Shown: positions 1 through 64,000 of the stretch, one piece after another
Layout: the number at the start of each line of letters is the position of its first letter
Numbering within the stretch: position 1 is the first letter of the stretch
Assembly (NCBI GenBank): GCA_947448415.1
Contig: CANFMT010000008.1
Coordinates: 1-64,000 of the forward strand
DNA length: 64,000 bases
From: Burkholderiaceae bacterium
Lineage (GTDB): Bacteria; Pseudomonadota; Gammaproteobacteria; Burkholderiales; Burkholderiaceae
Direction: 5' to 3'
Made by a program: the position numbers and the translations under genes
The notes under the pieces: model-generated
The model's input: the letters and a program-made list of their open reading frames with translations, nothing else
Database searches by the model: none
What the model was told of the DNA's origin: nothing

Positions 1-103
1 AATACAGTATTAATTCCTATAAACAATAGGGGTTTAACTTTTTCTAATGCCAGAGATTCTTTGACTTAATTAAATAGGGTTAACCCTAAATTAATAAGAG
101 GAT

Positions 104-179
104 TGGTGCCGCTTGCCGGAATCGAACTGGCGACCTTTTCATTACGAATGAACTGCTCTACCAACTGAGCTAAAGCGGC
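104..179 (-). tRNA. tRNA-Thr (anticodon CGT), CCA encoded
   Basis: Reverse complement GCCGCTTTAGCTCAGTTGGTAGAGCAGTTCATTCGTAATGAAAAGGTCGCCAGTTCGATTCCGGCAAGCGGCACCA folds as a cloverleaf; acceptor GCCGCTT/AAGCGGC, T-loop GTTCGATTC, anticodon loop TTCGTAA. Confidence 0.96.
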
Positions 180-194
180 AAATCCGCTTTTATT

Positions 195-686
195 CTAGCG
201 GAAGCGATCTAGTAGTTTTTTACTGAGCTTATCAAGCTGCGTGGAGTCTTTAATCAAGAATTGCAAACCGTTGGAATCGGCAATTAACAATGTATTGCCC
301 GCAATTCGACGAATGTCATCTTCGCCCTTGAGACGAATGCGAGTAGGCCCGCGATCTGTTTCTATATCCCAAATACTTGGAGTAGCAAATGTAGATACCT
401 TCGTAATTTTTTCAATCACCGGCATAAATTCTCGACTAGCTAAATCTTCTTCAATCAATACCAGATCAGATTCTGGAACCACTGAGATATCAGGAAACCA
501 GCAAAGCTCTTTACCTGACTGGTCCATGATGGCAATACCGCTACTTGGAGCGGTGATCGGGAAGGCTCTGACTGGATGAACGCCAATATGCTCATGACCT
601 TTAGAATCAATCATTACAAGGCGCCCAAGAGCGTCGCGCTTTAACTGTTGACTTAGTTGCTGAATGGGTTGCTGAGCTTGACTCAT
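195..686 (-). CDS. DUF1854 family protein, cyanophycin-metabolism associated
   Basis: 163 aa ORF; ATGA overlap with upstream ABC transporter gene; position beside cphA genes matches the known DUF1854 context. Confidence 0.8.
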   Translation of the reverse strand: MSQAQQPIQQLSQQLKRDALGRLVMIDSKGHEHIGVHPVRAFPITAPSSGIAIMDQSGKELCWFPDISVVPESDLVLIEEDLASREFMPVIEKITKVSTFATPSIWDIETDRGPTRIRLKGEDDIRRIAGNTLLIADSNGLQFLIKDSTQLDKLSKKLLDRFR

Positions 687-3091
687 ACTCCTCCCCCGAT
701 TTCTTTAGCCATCACTTCAAGCTTTTCTTCTTGTTTTTCTTTTTGATCTTCTTCAATACTCTCGCCAATTGCACCACCCTCAACCAATTCAGCAGCATGA
801 CGCAATTGCGCCTGATACAGCGCATAGTACGCGCCCTGCGCATCCATTAGTTGATCGTGAGAGCCTATCTCAACTATTTCGCCCTTATCCAATACAACCA
901 AGCGATCAGCTTTTCTTAAGGTAGAAAGTCGATGGGCTATGGCAATGGTAGTACGACCCTTCACCAAGTTATCCAACGCCCGTTGAATTTCTTTTTCAGT
1001 GGTGGTATCAACCGAAGATGTTGCCTCATCCAAAATGAGGATGCTTGGATTAATCAGCAGTGCGCGCGCAATGGATATTCTTTGACGCTCACCACCAGAT
1101 AATGACTGACCACGTTCACCTACCAAGGAGTCATAACCCAAAGGCAGGCGAAGAATAAATTCATGGGCATGAGCGGCACGCGCAGCTTCGATAATTTCTT
1201 CCCGCGTAGCATCGGGTTTACCGTAAGCAATGTTCTCAGCAATCGTGCCAAAGAATAAGAATGGCTCTTGCAATACTAGGCCAATACACTTTCGGTAATC
1301 CGGAATAGCAATGCTGCGAATGTCGCGCCCATCTAAAGATACGGAACCTGAGCTCACATCATAGAAACGGCAAATTAAGTTCACTAAGGTACTCTTGCCT
1401 GATCCGCTGTGACCTACCAAACCAATCATTTCACCTGGCGCAATATCTAAATCAATGCCTTTGGAAACAGCACGGTTACCATAACGGAAGCCCACACCCT
1501 TTAGCGTAATTCGCCCTTTTACCTCACCCAATGGGGCGGGATTAATCGGCTCAGGCACGCTCGATACATGGTCTAAGATATCAAAAATTCGCTTAGCCCC
1601 AGCAGCCGCTTTTTGTGTATGGGACACAATCCGACTCATTGAATCCAAACGAATATAAAAACGTCCGATGTATGCGAGGAAGGCAATCAAGACACCAACA
1701 GTCACTTTTTGATGCGCTACTTGCCAGATGCCAAAGCCCCACACCACTAACAAGCCTGTTTCGGTAAGCAGAGTAACGGTTGGAGAGAATAATCCCCATA
1801 CGCGATTAACCCGATCATTAATTTGTAAGTTGTGTTTATTCGAATCTACGAAACGCTTTAATTCGCGATCTTCCTGTGCAAAGGCTTTAACAACGCGAAT
1901 ACCCGGAATAGTGTCAGCAAGAATATTGGTAACTTCAGACCAGATGCGATCAATCTTTTCAAAACCAAAGCGCAAACGATCTCGCACTACATGAATCATC
2001 CAGACAATGAATGGCAAAGGCGCCAAAGTCACTATAGCCAGCAAAGGATCGATCGAAACCAAAATCGCTGCGGTCATGGTGATCATCAATACATCGGTCG
2101 CAAAATCTAATGCATACAAAGATAGGAATACACAAATGCGATCTGTCTCTGCTCCAATGCGGGCAATCAAATCACCAGTTCTTTTACCGCCAAAGTACTC
2201 AAGTGAGAGTTTGAGCAAATGTTCAAAGGTGGTATTGCGAAGATCTGCGCCAATTCGCTCGCTAACCAAGGCAAGTAAATAGGTTTTCCACCAACCTAAA
2301 CCCCACGCAATAATGGCCGCTCCAAATAAAGCCAAGAGATACATGCTTGCCAAATGGAAATCTATGGGATTACCGCGCTCATAAGGAATTAAGACGTGAT
2401 CCATCAAGGGCATCGTGAGATACGGTGGAATCAGGGTGGCTCCGGTTGATAGCAGGGTTAAGACAAATCCCAGCAACAATTGTTTTTTATAGGGTCGTGC
2501 AAAGCGCCAAAGCTTAAATAAGGTCAAAGTAGATGGCGGGGCATCATCCTCAGGGTCACATGTTGGGCAGGTGTCAGAATTAGCCAGCTTGGGGCTTAAG
2601 CATATGGGGCAAACCTGCTTGTCATACTCAGTAACCTCTCCCTGGCTAACCTCCTCACCACGAGTCAATTGACGAAAGCTAGACTGCAAACGGAGAACTT
2701 GTGGGTTAACAGCAAGGGTGAAATTCCAGGATCTGAGCAAACAATCGCTTGATTCCAGGCTTAAAGTCCCCACTCCAGCGTAGTCCCCATGGACAAGGTG
2801 CTCGCCTTTGCCTAGAGGCCATGACTCAAATTGCTTTCCATCCGTCCAAAATAAGCCTCTGTCATTGAGTAATAGCAGGCTTTTTTCAAAACGTAAATTC
2901 ACATCTAAATCAAGCTCAACCCAAGCCAGTAGGGCATCGGAGTATTGGACTGGGGATTTTTCACCATCCAAAATGGGCTTCCATTCGCTTGGAAGTGTTG
3001 GGGCAAAAGGGAGGATTTCTGAACTCATTAGTCTTAAAAGTATAGTGGAGCTAGATTTTTTAGATTTATTACTCCTGTCAACTTTAAGCAC
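683..3091 (-). CDS. ABC exporter, fused permease/ATPase, with N-terminal extension containing CPIC-x10-CPTC
   Basis: Walker A GHSGSGKST, signature LSGGERQRISIARAL, Walker B ILILDEATSSVD; ABC exporter TMD; cyanophycin-associated context. Confidence 0.93.
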   Translation of the reverse strand: MLKVDRSNKSKKSSSTILLRLMSSEILPFAPTLPSEWKPILDGEKSPVQYSDALLAWVELDLDVNLRFEKSLLLLNDRGLFWTDGKQFESWPLGKGEHLVHGDYAGVGTLSLESSDCLLRSWNFTLAVNPQVLRLQSSFRQLTRGEEVSQGEVTEYDKQVCPICLSPKLANSDTCPTCDPEDDAPPSTLTLFKLWRFARPYKKQLLLGFVLTLLSTGATLIPPYLTMPLMDHVLIPYERGNPIDFHLASMYLLALFGAAIIAWGLGWWKTYLLALVSERIGADLRNTTFEHLLKLSLEYFGGKRTGDLIARIGAETDRICVFLSLYALDFATDVLMITMTAAILVSIDPLLAIVTLAPLPFIVWMIHVVRDRLRFGFEKIDRIWSEVTNILADTIPGIRVVKAFAQEDRELKRFVDSNKHNLQINDRVNRVWGLFSPTVTLLTETGLLVVWGFGIWQVAHQKVTVGVLIAFLAYIGRFYIRLDSMSRIVSHTQKAAAGAKRIFDILDHVSSVPEPINPAPLGEVKGRITLKGVGFRYGNRAVSKGIDLDIAPGEMIGLVGHSGSGKSTLVNLICRFYDVSSGSVSLDGRDIRSIAIPDYRKCIGLVLQEPFLFFGTIAENIAYGKPDATREEIIEAARAAHAHEFILRLPLGYDSLVGERGQSLSGGERQRISIARALLINPSILILDEATSSVDTTTEKEIQRALDNLVKGRTTIAIAHRLSTLRKADRLVVLDKGEIVEIGSHDQLMDAQGAYYALYQAQLRHAAELVEGGAIGESIEEDQKEKQEEKLEVMAKEIGGGV

Positions 3092-3239
3092 CAGAAAGCC
3101 GTTAAATTAACAAAATAGGATTTTTTACATATTTTTGCTAATTTTGTGAGTTTTAACTACAACTAGAAACAGAGAGACTGTCTGACGCGCCACCGCCAAT
3201 CACTGCATTACCGGCCTTGACCCTCGCAATACTGCACAC

Positions 3240-5432
3240 ATGCCCCAATTACTAGATAAATCCATTGAGATTCTGAGCGTTAAGCATCTCCGTGGCCCTA
3301 ATATGTGGACTTACCATCCCATTATTGAGGTTTGGATCGATATCGGGGATCTCGAAGATTACCCCTCCAACCTTATTCCTGGCTTTTACGAGCGTTTAGT
3401 CAAAACGCTACCTAGCCTTGTCGAGCATCGTTGCAGCTACGGAGAAACTGGTGGATTTCTAAAGCGTGTAGAGGAAGGCACTTGGCCTGCTCACATCATG
3501 GAGCACCTCACGCTTGAACTGCAAAATTTAGCAGGTATTCCTGGTGGGTTTGGTAAAGCACGTGACGGCGATCGTCGCGGTGTTTACAAAGTGATGGTGA
3601 GCGCAATTAATGAAGAGGTCACATTAACAGCTCTGAAATATGCTCGCGATCTTTACCTCATGTTGGCACAAGATAACAAAGACTGTGTTGCCGAAGTCAA
3701 AACGATTATTGAAAACCTGCGAGATATTGGCGATGATCTTTTGCTTGGCCCTAGCACTGCATGCATTGTTAATGCCGCCGAAGAACGAGGCATTCCATCC
3801 ATTCGCCTATCGGAAGGCAATTTAGTTCAACTCGGTTATGGCGCTAAGCAACGACGTATATGGACTGCTGAAACCGATCAAACGAGTGCAATTGCCGAAA
3901 CAATTTCTCGCGATAAAGATTTAACTAAGAGCCTGCTGCGTAGCGCTGGAGTCCCTACCCCAGAAGGCAGAACAGTTACCAGCCCTGATGATGCATGGGA
4001 AGCAGCTCAAGATATTGGCTTACCAGTTGTCGTGAAACCGATAGATGGCAATCATGGCCGCGGTGTCTTTATCAATTTATATATCCAACAAGAAATCGAA
4101 GCTGCTTATGCAGTTGCTATCGATGAAGGTAGCGAAGTTCTTGTAGAGCGTCATATTGTTGGCGATGAACATCGTTTACTGGTCGTTGGCAACAAAGTAG
4201 TTGCCGCAGCTAAAGGTGAAACTGTTTGGGTTACAGGTGATGGTAAGCATACTGTTTATGAGCTCATTCAAATTCAGATTAATTCTGATCCACGCCGTGG
4301 TACTGCAGAAGAGCATCCACTCAATCTTGTGCGCATTGATTCTGCAGTAGAGCTTGAACTAGCGCGTCAAAAATTAACTGGTGACAGTATTCCTGCTGCT
4401 GAACATAAAGTACTCATTCAGAGCAATGGCAATGTGGCATTTGATGTAACCGATTTAATACATCCAGATGTTGCCAGCCAAGTTGCCTTGGCAGCGCGTG
4501 TTGTTGGTCTAGAGATAGCCGGAGTTGACCTAGTAGCTCAAGATATTAGTAAGCCTCTTGCCGATCAAAATGCTGCGATTGTTGAGGTCAATGCTGGACC
4601 AGGTTTATTGATGCATTTAAAGCCTGCTAGCGGCAAACCTCAGCCCGTAGGAAAAGAAATTGCCAATCACCTCTTTCCTCCTGGTGCAGATTTTCGTATT
4701 CCGGTTGTAGGTATTTGCGGTGAACGTGGCAAAACCCCTGTCGCAGAGATGATTGCGCATTTCTTACGATTAACGAACGTTTATGTTGGCCTCTCCTGTA
4801 GCAAGGGTTTATTTTTTGGTAATCGAGCCATTCCAAATACCAATGCATCTAATTGGGAAAATGCTCGTCGCACTCTATTGAATCGCGCTGTAGAAGCTGT
4901 CGTCATCGAGAATAATCATTTGTCCATGCTGATCGAAGGCCTTGCTTACGATCGTTGCCAAGTAGGCGTTGTTTTAAATGTTGATCCTAAAGCCAACTTC
5001 CCTCAGTACGCGATATATGACGAAGACCAAGTGTTTAGCGTTGTTCGTACGCAGATTGATGTTGTATTGCCTACAGGAGTTGGTGTACTTAACGCTGATG
5101 ATCCTCTGTGCGCCCAAATGGCTGAACTTTGTGATGGTGAAGTGATTTTCTTTGGAGAAGATCCGAACTCTGAAGCGGTCAAAACGCATCTCACCAATAG
5201 CGGCCGTGCAGTGATAGTTGGCAAGCAACAGATCACTCTCAAGTCTGGTAAGCATGATCAAAAATCTATACCAGTGCCCCGCCACTCCGAGTCAGACAGC
5301 GCATCACCTTGGAAGGCCAGAAATCTCGGTGCAGCAATTGCAGCAGCCTGGGCTTTAGATATTCCATTCAACGTTATTGAAGCTGGTGCAGAAACATTTG
5401 TTCCTGATACCACAACTGCTACAGGGGCTTAA
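3240..5432 (+). CDS. cphA': Cyanophycin synthetase-like protein CphA' (ATP-grasp half retained, Mur-ligase half degenerate and truncated)
   Basis: Homologous along its length to the downstream CphA; ATP-grasp VVKPIDGNHGRGV; P-loop reads GICGERGKTP instead of GTNGKTT; lacks the C-terminal DYGHNP region. Confidence 0.88.
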   Translation: MPQLLDKSIEILSVKHLRGPNMWTYHPIIEVWIDIGDLEDYPSNLIPGFYERLVKTLPSLVEHRCSYGETGGFLKRVEEGTWPAHIMEHLTLELQNLAGIPGGFGKARDGDRRGVYKVMVSAINEEVTLTALKYARDLYLMLAQDNKDCVAEVKTIIENLRDIGDDLLLGPSTACIVNAAEERGIPSIRLSEGNLVQLGYGAKQRRIWTAETDQTSAIAETISRDKDLTKSLLRSAGVPTPEGRTVTSPDDAWEAAQDIGLPVVVKPIDGNHGRGVFINLYIQQEIEAAYAVAIDEGSEVLVERHIVGDEHRLLVVGNKVVAAAKGETVWVTGDGKHTVYELIQIQINSDPRRGTAEEHPLNLVRIDSAVELELARQKLTGDSIPAAEHKVLIQSNGNVAFDVTDLIHPDVASQVALAARVVGLEIAGVDLVAQDISKPLADQNAAIVEVNAGPGLLMHLKPASGKPQPVGKEIANHLFPPGADFRIPVVGICGERGKTPVAEMIAHFLRLTNVYVGLSCSKGLFFGNRAIPNTNASNWENARRTLLNRAVEAVVIENNHLSMLIEGLAYDRCQVGVVLNVDPKANFPQYAIYDEDQVFSVVRTQIDVVLPTGVGVLNADDPLCAQMAELCDGEVIFFGEDPNSEAVKTHLTNSGRAVIVGKQQITLKSGKHDQKSIPVPRHSESDSASPWKARNLGAAIAAAWALDIPFNVIEAGAETFVPDTTTATGA

Positions 5433-8003
5433 TTGGAAATCACCCGTATTCGTATGTTGCGCGGCCCAAATTTATGGAGTCGCCACACCGCTTTAGAGGC
5501 AATAGTTTCTTGCGATGAGTCTGAGAGATCCATCGACTCCATCCCTCAGTTTGAAAACAAAATTCGTGAACGTTTTCCACAATTGGGCAGCATGCGTCGC
5601 GGAGGACATAATGAGGTCCTCTCACTTGCCCATGCGCTTGAGCATGCCGCTCTGGGTCTGCAGGCTCAAGCGGGTTGTCCAGTTACTTTTAGTCGCACCG
5701 TTCAAACGATTGATGTAGGCGTATACCAAGTTGTCGTTGAATATATTGAAGAAGTTGTTGGTCGCATGGCTTTTGACTTTGGCTTTGCCCTCATTCAGGC
5801 GACTTTGAATGATGCTCCATTTGATTTGGCGGCTGCCCTCTCAGAGTTAGAGGCTCTTTATGAAGATGTGCGCCTTGGCCCAAGCACCGGCTCCATCGTT
5901 GATGCAGCCGTGCAACGCAATATCCCTTACCGCCGCATGACCGAAGGCAGTATGGTTCAGTTTGGTTGGGGGAGCAAACAAAAACGTATTCAGGCTGCCG
6001 AGACCAGTGACACGAGCGCAATTGCTGAAGCTATTGCTCAAGATAAAGAATTAACAAAAAATCTGCTAGCGGCTGCCGGCGTATCTGTGCCCATTGGTGA
6101 AGTTGTTACTACTGCCGATGATGCTTGGCGTGCAGCACAAAAAATTGGTGGCCCTATCGTACTCAAGCCTAAGGATGGCAATCAAGGTAAAGGAGTTGTA
6201 GCAAACATCCAAACCGAAGAAGAGGTGCGCGCAGGATTTATCGTGACGCAAGCCTTTGGACGTGAAACGATTGTTGAGCGTTATTTACCAGGCGCCGACT
6301 ATCGCCTACTCGTTGTTGGCAACCGCCTTTCTGCAGCAGCCCGTCGTGAACCAGCACAAGTAGTTGGCGATGGTACACATACCGTTGCTGAACTTGTTGA
6401 AATGGAAAACAAAAATCCATTACGCGGCGACGGCCATGCTACCGCATTAACCAAAATTCGCTTTGATGATATTGCCCTTGCGCATTTAGCAAGTTCAGGC
6501 TTGTCGCCAAAACATGTGCCTAAAACTGGTGAGCGCGTACTCTTACGCAATAACGCCAACCTCAGCACTGGTGGCACTGCCACGGATGTGACTGATGATG
6601 TTCACCCTGATGTAGCTGCAAGCGCAGTAGCGGCAGCTCAAATGATTGGTTTAGATATTGCCGGTGTGGATATTCTTTGTGAATCTATTTACAAACCATT
6701 AGAGCAGCAGGGTGGCGGCATTGTCGAAGTTAATGCTGCGCCTGGATTACGCATGCACCTGAAGCCGTCATACGGCAAAGGTCGCCCCGTAGGTGAGGAC
6801 ATTATCAATATGATGTTCCCTCCTGGAGAAGATGGACGCATCCCAGTAGTGGCAGTTACGGGCACCAACGGCAAAACGACCACTGTTCGCCTGATCTCAC
6901 ACCTCTTAAACGAAACCGGTCTGCGTGTAGGCATGACTGGTACCGATGGCGTCTACATCAACCATCGCTTAATTGACACTGGTGACTGCAGTGGTCCAAA
7001 GAGTGCGCGCAATGTATTGATGCACCCTGATGTAGATGCTGCAGTACTCGAGACTGCGCGTGGAGGTCTATTGCGAGAGGGTCTAGGCTTTGATCGTTGC
7101 GAAGTAGCTGTAGTGACCAACATTGGAGAAGGCGATCACCTAGGACTGAATTATATTAGCAGTGTAGAAGATTTAGCCGTTCTTAAACGAGTCATTGTGC
7201 AAAACGTTGCACCAACTGGCGCAGCTGTGCTCAATGCAGCTGATCCAATGGTTGCCAAAATGGGTGACAAATGCTCTGGCCGTGTGATCTTCTTTGCCCA
7301 AAACCAACATCATCCAGTCATTACCGCGCATCGCGCCAAGAATAAAAAAGTAATCTATTTTGATGGCGCTTACATTGTCGCCTCCAAAGGGTCTCGTGTG
7401 ATGTATCGCTTCCCAGTGAGTGAGATTCCATTGACTCAAAATGGTGTTCTAGGCTTCCAAATTGAAAACGCTATGGCTGCTATCGGCGCTGCCTGGGCAT
7501 TAGGATTGGATGCAGAAAAGATTGCGCGCGGTCTTCATAGTTTTGAAAGTGATGCTAATTCTGTGCCGGGTCGCTTTAATCAATTCCAGCACAATGGCGC
7601 TACCGTAATTGCTGATTACGGTCACAACCCGGATGCGATGCGCGCCCTCACTAGCGCTATTGAGGCGATGAAGCCTAAAAAGAGTCACGTAGTCATTAGT
7701 GGTGCAGGTGACCGACGTGATGAAGATATTCGTGATCTGACACGCATTCTGGGGAATGCTTTTGATAACGTCATCCTCTACCAAGACGCTTGTCAGCGTG
7801 GTCGTGAAGATGGTGAAGTTCTTAAGCTTTTGCAAGAAGGATTGGTTGGCACTACTAAAGCCAAGCAGATCAAAGAGATTCATGGGGAATTTAATGCGAT
7901 CGATACCGCATTAAATGACATCTCCGCTGGAGATATTTGCCTCATCCTTATTGACCAAGTAGAAGAATCGCTAGCCTATCTCAAGGAAAAGGTTAAACCT
8001 TAA
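5433..8003 (+). CDS. cphA: Cyanophycin synthetase CphA
   Basis: 856 aa; LRGPNLWSRHTALEA N-terminus, ATP-grasp KPKDGNQGKGV, Mur ligase GTNGKTTT and DYGHNPDAM motifs; TTG start directly after the cphA' stop. Confidence 0.95.
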   Translation: MEITRIRMLRGPNLWSRHTALEAIVSCDESERSIDSIPQFENKIRERFPQLGSMRRGGHNEVLSLAHALEHAALGLQAQAGCPVTFSRTVQTIDVGVYQVVVEYIEEVVGRMAFDFGFALIQATLNDAPFDLAAALSELEALYEDVRLGPSTGSIVDAAVQRNIPYRRMTEGSMVQFGWGSKQKRIQAAETSDTSAIAEAIAQDKELTKNLLAAAGVSVPIGEVVTTADDAWRAAQKIGGPIVLKPKDGNQGKGVVANIQTEEEVRAGFIVTQAFGRETIVERYLPGADYRLLVVGNRLSAAARREPAQVVGDGTHTVAELVEMENKNPLRGDGHATALTKIRFDDIALAHLASSGLSPKHVPKTGERVLLRNNANLSTGGTATDVTDDVHPDVAASAVAAAQMIGLDIAGVDILCESIYKPLEQQGGGIVEVNAAPGLRMHLKPSYGKGRPVGEDIINMMFPPGEDGRIPVVAVTGTNGKTTTVRLISHLLNETGLRVGMTGTDGVYINHRLIDTGDCSGPKSARNVLMHPDVDAAVLETARGGLLREGLGFDRCEVAVVTNIGEGDHLGLNYISSVEDLAVLKRVIVQNVAPTGAAVLNAADPMVAKMGDKCSGRVIFFAQNQHHPVITAHRAKNKKVIYFDGAYIVASKGSRVMYRFPVSEIPLTQNGVLGFQIENAMAAIGAAWALGLDAEKIARGLHSFESDANSVPGRFNQFQHNGATVIADYGHNPDAMRALTSAIEAMKPKKSHVVISGAGDRRDEDIRDLTRILGNAFDNVILYQDACQRGREDGEVLKLLQEGLVGTTKAKQIKEIHGEFNAIDTALNDISAGDICLILIDQVEESLAYLKEKVKP

Positions 8004-8035
8004 GATTTTCTTTCCCCGGGTGATAAGTTGGCATT

Positions 8036-8065
8036 AAAAAAGCCCAATCAATGATTGGGCTTTTT
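8036..8065. terminator. Bidirectional rho-independent terminator between convergent cphA and fbp
   Basis: aaaaaAGCCCAATCAatgATTGGGCTttttt: stem flanked by A-run and T-run. Confidence 0.9.
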
Positions 8066-8085
8066 GCTTGGTGCGCCTACTAATA

Positions 8086-9084
8086 TTATGCGTGGTAATG
8101 CTGTAGACGATCAATTTCTTCTTTAGAGCCGAGCATGACAGATACCCGCTCATGTAAATCGGTAGGTTGCAAATCCATAATTAACTCAGTGCCATTGGTT
8201 GAAGCGCCACCAGCCTGTTCGACCAAAAAGCTCATCGGATTGGCTTCGTACATCAAACGCAACTTGCCTGGCTTATGGGGCTCGCGTTGATCCCACGGAT
8301 ACATAAAGACACCGCCACGCGAGAGAACGCGATGCACATCAGCCACCATAGAAGCAATCCAGCGCATATTAAAGTCTTTATCGCGCGCACCCCCAACACC
8401 GGCCAAACACTCCTCTACATAGCGACGCACCGGATCAGCCCAATGACGCATATTAGACATATTGATTGCAAACTCTTTCGTGGAATGCGCAATGGTTACA
8501 GAGTCCTTAATCAATAAAAACTCGCCAGTGACTTTATTCAACGTAAACATCACTACGCCATCACCCAAAGTCAAAGCCATCGTAGTTTGGGGACCGTAGA
8601 CGACATAACCGGCGGCAGCCTGGTGACGACCTGATAATAAAAAGTCAGGGGTCTGCAATGGTGCATTTGGGTCTTGCTTTTTGAGAACAGAGAAAATCGT
8701 TCCAATAGATACATTCACATCAATATTGGAAGATCCATCTAATGGATCAAATAACAAAAGATAATCTCCAGTGCCACGCACTGGTACTGGCAACTCCATC
8801 TCTTCAGATGCGAGACCCGCAAGAGACTTGCAGTCCTTAACGCCATCGATCAATAAATCATTAGCAATGATGTCGAGCTTTTGTTGAACCTCACCTTGAA
8901 CATTACCAGTACCAGCGGATCCAAGAAGGCCAATTAAGGCGCCCTGAGCAACTTCATGGCTTAGAGTGGAACAGGTCTCCACCACAGCCAATAGAAGCTC
9001 TTGTAAGCCCAAGGGAACAGCAGCACCAGCAGGCTTTGCCAAGGCTAGATACTGCTTGAAATTGATATGGTTACTTGAGTTCAA
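8086..9084 (-). CDS. fbp: Fructose-1,6-bisphosphatase class 1
   Basis: Motifs [22 protein letters not shown] and GGVFMYPWD typical of class 1 FBPase. Confidence 0.95.
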
Positions 9085-9228
9085 TGCGATTTCTCCAAAA
9101 CTCTAATGAGATTGGGTTCTATTTTGCCTTGTTCCCAGCTAGAGCCCAAAAAAGACAAGAAATCATGCTATTTAAGCAGAAATAAATATGACTAATTGCC
9201 ATCATTTCCTATATTTTGATGCTTTTTT

Positions 9229-9256
9229 TGATGATAAAATACATCATCATTGATGA
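9229..9256. promoter_or_regulatory. Candidate VapBC operator: two overlapping inverted repeats
   Basis: TGATGAT-aaaatac-ATCATCA (9229-9249) and TCATCA-t-TGATGA (9244-9256) immediately 5' of vapB. Confidence 0.6.
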
Positions 9257-9265
9257 GGATTAAAC

Positions 9266-9472
9266 ATGAGAACTACAGTCACCATAGACGATGATCTATA
9301 CCAAAGAGGATTGGATCTAGCGGATCCAGGAATGGACAAAGCCGATCTGTTTCGAGAAGCCATCAATGTTTTTATTCGCGTTCAAGTTGCCAAGCGACTT
9401 GCAGCTCTTGGTGGCCAGTCACCGCAAATGAAGGCAATTCCTCGCCGTAGACCAAAAGATGGGCAGAATTGA
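9266..9472 (+). CDS. vapB: Type II toxin-antitoxin antitoxin, VapB family
   Basis: [15 protein letters not shown] ribbon-helix-helix-like N-terminus; overlaps the PIN-domain gene by 4 nt. Confidence 0.85.
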
Positions 9473-9855
9473 TGACGATGGTTCTAGTGGATACATCTGT
9501 ATGGGTTGCCCATTTTAGAAAATCAAATGCCTCATTTGAATCTCTTCTCGTCAATGATCAAGTCCTATGTCATCCCTTAGTTTTAATTGAGCTGGCATGC
9601 GGAACTCCACCTGCACCAAGATTGAAATTCTTAAGTAATATTCAAAAACTACAACCAGCGACAGTAGCAACGCCAGATGAAACCCTGGAGTTTATTGAAA
9701 AACATCAACTGCATGAATCTGGTTGTGGCGCAATTGATGTTTCGCTCCTGTCTTCAACCCTACTCTCAAAAAATGCTTTACTTTGGACGCTTGATAAGCA
9801 CTTGGAAAATCTTGCAAATCGATTAGGCATTTCTTACGCCAGCAAACTTCACTAA
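9469..9855 (+). CDS. vapC: PIN-domain ribonuclease toxin, VapC family
   Basis: [14 protein letters not shown]-terminus and conserved acidic residues of PIN domain; follows vapB. Confidence 0.87.
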
Positions 9856-9859
9856 TCCC

Positions 9860-12469
9860 CTAATTTCCAAGCGCTTTACCAATTACCTCCCTAACATCTG
9901 GAGAAAGTGTCTGGCATGCTGCTACACGCTCTAAGGCAGTCTTCATGGCGCCTTGATAAGGCTGGGCAAATAAACGCCAACGATCCAAGGCCCTCGCGAG
10001 ACGTGCTGCCACTTGCGGGTTAATTGGGTCTAGGGCCAAGACACTATCGGCCCAGAATTCATATCCACTTCCATCTGGCTGATGAAAGCTTGCTGGATTA
10101 GCGGCGCAGAAGGAGTGAATCACACTGCGTGCACGATTTGGGTTATTAAGTTTGAAAGCCGGATGCTCACGCAGTTTCTTCACCTCAATCAAGGTAGAAT
10201 CGAGTCCATCAATAGGCGGACGAGTCGACTGCAAACCAAACCATTTATCAATGACCAACGCATCATTAGCGAAGTGATTATAAAAATCAATTAGACATTC
10301 TTTTGACTCTTTGGCGCCATGGCTCACTAATGCAGCTAAGGCCCCATAGCGATCGGTCATATTGTCAGCAATGCGATATTGATTTACCGCCATTGGCGCC
10401 CAGATACTGGTATTGACTTCAAGCAACATATTAAGCGCCAAGTTCTTCAACGCACGCTTTCCCGAATCCACAGCATCAGACTTAAAGGGTCCTGGAGTTT
10501 GCATCTGTTGATACAAAGCAGCCCACTCTAATGCTAACTGCTTGCCAATTTCTTTTCGGAAAGCACGTCTTGCATTAAATATTTTTTGTGGGTCAACGCT
10601 AGCACACTGCTCATATAAATAAGATTCGGCTGGCAAGGTAAAGGCTAGATCCTTAAAGGCGGGGTCCGACTGAGGATCCATCAAGATATTGCGATAAGCC
10701 TCAATAAGTTGCGCGTCAGGCAAACGATTATTTAAGATCATCTGCATGGCTAGTTTCTGTCCTGACTCCCAGCGGTTAAATGGATCATCATCACTAGAAA
10801 ATAGCGTTAAGAGATCTGCTTCACTTTGCTCAAAATCCAAGTTAATTGGGGCCGAGAAATTACGATTAATCGAGAGCACCGGACGCTCTGCAACATTGTC
10901 GAAGGTCCAGGTTTGAGTTTCTTGCGTCAACTCCAATAGCTTCTCTGTTTGTTCGTTTGCTTTAGTCAGCAAACGGACCTTAAGCGGAATGTGAAAAGGT
11001 TTCTTCTCTGGCTGACCAGGGCTTGGGGCGCAACTTTGAGTTAAGGTCAGCTGATATTGTTTTTTAGCGGAATCGTAATGCTCTTGTACTTTGACACGCG
11101 GTGTGCCCGCCTGGCTATACCAATTCTTAAACTGACTGAGATCTTTGCCATTTGCATTGGCCATCGCAGCCAAGAAATCATCACAAGTGACCGCCTGCCC
11201 ATCGTGGCGTTTAAAATAGAGGTCCATACCCTTGCGGAAACCCTCTCTGCCCAATAGAGTCTGGTACATGCGAACGACTTCAGAACCCTTTTCATACACG
11301 GTAACGGTATAAAAGTTATTGATCTCTTGATATTCATCTGGACGAATCGGATGCGCCATAGGACCCGCATCCTCAGGGAACTGCATCTGACGCAATAGGC
11401 GTACATCTTCAATGCGTTTTACCGCCCTACCCGATTCACTACCCATTTGATCAGCAGAAAACTCTTGATCACGAAATACAGTTAACCCTTCTTTAAGGGA
11501 TAACTGGAACCAATCCTGGCAAGTCACGCGATTGCCGGTCCAGTTATGAAAGTACTCATGAGCTACAACACTCTCTATATTCGCAAAGTCACCATCTGTT
11601 GCCGTTTCAGGCTGGGCCAGGACAAACTTAGTATTGAATATATTTAGGCCCTTATTTTCCATAGCGCCCATATTGAAATCACCCACAGCAACAATCATGA
11701 AGCGCTCTAAATCTAACTCCAGCCCAAAGCGCTTTTCATCCCAATGAATCGATGCAATTAAAGAATCCATGGCATGGCGCGTTTTTTTCAAGTCGTGTGG
11801 CTCTACCCAGATCTGCAGTAACTTCTTGGCACCACTGCCAGTAGTAATAGTTTCCTCAATACACTCCAGCTTACCCGCCACCAAGGCAAATAAATAGGAT
11901 GGCTTAGGAAATGGGTCTTCCCATACTGCGCTATGCCAACCATTAGGAAGTTGCTCTGTGGCAATTAAGTTGCCATTAGATAGAAGCACTGGATACTGGT
12001 CTGCGCGAGCCTGCAAAGTCACCTTAAATCTTGCCATGACATCAGGGCGATCTAAAAAGTATGTGATCTTTCTAAAGCCCTCTGCCTCACATTGGGTAAA
12101 GAAATTTCCATTGGAGACATACAAACCCATTAAGGAAGTATTTTTTTCTGGAACGCAGATAGAAATAATTTCAACAATAAATTTTTCACTACCCTGATTT
12201 GGTAATGAATGAATCGTAAGCGTTTCTGGAGTCAATTCAAAATGGCGGTGGGCCTCACCGTTAATGCGTAAGCTCACAAACTCCAACTCATGCCCCACGA
12301 GAACCAATGGTGCATCTTCCTTAAAACCCTTTCCCGGCAATACCTCTAAGCGGCTTTTGATAATTGTGCGCGCAGGATCTAAGGCGATATCTAGATCAAC
12401 ATGATCAAAGGTATAAACCGGAGGTTGATATTGCAAACGTTTAAAGCTTTGAGGGAGGTCAGTTTTCAT
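9860..12469 (-). CDS. pepN: Aminopeptidase N
   Basis: GAMENKGLNIFN and HEYFHNWTGNRVTCQDWFQLSLKEG (HExxH-x18-E) of M1 family. Confidence 0.96.
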   Translation of the reverse strand: MKTDLPQSFKRLQYQPPVYTFDHVDLDIALDPARTIIKSRLEVLPGKGFKEDAPLVLVGHELEFVSLRINGEAHRHFELTPETLTIHSLPNQGSEKFIVEIISICVPEKNTSLMGLYVSNGNFFTQCEAEGFRKITYFLDRPDVMARFKVTLQARADQYPVLLSNGNLIATEQLPNGWHSAVWEDPFPKPSYLFALVAGKLECIEETITTGSGAKKLLQIWVEPHDLKKTRHAMDSLIASIHWDEKRFGLELDLERFMIVAVGDFNMGAMENKGLNIFNTKFVLAQPETATDGDFANIESVVAHEYFHNWTGNRVTCQDWFQLSLKEGLTVFRDQEFSADQMGSESGRAVKRIEDVRLLRQMQFPEDAGPMAHPIRPDEYQEINNFYTVTVYEKGSEVVRMYQTLLGREGFRKGMDLYFKRHDGQAVTCDDFLAAMANANGKDLSQFKNWYSQAGTPRVKVQEHYDSAKKQYQLTLTQSCAPSPGQPEKKPFHIPLKVRLLTKANEQTEKLLELTQETQTWTFDNVAERPVLSINRNFSAPINLDFEQSEADLLTLFSSDDDPFNRWESGQKLAMQMILNNRLPDAQLIEAYRNILMDPQSDPAFKDLAFTLPAESYLYEQCASVDPQKIFNARRAFRKEIGKQLALEWAALYQQMQTPGPFKSDAVDSGKRALKNLALNMLLEVNTSIWAPMAVNQYRIADNMTDRYGALAALVSHGAKESKECLIDFYNHFANDALVIDKWFGLQSTRPPIDGLDSTLIEVKKLREHPAFKLNNPNRARSVIHSFCAANPASFHQPDGSGYEFWADSVLALDPINPQVAARLARALDRWRLFAQPYQGAMKTALERVAACQTLSPDVREVIGKALGN

Positions 12470-12510
12470 AGGTTTATTTTAATTCCGGATCAATAGATCG
12501 CCCAGGCTGC

Positions 12511-13086
12511 TTAGCCCCATATTAGAGTTGCTATACCAATAGCAATAAAGGTGACTGCTGCAACAGCATGTACCCACTTGATTGGCATTCGTTTAGTAAA
12601 TTTTTGACCAATCCAGACGGCAGGTGCGTTGGCCAACATCATCCCCAAAGTGGTGCCTACAGTGACCGAAAACACATCTTCATAACGAGCACCCAATGCA
12701 ATCGTTGCAATTTGAGTCTTATCGCCCATCTCAGCCAAAAAGAAGAGTCCTACTGTCAATAGAAAAACCTGTAATGCGCGATCGGCTACTTTTGACCCAG
12801 CGGCATCGTCGATATGGTCAGGCACTAAAAGCCACAAACCGATGCCCAAAAAGCTCAAACCCAATATCCACCGCATGACATCTGGCGAGACCAAGCTTGT
12901 TAACCAATGGCCCAATAAAGCCGCGCATGCGTGATTAGCGATAGTGGCAATGAAGATACCCACAATGATGGCTACGGACTGCTTGGGATAACGCGCAGCC
13001 AGCATCAGCGATAAGAGTTGGGTTTTATCACCCATCTCAGCTAAAGCGACTACACCGGCAGAAAGAAATAATACTGAAAAGTCCAT
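12511..13086 (-). CDS. TMEM165/GDT1 (UPF0016) family membrane protein
   Basis: Duplicated E-M-G-D-K-T-Q motif (AEMGDKTQLLSL and AEMGDKTQIATI). Confidence 0.92.
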   Translation of the reverse strand: MDFSVLFLSAGVVALAEMGDKTQLLSLMLAARYPKQSVAIIVGIFIATIANHACAALLGHWLTSLVSPDVMRWILGLSFLGIGLWLLVPDHIDDAAGSKVADRALQVFLLTVGLFFLAEMGDKTQIATIALGARYEDVFSVTVGTTLGMMLANAPAVWIGQKFTKRMPIKWVHAVAAVTFIAIGIATLIWG

Positions 13087-13111
13087 ATATTCATTTAAAT
13101 AAGGTTGGCCA

Positions 13112-13148
13112 AATAAAAGGGCTAGGGGTAGTTTAGACCCTCTAGCCC
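13112..13148 (-). terminator. Rho-independent terminator downstream of ald
   Basis: On minus strand GGGCTAGAGGGTCTAAACTACCCCTAGCCC followed by TTTTATTT. Confidence 0.85.
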
Positions 13149-13190
13149 AGCACCTCTATAAATGGACTTTTGCGTTTTACATGAAATCCC

Positions 13191-14309
13191 TTACGCTACT
13201 AACAACTCCTCAGCCAAAACGAAGTCTAATCTTTGCGCCTGTGCCACTGGCTCAGAGGTCAGGACCCCTTTATGAATGCTCAGCCCATTACGCAGATGGT
13301 GATCAACCGAGAGCGCACTCATAACCCCTCGATTTGCCAAGGCCTCCACAAATGGAAATGTGGCATTAGTAAGTGCAAAGGTAGAGGTTCTCGCTACAGC
13401 TCCCGGCATATTGGCAACGCAGTAGTGAACCACTCCATCGACTAGGAAAGTTGGATCGGCATGGGTTGTAGGTCTTGAGGTTTCAAAACATCCACCTTGA
13501 TCTATTGCAACATCCACTACCACCGAGCCTGGCTTCATTTTTCTTACCATGTCCCGTGTCACCAATCTAGGAGCGGTGCCACCTGGTAATAACACCGCGC
13601 CAATCACAACATCTGCTTCACTCACTTCTTGCTCAATTAACAGGCTATCTGAATAAAAAGTTCGCACCCGATTTCCATAGAGCATGTCAATTTGGCGCAA
13701 GCGATCAATATCCTTATCGAAGATGCAAATATCGGCACCCATTCCGACAGCCATTTGCAAGGCGTTACGTCCAACTACTCCGCCACCTAAAATCACAATC
13801 TTGGCAGGCGCTACGCCTGGAACGCCTGCCATTAATACTCCTTGACCACCATGAGTTTTCTCTAAATGTGAAGCGGCTGCTTGAATAGCCATGCGACCAG
13901 CTACCTCACTCATCGGGGCTAATAACGGCAACGCGCCATTTACGGCAGTTACTGTCTCGTAAGCAATACAAGTCGCCCCTGATTGCATTAAGGCTTTAGT
14001 CTGCGCGGGATCAGGCGCTAAATGTAAATAGGTAAACAGAATTTGATCCTGTCTTAGCATGGCACATTCTTGAGCCTGAGGCTCCTTTACCTTCACAATC
14101 ATTTCTGATTTTTGAAAAACCTCTGCAGCACTATTAATGAGAGTTGCCCCAGCCATTCGGTAAGACTCATCGGTCAACCCAATTTGCTCCCCCGCTCCAC
14201 GTTGCACTAGAACAGAGTGGCCTTGTCTACATAAGCCGCTAACATTACCAGGGGTCAAGCCAACTCGAAACTCATTATTTTTTACTTCTTGAGGTACGCC
14301 AATAATCAT
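13191..14309 (-). CDS. ald: Alanine dehydrogenase
   Basis: MIIGVPQEVKNNEFRVGLTP N-terminus; ILGGGVVGRNALQMAVGMGA nucleotide-binding motif. Confidence 0.95.
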   Translation of the reverse strand: MIIGVPQEVKNNEFRVGLTPGNVSGLCRQGHSVLVQRGAGEQIGLTDESYRMAGATLINSAAEVFQKSEMIVKVKEPQAQECAMLRQDQILFTYLHLAPDPAQTKALMQSGATCIAYETVTAVNGALPLLAPMSEVAGRMAIQAAASHLEKTHGGQGVLMAGVPGVAPAKIVILGGGVVGRNALQMAVGMGADICIFDKDIDRLRQIDMLYGNRVRTFYSDSLLIEQEVSEADVVIGAVLLPGGTAPRLVTRDMVRKMKPGSVVVDVAIDQGGCFETSRPTTHADPTFLVDGVVHYCVANMPGAVARTSTFALTNATFPFVEALANRGVMSALSVDHHLRNGLSIHKGVLTSEPVAQAQRLDFVLAEELLVA

Positions 14310-14318
14310 GAATATCTC

Positions 14319-15701
14319 CTATTTAAATTTACGACTCGTTTTTGTTTTGCGATGTAAGCCCACGATATAAAACATCAATAGATACACGCCCATTAAGCAC
14401 GGACCCAATATCAATGCAATCCGCGCATCTTCATGAAAGCCCATCAGCACAATGACTAAGAAAATAAATGCCAGAGCAAACCATGAAGAGTAAGGCCACC
14501 AAAGGGAGCGATAGGCCAATGCGTCCACTTGCTCTTTAGTTAATGAGCGACGGAACTGAATTTGAGTAAATAGAATCGCTATCCAGACCATTAAGCCAAT
14601 AAAAGTGACTGCAGCCATCATGTACTGAAAGGCCTTATCTGGAACAAAATAGTTCAGCACTACACCGGTCATGCAGATGACGACCGTACTCATTACCGCC
14701 CGATGTGGAACACCATACTTTGAGAGCTTTGCAAAAGGTGCCGGGGCATACCCGTCAGATGACAGGGAGTACAACAAACGACCGCCACTAAAAATTCCCG
14801 CATTACAGGAAGACAAAGCTGCTGTAATTACGACAAAGTTAATTAATCCAGCTGCCTCCCTTAGGCCAATGCGTTCAAACATCACTACAAATGGACTTCC
14901 TTGCTGGCCAACTTGATTCCAAGGGAAGATTGCCAAAATTACAAGGACTGCTCCCATGTAAAAAATGAGGATGCGCCATGCTAAAGAATCAATTGCCATT
15001 GGAATAGTTTTTTGCGGATTCTCTGCCTCACCTGCAGATAGGCCAATCATCTCAATGCCCACATAGGCAAACAAGACCATCTGCAAGGAAAGCAACATTC
15101 CACTAATACCATTTGGAAAGAAGCCGCCGTGTTGCCACAAATTACTCAATCCGATTGGTTGCCAGTCATTGGTAAACCCAAAGAGAATCACTGAACCACC
15201 CAGCGCAATCATTGCCACAATAGCTACCACCTTGATTAAGGCAAACCAAAACTCAAACTCACCAAAAACTTTGACAGCTATCAAGTTAATTAAACCCATC
15301 ATCAATATTGATGACAAGGCCCAAATCCATTGTGGAGTTTCAGGAAACCAAATTCCCATATAAATGCCAACGGCAGTAACCTCTGCGATCCCAACAACAA
15401 CCCAGTAGGTCCAATACCCCCAACCCACCATGTAGCCCGCCAAGGGTCCCACATAGTTATTGGCATATGCAGCAAAAGAGCCTGCTACAGGTTCATGCAC
15501 CGCCATTTCACCAAGAACCCTGAGCACGATGAAAGCAACTATTCCCGCCAATAAATAACCCAAGAGAATTGATGGGCCCGCAATTTGAATTGCAGTTGCT
15601 GACCCTAAAAATAATCCAACTCCAATCGTTGAGCCCAAGGCCATCAAACGAATATGTCTTGCTTTGAGATGGCGTTTTAAGCCAGTTTGTTCAGTCTGCA
15701 A
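14319..15701 (-). CDS. APC family amino acid permease
   Basis: 12-TM protein with RHIRLMALGSTIGVGLFLGS motif; start revised from 15740 to a TTG at 15701 preceded by AAAGGAGGT. Confidence 0.9.
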   Translation of the reverse strand: MQTEQTGLKRHLKARHIRLMALGSTIGVGLFLGSATAIQIAGPSILLGYLLAGIVAFIVLRVLGEMAVHEPVAGSFAAYANNYVGPLAGYMVGWGYWTYWVVVGIAEVTAVGIYMGIWFPETPQWIWALSSILMMGLINLIAVKVFGEFEFWFALIKVVAIVAMIALGGSVILFGFTNDWQPIGLSNLWQHGGFFPNGISGMLLSLQMVLFAYVGIEMIGLSAGEAENPQKTIPMAIDSLAWRILIFYMGAVLVILAIFPWNQVGQQGSPFVVMFERIGLREAAGLINFVVITAALSSCNAGIFSGGRLLYSLSSDGYAPAPFAKLSKYGVPHRAVMSTVVICMTGVVLNYFVPDKAFQYMMAAVTFIGLMVWIAILFTQIQFRRSLTKEQVDALAYRSLWWPYSSWFALAFIFLVIVLMGFHEDARIALILGPCLMGVYLLMFYIVGLHRKTKTSRKFK

Positions 15702-15968
15702 AAGAGACCTCCTTTCGAATTGTCGTTGGCGATTTACCAACGATGCAAAGTCTAGGGAGGACTTGAAGAATGCACTAGAGGATAAAAATACTTAAAGTGA
15801 TTAAATGACTAAAAGTAAATTGCTTAAATACAGTGGACCCCATTAAGGTCCCATAGATTAAGAGAATACTTTTACAGGATTTATTTTTGACCGCAAAAGA
15901 ATCAGTAATTTCCTACAGGGATTCCCCTTAAGGAATAGCAATGAATTTGATTATTTTTCGCCTTGTGA

Positions 15969-16733
15969 TTATTTGGCAGCGATCAGATTTAGGATTTCTG
16001 CTGCTGCAGCTAAACCACAGGCTGCCGTCACCATGACAGTAGAGCCATAGCCCGAGCAGGCTAAGCCACCACTAGCTGCGCCAGCTCTTGGCTCATGAGA
16101 GTAAATAGCGCGAATGCCAATTTTCTTTTTAAGGTTTCTTGAAAAACCATGATCCTGCCTGAGGCCTTGCCTTACCTTGGCAAGCAAAGCATCTTGCTCA
16201 GTTCTTGAAAGATCATCGCAACGGACGGAGGTCGGGTCAGACTTGCCGCCCGCTGCGCCACACATGACTAGTGCACGATTGTTTGCTACAGCCCATACTG
16301 ATAACGCTATCTTGGTTTGTACAGAGTCTGTTGCATCCAATACGAAGGCATTACTTGGGATAAGAACATCTAAATTCTCTGGCTCCAAAAAGGTATCACA
16401 AGGGGTGAGCTGAATTCCGGGGTTAATTTGACGAATGCGATCAGTCATTGCCTCTACCTTTGCTTTGCCGTACTGACCCTCTAAAGCATGCAACTGTCGA
16501 TTGGTATTGCTTTCAGCGATATGATCAAAATCTACCAAGACCAAATGGCCAATGCCAGTTCGCGCCAAGGCCTCTGCAGCCCATGAGCCAACACCGCCTA
16601 GACCTGCAACCACCACCGTTGCATTCTGAAAACGTTCACGTAGCTCTGGACCATAGAGTCTAGAAACGCCACCAAAACGACGCTCTTCTAAGCTTTCTTC
16701 AATCTTGTCTTCTGTCATTGAAATACCCATCAA
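15969..16733 (-). CDS. tcdA: tRNA threonylcarbamoyladenosine dehydratase (ThiF/TcdA family)
   Basis: VVVAGLGGVGSWAAEALARTGIG E1-like fold; DATDSVQTK. Start uncertain: ORF track begins at TTG, ATG codons at 16730 and 16718. Confidence 0.9.
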   Translation of the reverse strand: MMGISMTEDKIEESLEERRFGGVSRLYGPELRERFQNATVVVAGLGGVGSWAAEALARTGIGHLVLVDFDHIAESNTNRQLHALEGQYGKAKVEAMTDRIRQINPGIQLTPCDTFLEPENLDVLIPSNAFVLDATDSVQTKIALSVWAVANNRALVMCGAAGGKSDPTSVRCDDLSRTEQDALLAKVRQGLRQDHGFSRNLKKKIGIRAIYSHEPRAGAASGGLACSGYGSTVMVTAACGLAAAAEILNLIAAK

Positions 16734-17572
16734 ACCACAGGCCTGTAGAGACCAACCGCATTATTCCATAGAGTTTTTTGTGCGTTGATTGGCCCTAAAA
16801 CATTTCTAATAAGTGCAATATCCTCTGCCTCAAAGGGGCGCTTTGCACGAGTGGAGGGAAGGTCAGTTCCAAACATAAGAGCATTAGAATTACGTGCAGC
16901 AATCAATTCAAGGGCCTTTGGGACATTCATGCTTACCCTACCAAATCCAGTGACCTTGATTTTGGCACCTGCATCTACTAAATCGAGAATCACTGGGAGA
17001 CCTTGTTCAGTCATTCCCATATGATCAATCACTATTTGAGGGAGCTTGGATAGTTTTGCAACGTGGGGCTTTAATGCAGCAGAATCAGCATAAATCTCCG
17101 CATGCCACTTGCCCACAGCATGGGCTCTAGTTGCTAAAGCAACAATGTCATCCACCGAATCAATGCGCCCACGATAAATGTTAAATCGTAGTCCACGAAC
17201 TCCAATCGTCGCTAGGCTTGCAATCTCAGCATCTGGCACATCTTGTGGGACCTGCGTAATACCAACCCAACGAGGCCCAAGCTGCGGCAATAGCGCACGA
17301 AGATACGATTGGTCATATCCGTGAAACGATCCAGACACGATCGCGCCCGCAGTGATCCCAAGGGGTATCGTTTGTTGACGATATTCCTCTAAGGTAAATG
17401 ATGGTGGCGTATAACCTTGATTAGCAACTATTGGGTAGCGCTTATCAATGATGTGACAATGCGCATCAAAAATCTGAGAGTTTTGAGTCCGGGTAGCGCA
17501 ACCAGCAATCGTGAGGCCAGCAAAAGCGCCCGCGCCTAAAAGCAACCTTCGACGATCAATGTTGGGAGTCAT
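16730..17572 (-). CDS. Metal-dependent hydrolase, amidohydrolase 2 / PDC-hydrolase-like, with twin-arginine-like or lipoprotein-like leader
   Basis: FDAHCHIIDKRYP and GTDLPS motifs; N-terminus DRRRLLLGAGAFAGLTIAGCA. Confidence 0.82.
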   Translation of the reverse strand: MTPNIDRRRLLLGAGAFAGLTIAGCATRTQNSQIFDAHCHIIDKRYPIVANQGYTPPSFTLEEYRQQTIPLGITAGAIVSGSFHGYDQSYLRALLPQLGPRWVGITQVPQDVPDAEIASLATIGVRGLRFNIYRGRIDSVDDIVALATRAHAVGKWHAEIYADSAALKPHVAKLSKLPQIVIDHMGMTEQGLPVILDLVDAGAKIKVTGFGRVSMNVPKALELIAARNSNALMFGTDLPSTRAKRPFEAEDIALIRNVLGPINAQKTLWNNAVGLYRPVV

Positions 17573-17603
17573 ATTTTTCCTCTGGTGATTTGCTGCATAT
17601 TAT

Positions 17604-18464
17604 TTAACGAATAAGCTCAAGAATGTACTCTGCCACTATTTCAGGTGCCTCAAGCGGAGTAAAGTGACGCGTTTGCGGAATGACTCTTAGCTTTGCATTA
17701 GGAATACGCAATGCAATATCTTCGGCCATACTCAATGGGGTTGCATAATCTTCCTCACCCACAATAACCATAGTAGGGCCTGAATAATTTTTTATAATTT
17801 CTCGCTCATCCGCAAGACCAAGCATATGACAACTTTTGACGTAATTTGATATCTGATTTGAAGTAAAGATTTTGAGGCAGTCTTCAACAAATTGTGTTTG
17901 CTCATCGATAAATCCAGGGCTAAACCAACGCGGCCTCTGGAATTCAATTAAAGCCTGCATCCCGCCTTCTACAGCTGTTTGAGCGCGTTTCTCCCAGTTT
18001 TTTGGCGCGTCTAAGCCATACCAAATACTGGCATCAATTACTGTGATGCTAGCTGCTTGGAACGGAAAATGTCCTGCAAATGAAAGTGCTATAGTACCTC
18101 CCATTGAACAACCGACAATATGTGCGCTGGATACCTCCATTTGCTCTAGGACACTCAACAGATCTTCTGCAAATTGTTTGGTAGAAAATTCAGCAGCAGC
18201 AGTTCCAGATTTTCCATGGCCACGGCAATCCAATGCATAGATACCCCCAGAAAAAGATGGGGCAGCGCACTCAATTGCCTTTGCCACACCTTGCCACATA
18301 TCTCCATCTAAAGCTAAAGCGTGCACAAACAATATCGGCGGAACATCTTTTGCTTTGGCCTCTTTGAATACGCGAATATTTAAAAGACATGCATCCTTTG
18401 CCTCTGCCCGAACTTCAATAGCTGGCTGAATTGGCGCGTATCGACGAATACCTTTCAATGTCAT
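17604..18464 (-). CDS. Alpha/beta hydrolase (3-oxoadipate enol-lactonase-like)
   Basis: VGCSMGGTIAL nucleophile elbow; start set to 18464 because ATGA overlaps the upstream stop codon. Confidence 0.85.
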   Translation of the reverse strand: MTLKGIRRYAPIQPAIEVRAEAKDACLLNIRVFKEAKAKDVPPILFVHALALDGDMWQGVAKAIECAAPSFSGGIYALDCRGHGKSGTAAAEFSTKQFAEDLLSVLEQMEVSSAHIVGCSMGGTIALSFAGHFPFQAASITVIDASIWYGLDAPKNWEKRAQTAVEGGMQALIEFQRPRWFSPGFIDEQTQFVEDCLKIFTSNQISNYVKSCHMLGLADEREIIKNYSGPTMVIVGEEDYATPLSMAEDIALRIPNAKLRVIPQTRHFTPLEAPEIVAEYILELIR

Positions 18465-19441
18465 TCTGCTTGAGCCCCTGCTTTTGCAACAAGAGCACGC
18501 CAAAAGGCCAAATCTTTCACTAACTTGGCATCGAGCTCGGAAGGAGTGCTAATGGACGGAACAAAGCCTCCTTCTATCAATTTAGCCTGCAAGCTAGGCT
18601 CTGCCATTACTTTGCGAAGATCAGCAGAAATTTTTTCTCTGATTGCATCAGGCGTTCCTTTTGGCGCCATAAAACCAAACCAGGTATCCACCTCAAACCC
18701 TGGAATAGTTTCAGAAACTGTTGGTACGTTAGGCAAGTTTTTAACTCGCGCCTTGGAGGAAACTGCTACCGCCTGAATACGGCCACTCTTAATGAGTACG
18801 ATACAAGCAGGCAAACCTGTAGATACAAGCTGTATTTGGCCGCCCATTAGATCGGTTAGCGCTGGAGTACCACCTTTGTAAGGAACATGACTTAGCTGTG
18901 TTGCGCCCTGACGCTTCATGAGCTCAGCAGTAAGGTGGCCAGGTGATCCATTTCCAGCTGTGCCATAGTTCAGTTGCTGCTTTGAGTTCAACACCTCTTT
19001 CATGGTGTTCGGCCCATAAGCTGGATTACTTACCAAAACTTGTGGCGTTGTCGCAACCAGTGCAATTCCAGATATGTCCTTAATGGCATCAAAAGGTGGT
19101 TTTTGATACAGCAAGGGATTTGCTAAAACGCCATCACCCCAAAAGAGCAAGGTATAGCCATCAGCAGGCGAAGCAATAACTGCTTGCGCTCCTATATTGC
19201 CTCCTGCCCCAGCGCGATTATCAATCAGTACTGATTGACCCCATAATGCTGAAAGCTTAGTAGCCAGGTCTCGAGCAATAATGTCAAAACTTCCGCCCGG
19301 AGCAAAGGGAACAATAATTTTGACGGGTCTATCAGGATAGTTCGTCTGTGCACTAACGTAGTTACCCCATAGGCCAATTAGGGTAATGAAGGTTGTGATG
19401 ATTAATTTTTTCATATCTGCTCCCTTTTTATCTTTTGCCAT
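18461..19441 (-). CDS. Bug family tripartite tricarboxylate transporter substrate-binding protein
   Basis: YPDRPVKIIVPFAPGGSFDIIAR, DNRAGAGGNIGAQ, GFMAPKGTP motifs. Confidence 0.93.
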   Translation of the reverse strand: MAKDKKGADMKKLIITTFITLIGLWGNYVSAQTNYPDRPVKIIVPFAPGGSFDIIARDLATKLSALWGQSVLIDNRAGAGGNIGAQAVIASPADGYTLLFWGDGVLANPLLYQKPPFDAIKDISGIALVATTPQVLVSNPAYGPNTMKEVLNSKQQLNYGTAGNGSPGHLTAELMKRQGATQLSHVPYKGGTPALTDLMGGQIQLVSTGLPACIVLIKSGRIQAVAVSSKARVKNLPNVPTVSETIPGFEVDTWFGFMAPKGTPDAIREKISADLRKVMAEPSLQAKLIEGGFVPSISTPSELDAKLVKDLAFWRALVAKAGAQAE

Positions 19442-19637
19442 ACTGGCACAGATTTCTCATTCTTTTTAACTGGGCTCTTGTTGGCCTTGGTTGTATTATT
19501 AACTTAGAAGCTTTGAGTAATTAGCTTGCTTTTTTTGGCATCAAATAAGTCATAAAGTAAGCAATCCATTAGGATTAATACGCCTTAAATAAATGATTTA
19601 CATAGACTTTACAACCATTCACCTGAATAGCGAATAA

Positions 19638-20273
19638 ATGGACTCTATTGCACAACTTCGCAAAAACTATACCTTTGGCCAACTCTCCGAAACAGAGGTT
19701 CCGCAGCAACCAATGCCACTTTTTCAGCTTTGGTTTGACCAAGCTGTTAAAGCAGAGTGTCCAGAACCCAATTCCATGACTTTGGCAACCGCCGATCAAG
19801 CTGGAAATCCATCGGCTCGTATTGTCTTATTAAAAGGTGCTGACGAGAACGGTTTTACGTTCTTTACTAATTATGAAAGCCAAAAAGGTCGAGAATTAGC
19901 GGCTCGCCCACAGGCCGCCCTGCTCTTTCATTGGCATGAATTAGAGCGACAGGTACGTATTCAGGGAATTGTGGAGCGTGTTAGCGCAGCTGAAAGCGAT
20001 GAATATTTTCACTCACGCCCACCTGCCTCAAGAATTGGCGCCTGGGCCTCTCCACAAAGTGCCACAATACCGAATCGTGAATTCTTAGAGGATGCTGAAA
20101 AGCGCTTTAAGGCTGAATTTGGCGAAAACCCTCCGAGGCCTGAGCATTGGGGTGGGTATCGCTTACGCCCTACTGAGATTGAATTCTGGCAAGGGCGCCC
20201 TTCTAGATTGCATGATCGCATTCACTACAAACTAAACGAAAGCAATTGGCACATTAACCGCCTTGCCCCATAA
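19638..20273 (+). CDS. pdxH: Pyridoxamine 5'-phosphate oxidase
   Basis: [23 protein letters not shown] and [24 protein letters not shown] motifs. Confidence 0.96.
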
Positions 20274-20278
20274 ATACA

Positions 20279-20851
20279 TTAAGAGTATTGCGGAGCAATG
20301 AGCGATTTAAATTTCGCTCTGAATTTTGCTAGCTTAGGTGCAACCACAGCCATGCAGTAACCCTGATTAGGGTGCTGCTGGAAATAATTCTGGTGGTATT
20401 CCTCAGCCGGATAAATCGTTGGCGCAGGATCAATTTGCGTCACTACTGGATTGGAGTAGATTTTTGACTCCTCCAACTCTCTGACAACTTCTTGTGCAGT
20501 TTTCAATTGCTCGTCACTATGAGTAAAAATTACTGAGCGATATTGGGTACCATGATCATTGCCCTGATAGTTCAATGTAGTAGGGTCATGAATCACAAAG
20601 AAAATCTCCAGCAGATCTCTAAATGAGACTACCTGGGGATCAAATAAAATGTCCACGATCTCAGCATGTCCGCTAACGCCTGTACAAACTGCTTCGTAGC
20701 TCGGATTGGGGCGAGCCCCGCCGGCATACCCCGAGACCACGGACTTTACCCCCGAAATTTGCTGATAAACCGCCTCTAGGCACCAAAAACAGCCCCCACC
20801 CAAGGTGGCACGCTCTAGATGTGAGTCATTTTTATTAAAAGTCTGTTCCAT
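20279..20851 (-). CDS. msrA: Peptide-methionine (S)-S-oxide reductase
   Basis: ATLGGGCFWCLEAVYQ catalytic motif; HDPTTLNYQGNDHGTQYRS. Confidence 0.96.
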   Translation of the reverse strand: MEQTFNKNDSHLERATLGGGCFWCLEAVYQQISGVKSVVSGYAGGARPNPSYEAVCTGVSGHAEIVDILFDPQVVSFRDLLEIFFVIHDPTTLNYQGNDHGTQYRSVIFTHSDEQLKTAQEVVRELEESKIYSNPVVTQIDPAPTIYPAEEYHQNYFQQHPNQGYCMAVVAPKLAKFRAKFKSLIAPQYS

Positions 20852-20900
20852 GGCTTTATCCTAATGCCTTATTTAAATGCTTGCCAACTATTAATACACC

Positions 20901-22298
20901 ATGAATCGCTTCACCATCCAACTCGATGAAATAAAGGCAGCTTACGCCGCAGAACCTAACCCCTCACTTGAAGTTCGATTGGAGCGTATTGGCCGAATTG
21001 AAAAGATGCTCAAGGCAAACGAAGAAAAAATCTGCAAAGTACTTGCTGCAGACTTTGGGGTTCGTCACCCTATTGAGTCTCGTATTGCAGAATTTCAGAT
21101 GGTTTACCAAGCCTACAATTACACACGCAAGCATCTAAAAGATTGGATGAAGCCCGTACAAATGGAGACGCCATCTTTTTTAGGGTCTTCTCAAGCATGG
21201 CTTGAAAATCAATCATTGGGTGTTGTTGGCATCATGAGCCCGTGGAACTATCCAGTTCAATTAGCGCTAGTGCCTGCAATTGCAGCACTTTCAGCAGGAA
21301 ATCGGGTTTGGCTTAAACCTTCTGAACGCAGCTCACGTACCTCTGGATTTTTGGCAAGCTTAATTCAGGAATATTTTCATCCAAGTGAATTTTGCGTTAG
21401 CACTGGCGGTACAGAAGTTGCAGAGCAATTCGCAGCAATGCCGTTTGCACATCTATTTTTTACCGGATCGGAATTGATTGGCAAAAAGGTAATGCGAGCA
21501 GCCGCTGAGAACCTGACACCTATTACCCTGGAGTTGGGCGGCAAAACCCCTGCCATCATTGACCCTTCGGCTAAGTTGAAGGATGCAGCAGGAGCAATTA
21601 TCTATGGCAAATTACTAAATGGCGGACAAACTTGTATTGCGCCTGATTACGTTTTAATTGAGCCAGCCAATCTAGAAACATTTATTGGGGAACTACAAGC
21701 TGCGGCGCAATCTCAATTTAGCAACCCAGAAGAGTTGACTGGCCCAATCGATGACGAGCAGTTACAAAACTGGCAGCACTTAGTTGCTGATGCACTAGAT
21801 CGTGGTGCAAAAGCTATTTCTTTGCTAAACAACCCCGCAGCAGGTGCCAGAAGATTTGAGCCTGTAGCGCTGATTAATGTTCCTCCAGAAGCACGCGTTT
21901 TGCATGAAGAAATTTTTGGCCCTATTCTTCCAATAGTGACGGTGAATACCGTTTCTACAACCATTGACTACATCAACAGTAAAGCCAATCCTTTGGCGCT
22001 CTATTGGTTTGGTAAAGATAAAAAGAATATGCAGCGTGTTTTAGAAGAAACGCGTTCTGGTGGCGTGACTATCAATGACGTGTTGTTGCATGCAGCAGTT
22101 GAGTCACTTCCTTTTGGTGGTATTGGCGCTAGCGGCATGGGCTCGTACCACGGCAAAGCCGGCTTTGATACTTTTAGCCATCAAAAGCCCATTTTGGAAG
22201 TGCGTGGCCTATTGGGCACCAACCTACTTAAGGGCACTAAACCGGCTCGACCTCCTTACAGCAAAAGCACAGAACGATTGATTAAGCGTCTTAAATAA
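20901..22298 (+). CDS. Aldehyde dehydrogenase family protein (coniferyl aldehyde dehydrogenase-like)
   Basis: LELGGKTPAI and NGGQTCIAPDYVL catalytic region. Confidence 0.9.
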   Translation: MNRFTIQLDEIKAAYAAEPNPSLEVRLERIGRIEKMLKANEEKICKVLAADFGVRHPIESRIAEFQMVYQAYNYTRKHLKDWMKPVQMETPSFLGSSQAWLENQSLGVVGIMSPWNYPVQLALVPAIAALSAGNRVWLKPSERSSRTSGFLASLIQEYFHPSEFCVSTGGTEVAEQFAAMPFAHLFFTGSELIGKKVMRAAAENLTPITLELGGKTPAIIDPSAKLKDAAGAIIYGKLLNGGQTCIAPDYVLIEPANLETFIGELQAAAQSQFSNPEELTGPIDDEQLQNWQHLVADALDRGAKAISLLNNPAAGARRFEPVALINVPPEARVLHEEIFGPILPIVTVNTVSTTIDYINSKANPLALYWFGKDKKNMQRVLEETRSGGVTINDVLLHAAVESLPFGGIGASGMGSYHGKAGFDTFSHQKPILEVRGLLGTNLLKGTKPARPPYSKSTERLIKRLK

Positions 22299-22302
22299 AA
22301 AA

Positions 22303-22980
22303 CTAAGCAATAACTAAGCGTAGTGCAAAAGCAATAAACAGCAGTCCAGCCATCATCCAAAGTACAGCAGCAGAGCGAGAGTGACTTTCAAAGTACTTAG
22401 AGAAAAATTGACCAGCGCAAATCAGGCCGCCCAAATAGGTCATACTCATGATTTGCAAGACGATTGCTAGGTATATGAATGTATATGCTGGATTGGCGGT
22501 ATCTGGACGAATAAATTGCGAGAAGAAGGCGATAAAGAAAAAGATTGCCTTGGGATTAGTTAGCGATAGGGATAGCGCAGCCAACATTGGGTGCAACTGC
22601 ATTAAGCGCACTTGAATTTCATAAGTCTTTGCTTGCGCACCCAAGGACCAGCGCTGCATACCACTGCGCAACAAACCAAAACCCATCCAAGCCAAATAAA
22701 GAGCGCCCGCTCCGCGCACTAGACTGAAGATCACTGGAGAGGACATCAAGAGTGATGCAGCGCCCAAAGCAACCGCGATCATTAATATGGAGTCACCTAC
22801 AAAAATTCCGAATGCACCCCAAGCACCAGAGCGCCAACCCTTTTGCGTAGCAATTGTCAGAACATAAAGAGAGTTAGGTCCCGGCAATAAGATGATCAGT
22901 ACAGTACCTAGCAAGTAGCCTGAGAAATCCACTACACCTGCATTTGCGGGCGATAAGAGCGCGAAAGTGTTCCATTCCAT
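22303..22980 (-). CDS. LysE/LeuE family amino acid exporter
   Basis: LLPGPNSLYVLTIATQKGWRSG signature of LysE translocators. Confidence 0.88.
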   Translation of the reverse strand: MEWNTFALLSPANAGVVDFSGYLLGTVLIILLPGPNSLYVLTIATQKGWRSGAWGAFGIFVGDSILMIAVALGAASLLMSSPVIFSLVRGAGALYLAWMGFGLLRSGMQRWSLGAQAKTYEIQVRLMQLHPMLAALSLSLTNPKAIFFFIAFFSQFIRPDTANPAYTFIYLAIVLQIMSMTYLGGLICAGQFFSKYFESHSRSAAVLWMMAGLLFIAFALRLVIA

Positions 22981-23145
22981 ATCTACATCATAATTAATTC
23001 GGGAAAACCCTTGTAATCATGGTCTCAAACTGTCATAATGGGAGGCTTTTTTAAGCAATTTGATTCATCGCCCCCCAGCTATATTTCAGCGTACCGTTTA
23101 GAAGTCATAAACACCGAAGTTCATAAAACGCGCTGCCGCCTGTCT

Positions 23146-23223
23146 GATGGTCGATGCCTTTGACCATCGCACCCTATAAAAAACCATGGGTGCAACATAC
23201 GGAGACATCCCTTAAAAGGGATG
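23146..23223 (+). promoter_or_regulatory. Structured 5' leader of rhlE: three consecutive perfect hairpins
   Basis: GATGGTC...GACCATC (23146-23168), GCACCC...GGGTGC (23169-23193), CATCCC-ttaaaa-GGGATG (23206-23223); the last includes the candidate SD/ATG. Confidence 0.6.
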
Positions 23224-24765
23224 TGTAATAGCATGACTTTTTCTAAAGAAACTAAACACGAGCCTAAAGACGCAAGTCAAAGCTCAAAACACGCTGGAAA
23301 TGAATTCCAGAATTTCGCCCTTGCGGCCTCACTCCTTAAAAACGTTGCTGAACTGGGTTTTACCCAAGCCACCGAAGTGCAAGCTCAGGTTATTCCTGCA
23401 GCCCTAGCTGGCGGTGACTTATTAGTCAGCAGCCAAACTGGTAGCGGTAAAACCGCAGCCTTTTTATTGCCTTTAATCAATCAATTGATCGAAGACAACC
23501 CAAACAGCTCACCTGTACCAGGTCGTGCACAACCTAAAGTGTTGGTGCTCTGCCCTACTCGTGAATTAGCTCAGCAGGTTGCCGCCGATGCAGTGAATTT
23601 GGTTCGTGGCATGAAAGGCATCCGCATCGCAACCGTGATGGGTGGCATGCCTTATGGCAAGCAAATCCAAGCATTAAAAGGTGCATTGTTAGTTGTTGCA
23701 ACCCCAGGTCGCTTACTCGACTTGTGTGACAGCAAAGCAATCCGCTTAGACGATGTTAAACAACTCGTTATCGACGAAGCTGATCGCATGCTCGACATGG
23801 GATTTGCTGATGATCTCGAGGCAATTGATAAACGTTGCGCCGGTCGTAACCAAACTTTGATGTTCTCTGCAACTTTCGCGCCTAAGATTATGTCTTTAGC
23901 AAATGAGTTGACAACAGATGCTAAGCGTATTGAGCTTGCTCACGCAGGTGAAAAGCACGCCAACATTGAACAGAAGTTGCACTGGGCTGACAGCATGTCA
24001 CACAAGCATAAATTGCTTGAGCATATTTTGGCTGATGCCGATTTAGATCAAGCGGTTGTGTTTGCAAGTACTCAAGTTGAGAGCGAAAAAATTGCTGATA
24101 CATTACGTGCTAATGGCTACGAAGCAACTGCACTCCATGGTGCAATGCCTCAAGCTGTTCGTATGCGCCGTCTCGAATCGTTACGTAAAGGTCACACTAA
24201 GATTTTGGTTGCCACTGACGTAGCAGCTCGCGGTATCGATGTGCCACGCATCAGTCACGTGATTAACTTTGGCTTGCCAATGAAACCTGAAGACTATACG
24301 CACCGCATTGGTCGTACTGGTCGCGCAGGTCGCAATGGTGTTGCAATCACTTTGGTTGAACATCGTGATCGTGCCAAGATCCGCAATATCGAGCGCTTTA
24401 CTCAGCAAGATATCGTTGCCTCTGTTATCGCTGGTCTTGAGCCACAAGCAAAGCCTAGTTTTGGCGGTGGCGGTGGTCGTCCTGGTGGCGGTCGCTCTGG
24501 CGGTGGCTTCGGTGGCGGTAATCGCTCAGGTGGTGGTGGCGGTCGTTACGGTTCAGGCGCTCGTTCAGAGTCTCGCTTTGGTGGTGGTAACGCTGCTGGT
24601 GGAAGCCGTTCAGGTGATTCACGTCCAGCACGCTCAGCTGATTCACGTCCTGCGCGTTCTGCCGATTCACGTCCAGCACGCTCTGGTGATTCACGTCCTG
24701 CAGGCGGACCACGTTTTGCAAAGCCAAAGGCTGGCGGTCAACGTCGTAACTTTAGCGGTAGCTAA
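23221..24765 (+). CDS. rhlE: DEAD-box ATP-dependent RNA helicase (RhlE-like) with RGG/SRPAR-rich C-terminal tail
   Basis: SQTGSGKTAAF, PTRELAQQ, DEADRMLDMGF, SAT, HRIGRTGRAG; low-complexity tail. Start may be 23233. Confidence 0.94.
   Translation: MCNSMTFSKETKHEPKDASQSSKHAGNEFQNFALAASLLKNVAELGFTQATEVQAQVIPAALAGGDLLVSSQTGSGKTAAFLLPLINQLIEDNPNSSPVPGRAQPKVLVLCPTRELAQQVAADAVNLVRGMKGIRIATVMGGMPYGKQIQALKGALLVVATPGRLLDLCDSKAIRLDDVKQLVIDEADRMLDMGFADDLEAIDKRCAGRNQTLMFSATFAPKIMSLANELTTDAKRIELAHAGEKHANIEQKLHWADSMSHKHKLLEHILADADLDQAVVFASTQVESEKIADTLRANGYEATALHGAMPQAVRMRRLESLRKGHTKILVATDVAARGIDVPRISHVINFGLPMKPEDYTHRIGRTGRAGRNGVAITLVEHRDRAKIRNIERFTQQDIVASVIAGLEPQAKPSFGGGGGRPGGGRSGGGFGGGNRSGGGGGRYGSGARSESRFGGGNAAGGSRSGDSRPARSADSRPARSADSRPARSGDSRPAGGPRFAKPKAGGQRRNFSGS
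24616..24711 (+). repeat. 24-nt in-frame tandem repeat, four units, encoding DSRPAR(S)(A/G)
   Basis: GATTCACGTCC recurs at 24616, 24640, 24664, 24688, exact 24-nt period. Confidence 0.9.
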
Positions 24766-24767
24766 AA

Positions 24768-25343
24768 ATGATTCACCGAAATCGTCTCCGTTCTGCATGG
24801 AATCGAGTCGGTTCCGGTGAAATCCATCGGGCGCCACGCAAATTGCAGCCTTGGCTAAGCGATACCGGGTCACTTACCCAAAAAATTGAGAAAGCGATTG
24901 GACAAAAGCTGGAAGTTCAAGTTTTGCGCGATTGCCCTCAATCACTTAATAGCGACGAAAGTCGCTATTTTCATTTCAAGATCAGACGCTGCAGGGTACG
25001 CGAAGTGTTGCTCTGCTCCAATGGAACGCCCCTAGTCATGGCGCATAGCGTGATTCCGACGCTCAGTGCTAGCGGTAGTAATCACGCTGTTTTACGCTTG
25101 GGCACAAAGCCCTTAGGCGCAGTCCTATTTAGCAAGAATCGCAAGCACTCCAAAGCAAAACCGCCACGAGATATTGCTCGGCTAGATAAAAGGAGCCAAT
25201 TATGGAAAAGATGTTCTAAGCACCTCTCTGGCTTGAGCTCACCTTTATGGGCACGTCGTACCCTCTATCGCTTAAAAGGTCATCCAATCTTGGTAAATGA
25301 AGTTTTCTTACCTGCCTTGCAAAGCACTTCTAATATTAGATAG
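24768..25343 (+). CDS. ubiC: Chorismate--pyruvate lyase
   Basis: WLSDTGSLTQKIE, VREVLLCSNGTPLVMAHSVIP, LWARRTLYRLKGHPILVNEVFLPAL typical of UbiC. Confidence 0.85.
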   Translation: MIHRNRLRSAWNRVGSGEIHRAPRKLQPWLSDTGSLTQKIEKAIGQKLEVQVLRDCPQSLNSDESRYFHFKIRRCRVREVLLCSNGTPLVMAHSVIPTLSASGSNHAVLRLGTKPLGAVLFSKNRKHSKAKPPRDIARLDKRSQLWKRCSKHLSGLSSPLWARRTLYRLKGHPILVNEVFLPALQSTSNIR

Positions 25344-26160
25344 TCAGCCAAGCTAAGCTTGCCCTCACTAAAGCCTCATCTCCAGACTCCGTAGTAAATA
25401 CCTCACCAAATCCAATCTCTTCTGCAGCATCCGCTATATTGTGATGCGGACAAAGTGCACTTGCATTCTGCAAACTTTGTGCAAATTGATCTTTAGCTAC
25501 TTTGCCAAGATAGCGAACAGCCTCTGAAGAAGTCAGCACCCAAAGGGATTTAGAAAAATCCATCTCATGTATCAATTGCCATGCTGGACTATCAATATCT
25601 AAAGGAACGCGCGTATAGGTGGAAATAGCCTCAACTTTTGCGCCGGCCTTTGCTAAAGTATCTGCCAACCAATCGCGCCCACCATCACCCTTAAAAATAA
25701 TTACTTTCTTACCAGCACAATCCCAGCGCTGCGAATTTAATTCTTGCCATAAACCTTCTGAATCCCAATGCTCATTATCAGATGGCTTAAAAATAGTAGT
25801 TGGTGTCGACTCTTCTCCAATACCGTGATTTTTTAAGGCCAATAAACTACTACCTCCCATCACGCCGATTGGAATAATCTTTTTAGAAAAGTCTTGCCAA
25901 TCTCTCTCTAGTAAACGCATCACGCTTTCGATAGCATTTGGACTTACAAAAATTGCCAGATCAGCATCTTTTAAAGCATTAGAAATATGATCTGCTAACT
26001 GATCGTCATTTTTTGGAACAATGGTTAGCAAAGGTAAAGACAAAATCTCTGGAAGACTGCGTTTTGCTACATCACTCATTTCAATTGCTTGTGTGAGTAC
26101 CTCGATTAACTGGCGAGCTTGACCGCTCGGCCTAGTTACGATAATGGTTTTAGTGCTCAT
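25336..26160 (-). CDS. hemD: Uroporphyrinogen-III synthase
   Basis: IVTRPSGQARQLIEVL N-terminus; adjacent to hemC. Confidence 0.88.
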   Translation of the reverse strand: MSTKTIIVTRPSGQARQLIEVLTQAIEMSDVAKRSLPEILSLPLLTIVPKNDDQLADHISNALKDADLAIFVSPNAIESVMRLLERDWQDFSKKIIPIGVMGGSSLLALKNHGIGEESTPTTIFKPSDNEHWDSEGLWQELNSQRWDCAGKKVIIFKGDGGRDWLADTLAKAGAKVEAISTYTRVPLDIDSPAWQLIHEMDFSKSLWVLTSSEAVRYLGKVAKDQFAQSLQNASALCPHHNIADAAEEIGFGEVFTTESGDEALVRASLAWLTI

Positions 26161-26182
26161 TGCTTTGCTGTAAATGTAGATT

Positions 26183-27148
26183 TTATTTAGGCAACTGTGG
26201 AATTAAGTCTGCTGCGCCTTGTGACAATAAATCTTTAGCAACTGCAAGCCCTAGAGCCTCAGCGTCTTCAATTGTGCTAACTTGAGCACTGCCATTTGCA
26301 AGGCAAATATTTTTGCCATCTACACTTGCCACAAAGGAACGAATACGCATTTGATTGTTGTCCCACACAGCGTAGGCTGCCAAAGGCACCTCACATGAAC
26401 CACCTAACTGACGCGACACCATGCGCTCAGCAGAAACGGCTAACAAAGTTGGTAAATCATTTAATGGCGCTAACCACAAGGCAATATTAGGATGCTTGCT
26501 TAATGTCTCAATTCCTAATGCACCCTGACCTGCGGCTGGAGTATAGGGATCGTAAGGCAAGAATGCGCGTATACGCGATTCCAGTCCTAGGCGCTTTAAA
26601 CCAGCAGCAGCCAAAATGATGGCCTGATATTCGCCGCGATCTAACTTACCCATTCTGGTATCCAAATTACCGCGTAATGGCTGAATTTCTAAATGTGGAA
26701 ATTTTGCTCTGAGTACAGATTCACGACGCAAGCTTGATGTTCCGACTACAGCTCCGGCAGGAAGATCTTCAAGACTAGGGTAATCATTGGATACAAATGC
26801 ATCTCTTGCATCCTCCCTACTCATTACGCACGTCAGATCAAAACCCTCTGGCATCACCATTGGCACGTCCTTTAAGGAGTGCACCGCTAAATCAGCCCGA
26901 CCATCCTCCAGTGCCGCCTCTAACTCTTTAACAAAAAGGCCTTTGCCACCCACCTTTGAGAGGGCTCTGTCCAAAATCTGGTCGCCACGGGTAGTCATAC
27001 CCAATATCCGGACATCGCACTCCGGATAGAGCTTTTTTAGGCAATCCCGCACGTGCTCGGCCTGCCACATGGCTAGGCGACTTTCTCTAGAGGCGATAAC
27101 TAGGCTTTTAGGGGTTGATTGAGGGGGTGAATTCAGGGTTTGGGACAT
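26183..27148 (-). CDS. hemC: Hydroxymethylbilane synthase
   Basis: [50 protein letters not shown]; start revised to 27148. Confidence 0.96.
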
Positions 27149-27191
27149 AACATTTAAAATAATCAAGGACCTACACCAATATACTGCGTTT

Positions 27192-28610
27192 ATGAGCTCA
27201 TCAAATAATTCCCTAGACAACAAAGCCCAAGCTTGGTCGGCACGTTTCGCCGAACCGGTTGACGAACTAGTACAGCGTTATACAGCCTCTATCGGCTTTG
27301 ATCAACGCTTTGCGATGGTTGATATTGCCGGTTCTTTGGCCCATGCTCAGATGCTAGCCGCCCAAAAGATCATTAGCCCCCAAGATTTGGCTGATATTCA
27401 AAAGGGTATGGCCCAAATCAAAGGCGAAATTGAAGCAGGTCAATTTGAATGGCAACTAGCTCTAGAGGATGTTCATCTCAATATTGAAGCTCGCCTCACT
27501 CAATTAGTTGGCGATGCTGGAAAACGTTTGCATACTGGACGCTCACGTAATGACCAAGTCGCAACTGATTTACGCCTCTGGTTACGCGGCAGTGTTGATG
27601 ACATTGCCATCACGCTAACCTCCTTGCGCAGTGCACTATTAGATTTAGCTGAAAAGCATGCCGCAACCATCATGCCTGGCCATACCCATTTACAAGTAGC
27701 CCAACCTATTACATTTGGCCATCACTTGATGGCTTATTTCGAAATGTTTAGTCGTGACGCTAGTCGTCTATCAGATTTACGTGCGCGTTTTAATCGTTTG
27801 CCTTTAGGTGCTGCTGCCTTAGCTGGCACTACCTATCCCATCGATCGTGAGCAAGTTGCTAAGACCTTAGGCTTTGATGGTATCTGCAATAACTCTTTAG
27901 ATGCCGTCTCTGACCGTGACTTTGGGATTGAGTTCTGCGCCTTTGCATCTATCCTCATGATGCATGTCTCACGCCTTTCCGAAGAACTGATTCTGTGGCT
28001 TAGCCCCCGCTTTGGCTTCATTGACCTACCTGATCGCTTCTGCACTGGCAGCTCCATCATGCCGCAAAAGAAAAACCCTGACGTTCCAGAATTGGCGCGT
28101 GGTAAAACGGGTCGCGTATATGGTGATTTAATTTCTTTGCTAACTCTGATGAAGGGTCAGCCACTGGCGTACAACAAAGATAATCAAGAAGATAAAGAAC
28201 CTCTCTTTGATGCTGTGGATACCGTACAAGATACCTTGCGTATTTTTGCCGATATGGTTCCATATATTGAAGTCAAAGCAGATGTGATGAAAGCAGCGGC
28301 TGAAGAAGGCTTTGCTACAGCAACTGACTTAGCCGATTACTTAGTGAAAAAAGGTTTAGCTTTCCGCGATGCACATGAAGCCGTTGCCCATGCAGTCAAA
28401 GCCTGTGTTGGCAGAAATTGCATGCTGACAGACTTAAGCCTGTCTGAATTGCGCTTTGCTTGCGGATTGGATAATCGCCCAGAATTAATGGGTGATGATG
28501 TTTTTGCTTTGCTAACTGTAGACGGTTCAGTGCAATCTCGTCAACATGCTGGTGGCACTGCCCCTGCACAAGTCCTTGCCGCAATTAAACGAGGTCGTGC
28601 AGATCTATAA
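27192..28610 (+). CDS. argH: Argininosuccinate lyase
   Basis: [18 protein letters not shown] and [26 protein letters not shown] signature. Confidence 0.97.
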
Positions 28611-28615
28611 AGCGC

Positions 28616-29167
28616 ATGGGGTTTTGGTCCAAACTCTCCGCAGGCATTGATCGCGTAAACCAGTTTCTGGGAAAAGCAGCCGGCATTATGATTCTGCTGT
28701 CCTGCGTGATATCCGCAGCAAATGCAGTGCTACGTTATGGTCTGGATATCAGCAACAACTGGCCCCTAGAGTTACAGTGGTATCTCTTTGCGGCTGCGGT
28801 GATGCTAGGTGCCTCCTACACCTTAAAAAGAAATGAGCATGTACGAGTTGACCTCATCTACTCACAGCTATCGGAGCGTGGACGTCTTTGGGTTGACTTA
28901 TTTGGCCTAGTAGTTTTCTTAATGCCCGCCTGTCTTTTATTTGCCTGGCTTTCTTGGACCACCCTGTTCTATCCTTCCTGGCTGATCATGGAGCACTCAT
29001 CAAATGCAGGTGGCTTAGCTCGTTATCCAATTAAGTTTATTGTGCCGTTTGGATTCGTGATGCTGAGCTTGCAAGGGCTCTCAGAAATCATTAAGCGCAT
29101 CGGCGCACTTAAGGGTGAGATCATCATGCCAGCCGAAGACCTTCATTACGAAAAGCCAATGCAATGA
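28616..29167 (+). CDS. TRAP transporter small permease (DctQ family)
   Basis: About 180 aa, four TM segments; overlaps the downstream DctM-type gene by 4 nt. Confidence 0.85.
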   Translation: MGFWSKLSAGIDRVNQFLGKAAGIMILLSCVISAANAVLRYGLDISNNWPLELQWYLFAAAVMLGASYTLKRNEHVRVDLIYSQLSERGRLWVDLFGLVVFLMPACLLFAWLSWTTLFYPSWLIMEHSSNAGGLARYPIKFIVPFGFVMLSLQGLSEIIKRIGALKGEIIMPAEDLHYEKPMQ

Positions 29168-30693
29168 TTCCATTGGAGTGGATGCCTCCCCTCATGTTTG
29201 GTGGTCTCATCATTTTTATGTTGATTGGTTTTCCAGTTGCATTTTCACTGATGGCAGCTGGATTATTCTTCTCGGCCATTGCTATTGGCGAAGGCTTCTT
29301 TGGGATAGCTTTTTTACAAGCAATCCCTCAGCGTATTTTTGGCAGTGTACTTGCCAATGACCTCCTCCTAGCAATACCCTTTTTTACATTTATGGGCGCC
29401 ATTCTGGAGCGATGTGGGCTTGCTGAAGAGATGTTGGACTCCATGGGCCAACTCTTTGGTCGCGTACGTGGCGGCCTTGGTTACTCTGTCATCATTGTTG
29501 GATTCATATTAGGCGCGATTACTGGCACTGTAGCAGCTCAGGTGATCGCCATGGCCATGATCTCATTACCAGTAATGATGCGTTACGGTTACAACATGCG
29601 CTACGCTACAGGCGTTTTGGCAGCTTCTGGGACCATTACTCAACTTGTACCTCCTTCTTTGGTGCTCATTGTTTTGGCCGACCAATTAAAAACACAAAGC
29701 GGTAGTGCTGATGTTGGCAGCATGTATTTAGGCGCATGGGGCCCCTCTCTTCTGCAAATTGCTTTATTTATTCTCTACACTTTTTTCTTAAGCCGTCTTC
29801 GTCCATACTACTTACCCCCAATTCCAGCCAGCGATCTCACCCTGAAGGGTTTAGCACTTTGGAAAAAATGTCTCATGGGAATCATCCCATCGGCCGTTTT
29901 AATTTTCTTGGTATTGGGCACCATCATGACGGGCATTGCCACACCAACAGAATCGGGCGCCATGGGAGCCATGGGCGCTCTTTTATTAGCATGGCTGCGA
30001 AGAGCCAGCATTACGAATCTGAAAGGCCTTATTCAAGAGGCTTACCAGAACACTATGCGTATTACAGCAATGGTGGTTTTCATTCTGATTGGCTCTACTT
30101 GTTTTTCGGTAGTCTTCCAAGGGGTTGATGGCGGATTCTGGGTCGAAGAATTATTTTCCAATCTGCCTGGCGGCTGGATTGGATTCTTAATTGTTGTTAA
30201 CTTATTTGTTTTCTTCCTAGCCTTCTTCTTAGATTTTTTTGAGATTGCTTTTATTGTTGTGCCAATGCTAGCTCCTGTAGCAGTCAAACTCCTCTCACCA
30301 GTCTTGCTTGACTCCATGAATGGCAATCCGCAAGCGGCTGCAAGTGCTGCCCTTGTATGGTTTGGAGTGATGCTTTGCGTCAACATGCAAACCTCATTCA
30401 TGCATCCACCTTTTGGCTTTGCCCTCTTCTACCTTCGAGGGGTGGCGCCAAAAGAGGTAAAAAGCAGTGACATTTATTGGGGTGCTTTGCCGTGGGTAGG
30501 ACTGCAACTCATTATGGTGGTGCTTGTGATGGCTTTCCCAGCACTGGTGACTACCTTTCTAGATAAACCCGCTGTAGTCGTTCAGAGTCAGGACTTTAAC
30601 TTCATGGGAGAGGAAAATAAATCAGATACGCCGGCAAATAAAGTAGATGAAGATGCTCCGGTAACCTTCCAACTAGATAAGCCGGTTAATTAA
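29164..30693 (+). CDS. TRAP transporter large permease (DctM family)
   Basis: Multi-TM; IPFFTFMGAILERCGLAEEMLDSMGQLFGRVRGGLGYSVI; ATPTESGAMGAMGALLLA. Confidence 0.92.
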   Translation: MIPLEWMPPLMFGGLIIFMLIGFPVAFSLMAAGLFFSAIAIGEGFFGIAFLQAIPQRIFGSVLANDLLLAIPFFTFMGAILERCGLAEEMLDSMGQLFGRVRGGLGYSVIIVGFILGAITGTVAAQVIAMAMISLPVMMRYGYNMRYATGVLAASGTITQLVPPSLVLIVLADQLKTQSGSADVGSMYLGAWGPSLLQIALFILYTFFLSRLRPYYLPPIPASDLTLKGLALWKKCLMGIIPSAVLIFLVLGTIMTGIATPTESGAMGAMGALLLAWLRRASITNLKGLIQEAYQNTMRITAMVVFILIGSTCFSVVFQGVDGGFWVEELFSNLPGGWIGFLIVVNLFVFFLAFFLDFFEIAFIVVPMLAPVAVKLLSPVLLDSMNGNPQAAASAALVWFGVMLCVNMQTSFMHPPFGFALFYLRGVAPKEVKSSDIYWGALPWVGLQLIMVVLVMAFPALVTTFLDKPAVVVQSQDFNFMGEENKSDTPANKVDEDAPVTFQLDKPVN

Positions 30694-30700
30694 AAATCTG

Positions 30701-33091
30701 TTAGCCAGCAATTTGCCTGGGCCTACCAAAATACCAACCCTGGAAGAAATCACAGCCCTTTAGTCGCAATAGGTCAAATTGCTCCTCGGTTTCAACGCCC
30801 TCCGCAATAACTTGGATATTCAGCGTTTTGGCTAGACTCAAAATATTATCTACGATTGCTTGATCGTCTTTATTGGCCACCATGCCGGCAACAAATGATT
30901 TGTCTAATTTCAAGTGTTTGATGGGGAGTTTTTGTAAATACGCTAGCGAAGAATATCCCGTACCAAAATCATCCAATACAAATTTCACTTCCTTTTTACG
31001 CAAAAGATCCATTGCAACAATTGCTAAATCAACATTGCTAAGAAAGGCTCCCTCAGTTAACTCAAGGTGGATGCGATGCATCGGAATCTGGTGTTGCTCT
31101 GCCAAGAATATAAATTGTTCAGCAAATCTTAAATTCATTAACTGATGCGCGCTAATATTGATCATCAATATATTGTCTTGATGATTGCTTAATTGAGACC
31201 AGAAAGACTTATTCCCAAAAATAGCTCTGAGAATTGCATCTCCAACCTCATTAATTTGACCGCTTTTCTCTGCAAAAGGGATAAAATCATCAGGCATGAC
31301 AACCCCGAGTATGGGATGCTTCCAACGCACTAAAGCCTCATACCCAATGCAATCTTGCTGTCGGTTGACGACCGCTTGATATTCGACAAAAAATTGATCG
31401 TTTTGCGCCGCATCTTTTAAGCCTAAATGCAGCTCGTTTTTACGCTCAAAATTAGACTTTAATGTTTCATCAAAGAATCTAAATCTGATAACTGGGTCTT
31501 CTTTAGCTGCATACATTGCTATATCTGCATGCTTGAGGATCTCATCAAACTGAGCTCCCTCTCCCCCAAACACAACTGCCCCCATGCTGGCTCTGGCCTT
31601 CACGCGAACTAAGCCCCCTAAATCAATTTCTTCTGATAGTCCCACTAAAATTCGCTTGATAACCTCCTCAAGAGCGGCTCTTGCATCCTCGGGGTTATGC
31701 CCCAGCCTTTCGAATAAGATCAAAAACTCATCGCCACCGATACGAGCAACCAAATCAGAAGGTCGTACTACACTTTGCAAGCGACCGCCAAACTCTTGTA
31801 ATAAATTATCTCCAACATGATGGCCATAGTTATCGTTGATCGCCTTAAAGTCATCCAAATCAAGATACATCAGACCCGAATAGACCTCCGCGCGCCCTGC
31901 CTCACCAATTGCCCTATGAATACGATCTTTAATATATTGACGATTTGGTAGCTTGGTGAGTGGGTCAAAAAAGATGAGTTCTTGAATTTTTTCTTTTGAT
32001 GCAATCTCATCACTAATATCGCTAATGGCACCAACCATTCGTATCGGCTTACCATCAGCCGCTCTCTCCACTACCTCGCCCCTATCTAAAACCCAAATTT
32101 GCTCATTATCACAACGTAGCATTCGATACTGCACTCGATATGCTTTTTTTCCAGCTAATGCATTCTCAAGAGTTTCCACCACCTTAGGAAGGTCGTCTGG
32201 ATGAATGCGACTCTTAAAATCTTCTAGCGAAAAATAGCTTTGATGTGGATTTTCAGCCAGCATTTCAATCCAGCGTTCGTTATGCTTTACCTCTCCAGTC
32301 ACAATATTCCAGTCCCAAACTCCATCGCCTGTAACGCTAAGAACATGCTGCAATCGTTGCTCGGTTTGTATCACTTTTTGGTTAGCAAGGTTCACTTTAA
32401 GTTCGTTGAATTGATTAATCAGAGCGCGTCTTTCATTTTCTTCAATTCCTAGGACTAGGCCAGTAAATATCACATAGCGCGCAAGCCCCATCAAAAGCAA
32501 TACTATGTAAGTAACTGCAGTAATTGGACCGCCCTGATAAGCAAATCCCACGCCTAAAAATATGATGGTTCCAAGTCTAACTAACCATATCAATCCACCC
32601 AGTAAGTAAATCTGCGCTAAGACGCCCGCAAAAGTATTTAAAGACTTACGATAGTAGTGCTTGGTTAGAAAAAATCCATACAGAAAAATGCTAGCGTTTA
32701 AAACAGCAATAAAGGCTGGTTGATATTGATTGCCATAATTGATTTCCACCAATATGAGACTTGCTAGGATAAAAGATCCTGCAAAAATTGACTCATACAC
32801 TACTCGTTTGAAACTCTTTACCTTGCCAGAGAGATTTGAGATAGCAGAGTTGAATAGAAGCGCACCGACTAGAGCGAGAGCATTACCGACTTTATAAGAT
32901 ATGAACTCAGGCACATATCCTCTGAGTGTTAATAAAATAATTCCAGTACCTGTCGCCACACACCCAGCAATCCAATATCCTATATAAGCAGGTCTATTTT
33001 TTTTAAACTGGATCGCTAATAAAGCGGCACCCGCGTATGAAAACATCGCGAAGAAGACAAACAGAGAGAAAATAAAAATTGAGGTAGTCAT
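30701..33091 (-). CDS. Membrane PAS-GGDEF-EAL protein (c-di-GMP turnover)
   Basis: N-terminal TM region, PAS, RIGGDEFLILFER, YEALVRWKHP and DDFGTGYSSL motifs. Confidence 0.92.
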   Translation of the reverse strand: MTTSIFIFSLFVFFAMFSYAGAALLAIQFKKNRPAYIGYWIAGCVATGTGIILLTLRGYVPEFISYKVGNALALVGALLFNSAISNLSGKVKSFKRVVYESIFAGSFILASLILVEINYGNQYQPAFIAVLNASIFLYGFFLTKHYYRKSLNTFAGVLAQIYLLGGLIWLVRLGTIIFLGVGFAYQGGPITAVTYIVLLLMGLARYVIFTGLVLGIEENERRALINQFNELKVNLANQKVIQTEQRLQHVLSVTGDGVWDWNIVTGEVKHNERWIEMLAENPHQSYFSLEDFKSRIHPDDLPKVVETLENALAGKKAYRVQYRMLRCDNEQIWVLDRGEVVERAADGKPIRMVGAISDISDEIASKEKIQELIFFDPLTKLPNRQYIKDRIHRAIGEAGRAEVYSGLMYLDLDDFKAINDNYGHHVGDNLLQEFGGRLQSVVRPSDLVARIGGDEFLILFERLGHNPEDARAALEEVIKRILVGLSEEIDLGGLVRVKARASMGAVVFGGEGAQFDEILKHADIAMYAAKEDPVIRFRFFDETLKSNFERKNELHLGLKDAAQNDQFFVEYQAVVNRQQDCIGYEALVRWKHPILGVVMPDDFIPFAEKSGQINEVGDAILRAIFGNKSFWSQLSNHQDNILMINISAHQLMNLRFAEQFIFLAEQHQIPMHRIHLELTEGAFLSNVDLAIVAMDLLRKKEVKFVLDDFGTGYSSLAYLQKLPIKHLKLDKSFVAGMVANKDDQAIVDNILSLAKTLNIQVIAEGVETEEQFDLLRLKGCDFFQGWYFGRPRQIAG

Positions 33092-33250
33092 GTGTCAAAT
33101 GCGATAAATCAGTCGTTGGGTGCCAGAGCTATCTAGGTTAACAGTCGGACTAGATCCCAGCCCCACTTACCCTTAGTCTAAACGACCCCAATCAATACTG
33201 GGGCCTATTTGAATCAAATCAGTCCTAATTGAGTTAGAAGGTTATAAAAC

Positions 33251-35518
33251 TCATAGAGTGATATCGGGCTCTTGCCTGACGCAGTCAACATAGTATTCGC
33301 TATGCCCATCAATATCTGCCTTGACCAAACCATGAATATCAGTCTCAAAGCCAGGGAACTTCTCATTGAAGTCGCGAGCAAAGTATAGATAGTCAATAAT
33401 GCGTTTATTAAAGCGCTCGCCAGGAATGAGCAATGGAATGCCAGGGGGATATGGCGTCACTAACATTGCTGTAACACGCCCCTCAAGTTGATCCAACGGT
33501 ACACGATCTACCTCCTTGTGTGCCATCTTCGCCCAAGCCTCTGAGGGCATCATGGCAGGCACCATGTCTGATGTGTACATCTCGGTAGTCATACGCGCTA
33601 CATCACGGCTCTTATAGAACTCATGGATTTGTTGGCAAATATCTTTTAAACCAACACGCTCATAGCGCGGATGCTTTGCTACGAACTCTGGCAATACTTT
33701 CCAAAGGGGTGCATTTTTATCAAAGTGATCTTTAAATTGCTGCAACTCTGTAACAAGAGTATTCCAGCGACCTTTGGTGATACCAATAGTGAACATGATA
33801 AAGAAGGAGTACAGACCACACTTCTCAACGATCACGCCATGCTCAGCAAGGTATTTGGTAACAATACTGGCGGGAATCCCCATTGATCCAAAATTACCCT
33901 CGATATCCAAGCCAGGTGTTACAACGGTTGCCTTGATCGGGTCAAGCATGTTGAAGTCTTTGGCAAGTTTGCCAAAGTCATGCCAAGCAGCGGATGGCTC
34001 TAAGATCCAATCGGAGCGCTCGCCAATACCTTCTTCAGCTAAATGATCTGGACCCCAAACTTTAAACCACCAATCAGCGCCAAACTTATCATCTACCTCA
34101 CGCATAGCACGACGGAAGTCCATTGCTTCAGCGATAGACTCTTCCACTAGTGTGGTGCCGCCCGGAGATTCCATCATGGCTGCCGAGACGTCGCAAGAAG
34201 CAATAATCGCGTATTGCGGACTAGTTGAGGTATGCATCAAATAGGCCTCATTAAAACAGTCACGATCTAACTTGGTATCTTCTGCATCCTGAACTAATAC
34301 TTGCGACGCTTGAGATAAGCCGGCAAGCAACTTATGGGTCGACTGGGTTGCAAACATCAAGCTTTTCTGAGTGCGCTTACGATCTGAACCAATCGCATGC
34401 ATATCTTTATAGAAAGGATGGAATGCGGCATGGGGTAACCATGCCTCATCAAAATGTAAAGAATCTACTTTGCCATCCAACATCTCTTTAATCATCTCAA
34501 CGTTATAAACAATCCCGTCATAAGTACTTTGAGTCAGGGTCATGACGCGAGGTACGACACTCTTATCTTTAATGAATGGGTTGGCATCAATCTTTTTCTT
34601 GATGTTTTTCCATTCAAACTCTTCCTTAGGAATAGGGCCAATAATGCCCAAGTGATTACGAGTAGGCATCAAGAAAATAGGAATCGCACCCATCATCGTA
34701 ATGGAATGAATTACTGACTTATGGCAATTGCGGTCAACTAAAACTACATCACCAGGGGCAACTGTGGAGTGCCAAACAATTTTGTTTGAGGTAGATGTGC
34801 CATTGGTTACAAAAAACAAATGGTCTGCATTAAAGATGCGTGCAGCATTACGCTCACTCTGCAGCACTGGGCCGGTATGGTCTAGGAGCTGACCTAACTC
34901 TTCCACCGCATTGCAAACGTCAGCGCGCAACATGTTCTCACCAAAGAACTGATGGAACATGCGACCCACAGGACTCTTTAAGAAAGCAACGCCACCAGAG
35001 TGACCTGGGCAATGCCAAGAGTAAGAACCTTCAGAGGCGTAATTAGTTAATGCACGGAAAAATGGTGGCGCTAAAGAATCTAAATAAACTTTAGCTTCGC
35101 GAATAATATGACGCGCAACAAATTCTGGGGTGTCTTCATTCATATGAATAAAGCCATGCAATTCACGCAAGATATCGTTTGGCATGTGGCGAGATGTGCG
35201 TGTCTCGCCATACAAGAAGATTGGAATATCCTCGTTACGCTTGCGCACTTCAGTAATGAAGGCGCGTAAATTATTTAATGCAGGAAGATCATGATCCTCG
35301 GAATCGGAGTCAAACTCTTCATCATCAATTGAAACAATGAAAGTGGATGCACGAGAAGCCTGCTGAGCAAACGAAGTAAGGTCACCATAGCTTGTTAAGC
35401 CAATAACCTCCATACCTTCATTCTCAATCGCCTCTGCGAGGTCGCGAATGCCGGAACCCGAAATATTTTCTGATCGGAAGTCCTCATCAATAATAATGAT
35501 TGGAAAACGAAATTTCAT
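33251..35518 (-). CDS. Orn/Lys/Arg decarboxylase class I (PLP dependent)
   Basis: SWHCPGHSGGVAFLKSPVG, VTNGTSTSNKIV, DRNCHKSV, FATQSTHKLLAGLSQASQV (PLP lysine motif). Confidence 0.93.
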   Translation of the reverse strand: MKFRFPIIIIDEDFRSENISGSGIRDLAEAIENEGMEVIGLTSYGDLTSFAQQASRASTFIVSIDDEEFDSDSEDHDLPALNNLRAFITEVRKRNEDIPIFLYGETRTSRHMPNDILRELHGFIHMNEDTPEFVARHIIREAKVYLDSLAPPFFRALTNYASEGSYSWHCPGHSGGVAFLKSPVGRMFHQFFGENMLRADVCNAVEELGQLLDHTGPVLQSERNAARIFNADHLFFVTNGTSTSNKIVWHSTVAPGDVVLVDRNCHKSVIHSITMMGAIPIFLMPTRNHLGIIGPIPKEEFEWKNIKKKIDANPFIKDKSVVPRVMTLTQSTYDGIVYNVEMIKEMLDGKVDSLHFDEAWLPHAAFHPFYKDMHAIGSDRKRTQKSLMFATQSTHKLLAGLSQASQVLVQDAEDTKLDRDCFNEAYLMHTSTSPQYAIIASCDVSAAMMESPGGTTLVEESIAEAMDFRRAMREVDDKFGADWWFKVWGPDHLAEEGIGERSDWILEPSAAWHDFGKLAKDFNMLDPIKATVVTPGLDIEGNFGSMGIPASIVTKYLAEHGVIVEKCGLYSFFIMFTIGITKGRWNTLVTELQQFKDHFDKNAPLWKVLPEFVAKHPRYERVGLKDICQQIHEFYKSRDVARMTTEMYTSDMVPAMMPSEAWAKMAHKEVDRVPLDQLEGRVTAMLVTPYPPGIPLLIPGERFNKRIIDYLYFARDFNEKFPGFETDIHGLVKADIDGHSEYYVDCVRQEPDITL

Positions 35519-36429
35519 AAAAACTCCCCTGCTAACTTATCCGATGTATTCGGAATCCACTTATCAAAATTGGTGAGGTCAATGACCCGACCGCCATCTG
35601 GCAAAACCGTGACTATATCGACGAATGTCGCATTTTGCTGCACATTCCGAGGTAAGTAAACATGACGTGCATAGACTTGGTTGGCTAAGCTTTCATGGTA
35701 ACCAGTAAAGGTAATGAGCAAATGCCATTGCTGCTCAATATCCGATTTACCTAAATACTCCTGAAGAGCGCTGTTCTCATCCACGCTATGCATTGCAGTC
35801 CAGGTTAGTGAAAAGACCGGACTTTCGGAACGATGGAGTTGTAATTCCACAGAACGGCGATAGCGTTCGCCTTCGCTAGTCATACTTTCAGCAATTAACC
35901 ACAAGCGAAGTTGAGCCTCAACAATATGTGAACTACGATCATTGGCAACGCGAAACTTGAGCGTTCTTACGCCATCATGACTCCCAACTACCGCAACCTT
36001 TGAAAAGCGCACCCCTGCCGTTGGACGTGTAAAGCGTGCAAAAGCTAAACCAGTAGTTAACGCAGAATAAACAATCCCAAAAAATGCTTCAAAAGTCACA
36101 ATTGCATTTGGCCAACTCCCAACCGGCGTCATGCGACCATAACCAATCGTTGCCATGGTTTGTACGCTAAAGAAAAAAACATCCAGCAAAGAATCTGGTT
36201 GAGCATGGGTAATAGCGCCTTCCCCGCATGCCAGGTAAGCAAAAGCAAAAAGCAGATTTGTGCCCAGATAAACTAATACCACCAGCAATAAGAAGCTAGT
36301 CCAGCTGGTACCTAACAGCCAGTGGTAGAAATTATTTTCTGGTCGCGCAAGCTCTGAGCGCGAAAGCGTGGCGCGATACTCCTCTAAATTAATCCGTGTA
36401 GGACGGCGATTAAAGAGAAATTTACGCAC
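35515..36429 (-). CDS. Inward-rectifier-type potassium channel, KirBac family
   Basis: Selectivity filter TMATIGYG, TM2 ALTTGLAFARFTRP, C-terminal IRK domain; 4-nt overlap with decarboxylase gene. Confidence 0.9.
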   Translation of the reverse strand: MRKFLFNRRPTRINLEEYRATLSRSELARPENNFYHWLLGTSWTSFLLLVVLVYLGTNLLFAFAYLACGEGAITHAQPDSLLDVFFFSVQTMATIGYGRMTPVGSWPNAIVTFEAFFGIVYSALTTGLAFARFTRPTAGVRFSKVAVVGSHDGVRTLKFRVANDRSSHIVEAQLRLWLIAESMTSEGERYRRSVELQLHRSESPVFSLTWTAMHSVDENSALQEYLGKSDIEQQWHLLITFTGYHESLANQVYARHVYLPRNVQQNATFVDIVTVLPDGGRVIDLTNFDKWIPNTSDKLAGEFL

Positions 36430-36441
36430 TACCGTAATGGC

Positions 36442-37008
36442 TTAGGTCTTAGGCAGGGTAACGCCCCGCTGACCTTGATACTTACCACCACGATCTTTAT
36501 AAGATGTGCCACAAACTTCATCGCTCTCAAAGAAAAGTACTTGTGCGCAACCTTCACCCGCATAAATCTTGGCTGGCAATGGAGTGGTATTTGAAAACTC
36601 TAAAGTGACATAACCTTCCCACTCTGGCTCAAACGGAGTCACGTTTACGATAATTCCGCAACGCGCATAAGTACTCTTGCCAACGCAAACGGTTAATACG
36701 CTACGTGGAATCTTGAAATACTCAACTGTTCTCGCCAATGCAAAAGAGTTGGGTGGAATAATACAAACATCGCCCTTGAAATCAACGAAAGATTGTTCAT
36801 CGAAATTTTTAGGATCAACAATGGTGCTATTGATGTTTGTAAATATCTTGAATTCGTCTGCACAACGAATGTCATAGCCATAGCTTGAAGTGCCGTAGCT
36901 TACGATTTTGTTGCCTGCGGCGTCTTGGCGAACTTGCCCAGGTTCAAATGGGCTGATCATGCCTTGCTCGCCCATGCGGCGGATCCAGTGGTCTGATTTA
37001 ATAGTCAT
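36442..37008 (-). CDS. dcd: dCTP deaminase
   Basis: [62 protein letters not shown]. Confidence 0.96.
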
Positions 37009-37047
37009 GGCCGAATTGTAAAACCTTCGCCCATACCTGCCACGAAT

Positions 37048-37890
37048 TTATTGGGATTTTTGGCTAAAAACAACCCGCTCAGGGGCGTTATAGATCTCGA
37101 AGTGTTTTCCGGAACAGCGAGATAGGATAGTGAGATTGGTTTTTTTCGCTAGCTCCAGGCCCATCAAGGTTACGCCGGAGCGAGTCAATAGGAAGGGAAT
37201 ACCCATTTGCGCTCCTTTGATCACCATCTCAGACGTGAGGCGGCCAGTGGTAAAGAAAATTAAGTCTTTACCGGGTTTATCTGCCAACCACATCAAACCC
37301 GAAATCGAGTCCACGGCATTATGGCGCCCAACATCTTCAATAAAGTGAAGCAGCCTTACACCGCCTTCACCATCTCGCTCAAAAACAGCGCAGGCATGCA
37401 CCGAGCCGGACTTCTTATAAATCGTGTCGTGCACCCGAATAGCGTCTACGAGGGCGATAATTGCCTCTTGAGACAGAGTTGGGCCCGCAGGCAACTGAAT
37501 CTGGGACATCTCCTCCATCAGACCGCCAAACATGGTGCCCTGACCGCACCCAGTAGTAACAACCCGTTTACTGGTTAAAGCATCGATATCTACGGTACTC
37601 CGGCGAGTTTTAACAGCCGCAGAGTCGGTCTCCCAATCAACTTGAATGCTTTCAATATCCTCAGGCGCCTCAACCAAACGCTGGTTACGTAGGTAACCCA
37701 ACACCAGGGCTTCTGGAGCGCTGCCCAGGGTCATCAAGGTCACGACTTCACGTTTATCCATATAGATCGTGAGAGGACGCTCTCCAGGGACATGAGTTAT
37801 CTTGATGCGCCCAGCCTCATCCATAACCTCTACCTCATGCACCAAGGGCACGGAGGCGTTAGACATCTGGATGCTAGGTTTTACTGCCAT
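37048..37890 (-). CDS. fdhD: Formate dehydrogenase accessory sulfurtransferase FdhD
   Basis: TTGCGQGTMFG, HFIEDVGRHNAVDSISG, FFTTGRLTSEMVIKGAQMGIPFLLTRSGVT. Start set to internal ATG at 37890; 37938 cannot be excluded. Confidence 0.93.
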   Translation of the reverse strand: MAVKPSIQMSNASVPLVHEVEVMDEAGRIKITHVPGERPLTIYMDKREVVTLMTLGSAPEALVLGYLRNQRLVEAPEDIESIQVDWETDSAAVKTRRSTVDIDALTSKRVVTTGCGQGTMFGGLMEEMSQIQLPAGPTLSQEAIIALVDAIRVHDTIYKKSGSVHACAVFERDGEGGVRLLHFIEDVGRHNAVDSISGLMWLADKPGKDLIFFTTGRLTSEMVIKGAQMGIPFLLTRSGVTLMGLELAKKTNLTILSRCSGKHFEIYNAPERVVFSQKSQ

Positions 37891-38064
37891 GGGGCACTTT
37901 CTAAGTCGAATCAGTAGAAGTTTATCGGTCAATATCAAGGCCCAATTTAGGGCCTAAAGGGGATTTACTTTAACCGCAGTCTAAAATTAGTGCTTAAAGA
38001 GTAGTTGAGCCAGCATAATTGACCTCCTAAGCCCCATTAATCTTCTTATTTAAGTCCGTTTTAC

Positions 38065-39735
38065 ATGAGCAGCTCCCAACGTCGTCTTCTCGTAACCTCC
38101 GCCTTACCGTATGCCAATGGTCAGATCCATATCGGCCATTTAGTGGAGTACGTACAGACTGATATTTGGGTGCGCTTTCAAAGGATGCGTGGTCATGAAG
38201 TGCATTATGTTGGTGCTGACGATACACACGGCACCCCCATTATGTTGCGCGCTGAAAAAGAAGGTCTCACACCAAAAGAACTCATTGCCAATGTTTGGAA
38301 AGAGCACAAACGCGACTTTGATAACTTTTTAATTTCTTTTGACAATTACTACACCACCGATAGTCCTGAGAATGAAAAGCTAGCACAGAGCATCTATCTC
38401 AAGCTTCGTGATGCGGGCTTGATTGAAAAGCGTGCGATTGAACAAGCATACGACCCCGTCAAAGAAATGTTCTTGCCAGATCGCTTTATTAAAGGCGAGT
38501 GTCCAAAATGTGGCGCCAAAGATCAGTATGGCGATAACTGCGAAAAATGCGGTGCAACCTACTCTCCTACTGACCTTAAAAATCCCTTCTCAGTGGTGAG
38601 TGGTGCTACACCAATCAAAAAGATTTCCGATCATTATTTCTTTAAGCTGTCAGATCCGCGTTGCGAAGAATTTTTACGCGACTGGACTCAAGTAAAAACT
38701 CCTTTGCAGCCTGAGGCTCGTAATAAGATGAAAGAATGGGTTGGTCAGCCAGGAGATAGGAAGCTAGGTGATTGGGATATCTCCCGTGATGCCCCGTATT
38801 TCGGCTTTGAAATCCCCGATGCCCCCGGTAAATACTTCTATGTTTGGCTAGACGCCCCTATTGGCTACTATGCTAGCTTCCTTAATTATTGCCAGGCTAA
38901 AGGCCTAAATTTTGACGAGTGGGTTAAGCCAGATACCGCTACAGAGCAGTACCATTTCATCGGTAAAGACATTCTTTATTTCCATACCTTATTCTGGCCC
39001 GCCACCTTAAATTTTGCAGGTTATCGCACGCCCACAAATGTATTTGCCCATGGCTTCTTGACTGTTGATGGCGAGAAGATGAGTAAATCACGTGGCACCC
39101 TGATTTCTGCAAACAGCGTGATTGACTGCGGCTTTAATCCAGAATGGTTCCGCTACTACTTTGCAACTAAGCTGAACGATAGTATGGAAGATTTAGATTT
39201 AAATCTTCAAGATTTTGTCGCTCGAGTTAATAGCGATCTGTTAGGCAAATACATCAATATTGCTAGTCGTAGTGCTGGTTTCTTGGTCAAACGTTTTGGT
39301 GGCATTGTTTCGGATGAAGCAATGAATAATCCTTTGCTCAAAGAAATTGCTACTGCTAGTGACAAAATTGCAGAGCTATATGAAGGGCGTGAATACGCTA
39401 AAGCACTGCGCACAGTAATGGAGTTAGCGGATAAGGTGAATGGATTTGTGGATGAAAACAAGCCATGGGAGATTGCCAAAGATCCAGAACGCGAGGCTGA
39501 TTTGCAGCATGTCTGTAGCATCACCCTTGAAGCATTTCGGATGCTCAGTCTTTACCTTAAGCCTGTCATTCCTCACGTTGCTGCTGGCGTGGAGGAGTTT
39601 TTGTCGCTTTCACCAATGAGCTGGAGTGATATCAATATCCCACTCTCGAGCAAAAACCCCATCAAGCCATATAAGCACCTGATGACTCGAGTAGAAGCCC
39701 CACAAATTGAGGCTTTGCTGGCGGCAAACTTGTAA
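38065..39735 (+). CDS. metG: Methionyl-tRNA synthetase (without C-terminal tRNA-binding domain)
   Basis: [53 protein letters not shown]. Confidence 0.97.
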
Positions 39736-39838
39736 AAAGCCCCATAAAAAGCCCCTTATAATGATGGTTATAGTTACTGAATAACTTTTTGAATAATTTC
39801 TTAAGTTATTGAATTTATTAAGTATTTTAGGAAATACC

Positions 39839-40019
39839 ATGGCAAGATATCAATCCGAAATCACCCAGTTCTTGAATGAACTCAAAACTGAGAAGCCACA
39901 CCTTGAGGCAGACCAGCAGGCAGGTCGTGCCCTTCTGTGGGACAAAGAACCTTTAAGCGTTGAAGATCAACGCCGCGCTAAAGCAGCAAAACTCAAGCAA
40001 CGCGCTTACGTTTATTCGA

Positions 40020-40027
<8 letters not shown>
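39839..40027 (+). CDS. DUF3460 family small protein
   Basis: MARYQSEITQFLNELKTEKPHLEADQQAGRALLWDK; start at internal ATG 39839. Confidence 0.82.
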
Positions 40028-41743
<1,716 letters not shown>

Positions 41744-41803
41744 ACTCTAGGGAGGCGCTGTTCTTTAGGACCTAAATCTCTGCTACCAATCCAAGCGAAA
41801 TAA

Positions 41804-43153
41804 TCAACTATCTTGATATTTCTGAGAAATTTCCTTGAATGCATCCTGCTCAGAAATAAATGCGTCAACAATTAATGGGTCCAAATGAGTGCGTCGCTTA
41901 GAAATGATTTCTTGTGCAGCCTGCTCATGTGTCCATGCTTTTTTATATACGCGCTCATTGACTAATGCATCATACATATCAGCCAGTGCCATAATCCTGG
42001 CAGCCAAGGGAATTGCCTCACCAGCCAGCCCACGAGGATAGCCAGTACCGTCCCATTTCTCATGGTGACCACCTGCAATATTAATTGCAGTAGCAATCAC
42101 ACCGTGATCGGAGTCATCCACATCCGTAGCATTTAAAACGGATTCACCAATCAAGGTATGAGTTTTCATGATCTCCCATTCTTGCTCAGTCAACCCACTT
42201 TTCTTGAGCAGAATATGGTCGGGTATACCAATTTTTCCAACGTCATGCAAAGGTGCCCCCTTAAACAATAGATCAATGAATTGATCAGATAGGGCTTCCT
42301 TATAATGCCCTTCACTTCTGAGGCGAAGGGCTAACACTTTTACATATTTTTGCGTACGAATAATATGATTACCCGTCTCATTGTCACGAGCCTTCGCGAG
42401 CGCGTTGAGAGATGTCAATAGTTGTAATTCAGCTTTTTCAGCCTTTTTATGTGCAAGCTCTTCCTTAATTAAATGATTTTCTACGAGCGCTTTTGCATTC
42501 TCATTGCCAAGTCTATTTATCCAATATCCAATGAGAGCTACATAGGAGATAACAGTAAATGAAAACCAAGACCATCTCAATAAAGAAACCTCAAGAGGCT
42601 CTTCATATAAAGTCATACCAGCTTGATGCTCATAGATGAAGAGAGCAATTAATCTTGCTACAGCAAAAGCTAATTCAATAAATACTGTAAATATGAAAAG
42701 CCGTAGATTTTTTAATCGCACACTGCATAAGCGGAGCAATTCTACTAATTGCCAAATAAGGCATATAGAAACTATCAAAAGGGTAATAAATACCCTTTCT
42801 GTAAATGCCTCTGTTTGCCTGAGATATTCGAAAACCAATCCAAAGATTAATAATACAAATAAGGGTAATAACCCAAGTTTCCTGGCCTTAGGATTTCTGA
42901 GGAAATGACAAAATATCGCCAAATAAAGATTACCAGCTATAACGCAGACGTTGGCTAATGTTAGTAGCACTAAATTGACATGCGGGGCGAGAATAAAAAG
43001 ACTGAAAGACGATGCTGTAGAAATCAATGCTACAAACCAATAATTTTCGGCCTGGAAAAATTTGCCCTTACTGACCAACGGTTTTGAAGCAGCAACCAAT
43101 CCCCACAAGATTAATGAGGCGGTTACAAAAAAGATTTGGTTTGGAAATTGCAC
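41804..43153 (-). CDS. Membrane HD-GYP domain protein
   Basis: N-terminal multi-TM; APLHDVGKIGIPDHIL and HHEKWDGTGYPRGLAGEAIPLAARIMALADMYDAL. Confidence 0.92.
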   Translation of the reverse strand: MQFPNQIFFVTASLILWGLVAASKPLVSKGKFFQAENYWFVALISTASSFSLFILAPHVNLVLLTLANVCVIAGNLYLAIFCHFLRNPKARKLGLLPLFVLLIFGLVFEYLRQTEAFTERVFITLLIVSICLIWQLVELLRLCSVRLKNLRLFIFTVFIELAFAVARLIALFIYEHQAGMTLYEEPLEVSLLRWSWFSFTVISYVALIGYWINRLGNENAKALVENHLIKEELAHKKAEKAELQLLTSLNALAKARDNETGNHIIRTQKYVKVLALRLRSEGHYKEALSDQFIDLLFKGAPLHDVGKIGIPDHILLKKSGLTEQEWEIMKTHTLIGESVLNATDVDDSDHGVIATAINIAGGHHEKWDGTGYPRGLAGEAIPLAARIMALADMYDALVNERVYKKAWTHEQAAQEIISKRRTHLDPLIVDAFISEQDAFKEISQKYQDS

Positions 43154-43299
43154 TGACTGGGGCTCTTAATTTGAATGAATATTTATTGAGGCTTACTTGT
43201 CTATGTCAAAAATATTAATTGAATTACTCAAATAATGCATAGACAAACTGAAAAACAGAATAGCCCCTCATAAATCTAAGGACTATCATTAGCTATTAT

Positions 43300-44232
43300 C
43301 TATAGGGCGAAGAACTGCCCTACTTGTAGATTTAACTCTTTAGCTAACTCTGCGCCAGTCACCTTACCTGCAGCACCCTTGGTCTTAATAACCTCAATCT
43401 GCCCGCCATGACAGGCAACGAAGAATGAATCTAGGGTGATCTTGGTTACCTCGCCAGGCTTACCCTGAACAGCGCCATATGTCGCAGTTACATGTTTATG
43501 GCAGTCGTAAATCTGGACCTTTTGTTCGCCAAATTTAGTCCAGGCACCAGGCGCAGGATTGCATGCACGAATGAGATTGTAAATTTGACTGATGTGGCAA
43601 GCCCAATGAATTTGCGCAGCATTAGCATCAAACCAGCCTTCATAGTTAGCCAGAGATTCATCCTGTATTACTTCTTGATGCTTGCTAGCCACTACTAAAT
43701 CAGCAGCCTCCAAAAGAGCTTTGACGCCAATTGGGAAAAGATGATCAAAGTAAATCTTTCCTAGCATGTCATCGGGGCCTATTGCAACTTCTTTTTGCAA
43801 AATCACAGCGCCTTCGTCTAAACCATCTGATGGGCGGAAAATTGTTAAACCTGTTTTTTCTTCCCCCAATGCAATAGCCCAATTAATCGCGCTTGGACCC
43901 CGATATTTAGGCAGCAAGGATGGGTGATATTGAATAGTTCCATGCTTGGGAATCTTGACAAGCTCTTGGGGCACAAATTGCAAAACATATGCCATGACGC
44001 AAATATCTGCATTGCTATCAATCATCGCCTGAGCTGCCTCAGGACTCTTGAGTGAAGCAAATTGCAAGGGGGCTAAACCCCTTGCAATTGCAGCCTCTTT
44101 GAGCACTTCAGGCTTTGTTGATTTGGGGTTATCTGGCGGACAGAAAACGGCAACAAGCTCATCGCCGCGCTCCAAAAAAGCTTCTAATGCAGCCTTACCA
44201 AAATCAGCACTCCCAATCAACGCAACTCGCAT
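43300..44232 (-). CDS. Formyltransferase family protein, resembling N-terminal (hydrolase) domain of 10-formyl-THF dehydrogenase rather than Fmt
   Basis: HGTIQYHPSLLPKYRGPSAINWAI with conserved N/H/D site; start revised to 44232, one nt after the frc-like stop. Confidence 0.85.
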   Translation of the reverse strand: MRVALIGSADFGKAALEAFLERGDELVAVFCPPDNPKSTKPEVLKEAAIARGLAPLQFASLKSPEAAQAMIDSNADICVMAYVLQFVPQELVKIPKHGTIQYHPSLLPKYRGPSAINWAIALGEEKTGLTIFRPSDGLDEGAVILQKEVAIGPDDMLGKIYFDHLFPIGVKALLEAADLVVASKHQEVIQDESLANYEGWFDANAAQIHWACHISQIYNLIRACNPAPGAWTKFGEQKVQIYDCHKHVTATYGAVQGKPGEVTKITLDSFFVACHGGQIEVIKTKGAAGKVTGAELAKELNLQVGQFFAL

Positions 44233-44233
44233 A

Positions 44234-45481
44234 TTAGATAACCTTATCGTGACGCAACTCAATTAACTGATCAGTGGTGTAGCCGAGCTCACTCAAAATC
44301 TCATCAGTGTGCTCACCTAACAATGGTGAACGAGTAACGTCTGTTGGGCTATCAGACATCTTAATTGGATTACCAACCGTAAGATATTTTCCACGAATTG
44401 GATGATCCACTTCCACAACAGTTCCCGTAGCACGCAAGGCAGGCTCCTCAGCAATTTCTTTCATAGAAAGGATTGGGCCGCATGGAATGTCGTATTTATT
44501 TAATACGTCCATCACCTCAAACTTACTCATCGTCATAGTCCACTTTTCAATCTCGCCAAAGATTTCCATTAAATGTGGCAAACGCGCCATTGGAGACGCA
44601 AAACGAACATCAGTGATCCAGTCTTCACGACCAATGACTTTGCAGACTGCCTCCCAAACTGGGGCCTGTATGATCACATACATATAGGCATTTGGATCTG
44701 TTTCCCAGCCCTTACACTTAACAATCCAGCCAGGCTGCCCACCACCAGAAGCATTACCAGCGCGGGGTACAGAGTCACCGAACTCACCGTTCGGGAACTG
44801 AGGATACTCCTGCATCAGACCATTGCGCTCCAGACGCTGTTGATCACGTAACTTCACACGGCACAAATTCAATACAGCATCTTGCATTGCTGCCAATACT
44901 TTTTGACCTCGGCCTGAATGGGTACGTTGATAGAGCGCTGTCACGATACCCAAGGCTAAATGCAAGCCAGTTCCGCTATCGCCAATTTGCGCACCAGTAA
45001 CCATTGGAGGGCCATCATCAAAACCAGTAGTTGATGCAGATCCACCGGCACATTGCGCTACATTCTCATACACCTTGCAATCTTCATATGGGCCAGGACC
45101 AAATCCTTTTACAGAAGCCATGATCATCATGGGATTGAGCTCTTGAATTCGCTCCCAAGAAAAACCCATGCGATCCAACGCGCCTGGCGCGAAGTTTTCA
45201 ACTAAAACGTCGCACTCTTTAATAAGGCGCTCAAGAATTTCTTTACCTTTTGGAGTCTTGGTATTCACAGTAATGGAACGCTTGTTATGGTTCAACATTG
45301 TGAAATACAAACTATCTGCATCAGGAATGTCGCGCAACTGACCGCGTGTTGCATCCCCTTCGCCTGATTTTTCTACCTTGATCACATCCGCACCAAACCA
45401 AGCCAATAACTGCGTACAGGTTGGCCCCGATTGAACGTGCGTAAAGTCGAGGATTTTGACCCCTTCTAGTGCTTTTGCCAT
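44234..45481 (-). CDS. CaiB/BaiF family CoA transferase, formyl-CoA:oxalate type, copy 2
   Basis: [31 protein letters not shown]; close paralogue of 46177..47427. Confidence 0.92.
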
Positions 45482-45621
45482 GATTTAAGTCCTAATAAGA
45501 ATGAAAATTTTGAATTAAGGCAATTTTACCAGTGGGAAATCGGCAAAATGGAGGTATGCCCAATTTTTGGGCACAGATTGCATTTAAGACTGAATTGACA
45601 GCTATCTAGAACTATATGCGG

Positions 45622-46050
45622 TTAAGGCTGAGAGTTTTCAAGATCAGAAAGGCGCTTTTTCAGGGCCCTTTCTTGGGCAAACCGCTCAGTTTCATCTCGA
45701 ATAATTGCTACCACCCCATTTGCCTTACCATCATCATCAAAAAGCATGCCAACAGTAAAAGCAATCGATAGCGTGCTGCCATTCTGATGTTTGGCGGGCA
45801 CCTTTAGTAATGATGTGCCGTAACGAGTAGTCCCCGTTTCCATGGAGTGACTATAACCATGATTATGTCTTTGCTTTTGACGCTCAGGAACAATGAAATC
45901 CAAAACATTGCCTAGAGCCTCCTCTTCCAAATAACCAAAGATTCGAGTAGCCGCCGGATTCCACAGTACGATTTTTTCATTAGCATCAGCAACAATGATT
46001 GCATCGCCGACACACTCCACTAATTGGTGCAAATCAATATTTGTCTTCAT
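45622..46050 (-). CDS. Stand-alone PAS domain protein
   Basis: 142 aa; DAIIVADANEKIVLWNPAATRIFGYLEEEALG PAS motif; no output domain. Confidence 0.88.
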   Translation of the reverse strand: MKTNIDLHQLVECVGDAIIVADANEKIVLWNPAATRIFGYLEEEALGNVLDFIVPERQKQRHNHGYSHSMETGTTRYGTSLLKVPAKHQNGSTLSIAFTVGMLFDDDGKANGVVAIIRDETERFAQERALKKRLSDLENSQP

Positions 46051-46114
46051 GTGCGTAGCCTATAAATGTGGTGCAATAGTTACCAATATTGGAATCTAGT
46101 TTGATTCATTGAAA

Positions 46115-46144
46115 ATGAAAAAAGGCGCCCACTAGGAGCGCCTT
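46115..46144 (-). terminator. Rho-independent terminator downstream of frc
   Basis: Minus strand AAGGCGC-tcctagtgg-GCGCCTTTTTTC. Confidence 0.85.
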
Positions 46145-46176
46145 CAAGCTAATACAGATATTTATCGTTATTAAAC

Positions 46177-47427
46177 TTAAACTGCTTTTGCTGCATGCAA
46201 CTTAGCGATGTCATCAGCGTTGTAACCAAGGTCAGCCAACACTTCATCAGTGTGCTCACCCAACACTGGTGATGGACCAACTTCGATCTCTAAATCAGAG
46301 AACTTGATTGGACTACCAATAGTCAAATACTTGCCACGTACCTTGTGATCGACTTCAACAATGGAACCACTCTTACGCAAGTCTGGTGAAGCTGCCAATT
46401 CTTTCATAGAGAGAACTGGAGCGCATGGAATATCGAACTTACGGAGGATGTCCACCGCTTCGTACTTAGTTTTGTCTTTGAGCCAATCCTCAATCGTTGC
46501 GAAGATGTCAAAAATCTTGTCTTGACGAGCTTCAGCAGTCATATAAGCTGGATCAGTTGCCCACTCTGGTTTGCCTAAAGCCTTAGTGATTGGCTCCCAT
46601 GCGTGACCCTGAATAGTGAAGTAGATATATGCGTTTGGATCTGTTTCCCAGCCCTTACACTTCAATACCCAACCTGGCTGACCACCACCACCAGCGTTAC
46701 CACCACGTGGAACTACATCAGTGAATGAACCATGCGGGTACTGTGGATACTCTTCTAAGTAGCCAACCTTGTCCAAACGTTGTTGATCGCGCAACTTCAC
46801 ACGGCACAGGTTCAATACTGCGTCTTGCATTGAGCAAGATACTTTTTGACCTTTGCCAGTTTTTTGGCGCTGCATCAACGCTGTCAAGATGCCGATTGCC
46901 AAGTGCATACCAGTATTAGAGTCGCCCAAAGCAGCAGCAGAAACAGTAGGAGGACCATCCCAGAAGCCGGTTGTTGAAGCGGCACCACCAGCACACTGAG
47001 CAACGTTCTCATACACTTTTAAATCTTCGTATGAGTGGCCATCACTAAAACCTTTAACAGAAGCCATGATCATTTTTGGGTTCAATTCTTGGATACGCTT
47101 CCAAGAAAATCCCATACGATCCAAGGCGCCTGGGCCAAAGTTCTCAACCATTACATCTGAAGTTTTGATCATCTTTTCTAAAACTTCTTTACCTTCTTGA
47201 GTCTTAGTATCGAGAGTCAAAGAACGCTTGTTACCGTTCAACATGGTGAAGTACAAAGCATCAGCACCTGGAATATCGCGCAATTGGCTACGAGTTACGT
47301 CGCCAGAACCTGGACGCTCTACTTTGATCACGTCAGCGCCATACCAAGCCAACAACTGAGTACATGCAGGACCCGCCTGTACGTGTGTGAAGTCAATAAT
47401 GCGAATACCGTCTAATGGTTTAGTCAT
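46177..47427 (-). CDS. frc: Formyl-CoA:oxalate CoA-transferase
   Basis: [37 protein letters not shown]; downstream of oxc in the same orientation. Confidence 0.95.
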
Positions 47428-47491
47428 GTTTGTTTCTCCTTAAGTCTTTCTTGTTTACTTCTAAATTTAGTCTAAAAATATGAATGTTTTA

Positions 47492-49234
47492 TTACTTCTT
47501 AGCCGCTGCTGTGGATGGATTTAAGTTTGTTAAACGTCCACTCTCAGTACCTGCAGTTTCATCAATAACAGCATTGATGAGGGCTGGTTTACCGGCAGCA
47601 ATCGCTTCTGTTAATGCTGCTTCTAATTCTGCTGGAGTAGTTACGTAGTAACCAACTCCACCAAATGCTTCAATCATCTTGTCGTAACGAGCATCTTTAA
47701 CAAATACTGTAGGTGCAACATCAGCGCCACCAGTTGGGTTTACGTCAGTGCCGCGGTATACACCGTTGTTGTTGAATACAACAGTTGTAATTGGCAAGTT
47801 GTAACGGCAAACGGTTTCTAACTCCATACCACTGAAACCAAATGCGCTATCACCCTCAACCGCTACAGTTGGCAAGCCGCTAGTTACTGCTGCGCCAATG
47901 GCGTAGCCCATACCAATACCCATAATGCCCCAGGTTCCAGAGTCAAAACGCTTACGTGGTTTGTACATATCAACAATTGCACGGCAATAGTCGAGAGTAT
48001 TTGCACCTTCGTTTACTAAGTTCACCTCTGGGTTCTTCTTAATCACATCACGAATTACACGCAATGCGCCATGGAAGTTCATTGGGTTAGCTTCTTTAGC
48101 CAATGTTTCTGCCATCTTGGCAGTGTTCTTATCCTTCTTCTCGGTGATAGCAGCAATCCATTCAGCGCTTGGCTTAGGAACTACAGAGATACCTTTTAAG
48201 AGCTCACCAACGCATGAGCCAATATCACCAATCAATGGAGCAGCAATTTGTACGTTGCTATCCACTTCGTTTGCTTGAATATCGATTTGGATAAATTTCT
48301 TAGGCTCTTTACCCCAAGTCTTACCCTTACCATGTGCAAGCAACCAGTTCAAACGCGCACCAACCAACAACACCGCATCAGCTTCTGCCAATACAAATGA
48401 ACGTGCTGCAGATGCAGATTGTGGGTGATTGTCTGGCAATAAACCTTTAGCCATTGACATTGGCAAATAAGGAATGCCAGATTTTTCTACCAAGTCACGA
48501 ATCTCTTTATCAGCTTGAGCATAAGCGGCGCCTTTGCCCAAGAGAATCAATGGGCGCTTAGCACCCTTCAATACATCCAATGCACGGGCAACCGCATCGG
48601 CTGCCGGGATTTGACGTGGAACTGGATCGATTACCTTGAAGATTGATTTCTTAGCCTCTTCAACTGGCATAGTTTGAGCAAGCAACTGTGCTGGCAAGTC
48701 CAAATAGACGCCACCTGGGCGGCCAGAAACTGCCGCTCGGATTGCACGTGCAAAACCAATGCCGATATCTTCAATGTGATTAATACGATAAGCAGCTTTA
48801 CAATATGGCTTTGCCGCATTGAGCTGATCCATTTCTTCGTAGTCACCCTGCTGCAAGTCAACGATTTCACGCTCACTTGAGCCAGAGATCAAAATCATTG
48901 GGAAGCAGTTCACTGTTGCATTGGCAAGTGCTGTCAAACCGTTCAAGAAACCAGGAGCAGAAACAGTCATGCAAATACCTGGCTTTTGGGTCATATAACC
49001 AGCAATCGCAGCAGCATTACCTGCATGCTGCTCATGACGGAAACCGATAAAACGCAAGCCCTCTGCCTGCGCCAAACGACACAAGTCAGTAATTGGAATA
49101 CCAACAAGACCGAAAATTGTATTGAGGTCATTCGCTTTTAAAGCGTCAATGACAAGATGGAATCCATCTGTTAATTGTGTGTTTTGGTTATCTGTTGTCA
49201 TAAAAATATTTATAAGAATTGCAGGTCTATCCAA
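47492..49234 (-). CDS. oxc: Oxalyl-CoA decarboxylase (ThDP dependent)
   Basis: [33 protein letters not shown] and [23 protein letters not shown]-terminal start may be MTTDNQN at the 12th residue. Confidence 0.95.
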
Positions 49235-49407
49235 TAAAGGACTGATGCAATTTAGCTTTCGCTAATGTCTCCAATTAAGTTATTAATCGCACAACGGGTT
49301 TTAATCTCCCGCTTAGGCTGAAGTGAATATTAGGCTTGGGGAGGGGGTTCATCATTGACTTCGGTCAATTTCCCCCTAAATCCTGTAATTACTGGGCGAT
49401 ATCAGAT

Positions 49408-50025
49408 TTATACAAAAAGCTCTTTATGCTTGGTTTTGAGGCGGCTCAAGGTTTCTGGGGATAAATTGAGATAGGCTGCTAACTCTTTTTTAGGCAGCAA
49501 CTCAAATAAAGCCTCATATTTACGCAAGAAACGCTCAACTCGGCCCGGCGCATCAAGCATGTGCAAGGTAATGGTGTGGGCCATGATCTCGCTCATTAAG
49601 CGCATAACCTCAAACTCAAAGCTTTCCTTTAGGGACTTGTGCTGCTCAAGGAACTCTGCCCACTTCTTGAGAGGCATCCGAGCAACCCTAGCTTTGGTAA
49701 CGCTGGCAATACTATAGGGAGCCGCCGTCTTCAGGCGCCATGCAGCATAACTAGTCTCAATGTCTTTTTCGATGGCAAAACGCAAAATCATCTCTTTTGC
49801 GTCAGCACTAGAAACAATCCGCTTCAGAATTCCATCGAGCACGAAGTACTGCTCCATCTGATGATCGCCCTGATGAAGCAAGATTTCTGATTTTTTCAGG
49901 TCCGAAACCTCTAAATGACGCTCTAAATCAGCCATTGCTACTGAATCCAAGCTCTTCAATACTGAATTTTGGCTTAGCTGCAAGCGAATCAGGTTTTTTT
50001 CGGGGTGCTTATCTAATGCGGTCAT
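49408..50025 (-). CDS. Crp/Fnr family transcriptional regulator
   Basis: cNMP-binding-like fold HLEVSDLKKSEILLHQGD and C-terminal HTH ELAAYLNLSPETLSRLKTK. Confidence 0.9.
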   Translation of the reverse strand: MTALDKHPEKNLIRLQLSQNSVLKSLDSVAMADLERHLEVSDLKKSEILLHQGDHQMEQYFVLDGILKRIVSSADAKEMILRFAIEKDIETSYAAWRLKTAAPYSIASVTKARVARMPLKKWAEFLEQHKSLKESFEFEVMRLMSEIMAHTITLHMLDAPGRVERFLRKYEALFELLPKKELAAYLNLSPETLSRLKTKHKELFV

Positions 50026-50117
50026 GAATCCTCAATCCTAGACCTCATATTGTAGGCTTTTTCACCCATGAAAGCAGAAATTACCTCCTAAAACCACTGA
50101 AAAATCAGCTAAAATTG

Positions 50118-50315
50118 GCGGGTCGTGGTGCTTTATTGCAATGCAATAAAGTTAAACGGGAAACACTAAACGTGTGCTGCCCCCGCAACGGTAGGTAAAT
50201 GCCCTTTTTCAGCTCGAAATCGGGTCAGGAATCTGACAACGCCACTGTGCGCATTAGCCGCATGGGAAGGCCAGATTCTCATATTTACTAGCCCGGATAC
50301 CGGCCAAGACAGGTG
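50118..50315 (+). ncRNA. Cobalamin (AdoCbl) riboswitch
   Basis: CTGCCCCCGCAACGGTA core and B12 box AGCCCGGATACCGGCC at 50290-50305, upstream of a TonB-dependent receptor. Confidence 0.94.
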
Positions 50316-50416
50316 GAATTTCGCGGACGGGGATCTTCGCGCGCCAAGAAAGCGCCTTATCTCTCGATCTTGCGCTCAATTGACGCCTGAACTCTTGCAC
50401 GCGAAGTTCTGTTCGA

Positions 50417-50442
50417 CCCAACTAACGGGGAAGTTAGCTGGG
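50417..50442 (+). promoter_or_regulatory. Candidate expression-platform hairpin between riboswitch and start codon
   Basis: CCCAACTAAC-ggggaa-GTTAGCTGGG, one mismatch, 24 nt before the ATG. Confidence 0.5.
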
Positions 50443-50465
50443 TATTCGATAACAGAAAGTTTTTC

Positions 50466-52610
50466 ATGATTCAGCAGTTCAGTAAGAAAAAACTTGCCCT
50501 ACTTTGTAGCGCAACACTATCAATCATTTCTTCGCCAACCTTGTTGGCACAATCGGCACAAAACACACTCGTTGTGTCTGGCTCACGCTTTGAGGAAAAT
50601 CTTAATGAGGTACCGGCAAACGTACAAGTCATTACTCGCGAAGAAATTTCAGAATCAAGCTCTACCAATATTCCCGACGTACTGTCACAAATTGGCGGAC
50701 TCAATGTCAGGAATACTAACGGCGGCCAATTAAATCTCGGCGCATCTATCGACATGGGCGGCTATGGTGTGACCTCCAACAGCACAACCCTAGTGTTGGT
50801 AGATGGACAAAAAATTAACCCCATCGACTCCTCCTCTGTATCTTGGGAATCCATTCCCTTAGACTCAATCAATCGAATTGAAATACTGCATGGAGGCGCC
50901 AGCGTTCAGTATGGCAACGGCGCAGTAGGCGGAGTGATCAACATTATCACCAATGGCGGCAAAAAAGATCTAAATCAAGTGTCCACAAGTTATGGCAGCT
51001 TTAATACGCTGGTAAACAATGCCATCTTCAGAAATACCGTGGAACAAACTACCGTTCAATTAAGCGCGAATACAGCCAATTCAAATGGCTGGAGACAAAA
51101 CTCTGCAGCTAATGCATATGCTTTTGACGCGAAAGTAACCCAAGCATTGGGCGGAAAAGATAACGTATATGCCGACGTTTTTTACAGCTATTCCAATCAA
51201 CAAAATCCAGGTGGGGTGGTTGGCCAGGTTGGCCAAGGAGATGCTCAAGCGGCAAAATTTAATAACATAGGATCTGGTACAAGCGCCAACAACACAGGTA
51301 TTCGCGCGGGCTTAGCCAAGGAACTGGGAAGCACTTTCAACTTAGAGGTGGACGGTTTTTACAGCAATAAAACCACCTTCTTTACCCAGCCCTATTACTC
51401 TACAGCAGCTGCAGGCATTGGGGATCCAGATAACTTCCAATATCAATACATCAGCCCATCATTTACCAAATTTCAAGGCTGGCAAGGCAATTTTACGCCG
51501 CGTATTAAAGGTGACTTTGGCTCATTCGGTACCAGTATTTTGGGTTACGAATTCAATAAGGCCAGTCAGTCCTCCAGCAACAGTTTTAGTTCCGTAATGA
51601 ATCAAACTGCTGCCAATGTTTATGGTCCGGGAAGCTATAACGGAAGTGTTGCAGCATTGCCACTTCAAGCGGGTGCTAATGCTAGCCTATATAACCAATC
51701 TGTTTATTTCATTCAAAAACTACCCATCACTAATGGCATCGAACTCAATGGTGGTTATCGATATCAAACACAAAGTGCAACAGCTAGTGGCACAGATATC
51801 TGGAGTGGCGCCGCAAATGATAGCCAGACTTACACGGCAAATGCTGGTGATATCGCACTAAACTTCAAATATCTTGAAGGACAAAGAATTTATATTAAAT
51901 GGAATCAGTCATATCGCTTCCCAAATATTGATGAATTCTGGGGCTGGTCCAAAAATGGTGGGGGCTCAACCTTTGGCGGCATCCTCCGACCTCAAACCGC
52001 GCAAACATATGAGCTTGGAGGTAATTGGCAAGTACTCAAAAGCAATCTTACTGCTTCTATTTTTACATCGGTTTCCCAAAATGAGATCATGTACAACCCA
52101 ACCACTTACATCAATTCAAATTCACCGTACAACATTAATCGCAACGGTATTATTTTTAACGGCCTAACTGCTGTAACACCCAAACTCTCTCTGGGTGCTG
52201 GAGGAACTGTTCAACATGCATTCTATGCAAGTGGCCCATATCAAAATCAAGCTATTCCTCAGGTGCCAAATGTATTGCTTAATGCCAGGGCAACATATTC
52301 CCTCACCAGCAATTGGTCTGTTGGTGGAGTAGTAAATTATGTAGGTAGTCAGCACTATGACGCCTCACCTGTTTATTACAATTCCTTAGCGATAATGCCC
52401 TCCTATACTGTTGCCGATATTTACACTAACTATAAATATGGCAATTGGGAAACGCGCCTCACTATTAAAAACGTAGGCAATTCTTCATACTCAACATATG
52501 GAGGCTATGGTTTTGTTACTGGCCCTAATAGCAATAACGCCAATAATTACTTCTATTACCCGAACGATCCCAGATCGGTATTTGTTAGCGCGAAATATAC
52601 ATTTAACTAG
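50466..52610 (+). CDS. btuB: TonB-dependent outer membrane receptor, probable vitamin B12 transporter (BtuB-like)
   Basis: Signal peptide, TonB plug NVQVITREEISESSSTNIPDVLSQIGGL and IEILHGGASVQYGNGAVGGVINIIT, terminal Phe-Asn beta strand; B12 riboswitch upstream. Confidence 0.88.
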   Translation: MIQQFSKKKLALLCSATLSIISSPTLLAQSAQNTLVVSGSRFEENLNEVPANVQVITREEISESSSTNIPDVLSQIGGLNVRNTNGGQLNLGASIDMGGYGVTSNSTTLVLVDGQKINPIDSSSVSWESIPLDSINRIEILHGGASVQYGNGAVGGVINIITNGGKKDLNQVSTSYGSFNTLVNNAIFRNTVEQTTVQLSANTANSNGWRQNSAANAYAFDAKVTQALGGKDNVYADVFYSYSNQQNPGGVVGQVGQGDAQAAKFNNIGSGTSANNTGIRAGLAKELGSTFNLEVDGFYSNKTTFFTQPYYSTAAAGIGDPDNFQYQYISPSFTKFQGWQGNFTPRIKGDFGSFGTSILGYEFNKASQSSSNSFSSVMNQTAANVYGPGSYNGSVAALPLQAGANASLYNQSVYFIQKLPITNGIELNGGYRYQTQSATASGTDIWSGAANDSQTYTANAGDIALNFKYLEGQRIYIKWNQSYRFPNIDEFWGWSKNGGGSTFGGILRPQTAQTYELGGNWQVLKSNLTASIFTSVSQNEIMYNPTTYINSNSPYNINRNGIIFNGLTAVTPKLSLGAGGTVQHAFYASGPYQNQAIPQVPNVLLNARATYSLTSNWSVGGVVNYVGSQHYDASPVYYNSLAIMPSYTVADIYTNYKYGNWETRLTIKNVGNSSYSTYGGYGFVTGPNSNNANNYFYYPNDPRSVFVSAKYTFN

Positions 52611-52731
52611 TCCCTCTTCCTGCCCCTGGTTCAAGCGCTGAAGAAAAAGGGGGGATTAGGGTAATTTGGCTCGATACCATTAGCAGAACCCTCAAAAGAC
52701 CAGTCCCGTTACCTGAGGCTACAATGCCAAT

Positions 52732-53019
52732 ATGAGTGAATTAAACCCACCTCCTCAAAGCGACAACGAATCTGACCTGGACTCACTTTGCGTCTCTGTT
52801 GAACGCCTATCGGAAAAAATCGCCTTAATTGGTGAGGCGGTAAAAAACTTAAATCAAAATCGAGCCCAACTAGAGGGTAAGATTGATGATGCTCATAAAC
52901 GCGTTCAGCGCATTTTGAGTCGCCTTCCAGAACAAGGCGATGGCCGTCAACTAAACTTGCTCGGCGAACCTATTCCACCAACCAACTCAGAGGACGACAG
53001 TGAGCCAACAACGCATTGA
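52732..53019 (+). CDS. Small coiled-coil protein upstream of zapA
   Basis: 95 aa with heptad-like central region; 20-nt overlap with zapA. Confidence 0.7.
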   Translation: MSELNPPPQSDNESDLDSLCVSVERLSEKIALIGEAVKNLNQNRAQLEGKIDDAHKRVQRILSRLPEQGDGRQLNLLGEPIPPTNSEDDSEPTTH

Positions 53020-53353
53020 AGTAACTCTTGCTGGTCAAAAGATCACTCTAGCAACCAGTACTGAGCATGAACCACTATTGCGTGCAGCATGTGTCTTGGT
53101 TGACGAGCAAATTCAGCTCGCTATAGGTGGGGGCAATCGCAGTATTGAGCGCGCCAGCATGATGGCAGCCCTAAAAATTGCGGGCGACCTCATTACGCTT
53201 CAAAAAAATCAAACGCAGCAAAGTACTTCTTCTAATGTCAGCCCCGATGAAGTGACTCGTCTTCAAAGTCAAATTCGCGAGCTAGAAGATCAAGTAGATT
53301 CTTTGATGCAAACCCTTTCCCTGCCTGGTTCGCCAAGGCCAATAGTTCCTTGA
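53000..53353 (+). CDS. zapA: Cell division protein ZapA (GTG start)
   Basis: RIEVTLAGQKITLATSTEHEPLLRAACVLVDEQI; ERASMMAALKIAGDLI. Confidence 0.9.
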   Translation: MSQQRIEVTLAGQKITLATSTEHEPLLRAACVLVDEQIQLAIGGGNRSIERASMMAALKIAGDLITLQKNQTQQSTSSNVSPDEVTRLQSQIRELEDQVDSLMQTLSLPGSPRPIVP

Positions 53354-53531
53354 ACCGATGCGCAAGCATCCGGAACGATCTTTACCTTGTGGGCGTGAGC
53401 GTTTCGAAGGTTCACAGTGCCAACTCAGACTTGGTCACTCCCTGAACCTCTTAATGCACCCGAAGCAGAGTAGCCGTTCCACCTTGAACCTTAGGGTTCA
53501 GGATGACGGCCTAGCGGCCAAGGCGGGGAAT
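53317..53531 (+). ncRNA. ssrS: 6S RNA
   Basis: Closing stem UUCCCUGCCU (53317-53326) pairs with AGGCGGGGAA (53522-53531); 3' arm CACCTTGAACCTTAGGGTTCAGGATGACGGCCTAGCGGCC closely matches the conserved 6S 3' arm; position after zapA. Confidence 0.92.
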
Positions 53532-53533
53532 TC

Positions 53534-54352
53534 ATGTTCCTAAGTGATATTGCGATGCTGATGTTGTGCGGCGCCATTTCAGGATACCTAGCTGGTTTAT
53601 TAGGCATTGGAGGCGGCATGATTTTAGTTCCCTTCATGATCTTGGTTTTCAATCACCTAGGCTTTAATCAGGCAGTAATTGTGCACATGGCCATTGCGAC
53701 AGGCATGGCTACTATTTTGTTCACTACTACCTCCGCAATTTGGGCGCATCATAAACATGGTTCCATTGATTGGAAATTGGTAGCCGCACTAAGTCCTGGA
53801 ATGATTTTTGGCGGACTGATTGGTGGCAGCGAATTATTTGAGGCACTCAAGACATCTTGGCTCTCACTCTTTTTTGCCATTTTTATTGTCTACACCTCTA
53901 TTCAGATGCTTTTAAATAAAAAACCTACAGCAGGCAGAGACTTGCCTGGTCCAGTAGGTTTATTTTCTTTTGGTGCGTTTGCTGGAGGGCTCGCTAGTCT
54001 TGTGGGTGCCGGAGGCGCATTTATCACCGTACCTTTTATGCTTTGGTGTAACGTAAAACCACACAATGCTATGGCTAGCTCATCTGGCTTAGGCCTCCCA
54101 ATTGCAGCGTCCGCAACGATAGGTTATATGTATGGTAGCTGGGGTAATCCAAACCTACCTGCAGGCTCACTTGGATTTGTTTATCTACCGGCAGTTGCCT
54201 GCATCGTCTCCGTCAGCATATTCACTGCACCATTAGGTGCCAAGATGGCCAGAAAACTCAATGTTACTCAGCTCAAACGAGTTTTTGGAGTGATTCTCTT
54301 AATGCTTGCGGCCTTCATGTTCAACGAAAGCCGCAAGGCATTTGGGTTTTAA
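53534..54352 (+). CDS. TauE/SafE family sulfite/anion exporter
   Basis: LAGLLGIGGGMILVPFMI and GGLASLVGAGGAFITVPFML duplicated motifs. Confidence 0.9.
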   Translation: MFLSDIAMLMLCGAISGYLAGLLGIGGGMILVPFMILVFNHLGFNQAVIVHMAIATGMATILFTTTSAIWAHHKHGSIDWKLVAALSPGMIFGGLIGGSELFEALKTSWLSLFFAIFIVYTSIQMLLNKKPTAGRDLPGPVGLFSFGAFAGGLASLVGAGGAFITVPFMLWCNVKPHNAMASSSGLGLPIAASATIGYMYGSWGNPNLPAGSLGFVYLPAVACIVSVSIFTAPLGAKMARKLNVTQLKRVFGVILLMLAAFMFNESRKAFGF

Positions 54353-55876
54353 TTAACTCGTATATTGCTGACGCAAAATATTCTTTTGCACTTTGCCCAT
54401 CGCATTACGAGGTAAGTCAGAAACAATTTCTAAGCGCTTCGGTATTTTGAAATTTGCAATTTGCGTCTTCAAGCTAGCAATCATGCTTTCCGCATTTAAC
54501 TTTGCACCAGCTTTAGGCACCACAACTGCCATAACCGCCTCACCAAAATCTGGGTGTGGAATACCAATTACGGCACTCTCATCCACGCCTGGCATATCGT
54601 CAATAAAACCTTCGATTTCTTTTGGATAAACGTTGTATCCACCAGAAATGATTAAATCTTTACTTCGCCCAACGATGCATAGGTAGTCTTTTGGAGCTTT
54701 GCCGCCATTAGCATCACCACCCCAACGACCTACATCACCCGTTTTAAACCAGCCATCTTGTGTAAATTCCTCGGCTGTTTTTTCTGGCATGCGCCAGTAC
54801 CCCTTAAATACATTCGGACCTTTAACCTGAATACCGCCAATTTCATCTACTTTGCATGGCTTATTGTCTTCGTTGACTACGCGCACTTTTACACCGGGTA
54901 AAGGTAATCCAACTGAACCACCAACACGCTTGCCTTTATAAGGGTTAGAGACAAGCATGACGGTTTCACTCATTCCGTATCGCTCCAAAATGGGCTGACC
55001 TATGACTTCTTTAAATGTATTAAAGGTTTCAGTTAGCAAGGGAGCGGATCCAGAAATAAATAGGCGCATATTGCGCGTGACTTTTTTGTCAAAGCCTTTA
55101 TCGGCTAGCAAGCGAACATAGAAGGTTGGTACGCCCATCATTACTGTGGATTGAGGCATATGCTTGATTAATTGAGCAGTATCTAGGCGTGGCAACCAAA
55201 TCATTTTGCTGCCATTGATGAGCGCTCCGTGGGCTGCTACAAATAAACCATGTACATGGAATATTGGCAAGGCATGCAATAAAACATCGCCCTTTTTCCA
55301 ACCCCAGAACTTTTGCAAGACTTGCGCATTGCTGCCCAAGTTTTTATGCGTCAGCATGGCGCCCTTGCTACGACCGGTAGTACCTGAGGTATACAGAATC
55401 GCCGCAAGATCATCGTCTTTGGCCGGAACGGTTTTAAATTGATCACTCAACGAAGCTGCGCGATCCAATAAAGTACCGGTGCGATTTTCATCTAATGTAA
55501 AGACATGCTTAGTACCAGCCTTGGCAGCAACTTTAGCTACCCAAGAGAGGTTCTTGCTACTACACACCACAACTGCAGGCTCTGCATTCTCAAGGAAATA
55601 TTGAATTTCTGCTGATTGGTAAGCAGTGTTGAGCGGCAAATACACATAGCCAGCGCGAATGGTTGCCAAGTAGAGAAAGAGAGCCTCAGGAGATTTTTCA
55701 ACCTGGACGGCTACTCGCGCACCCTTAGGCAGCTTAAGGCTTACCAGTAAATTAGCTAATTTTGCTGTCGCTGCCTCTAGGTCTCCCCAAGAGTAATAGA
55801 GGCCATCGTGCGTCTCAAGAGCGCACGCTTTTTTATCCTTTGGAAAACCTTTTTCCAATAGTGAATACAAATTCAT
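54353..55876 (-). CDS. matB: Malonyl-CoA synthetase (AMP-binding)
   Basis: AILYTSGTTGRSKGAMLTH AMP motif; MNLYSLLEKGFPKDKKACALET start at 55876; next to malonyl-CoA decarboxylase. Confidence 0.88.
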   Translation of the reverse strand: MNLYSLLEKGFPKDKKACALETHDGLYYSWGDLEAATAKLANLLVSLKLPKGARVAVQVEKSPEALFLYLATIRAGYVYLPLNTAYQSAEIQYFLENAEPAVVVCSSKNLSWVAKVAAKAGTKHVFTLDENRTGTLLDRAASLSDQFKTVPAKDDDLAAILYTSGTTGRSKGAMLTHKNLGSNAQVLQKFWGWKKGDVLLHALPIFHVHGLFVAAHGALINGSKMIWLPRLDTAQLIKHMPQSTVMMGVPTFYVRLLADKGFDKKVTRNMRLFISGSAPLLTETFNTFKEVIGQPILERYGMSETVMLVSNPYKGKRVGGSVGLPLPGVKVRVVNEDNKPCKVDEIGGIQVKGPNVFKGYWRMPEKTAEEFTQDGWFKTGDVGRWGGDANGGKAPKDYLCIVGRSKDLIISGGYNVYPKEIEGFIDDMPGVDESAVIGIPHPDFGEAVMAVVVPKAGAKLNAESMIASLKTQIANFKIPKRLEIVSDLPRNAMGKVQKNILRQQYTS

Positions 55877-55914
55877 TTGAACCTCAAATCCCAAGAGTTT
55901 TGTTTAAAAATTTC

Positions 55915-56913
55915 TTAATCTAATTTCGCGCCAGAAGCCTTGGCTACTGCAGCCCAACGCTTGATATCCGCATTGACAAACTTTCCAAATGCATCACCAG
56001 AAAGATTGGGTGTATCAGAACCATTATTAGTCCAGATGGTTTTTAGCTCTGGAGTATTGATAGCTTTTTGAACTTCAGCAATCATCTTATCAATAATCGG
56101 CTGTGGCGTGCCTTTAGGAGCAAACAAACCATACCAAGTAGAAACTTCATACCCCACCAAGCCCGCTTCAGCAGCAGTAGGAAGATTTGGAAACCCTGGG
56201 GCACGCTTTTGAGATGCAACTGCTAAAGCAACAATAGAGCCATTTTTGATTTGCGCTGCTGAAGAACCCAAGCCATCAAACTCAATGTCCACTTGACCCG
56301 CGATCAGATCTTGCATTGCTGGTCCAGCGCCACGATATGGGATATGGGTAATAAAAGTTTTAGTCAACATCTTAAACTGCTCACCAGCCAAGTGATGCGA
56401 AGAACCATTACCAGCACTGGCGTAATTAAATTTTCCTGGGTTCTTTTTCAGAAGCGCAATGAACTCCTTGAGATCCTTAACTTGAACATTCTTGGGGTTG
56501 ACCACAATTACCTGCGGTGGATTAGCGACCATAGCAACAGGTACAAAACTCTTTTCGATGTCGTAATCGAGGTTTGGATACATTGCAGGCGCAATAGCAT
56601 GATGTGCGGCACCCATGAAAAAGGTATAGCCATCAGGAGCAGCTTTGGCAGCAATAGAGGCGCCCAAAGTACCGCCAGCACCACCACGATTATCAATGAT
56701 GATTTGCTTACCCAACTGTTTGGTTAATTGAGCCGACAAAGGTCTGGCAAAAGCATCAGTACCGCCACCTGCTGGAAACGGGACAATAAAAGTAATCGGT
56801 TTTGTTGGCCACTCTTGTGCACACACCGCCAATGGCGCTGCGCAAATAAGGAAAAACGCTTTCTTAAGACTTACCGCAAGGCTTGAATGCTTAAACATCA
56901 TTGTCTCCTCCAC
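55915..56913 (-). CDS. Bug family tripartite tricarboxylate transporter substrate-binding protein
   Basis: WPTKPITFIVPFPAGGGTDAFAR, DNRGGAGGTLGA; signal peptide; start may be an internal Met. Confidence 0.93.
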   Translation of the reverse strand: MEETMMFKHSSLAVSLKKAFFLICAAPLAVCAQEWPTKPITFIVPFPAGGGTDAFARPLSAQLTKQLGKQIIIDNRGGAGGTLGASIAAKAAPDGYTFFMGAAHHAIAPAMYPNLDYDIEKSFVPVAMVANPPQVIVVNPKNVQVKDLKEFIALLKKNPGKFNYASAGNGSSHHLAGEQFKMLTKTFITHIPYRGAGPAMQDLIAGQVDIEFDGLGSSAAQIKNGSIVALAVASQKRAPGFPNLPTAAEAGLVGYEVSTWYGLFAPKGTPQPIIDKMIAEVQKAINTPELKTIWTNNGSDTPNLSGDAFGKFVNADIKRWAAVAKASGAKLD

Positions 56914-57052
56914 ATACTATTTTCATAGCTATACATTCATTATGAATACAACTTTACACAGTTTGCTGGATCTTAACGCCCAGTTTATTGCATCCGATCT
57001 CAAAGTGAGCCTCTTTGGACTCTACCCAGAACATCTCCTCCTAAATTCTTTA

Positions 57053-58357
57053 TTAGGGGGCCATTAAGCGCCCTACTGTTCGTGAGTAGGTAATTTCGCC
57101 ATTAGCAAACTTCTCATGATTCTCTTCAACGCTACCTAAGTCATAAAGATAGTTGACCATTAATCCAGCAGATTGGCGCAAGCCTTTTCGAGACAAGTCG
57201 CCAGCCCAGTTCACTAAATGAAGTTTGGCGCCATTTCCCATGTGGAACTTAGCAACAGGATTACCATTGCGACCGGTTGAACCCAAGCCTAAATAAATAC
57301 TCACCAAACAAAGTAAAGCTGCTTTTTCTTTTTCAGAGGCCAAGTCAGGATGCCATCCAGAGCTGAGTTTTTCAGTCCAAGGATGGGTGTCTAGTTTTAA
57401 TGTTGCCAAAGCCTGATCTCTAGCAATTTTTATATTTGGTTTTAGTCGTTCAACTGGAACATCCTCACCTAAGTGAGCGCCAGCAGATACCCAATCCATA
57501 AATCCCGGAATGGGTGATAACGTTACAAAAGTCTTAATGCCAGGAAATTCTGCATGTAACTGTACGGCTACACGCTTGATCAAGAAATTACCCATTGAAA
57601 CACCACGAAGACCAGACTCGCAGTTACTAATTGAGTAAAACACAGCTACCTTATATTGGGATGGCTGATCTACTGTTTCAGCCCTCTTGTCCACCAAGGG
57701 GGTGATCACCGTTGGAATCTCTGGCAGCAGGGCTACCTCTACGAAGATTAAGGGCTCACTGGGTAGTTGTGGATGAAAGAAAGCAAAGCAACGGCGGTCG
57801 GGCTGTAAGCGTCTACGCAAATCATCCCAACCATCAATGGCGTGCACAGCCTCGTGCTGTATCAACTTCTCCAAAACCTCCGCTGGAGACTTCCAATCGA
57901 CACGATGCATCTTCAAAAATCCAGGATTGAACCAAGATGAAAGAAGGTGGCGCATATCAAAATCGACTGCAGTTAGCTCAGGCTTCTTCTCAAGTATTTG
58001 CAATAGATCACGACGCATCTGCACTACTGCAGCAGTACCCTGGCTAGCGCGATTAAGTCGGCGGAAAAATTCTTGTCTTGGAGATTCGGAAGCTTTTTGC
58101 AATCGGATATAGTTACGCGCATTCGATTCAGCAGCAAAATTTTGCGCTGCTTTCAATACTACATCTGCTTGAGGATTTAACTTCTCAAACAAGTAAGTAA
58201 AAAATGGTATGTGTTGATCTTTAGCCAACTTGTGATAGTTATTCACTACATCGTCAGCCATACTGACAGCGTTTGACTCCCCCCGTTCTGAAATCAAACG
58301 TTTGATGGCATTGTTTGCCTTAGAGAGATTACGAGCTTTTGCTAACTTTTCAAGCAT
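57053..58357 (-). CDS. Malonyl-CoA decarboxylase
   Basis: HEAVHAIDGWDDLRRRLQPDRRCFAFFHPQLPSEPLIFVEVAL and FVTLSPIPGFMDW of MCD family. Confidence 0.93.
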   Translation of the reverse strand: MLEKLAKARNLSKANNAIKRLISERGESNAVSMADDVVNNYHKLAKDQHIPFFTYLFEKLNPQADVVLKAAQNFAAESNARNYIRLQKASESPRQEFFRRLNRASQGTAAVVQMRRDLLQILEKKPELTAVDFDMRHLLSSWFNPGFLKMHRVDWKSPAEVLEKLIQHEAVHAIDGWDDLRRRLQPDRRCFAFFHPQLPSEPLIFVEVALLPEIPTVITPLVDKRAETVDQPSQYKVAVFYSISNCESGLRGVSMGNFLIKRVAVQLHAEFPGIKTFVTLSPIPGFMDWVSAGAHLGEDVPVERLKPNIKIARDQALATLKLDTHPWTEKLSSGWHPDLASEKEKAALLCLVSIYLGLGSTGRNGNPVAKFHMGNGAKLHLVNWAGDLSRKGLRQSAGLMVNYLYDLGSVEENHEKFANGEITYSRTVGRLMAP

Positions 58358-58464
58358 GCGGTCTTTTCAAAAAATGATCTGGCAAAAATTGGTTGAAATC
58401 CAATGCATTACTAAGCACAGGCGAATTAATTAACATAATCAAATTGTATACATGCAAGACCGAG

Positions 58465-59247
58465 TTAGGACTTATTGCGATGCAGCATGAGATAAGTTCC
58501 AAACAACATCATCGGCACGCAAAGCCATTGACCCATAGATAACCCAAGTCCCAGGAGACCTAAAAAAGAATCTGGTTCACGTGCATATTCCGCCAAGAAG
58601 CGACACAACCCATAACCAACTAAGAAAAAGCCAGATATCTGACCAACGCGACGAGACTTGCTTGCGTAAATCCACAAAACAATGCCAAGTAAAACGCCTT
58701 CACCTAGCAATTGGTAAATTTGAGAGGGATGCCGCGGAATAGAGTCGACCATTGGGAATACCATGGCCCAAGGGAGATCAGTTGGCCTTCCCCATAATTC
58801 ACCATTAATAAAATTGCCTAAGCGGCCAAAAGCCAAGCCAAAAGGCACTAAGGGGGCCACAAGATCACTCACTACAAAAAAAGTAGTTTTACGTTTTTGG
58901 GCAAACCACCACAAAGCCACCAATACCCCCAATAAACCGCCATGAAAGGACATGCCGCCCTCCCATATTTTGAATATATCCAAAGGATGTGCAAGGTAAT
59001 ACCCAGGCATATAGAACAAGGTATAACCCAAACGACCCCCAAGAATCACGCCTAAAACTCCAGCGAACAATAAATCTTCAAGGTCTTTATAGGTCCAGCC
59101 CATTGCTTGATAGCGTGGCATCCGAAGTCGTAGACGTCCAAGCAATAAAAATTGTGCGAACGCCATGAGATACATCAAGCCATACCAATGAATCGCAAAA
59201 GATCCTATGCGAATAGCGGCAGGATCAAACTGAGGATGTATCAGCAT
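58465..59247 (-). CDS. lgt: Prolipoprotein diacylglyceryl transferase
   Basis: [25 protein letters not shown] Lgt signature. Confidence 0.96.
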
Positions 59248-59252
59248 GAGTA

Positions 59253-59723
59253 TTAGCTTTTCGATTGGTCAAAGTTAAATAACTCATGCCCTAAATCGCG
59301 ATAAGCCTTATATCGATTGCGCCCCGCTAAACGCTCAGCCTCATTTACTGTAACCACTTCAACAATTCTAGGGAATCTAGCAACTAAGGCGGGTACATCA
59401 GCGGGCATGCGCATGCCTAGATGAATCATGACATCAGCATGAGGAATATTACTCAGAGCTGAGGAAGCAAAGTCATCGGTCAATACGATAGGTGTTTCTG
59501 ATGCCGCTTCATCTTCAATAAAACAGTGCGGCAAGAAATCAGTCTTACTAAAAGACCAAAGTAATTCATCTAACTTTTTAAGATCAGGCTTCTCGCCCAC
59601 CATGACAATCTGGCGAACGGGTTGACCCTCAGGCGTAGAGCTCCAAATCTTACGCGTTAAGCGACAGGCATATTCCAACTTATCGCTAACATTGCTGTGA
59701 AAATCTATGCGCGCCATAAACAA
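59253..59723 (-). CDS. holC: DNA polymerase III chi subunit
   Basis: [23 protein letters not shown]; between lgt and pepA. Confidence 0.88.
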
Positions 59724-59741
59724 CCAATCAATCCAATTAAC

Positions 59742-61352
59742 TTATTTTTCTTCAAGCAGGAAGTTCACCAGCAAAGGAACTGGGCGGCCGGTAGAGCCCT
59801 TAGCCGCTCCACTCTTCCAAGCAGTTCCGGCAATATCTAAATGAGCCCATTTGTATTTCTCAGTAAAGCGAGACAAGAAACAAGCAGCAGTAACGCTACC
59901 AGCTGGACGTCCACCAATATTAGCAACGTCAGCAAAATTCGATTTCAACTGATCATGATAAGCAGCATCCAAAGGTAGGCGCCACACAGTATCTAGAGAG
60001 TCTCGACCAGCTTTTGTTAAGGCCGCTACCAAGCCTTCATCCTCAGAGAACAAACCGCTGTGAACATGGCCTAAGGCAATCACACAGGCGCCAGTAAGGG
60101 TTGCGACATCGATTACTGCTTTAGGCTTAAAGCGCTCCACATAGGTGAGCGCATCACACAAGATGAGGCGACCTTCCGCATCAGTATTTAATATTTCAAT
60201 GGTTTGACCAGACATGCTCTTCACAATATCACCTGGTCTAGTTGCTCGGCCAGATGGCATGTTTTCACATGTTGGCACCACTGCAATCACATTCTTCTTC
60301 AGTTTCATCAGACCAATGGAGTACATCGTGCCTATTACTGAAGCAGCGCCACACATGTCGTATTTCATCTCATCCATTGCCTCTCCAGGCTTTAATGAAA
60401 TACCACCAGTATCAAAAGTAATTCCCTTGCCTACCAACACAATTGGCGCCTCTCCTACTTTGCCACCCTGGTGACGCATCACAATAAATTGCGGAGGAGT
60501 CTCTGAACCATTTGCAACGGACAAGAATGAGCCCATACCTAAGGCTTCAATTTGCTTACGTCCTAGTACCTCAACCTTAAGGCCAGCCTTCTTACTTAAG
60601 CCCTGCGCAGACTTACCCAAATAAGTCGGCGTACAAATATTAGGAGGAAGATTGCCTAGATCTTTGGCTAAGTTCATGCCCTCTACCATGGCAACGCCTT
60701 GCTCCACGGCCGCCTTCAACTCTTTAGCGCATTCATTACTTCCTGCAAAAATTAAATGCTTAAAGGTATCTGCCTTATCTTTTACCTTAAACTTCATTGC
60801 TGGTTGACGCACGCCAAAACGATAAGCCTGGTCACCTGCATACTGAATAGTTAAACGCACTTCTTCTGCGATAAATTCAGCTTGATGACCCAACGAAAAA
60901 CTTGGTGTGAACCACAAAGCATTTTCAATCGAATTGCCACTAAGCGCTTTTAAAGCTGCACGCGCTACTTTGGAATAAGTTGTTAGGCTGCGGCCATTTG
61001 CTAAATGTAAATCACCCAAACTTAAGAGCAACACACGTTTAGTCTTGATGCCATTAGTCGACCATGACTTTTCACTTCTCAATACGCAAACCGAAGCTTG
61101 CTGACTATCCAAATCTCCCACTACATTAGCGTGAGTGATTGAGCCGCCTAATAGCGCATCAAGCTCAACCAAAAATCCAGACTTGGCTTTGGCGCCCTTA
61201 ATTCCAACAAAACTATCTAAATCGGTCTTGGAATACCCCAGGACTAAACAATCAGAGCTATGTGCCAAAAGGCTTTTAAGGCTTGATTTGAGCTGTTTTA
61301 CGTTGCGAAGGTCGGCTTGAGGGAAAATCTTGGTACTAAATTGAATTGTCAT
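59742..61352 (-). CDS. pepA: Leucyl aminopeptidase
   Basis: VGKGITFDTGGISLKPGEAMDEMKYDMCGAASV and NTDAEGRLILCDAL M17 signature. Confidence 0.97.
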   Translation of the reverse strand: MTIQFSTKIFPQADLRNVKQLKSSLKSLLAHSSDCLVLGYSKTDLDSFVGIKGAKAKSGFLVELDALLGGSITHANVVGDLDSQQASVCVLRSEKSWSTNGIKTKRVLLLSLGDLHLANGRSLTTYSKVARAALKALSGNSIENALWFTPSFSLGHQAEFIAEEVRLTIQYAGDQAYRFGVRQPAMKFKVKDKADTFKHLIFAGSNECAKELKAAVEQGVAMVEGMNLAKDLGNLPPNICTPTYLGKSAQGLSKKAGLKVEVLGRKQIEALGMGSFLSVANGSETPPQFIVMRHQGGKVGEAPIVLVGKGITFDTGGISLKPGEAMDEMKYDMCGAASVIGTMYSIGLMKLKKNVIAVVPTCENMPSGRATRPGDIVKSMSGQTIEILNTDAEGRLILCDALTYVERFKPKAVIDVATLTGACVIALGHVHSGLFSEDEGLVAALTKAGRDSLDTVWRLPLDAAYHDQLKSNFADVANIGGRPAGSVTAACFLSRFTEKYKWAHLDIAGTAWKSGAAKGSTGRPVPLLVNFLLEEK

Positions 61353-61466
61353 GATGTATTACTGTATTTTGAGTCGATTCAAGGGGGTAAAAGGATTTTT
61401 ATCCATTATCCTCCGAGATGAGAATAACTTCCCTTATCCGCACCAATATAAGCCATATCAGCTTCC

Positions 61467-62582
61467 ATGATTTTTAAACAAGCCCTACGCCGAGAACTCA
61501 GTTTTACGACTGGCGGCGTCTTTTTGGTCTTGGTAACCATCATGGTGACAACATTGGTCATACGTATTCTGGGCTATGCGGCTAATGGAGCCGTTAATCC
61601 TGAAGATGCATTAGTTTTGATTGCCCTTGCCACACTGGGTTACTTAGCGGTATTACTCACAGTGTCGCTATTTGTGGCGACCTTAATAGTTCTAGTGCGC
61701 TGGTACAAGGACTCAGAAATGATTGTGTGGTTTGCAAGTGGCCTGAGTATTAGCAATTTAATTCGACCAATTTTGCAGTTTGCGATACCCCTCATCATCA
61801 TCATTGCTCTGCTAGCACTCTTTGTATGGCCATGGGCAAATCGTGAGTCCACACTCATTAGCCAACGCTTTCAACAACGTGATGACGTATCGATGGTCAG
61901 CGCAGGCCAATTTAGAGAGTCCGCAAAAGCAGAGCGAGTGTTCTTTATTGAAGAATTAGATGTCGATAAAAATGAAGTCAAGAATGTCTTTGTGGCAGAT
62001 TCTAAAAATGGACGCTTAAGTATTGCTGTAGCCTCTACTGGATATATTCAAAATTCCGAGGGTGGAGAGAAATCCATTGTCCTTCACGATGGTAGACGTT
62101 ATGAAGGGCAGCCAACTCACCCTGATTTTAGGATTCTAGAGTTTGATCAGTACTCAACAAAAATTCATAGCAAAGATACTTTAGCGCCGCCACCACGTGA
62201 CCGTGAGAAAACAGTTTCAGAACTTCTCAATGATGCAGAGCCAACTTTAATCAATGCCAACAGGGCCGAATTACTTTGGCGTATTGGCTTACCTTTAATG
62301 GCGCTCGGCCTAGTTCTCATTGCCATACCGCTTGCCTACGTCAATCCAAGGCTTGGCAATTACACCGCCATGTTTTATGCCGTGCTGATTTACCTCATTT
62401 ATAGCAACCTCCTAAACCTTACGCAAAATCTAGTAGCCAAAGGGAAATTTAGCGTCTTTGTTGGCATCTGGCCCATCCATTTACTAGCGCTATTGATAGC
62501 TATTACCCTAATACGCAATCGTATCAATCCGTCAATTAAGTGGTGGCGTCGTCAACTACCCGCCTTTCTGAGGCATAAATGA
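61467..62582 (+). CDS. lptF: LPS export permease LptF
   Basis: MIFKQALRRELSFTTGGVFLVLV; YjgP/YjgQ family; overlaps lptG. Confidence 0.95.
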   Translation: MIFKQALRRELSFTTGGVFLVLVTIMVTTLVIRILGYAANGAVNPEDALVLIALATLGYLAVLLTVSLFVATLIVLVRWYKDSEMIVWFASGLSISNLIRPILQFAIPLIIIIALLALFVWPWANRESTLISQRFQQRDDVSMVSAGQFRESAKAERVFFIEELDVDKNEVKNVFVADSKNGRLSIAVASTGYIQNSEGGEKSIVLHDGRRYEGQPTHPDFRILEFDQYSTKIHSKDTLAPPPRDREKTVSELLNDAEPTLINANRAELLWRIGLPLMALGLVLIAIPLAYVNPRLGNYTAMFYAVLIYLIYSNLLNLTQNLVAKGKFSVFVGIWPIHLLALLIAITLIRNRINPSIKWWRRQLPAFLRHK

Positions 62583-63733
62583 AGCTGCTATTTCCCTTCA
62601 TTTATGAGCGTTATCTTGCTAAGCAAATTTATGTCGCATTTGGCTTTATTTTGTTTGCCTTAGTTGCGCTATTTTTATTCTTCGATATTTTGAGCGAGTT
62701 AGGCTCTGTTCAAGGTCAATACACGCTAGCACTAGCACTCCTGCATGTGCTACTCAAGGCACCAAGTCGAATTTCTGAAATTATTCCAATTGCCGGCCTC
62801 ATTGGCAGTATTTATGTTTTCGCTATGCTTGCAAGCCAATCAGAATTTACGATTTTGCGAATCGCTGGTTTAGACATCAAACGTGGTCTTATTACCCTAA
62901 CCAAAATTTCACTGCCCCTTATAGCCCTCACCCTCATCATGAGCGAGTGGGTGGGGCCATATGCAGAAAATAAATCAGACCAGATTCGCATGAGAGCTAT
63001 GGGAGCATCCTACTCTTCGCAATTTAGAACGGGTGTCTGGGTAAAAGACCGTTTGCGCGATGAAGATGGTAGTGGCCCTGTGCGCCCTGGCGTTCGCTAC
63101 GTAAACGTCGGTCAAATAGATAAAGACAATGAAATTAGCAATATAAAAATGTATGAATTTAATGATTCATATCATTTGCTCTCGATTCGCAGCGCCATCT
63201 CTGGCTACTTCGATGAAACTGGTATTTGGGTATTAAATGATGTTACCGAAACACGTTTCAAAGAGGTTAAGCAAACAGACCCCTTAAACCCAGTGTTTTC
63301 TGCGCAAACCTTTAACCACCCTATCGTTACGCTAGAGTCTGAAGTGACACCTCAAATTTTGAGTGTCTTACTCATCAGCCCCGAAAAAATGTCTATCGTC
63401 AGCCTAGGTCGATTTATCTCCCATCTGCGTGAAAATAAACAAGATGCCCAGCGACACACTATCGCCTTTTGGAAGAAGGTAATTTACCCATTTACGATCT
63501 TTGTGATGCTCACTTTAGCCTTACCCTTTGCATACATGAAGGTGCGGGCTGGTGGCGTTGGCATTAAGGTTTTTGGCGGGATCATGCTAGGCATGAGCTT
63601 TCAACTCTTCAATTCCCTATTTTCAAATGTTGGCCTATTGAGCTCTTGGCCAGCTCTATTAACAGCCTTAACGCCCCCTCTGCTGTACTTTTTATTGGCT
63701 TTGGTGGGGTTGCGCTGGGTTTCGAAGGCTTGA
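62579..63733 (+). CDS. lptG: LPS export permease LptG
   Basis: YERYLAKQIYVAFGFILFALVALFLFFDILSELG; YjgQ family. Confidence 0.95.
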   Translation: MKLLFPFIYERYLAKQIYVAFGFILFALVALFLFFDILSELGSVQGQYTLALALLHVLLKAPSRISEIIPIAGLIGSIYVFAMLASQSEFTILRIAGLDIKRGLITLTKISLPLIALTLIMSEWVGPYAENKSDQIRMRAMGASYSSQFRTGVWVKDRLRDEDGSGPVRPGVRYVNVGQIDKDNEISNIKMYEFNDSYHLLSIRSAISGYFDETGIWVLNDVTETRFKEVKQTDPLNPVFSAQTFNHPIVTLESEVTPQILSVLLISPEKMSIVSLGRFISHLRENKQDAQRHTIAFWKKVIYPFTIFVMLTLALPFAYMKVRAGGVGIKVFGGIMLGMSFQLFNSLFSNVGLLSSWPALLTALTPPLLYFLLALVGLRWVSKA

Positions 63734-63795
63734 TACCTAAAATTCATTTAGAATTTGATTCCTATATCTTTTTTGATATATAGATAGGAATCCAC

Positions 63796-64000
63796 ATGAA
63801 TCTTCATCAATTCCGCTTTGTGCGTGAAGCTGTCAGACAAAACTTCAATTTAACTACTGCTGCTAAGGCTCTCTTTACGTCTCAGCCCGGTGTATCGAAG
63901 GCCATTATTGAATTAGAGGATGAATTAGGCGTGGAGATCTTTCGTCGTCACGGCAAGCGTATTCGCTCTCTTACAGAGCCTGGCAAGCGTATTCTGAGCT
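63796..64000 (+). CDS. LysR-type regulator, CysB-like (truncated by window end)
   Basis: MNLHQFRFVREAVRQNFNLTTAAKALFTSQPGVSKAIIELEDELGVEIFRRHGKRI translated from 63796; open to the window edge. Confidence 0.85.
   Translation, partial: MNLHQFRFVREAVRQNFNLTTAAKALFTSQPGVSKAIIELEDELGVEIFRRHGKRIRSLTEPGKRILS

Follow-up and report, generated by a model that had tools for sequence, protein, structure and literature searches.

The ABC protein and the DUF1854 protein encoded beside 2 cyanophycin synthetase genes at one end of the window (the whole stretch of 64,000 nucleotides analyzed here) form, together with these synthetases, a set of 4 genes that is well supported as an obligate module. The link is to a two-gene, split synthetase, consisting of the proteins CphA' and CphA, and not to cphA or cyanophycin genes in general, a distinction that was overlooked in the original prediction. 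The resulting branch of cyanophycin metabolism, which is free of cyanophycinase, has its synthetase divided in two, and comes with its own pump, is a distinct variant. That the split synthetase makes a product that is exported by the ABC/DUF1854 pump in this branch is the best explanation we have for the module, and one that has about an even chance of being correct.

The window is the start of a contig in a genome of 2.09 Mb (30 contigs, 85% complete), and the named loci closest to the one studied here are those of Polynucleobacter. The host is a small freshwater bacterium. The ORFs for DUF1854, the ABC protein, CphA', and CphA were all found to be intact at the coordinates given in Table 1. 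Their layout is the one originally described: the plus-strand sequence of bases 683–686 is TCAT, corresponding to the ATGA on the minus strand by which the DUF1854 and ABC genes overlap, and this pair is divergent from cphA'-cphA (3240–8003), in which the start of cphA (5433) immediately follows the stop of cphA' (5432). The shared intergenic region, which had been put at roughly 150 bp, is probably longer. Across 32 aligned Polynucleobacter loci, an ATG at 3028 is conserved, and the GTG at 3091 falls within intergenic DNA that is itself conserved. Based on this alignment, the ABC gene probably starts at the ATG rather than at the GTG, which gives a protein of 781 aa and an intergenic region of approximately 211 bp.

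Table 1. Features of the cyanophycin synthetase/ABC/DUF1854 locus, in positions of the window.
Feature	Coordinates	Strand	Remarks
DUF1854 protein (NF052234, CphA_assoc_prot), 163 aa	195..686	-	Profile match; AlphaFold2 mean pLDDT 90.5
CphA-associated ABC exporter (NF052233)	683..3028	-	ATG start at 3028 likely; GTG start from ORF tool at 3091
Nucleotide-binding domain (PF00005) of ABC protein; Walker A, signature, and Walker B intact	1016..1462	-	Largely invariant in 47 members
Transmembrane domain of ABC protein, type IV exporter fold (PF00664)	1664..2479	-	
Zinc-ribbon-like CPxC-x10-CPxC segment of ABC protein	2558..2611	-	First two Cys in 40/47 members; all four in family consensus
Putative N-terminal PH-like domain of ABC protein, seven strands and C-terminal helix	2648..2932	-	AlphaFold2 secondary structure; block pLDDT mostly 87–95
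Divergent intergenic region, common to ABC and cphA' genes	3029..3239	.	Partly conserved in Polynucleobacter
cphA', 730 aa: N domain and ATP-grasp core; degenerate Mur-type half, no C-terminal lid	3240..5432	+	
Cx19HxxEH primer-generating protease motif in CphA'	3432..3506	+	Invariant in 55/55 paired-system CphA'; function per PMC9262961
cphA, 856 aa: aspartate- and arginine-adding sites complete, primer-generating motif lost	5433..8003	+	
Aspartate-recognition loop NANLSTGG of CphA; absent from CphA' by deletion	6552..6575	+	Alignment; roles per PMC9427784
P-loop GTNGKTT for ATP (Mur type) of CphA; eroded in most CphA'	6861..6881	+	Alignment
Strong hairpin flanked by runs of A and T, located between cphA and convergent fbp-like (fructose-bisphosphatase-like) gene	8036..8065	.	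Sequence read directly

Within the intergenic region and upstream of the ABC gene, positions 3040–3110, which include TAAAAGTATAGT-GGAGC ... CTGTCAACTTTA, are strongly conserved across Polynucleobacter and may represent a promoter or operator. A scan for sigma-70 promoters found sites to be rarer than in shuffled sequence. A gene for tRNA-Thr (CGT) is located at 104–179 on the minus strand. It follows the stop codon of the DUF1854 gene, which has the same orientation, at a distance of 15 bp, and may share a transcript with the ABC/DUF1854 pair; a search for RNA regulators near the locus returned this tRNA only. The hairpin at the other end of the locus is likely a bidirectional terminator that cphA shares with the fbp-like gene, and a 128-aa ORF at 9469–9855 on the plus strand resembles, by eye, a PIN-domain (VapC-type) protein.

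To map how strictly the 4 genes occur together, a census was taken of 250 genomes of the order, all of which are at least 95% complete except for the window's own. The DUF1854 gene was detected in 91 genomes, the ABC gene in the identical 91, and cphA-type genes in 99. At least 2 cphA-type genes were present in all 91 genomes that carry the ABC/DUF1854 pair, and none of the 8 genomes with a single cphA carried the pair. The association of the pair with at least 2 cphA genes yields a Fisher p of approximately 1e-70, a value that is uncorrected for phylogeny and treats related genomes as if they were independent. The 91 genomes come from 26 families, and presence and absence both occur within at least 10 of these. 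In several genomes, the synthetase pair was far from the ABC pair, yet present. Within named loci, all 4 genes fell inside the fetched stretch in 66 out of 80 cases, and the layouts that were measured were mostly divergent, with a few co-directional ones. In 8 further genomes, the surroundings of the ABC/DUF1854 genes showed no cphA, but 2 cphA genes were present elsewhere in each of them (8/8). Frequent occurrence of the ABC/DUF1854 pair without cphA, which had been named beforehand as the outcome that would speak against a dedicated link to cyanophycin synthetase, was thus seen in 0 of the 91 genomes of the order and 0 of the 8 further ones, and the census supports that link.

Among the recurring neighbors of the locus, no further family was recognized as belonging to the unit; the largest neighbor clusters read as antisense ORFs of the 4 genes themselves, and smaller ones as local synteny. 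Origin from a mobile element or plasmid was considered and rejected, with no plasmid match found and no insertion sequence recognized among these neighbors. One locus (L072, on contig C9) was found in a genome of another class, G117, where the ABC and DUF1854 genes lie beside a single CphA1 with all 3 sites. This genome, which is 93% complete and 8% contaminated, was the only match among 48 genomes of its class, and its single CphA is sister to CphA' (support 99/98). As the GC content of the contig carrying the locus is that of 3 other contigs sampled, the locus may be a remnant from before the split, although it may also be a contaminant. Because the pair adjoins a single, complete CphA1 in this case, the split of the synthetase is not essential to the link with ABC/DUF1854.

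The association of cphA with ABC/DUF1854 is itself already known and the cluster has been catalogued; what is new is the strictness of the association. The NCBIfam equivalog models NF052233 and NF052234 are named cyanophycin metabolism-associated ABC transporter and DUF1854 protein, respectively, and name the association only. The proteins of the window score far above the cutoffs of these models (1321.5 bits against a curated cutoff of 880 for the ABC protein, and 213 bits against 150 for the DUF1854 protein). The latter also matches PF08909 with 153 bits (cutoff 26.8), and the 2 synthetases match NF010623 with 1009 and 1233 bits (cutoff 877). Beyond what the NCBIfam models state, we add the putative PH-like/zinc-ribbon N-terminus of the ABC protein, the finding that the link is restricted to paired synthetases, and the absence of CphB. 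A “Group 1” cluster reported from activated-sludge bacteria in 2023 resembles the locus of the window in having 2 cphA genes and an ABC transporter gene, without cphB (PMC10687191). DUF1854 was not named there and a composite transposon was suggested, whereas in our survey no insertion sequence was recognized among the recurring neighbors and no plasmid copy was found. Adjacent CphA1 and CphA2 have been described in Sideroxydans, in a study that noted the lack of any known cyanophycinase in Betaproteobacteria and proposed an alternative degradation pathway (PMC5178258). The word DUF1854 was not mentioned in the literature searched.

The division of labor within the split synthetase can be read against the characterized sites of CphA1. 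The N domain of CphA1 contains a Cx19HxxEH metallopeptidase site that makes primers, a motif that is present in 83% of CphA1 proteins and lacking in CphA2 (PMC9262961). The G domain recognizes aspartate via R323, N394, S396, and R458. Arginine is added by the M domain, which relies for this on a P-loop and a mobile lid (PMC9427784). When these residues were mapped in alignments of 55 CphA' and 52 CphA proteins from paired systems, the predicted active sites of the two turned out to be complementary, each lacking what the other keeps, a relationship that had also been overlooked in the original prediction. CphA' has kept the primer-making motif, but its aspartate pocket and arginine-adding half are gone, and CphA shows the reverse. 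In CphA', the position of R323 is taken by Gly (54/55) or Ser (1/55), S396 is deleted in 55/55, and R458 is replaced by Leu in 53/55, so that 3 of the 4 aspartate-contact residues are lost. An intact Mur P-loop pattern was found in only 5/55 of these proteins, the one from the window not among them, and the DYGHN lid motif in 0/55. In CphA, equivalents of R309, R323, N394, S396, R458, K499, and T500 are present in 52/52, the full Cx19HxxEH motif is present in 0/52, and Gln replaces His267 in a loop of the G domain in 51/52.

The same complementarity was observed in genomes whose synthetases are not beside the ABC pair, and in a phylogenetic tree CphA', CphA, and classic CphA1 formed 3 separate groups, each with support of 100/100. 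CphA' resembles the dipeptide-polymerizing CphA2 of cyanobacteria in its loss of the M-domain P-loop and lid, but differs from it in having kept Cx19HxxEH; since this N-domain protease motif is present in 55/55 sequences, CphA' was not filed as CphA2. The CphA of the window, in turn, is like CphA1 in the residues of its G and M domains, but lacks the primer-generating motif.

The classic CphA1-CphB(-IaaA) storage system uses a synthetase of the same superfamily as the split system, and probably the same monomers. It differs in that its CphA1 belongs to a separate clade (100/100), that CphB is mostly encoded near cphA, and that IaaA is mostly encoded beside CphB. Neither cphB nor an isoaspartyl dipeptidase gene had been recognized in the window, and this absence extends beyond the window to the genome as far as it is assembled (85% complete), in which we found no match to TIGR02069 (cyanophycinase) or to PF01112/IaaA, and only a 20-bit fragment of IadA. 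No cyanophycinase and no IaaA were found either in 3 genomes of the same genus that are listed as 100% complete, and the cyanophycinase that marks a genome with a classic CphA1-CphB locus, usually near cphA, was thus not detected in the window's genome or in these 3. Among the genomes of the order with a single cphA, a strong CphB match (at least 230 bits) was present in 8/8 and IaaA in 8/8, with CphB near cphA in 7/8 and IaaA adjoining CphB in most. Strong CphB matches were present in just 3 of the 91 ABC-type genomes, and those 3 hold 2 additional cphA genes next to CphB. In the 88 genomes that have the ABC-type system alone (paired-only genomes), no strong CphB was found (0/88), with weaker, above-cutoff S51 matches in 4/88. 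IaaA was detected in 23/88, and 62/88 contained neither an above-cutoff CphB nor IaaA.

The ABC protein carries PF00664 and PF00005 on one chain, its ATPase motifs are intact, and its fold neighbors are of type IV; it is therefore, by class, a type IV exporter, which supports the original assignment to the exporters. Some exporter-fold ABC proteins are importers. Because each chain has one transmembrane and one ATPase domain, the protein should act as a homodimer. The core shares its transmembrane and ATPase domains and its overall fold with TM287/288, Sav1866, TmrAB, and MsbA, from all of which the protein differs by an extra, putative PH-like domain and a zinc-ribbon-like segment. The PH-like topology of the cytosolic N-terminus (residues 54–148 in GTG-start numbering) is a prediction from the structural model; matches at the sequence level were weak, with bPH_3 found in 6/45 members (best E 0.018), GRAM in one, and VPS36 as the best, but also weak, PDB profile match (E 0.16). 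The protein stays below the cutoffs of both the MsbA family (TIGR02203; 444 bits, cutoff 602) and HlyB type I secretion (TIGR01846; 401 bits, cutoff 725.55), and no C39-type domain was detected in it by Pfam. Conserved charges in the transmembrane domain were considered as a clue to the substrate and set aside, with D333 and E444 having an acidic counterpart in Sav1866 and thus being nondiagnostic; the conserved acidic residues in this domain are partly common to Sav1866 and offer no hint of an arginine-rich substrate. For the model of the DUF1854 protein, no convincing fold match was found in the PDB. The polo box fold of Plk4, its best Foldseek match, was rejected (E 1e-3, but a TM of 0.2), as was homology to the N-terminus of the ABC protein (profile-profile probability of only 4%).

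Taken further, the export of a product by this module leads to a more specific model, which we put forward tentatively: cyanophycin in these Betaproteobacteria may be secreted rather than stored, with a two-subunit synthetase feeding the ABC exporter via a platform of the PH-like/zinc-ribbon region and DUF1854. In the export reading as such, the N-domain protease of CphA', of which the motif is present, would cut existing chains into primers and supply these to CphA, and by known chemistry CphA' would itself add neither aspartate nor arginine. CphA, judging from its motifs, would add both and would be unable to make primers. The product would most likely consist of short or soluble β-Asp-Arg chains, which the presumed homodimeric type IV exporter would move out of the cytoplasm. 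DUF1854 and the N-terminus of the ABC protein would serve as a cytosolic docking platform that brings the synthetase or its product to the pump. In this way, the 4 genes would replace the intracellular route via cyanophycinase and isoaspartyl dipeptidase. The neighbor survey found no outer-membrane or periplasmic adaptor recurring beside the genes, which leaves delivery beyond the periplasm unexplained and counts against full secretion. It is also possible that the known cyanophycinase families are not the sole degraders, which is a further point against reading the module as an export system.

In a second reading, the polymer is an intracellular store, the ABC and DUF1854 proteins tether or regulate the synthetase or import Asp-Arg units, and an unrecognized enzyme, perhaps the N domain of CphA' together with general peptidases, mobilizes the store. 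The N-domain motif of CphA' is indeed that of an endo-cyanophycinase, the PH-like and zinc-ribbon domains fused to the exporter have the look of regulatory or docking modules, IaaA occurs in a minority of paired-only genomes (23/88), and an alternative degradation pathway has been proposed for Betaproteobacteria (PMC5178258). We nevertheless regard this reading as unlikely, because the ABC protein belongs to a type IV exporter family and retains its ATPase motifs, and because known degradation genes are absent from most paired genomes. R. eutropha, moreover, has 2 synthetase homologs, and no cyanophycin has been observed in its wild type (PMC11362209), an observation that is more easily reconciled with export or with a different product than with a stored granule.

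The same observation in R. eutropha leaves room for a different product, namely another amino-acid polymer or conjugate, which would be assembled by the CphA-like ligases and leave through the dedicated pump. The loss of 3 of the 4 aspartate contacts in CphA' and the Gln in place of His267 in CphA (51/52) would agree with such a product, but CphA retains all tested aspartate-recognition residues as well as the Mur-type P-loop, and both synthetases score above the NF010623 cutoff, which together make this reading rather improbable. Finally, the best general matches of the ABC protein are MsbA, HlyB, and multidrug exporters, as would be expected if it were a general MsbA-like lipid or drug exporter that came to lie beside cphA by accident of gene order. 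This idea is close to refuted by the presence/absence pattern, which matches that of paired cphA genes perfectly, unlinked cases included, and by the score of 444 for MsbA (cutoff 602) against 1321 for the dedicated model.

How Betaproteobacteria recover nitrogen from cyanophycin without a cyanophycinase is an open question (PMC5178258), which has now become testable. The census draws a sharp divide between classic CphA1 with CphB and IaaA on one side, and split CphA'/CphA with the ABC and DUF1854 proteins on the other. In the latter, the polymer may be passed out of the cytoplasm or dealt with at the membrane instead of simply being stored, which could account for the lack of detectable cyanophycin in native R. 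eutropha. If the secretion model is true, secreted cyanophycin would be a case of synthesis-coupled export of a nonribosomal polypeptide, and the absence of cyanophycinase would be explained. DUF1854 gains a functional context from these results, and they advise caution for wastewater and freshwater bacteria, in which cphA alone is a poor basis for inferring an intracellular nitrogen store.

The classic clusters showed a feature of their own. In 5 of them (L155, L158, L159, L160, and L161), a second gene, encoding a protein of approximately 580 aa with Mur_ligase_M and Mur_ligase_C domains, was found beside the single cphA, followed by cphB and the gene for IaaA. From its domains, this protein is possibly a second ligase of the classic system.
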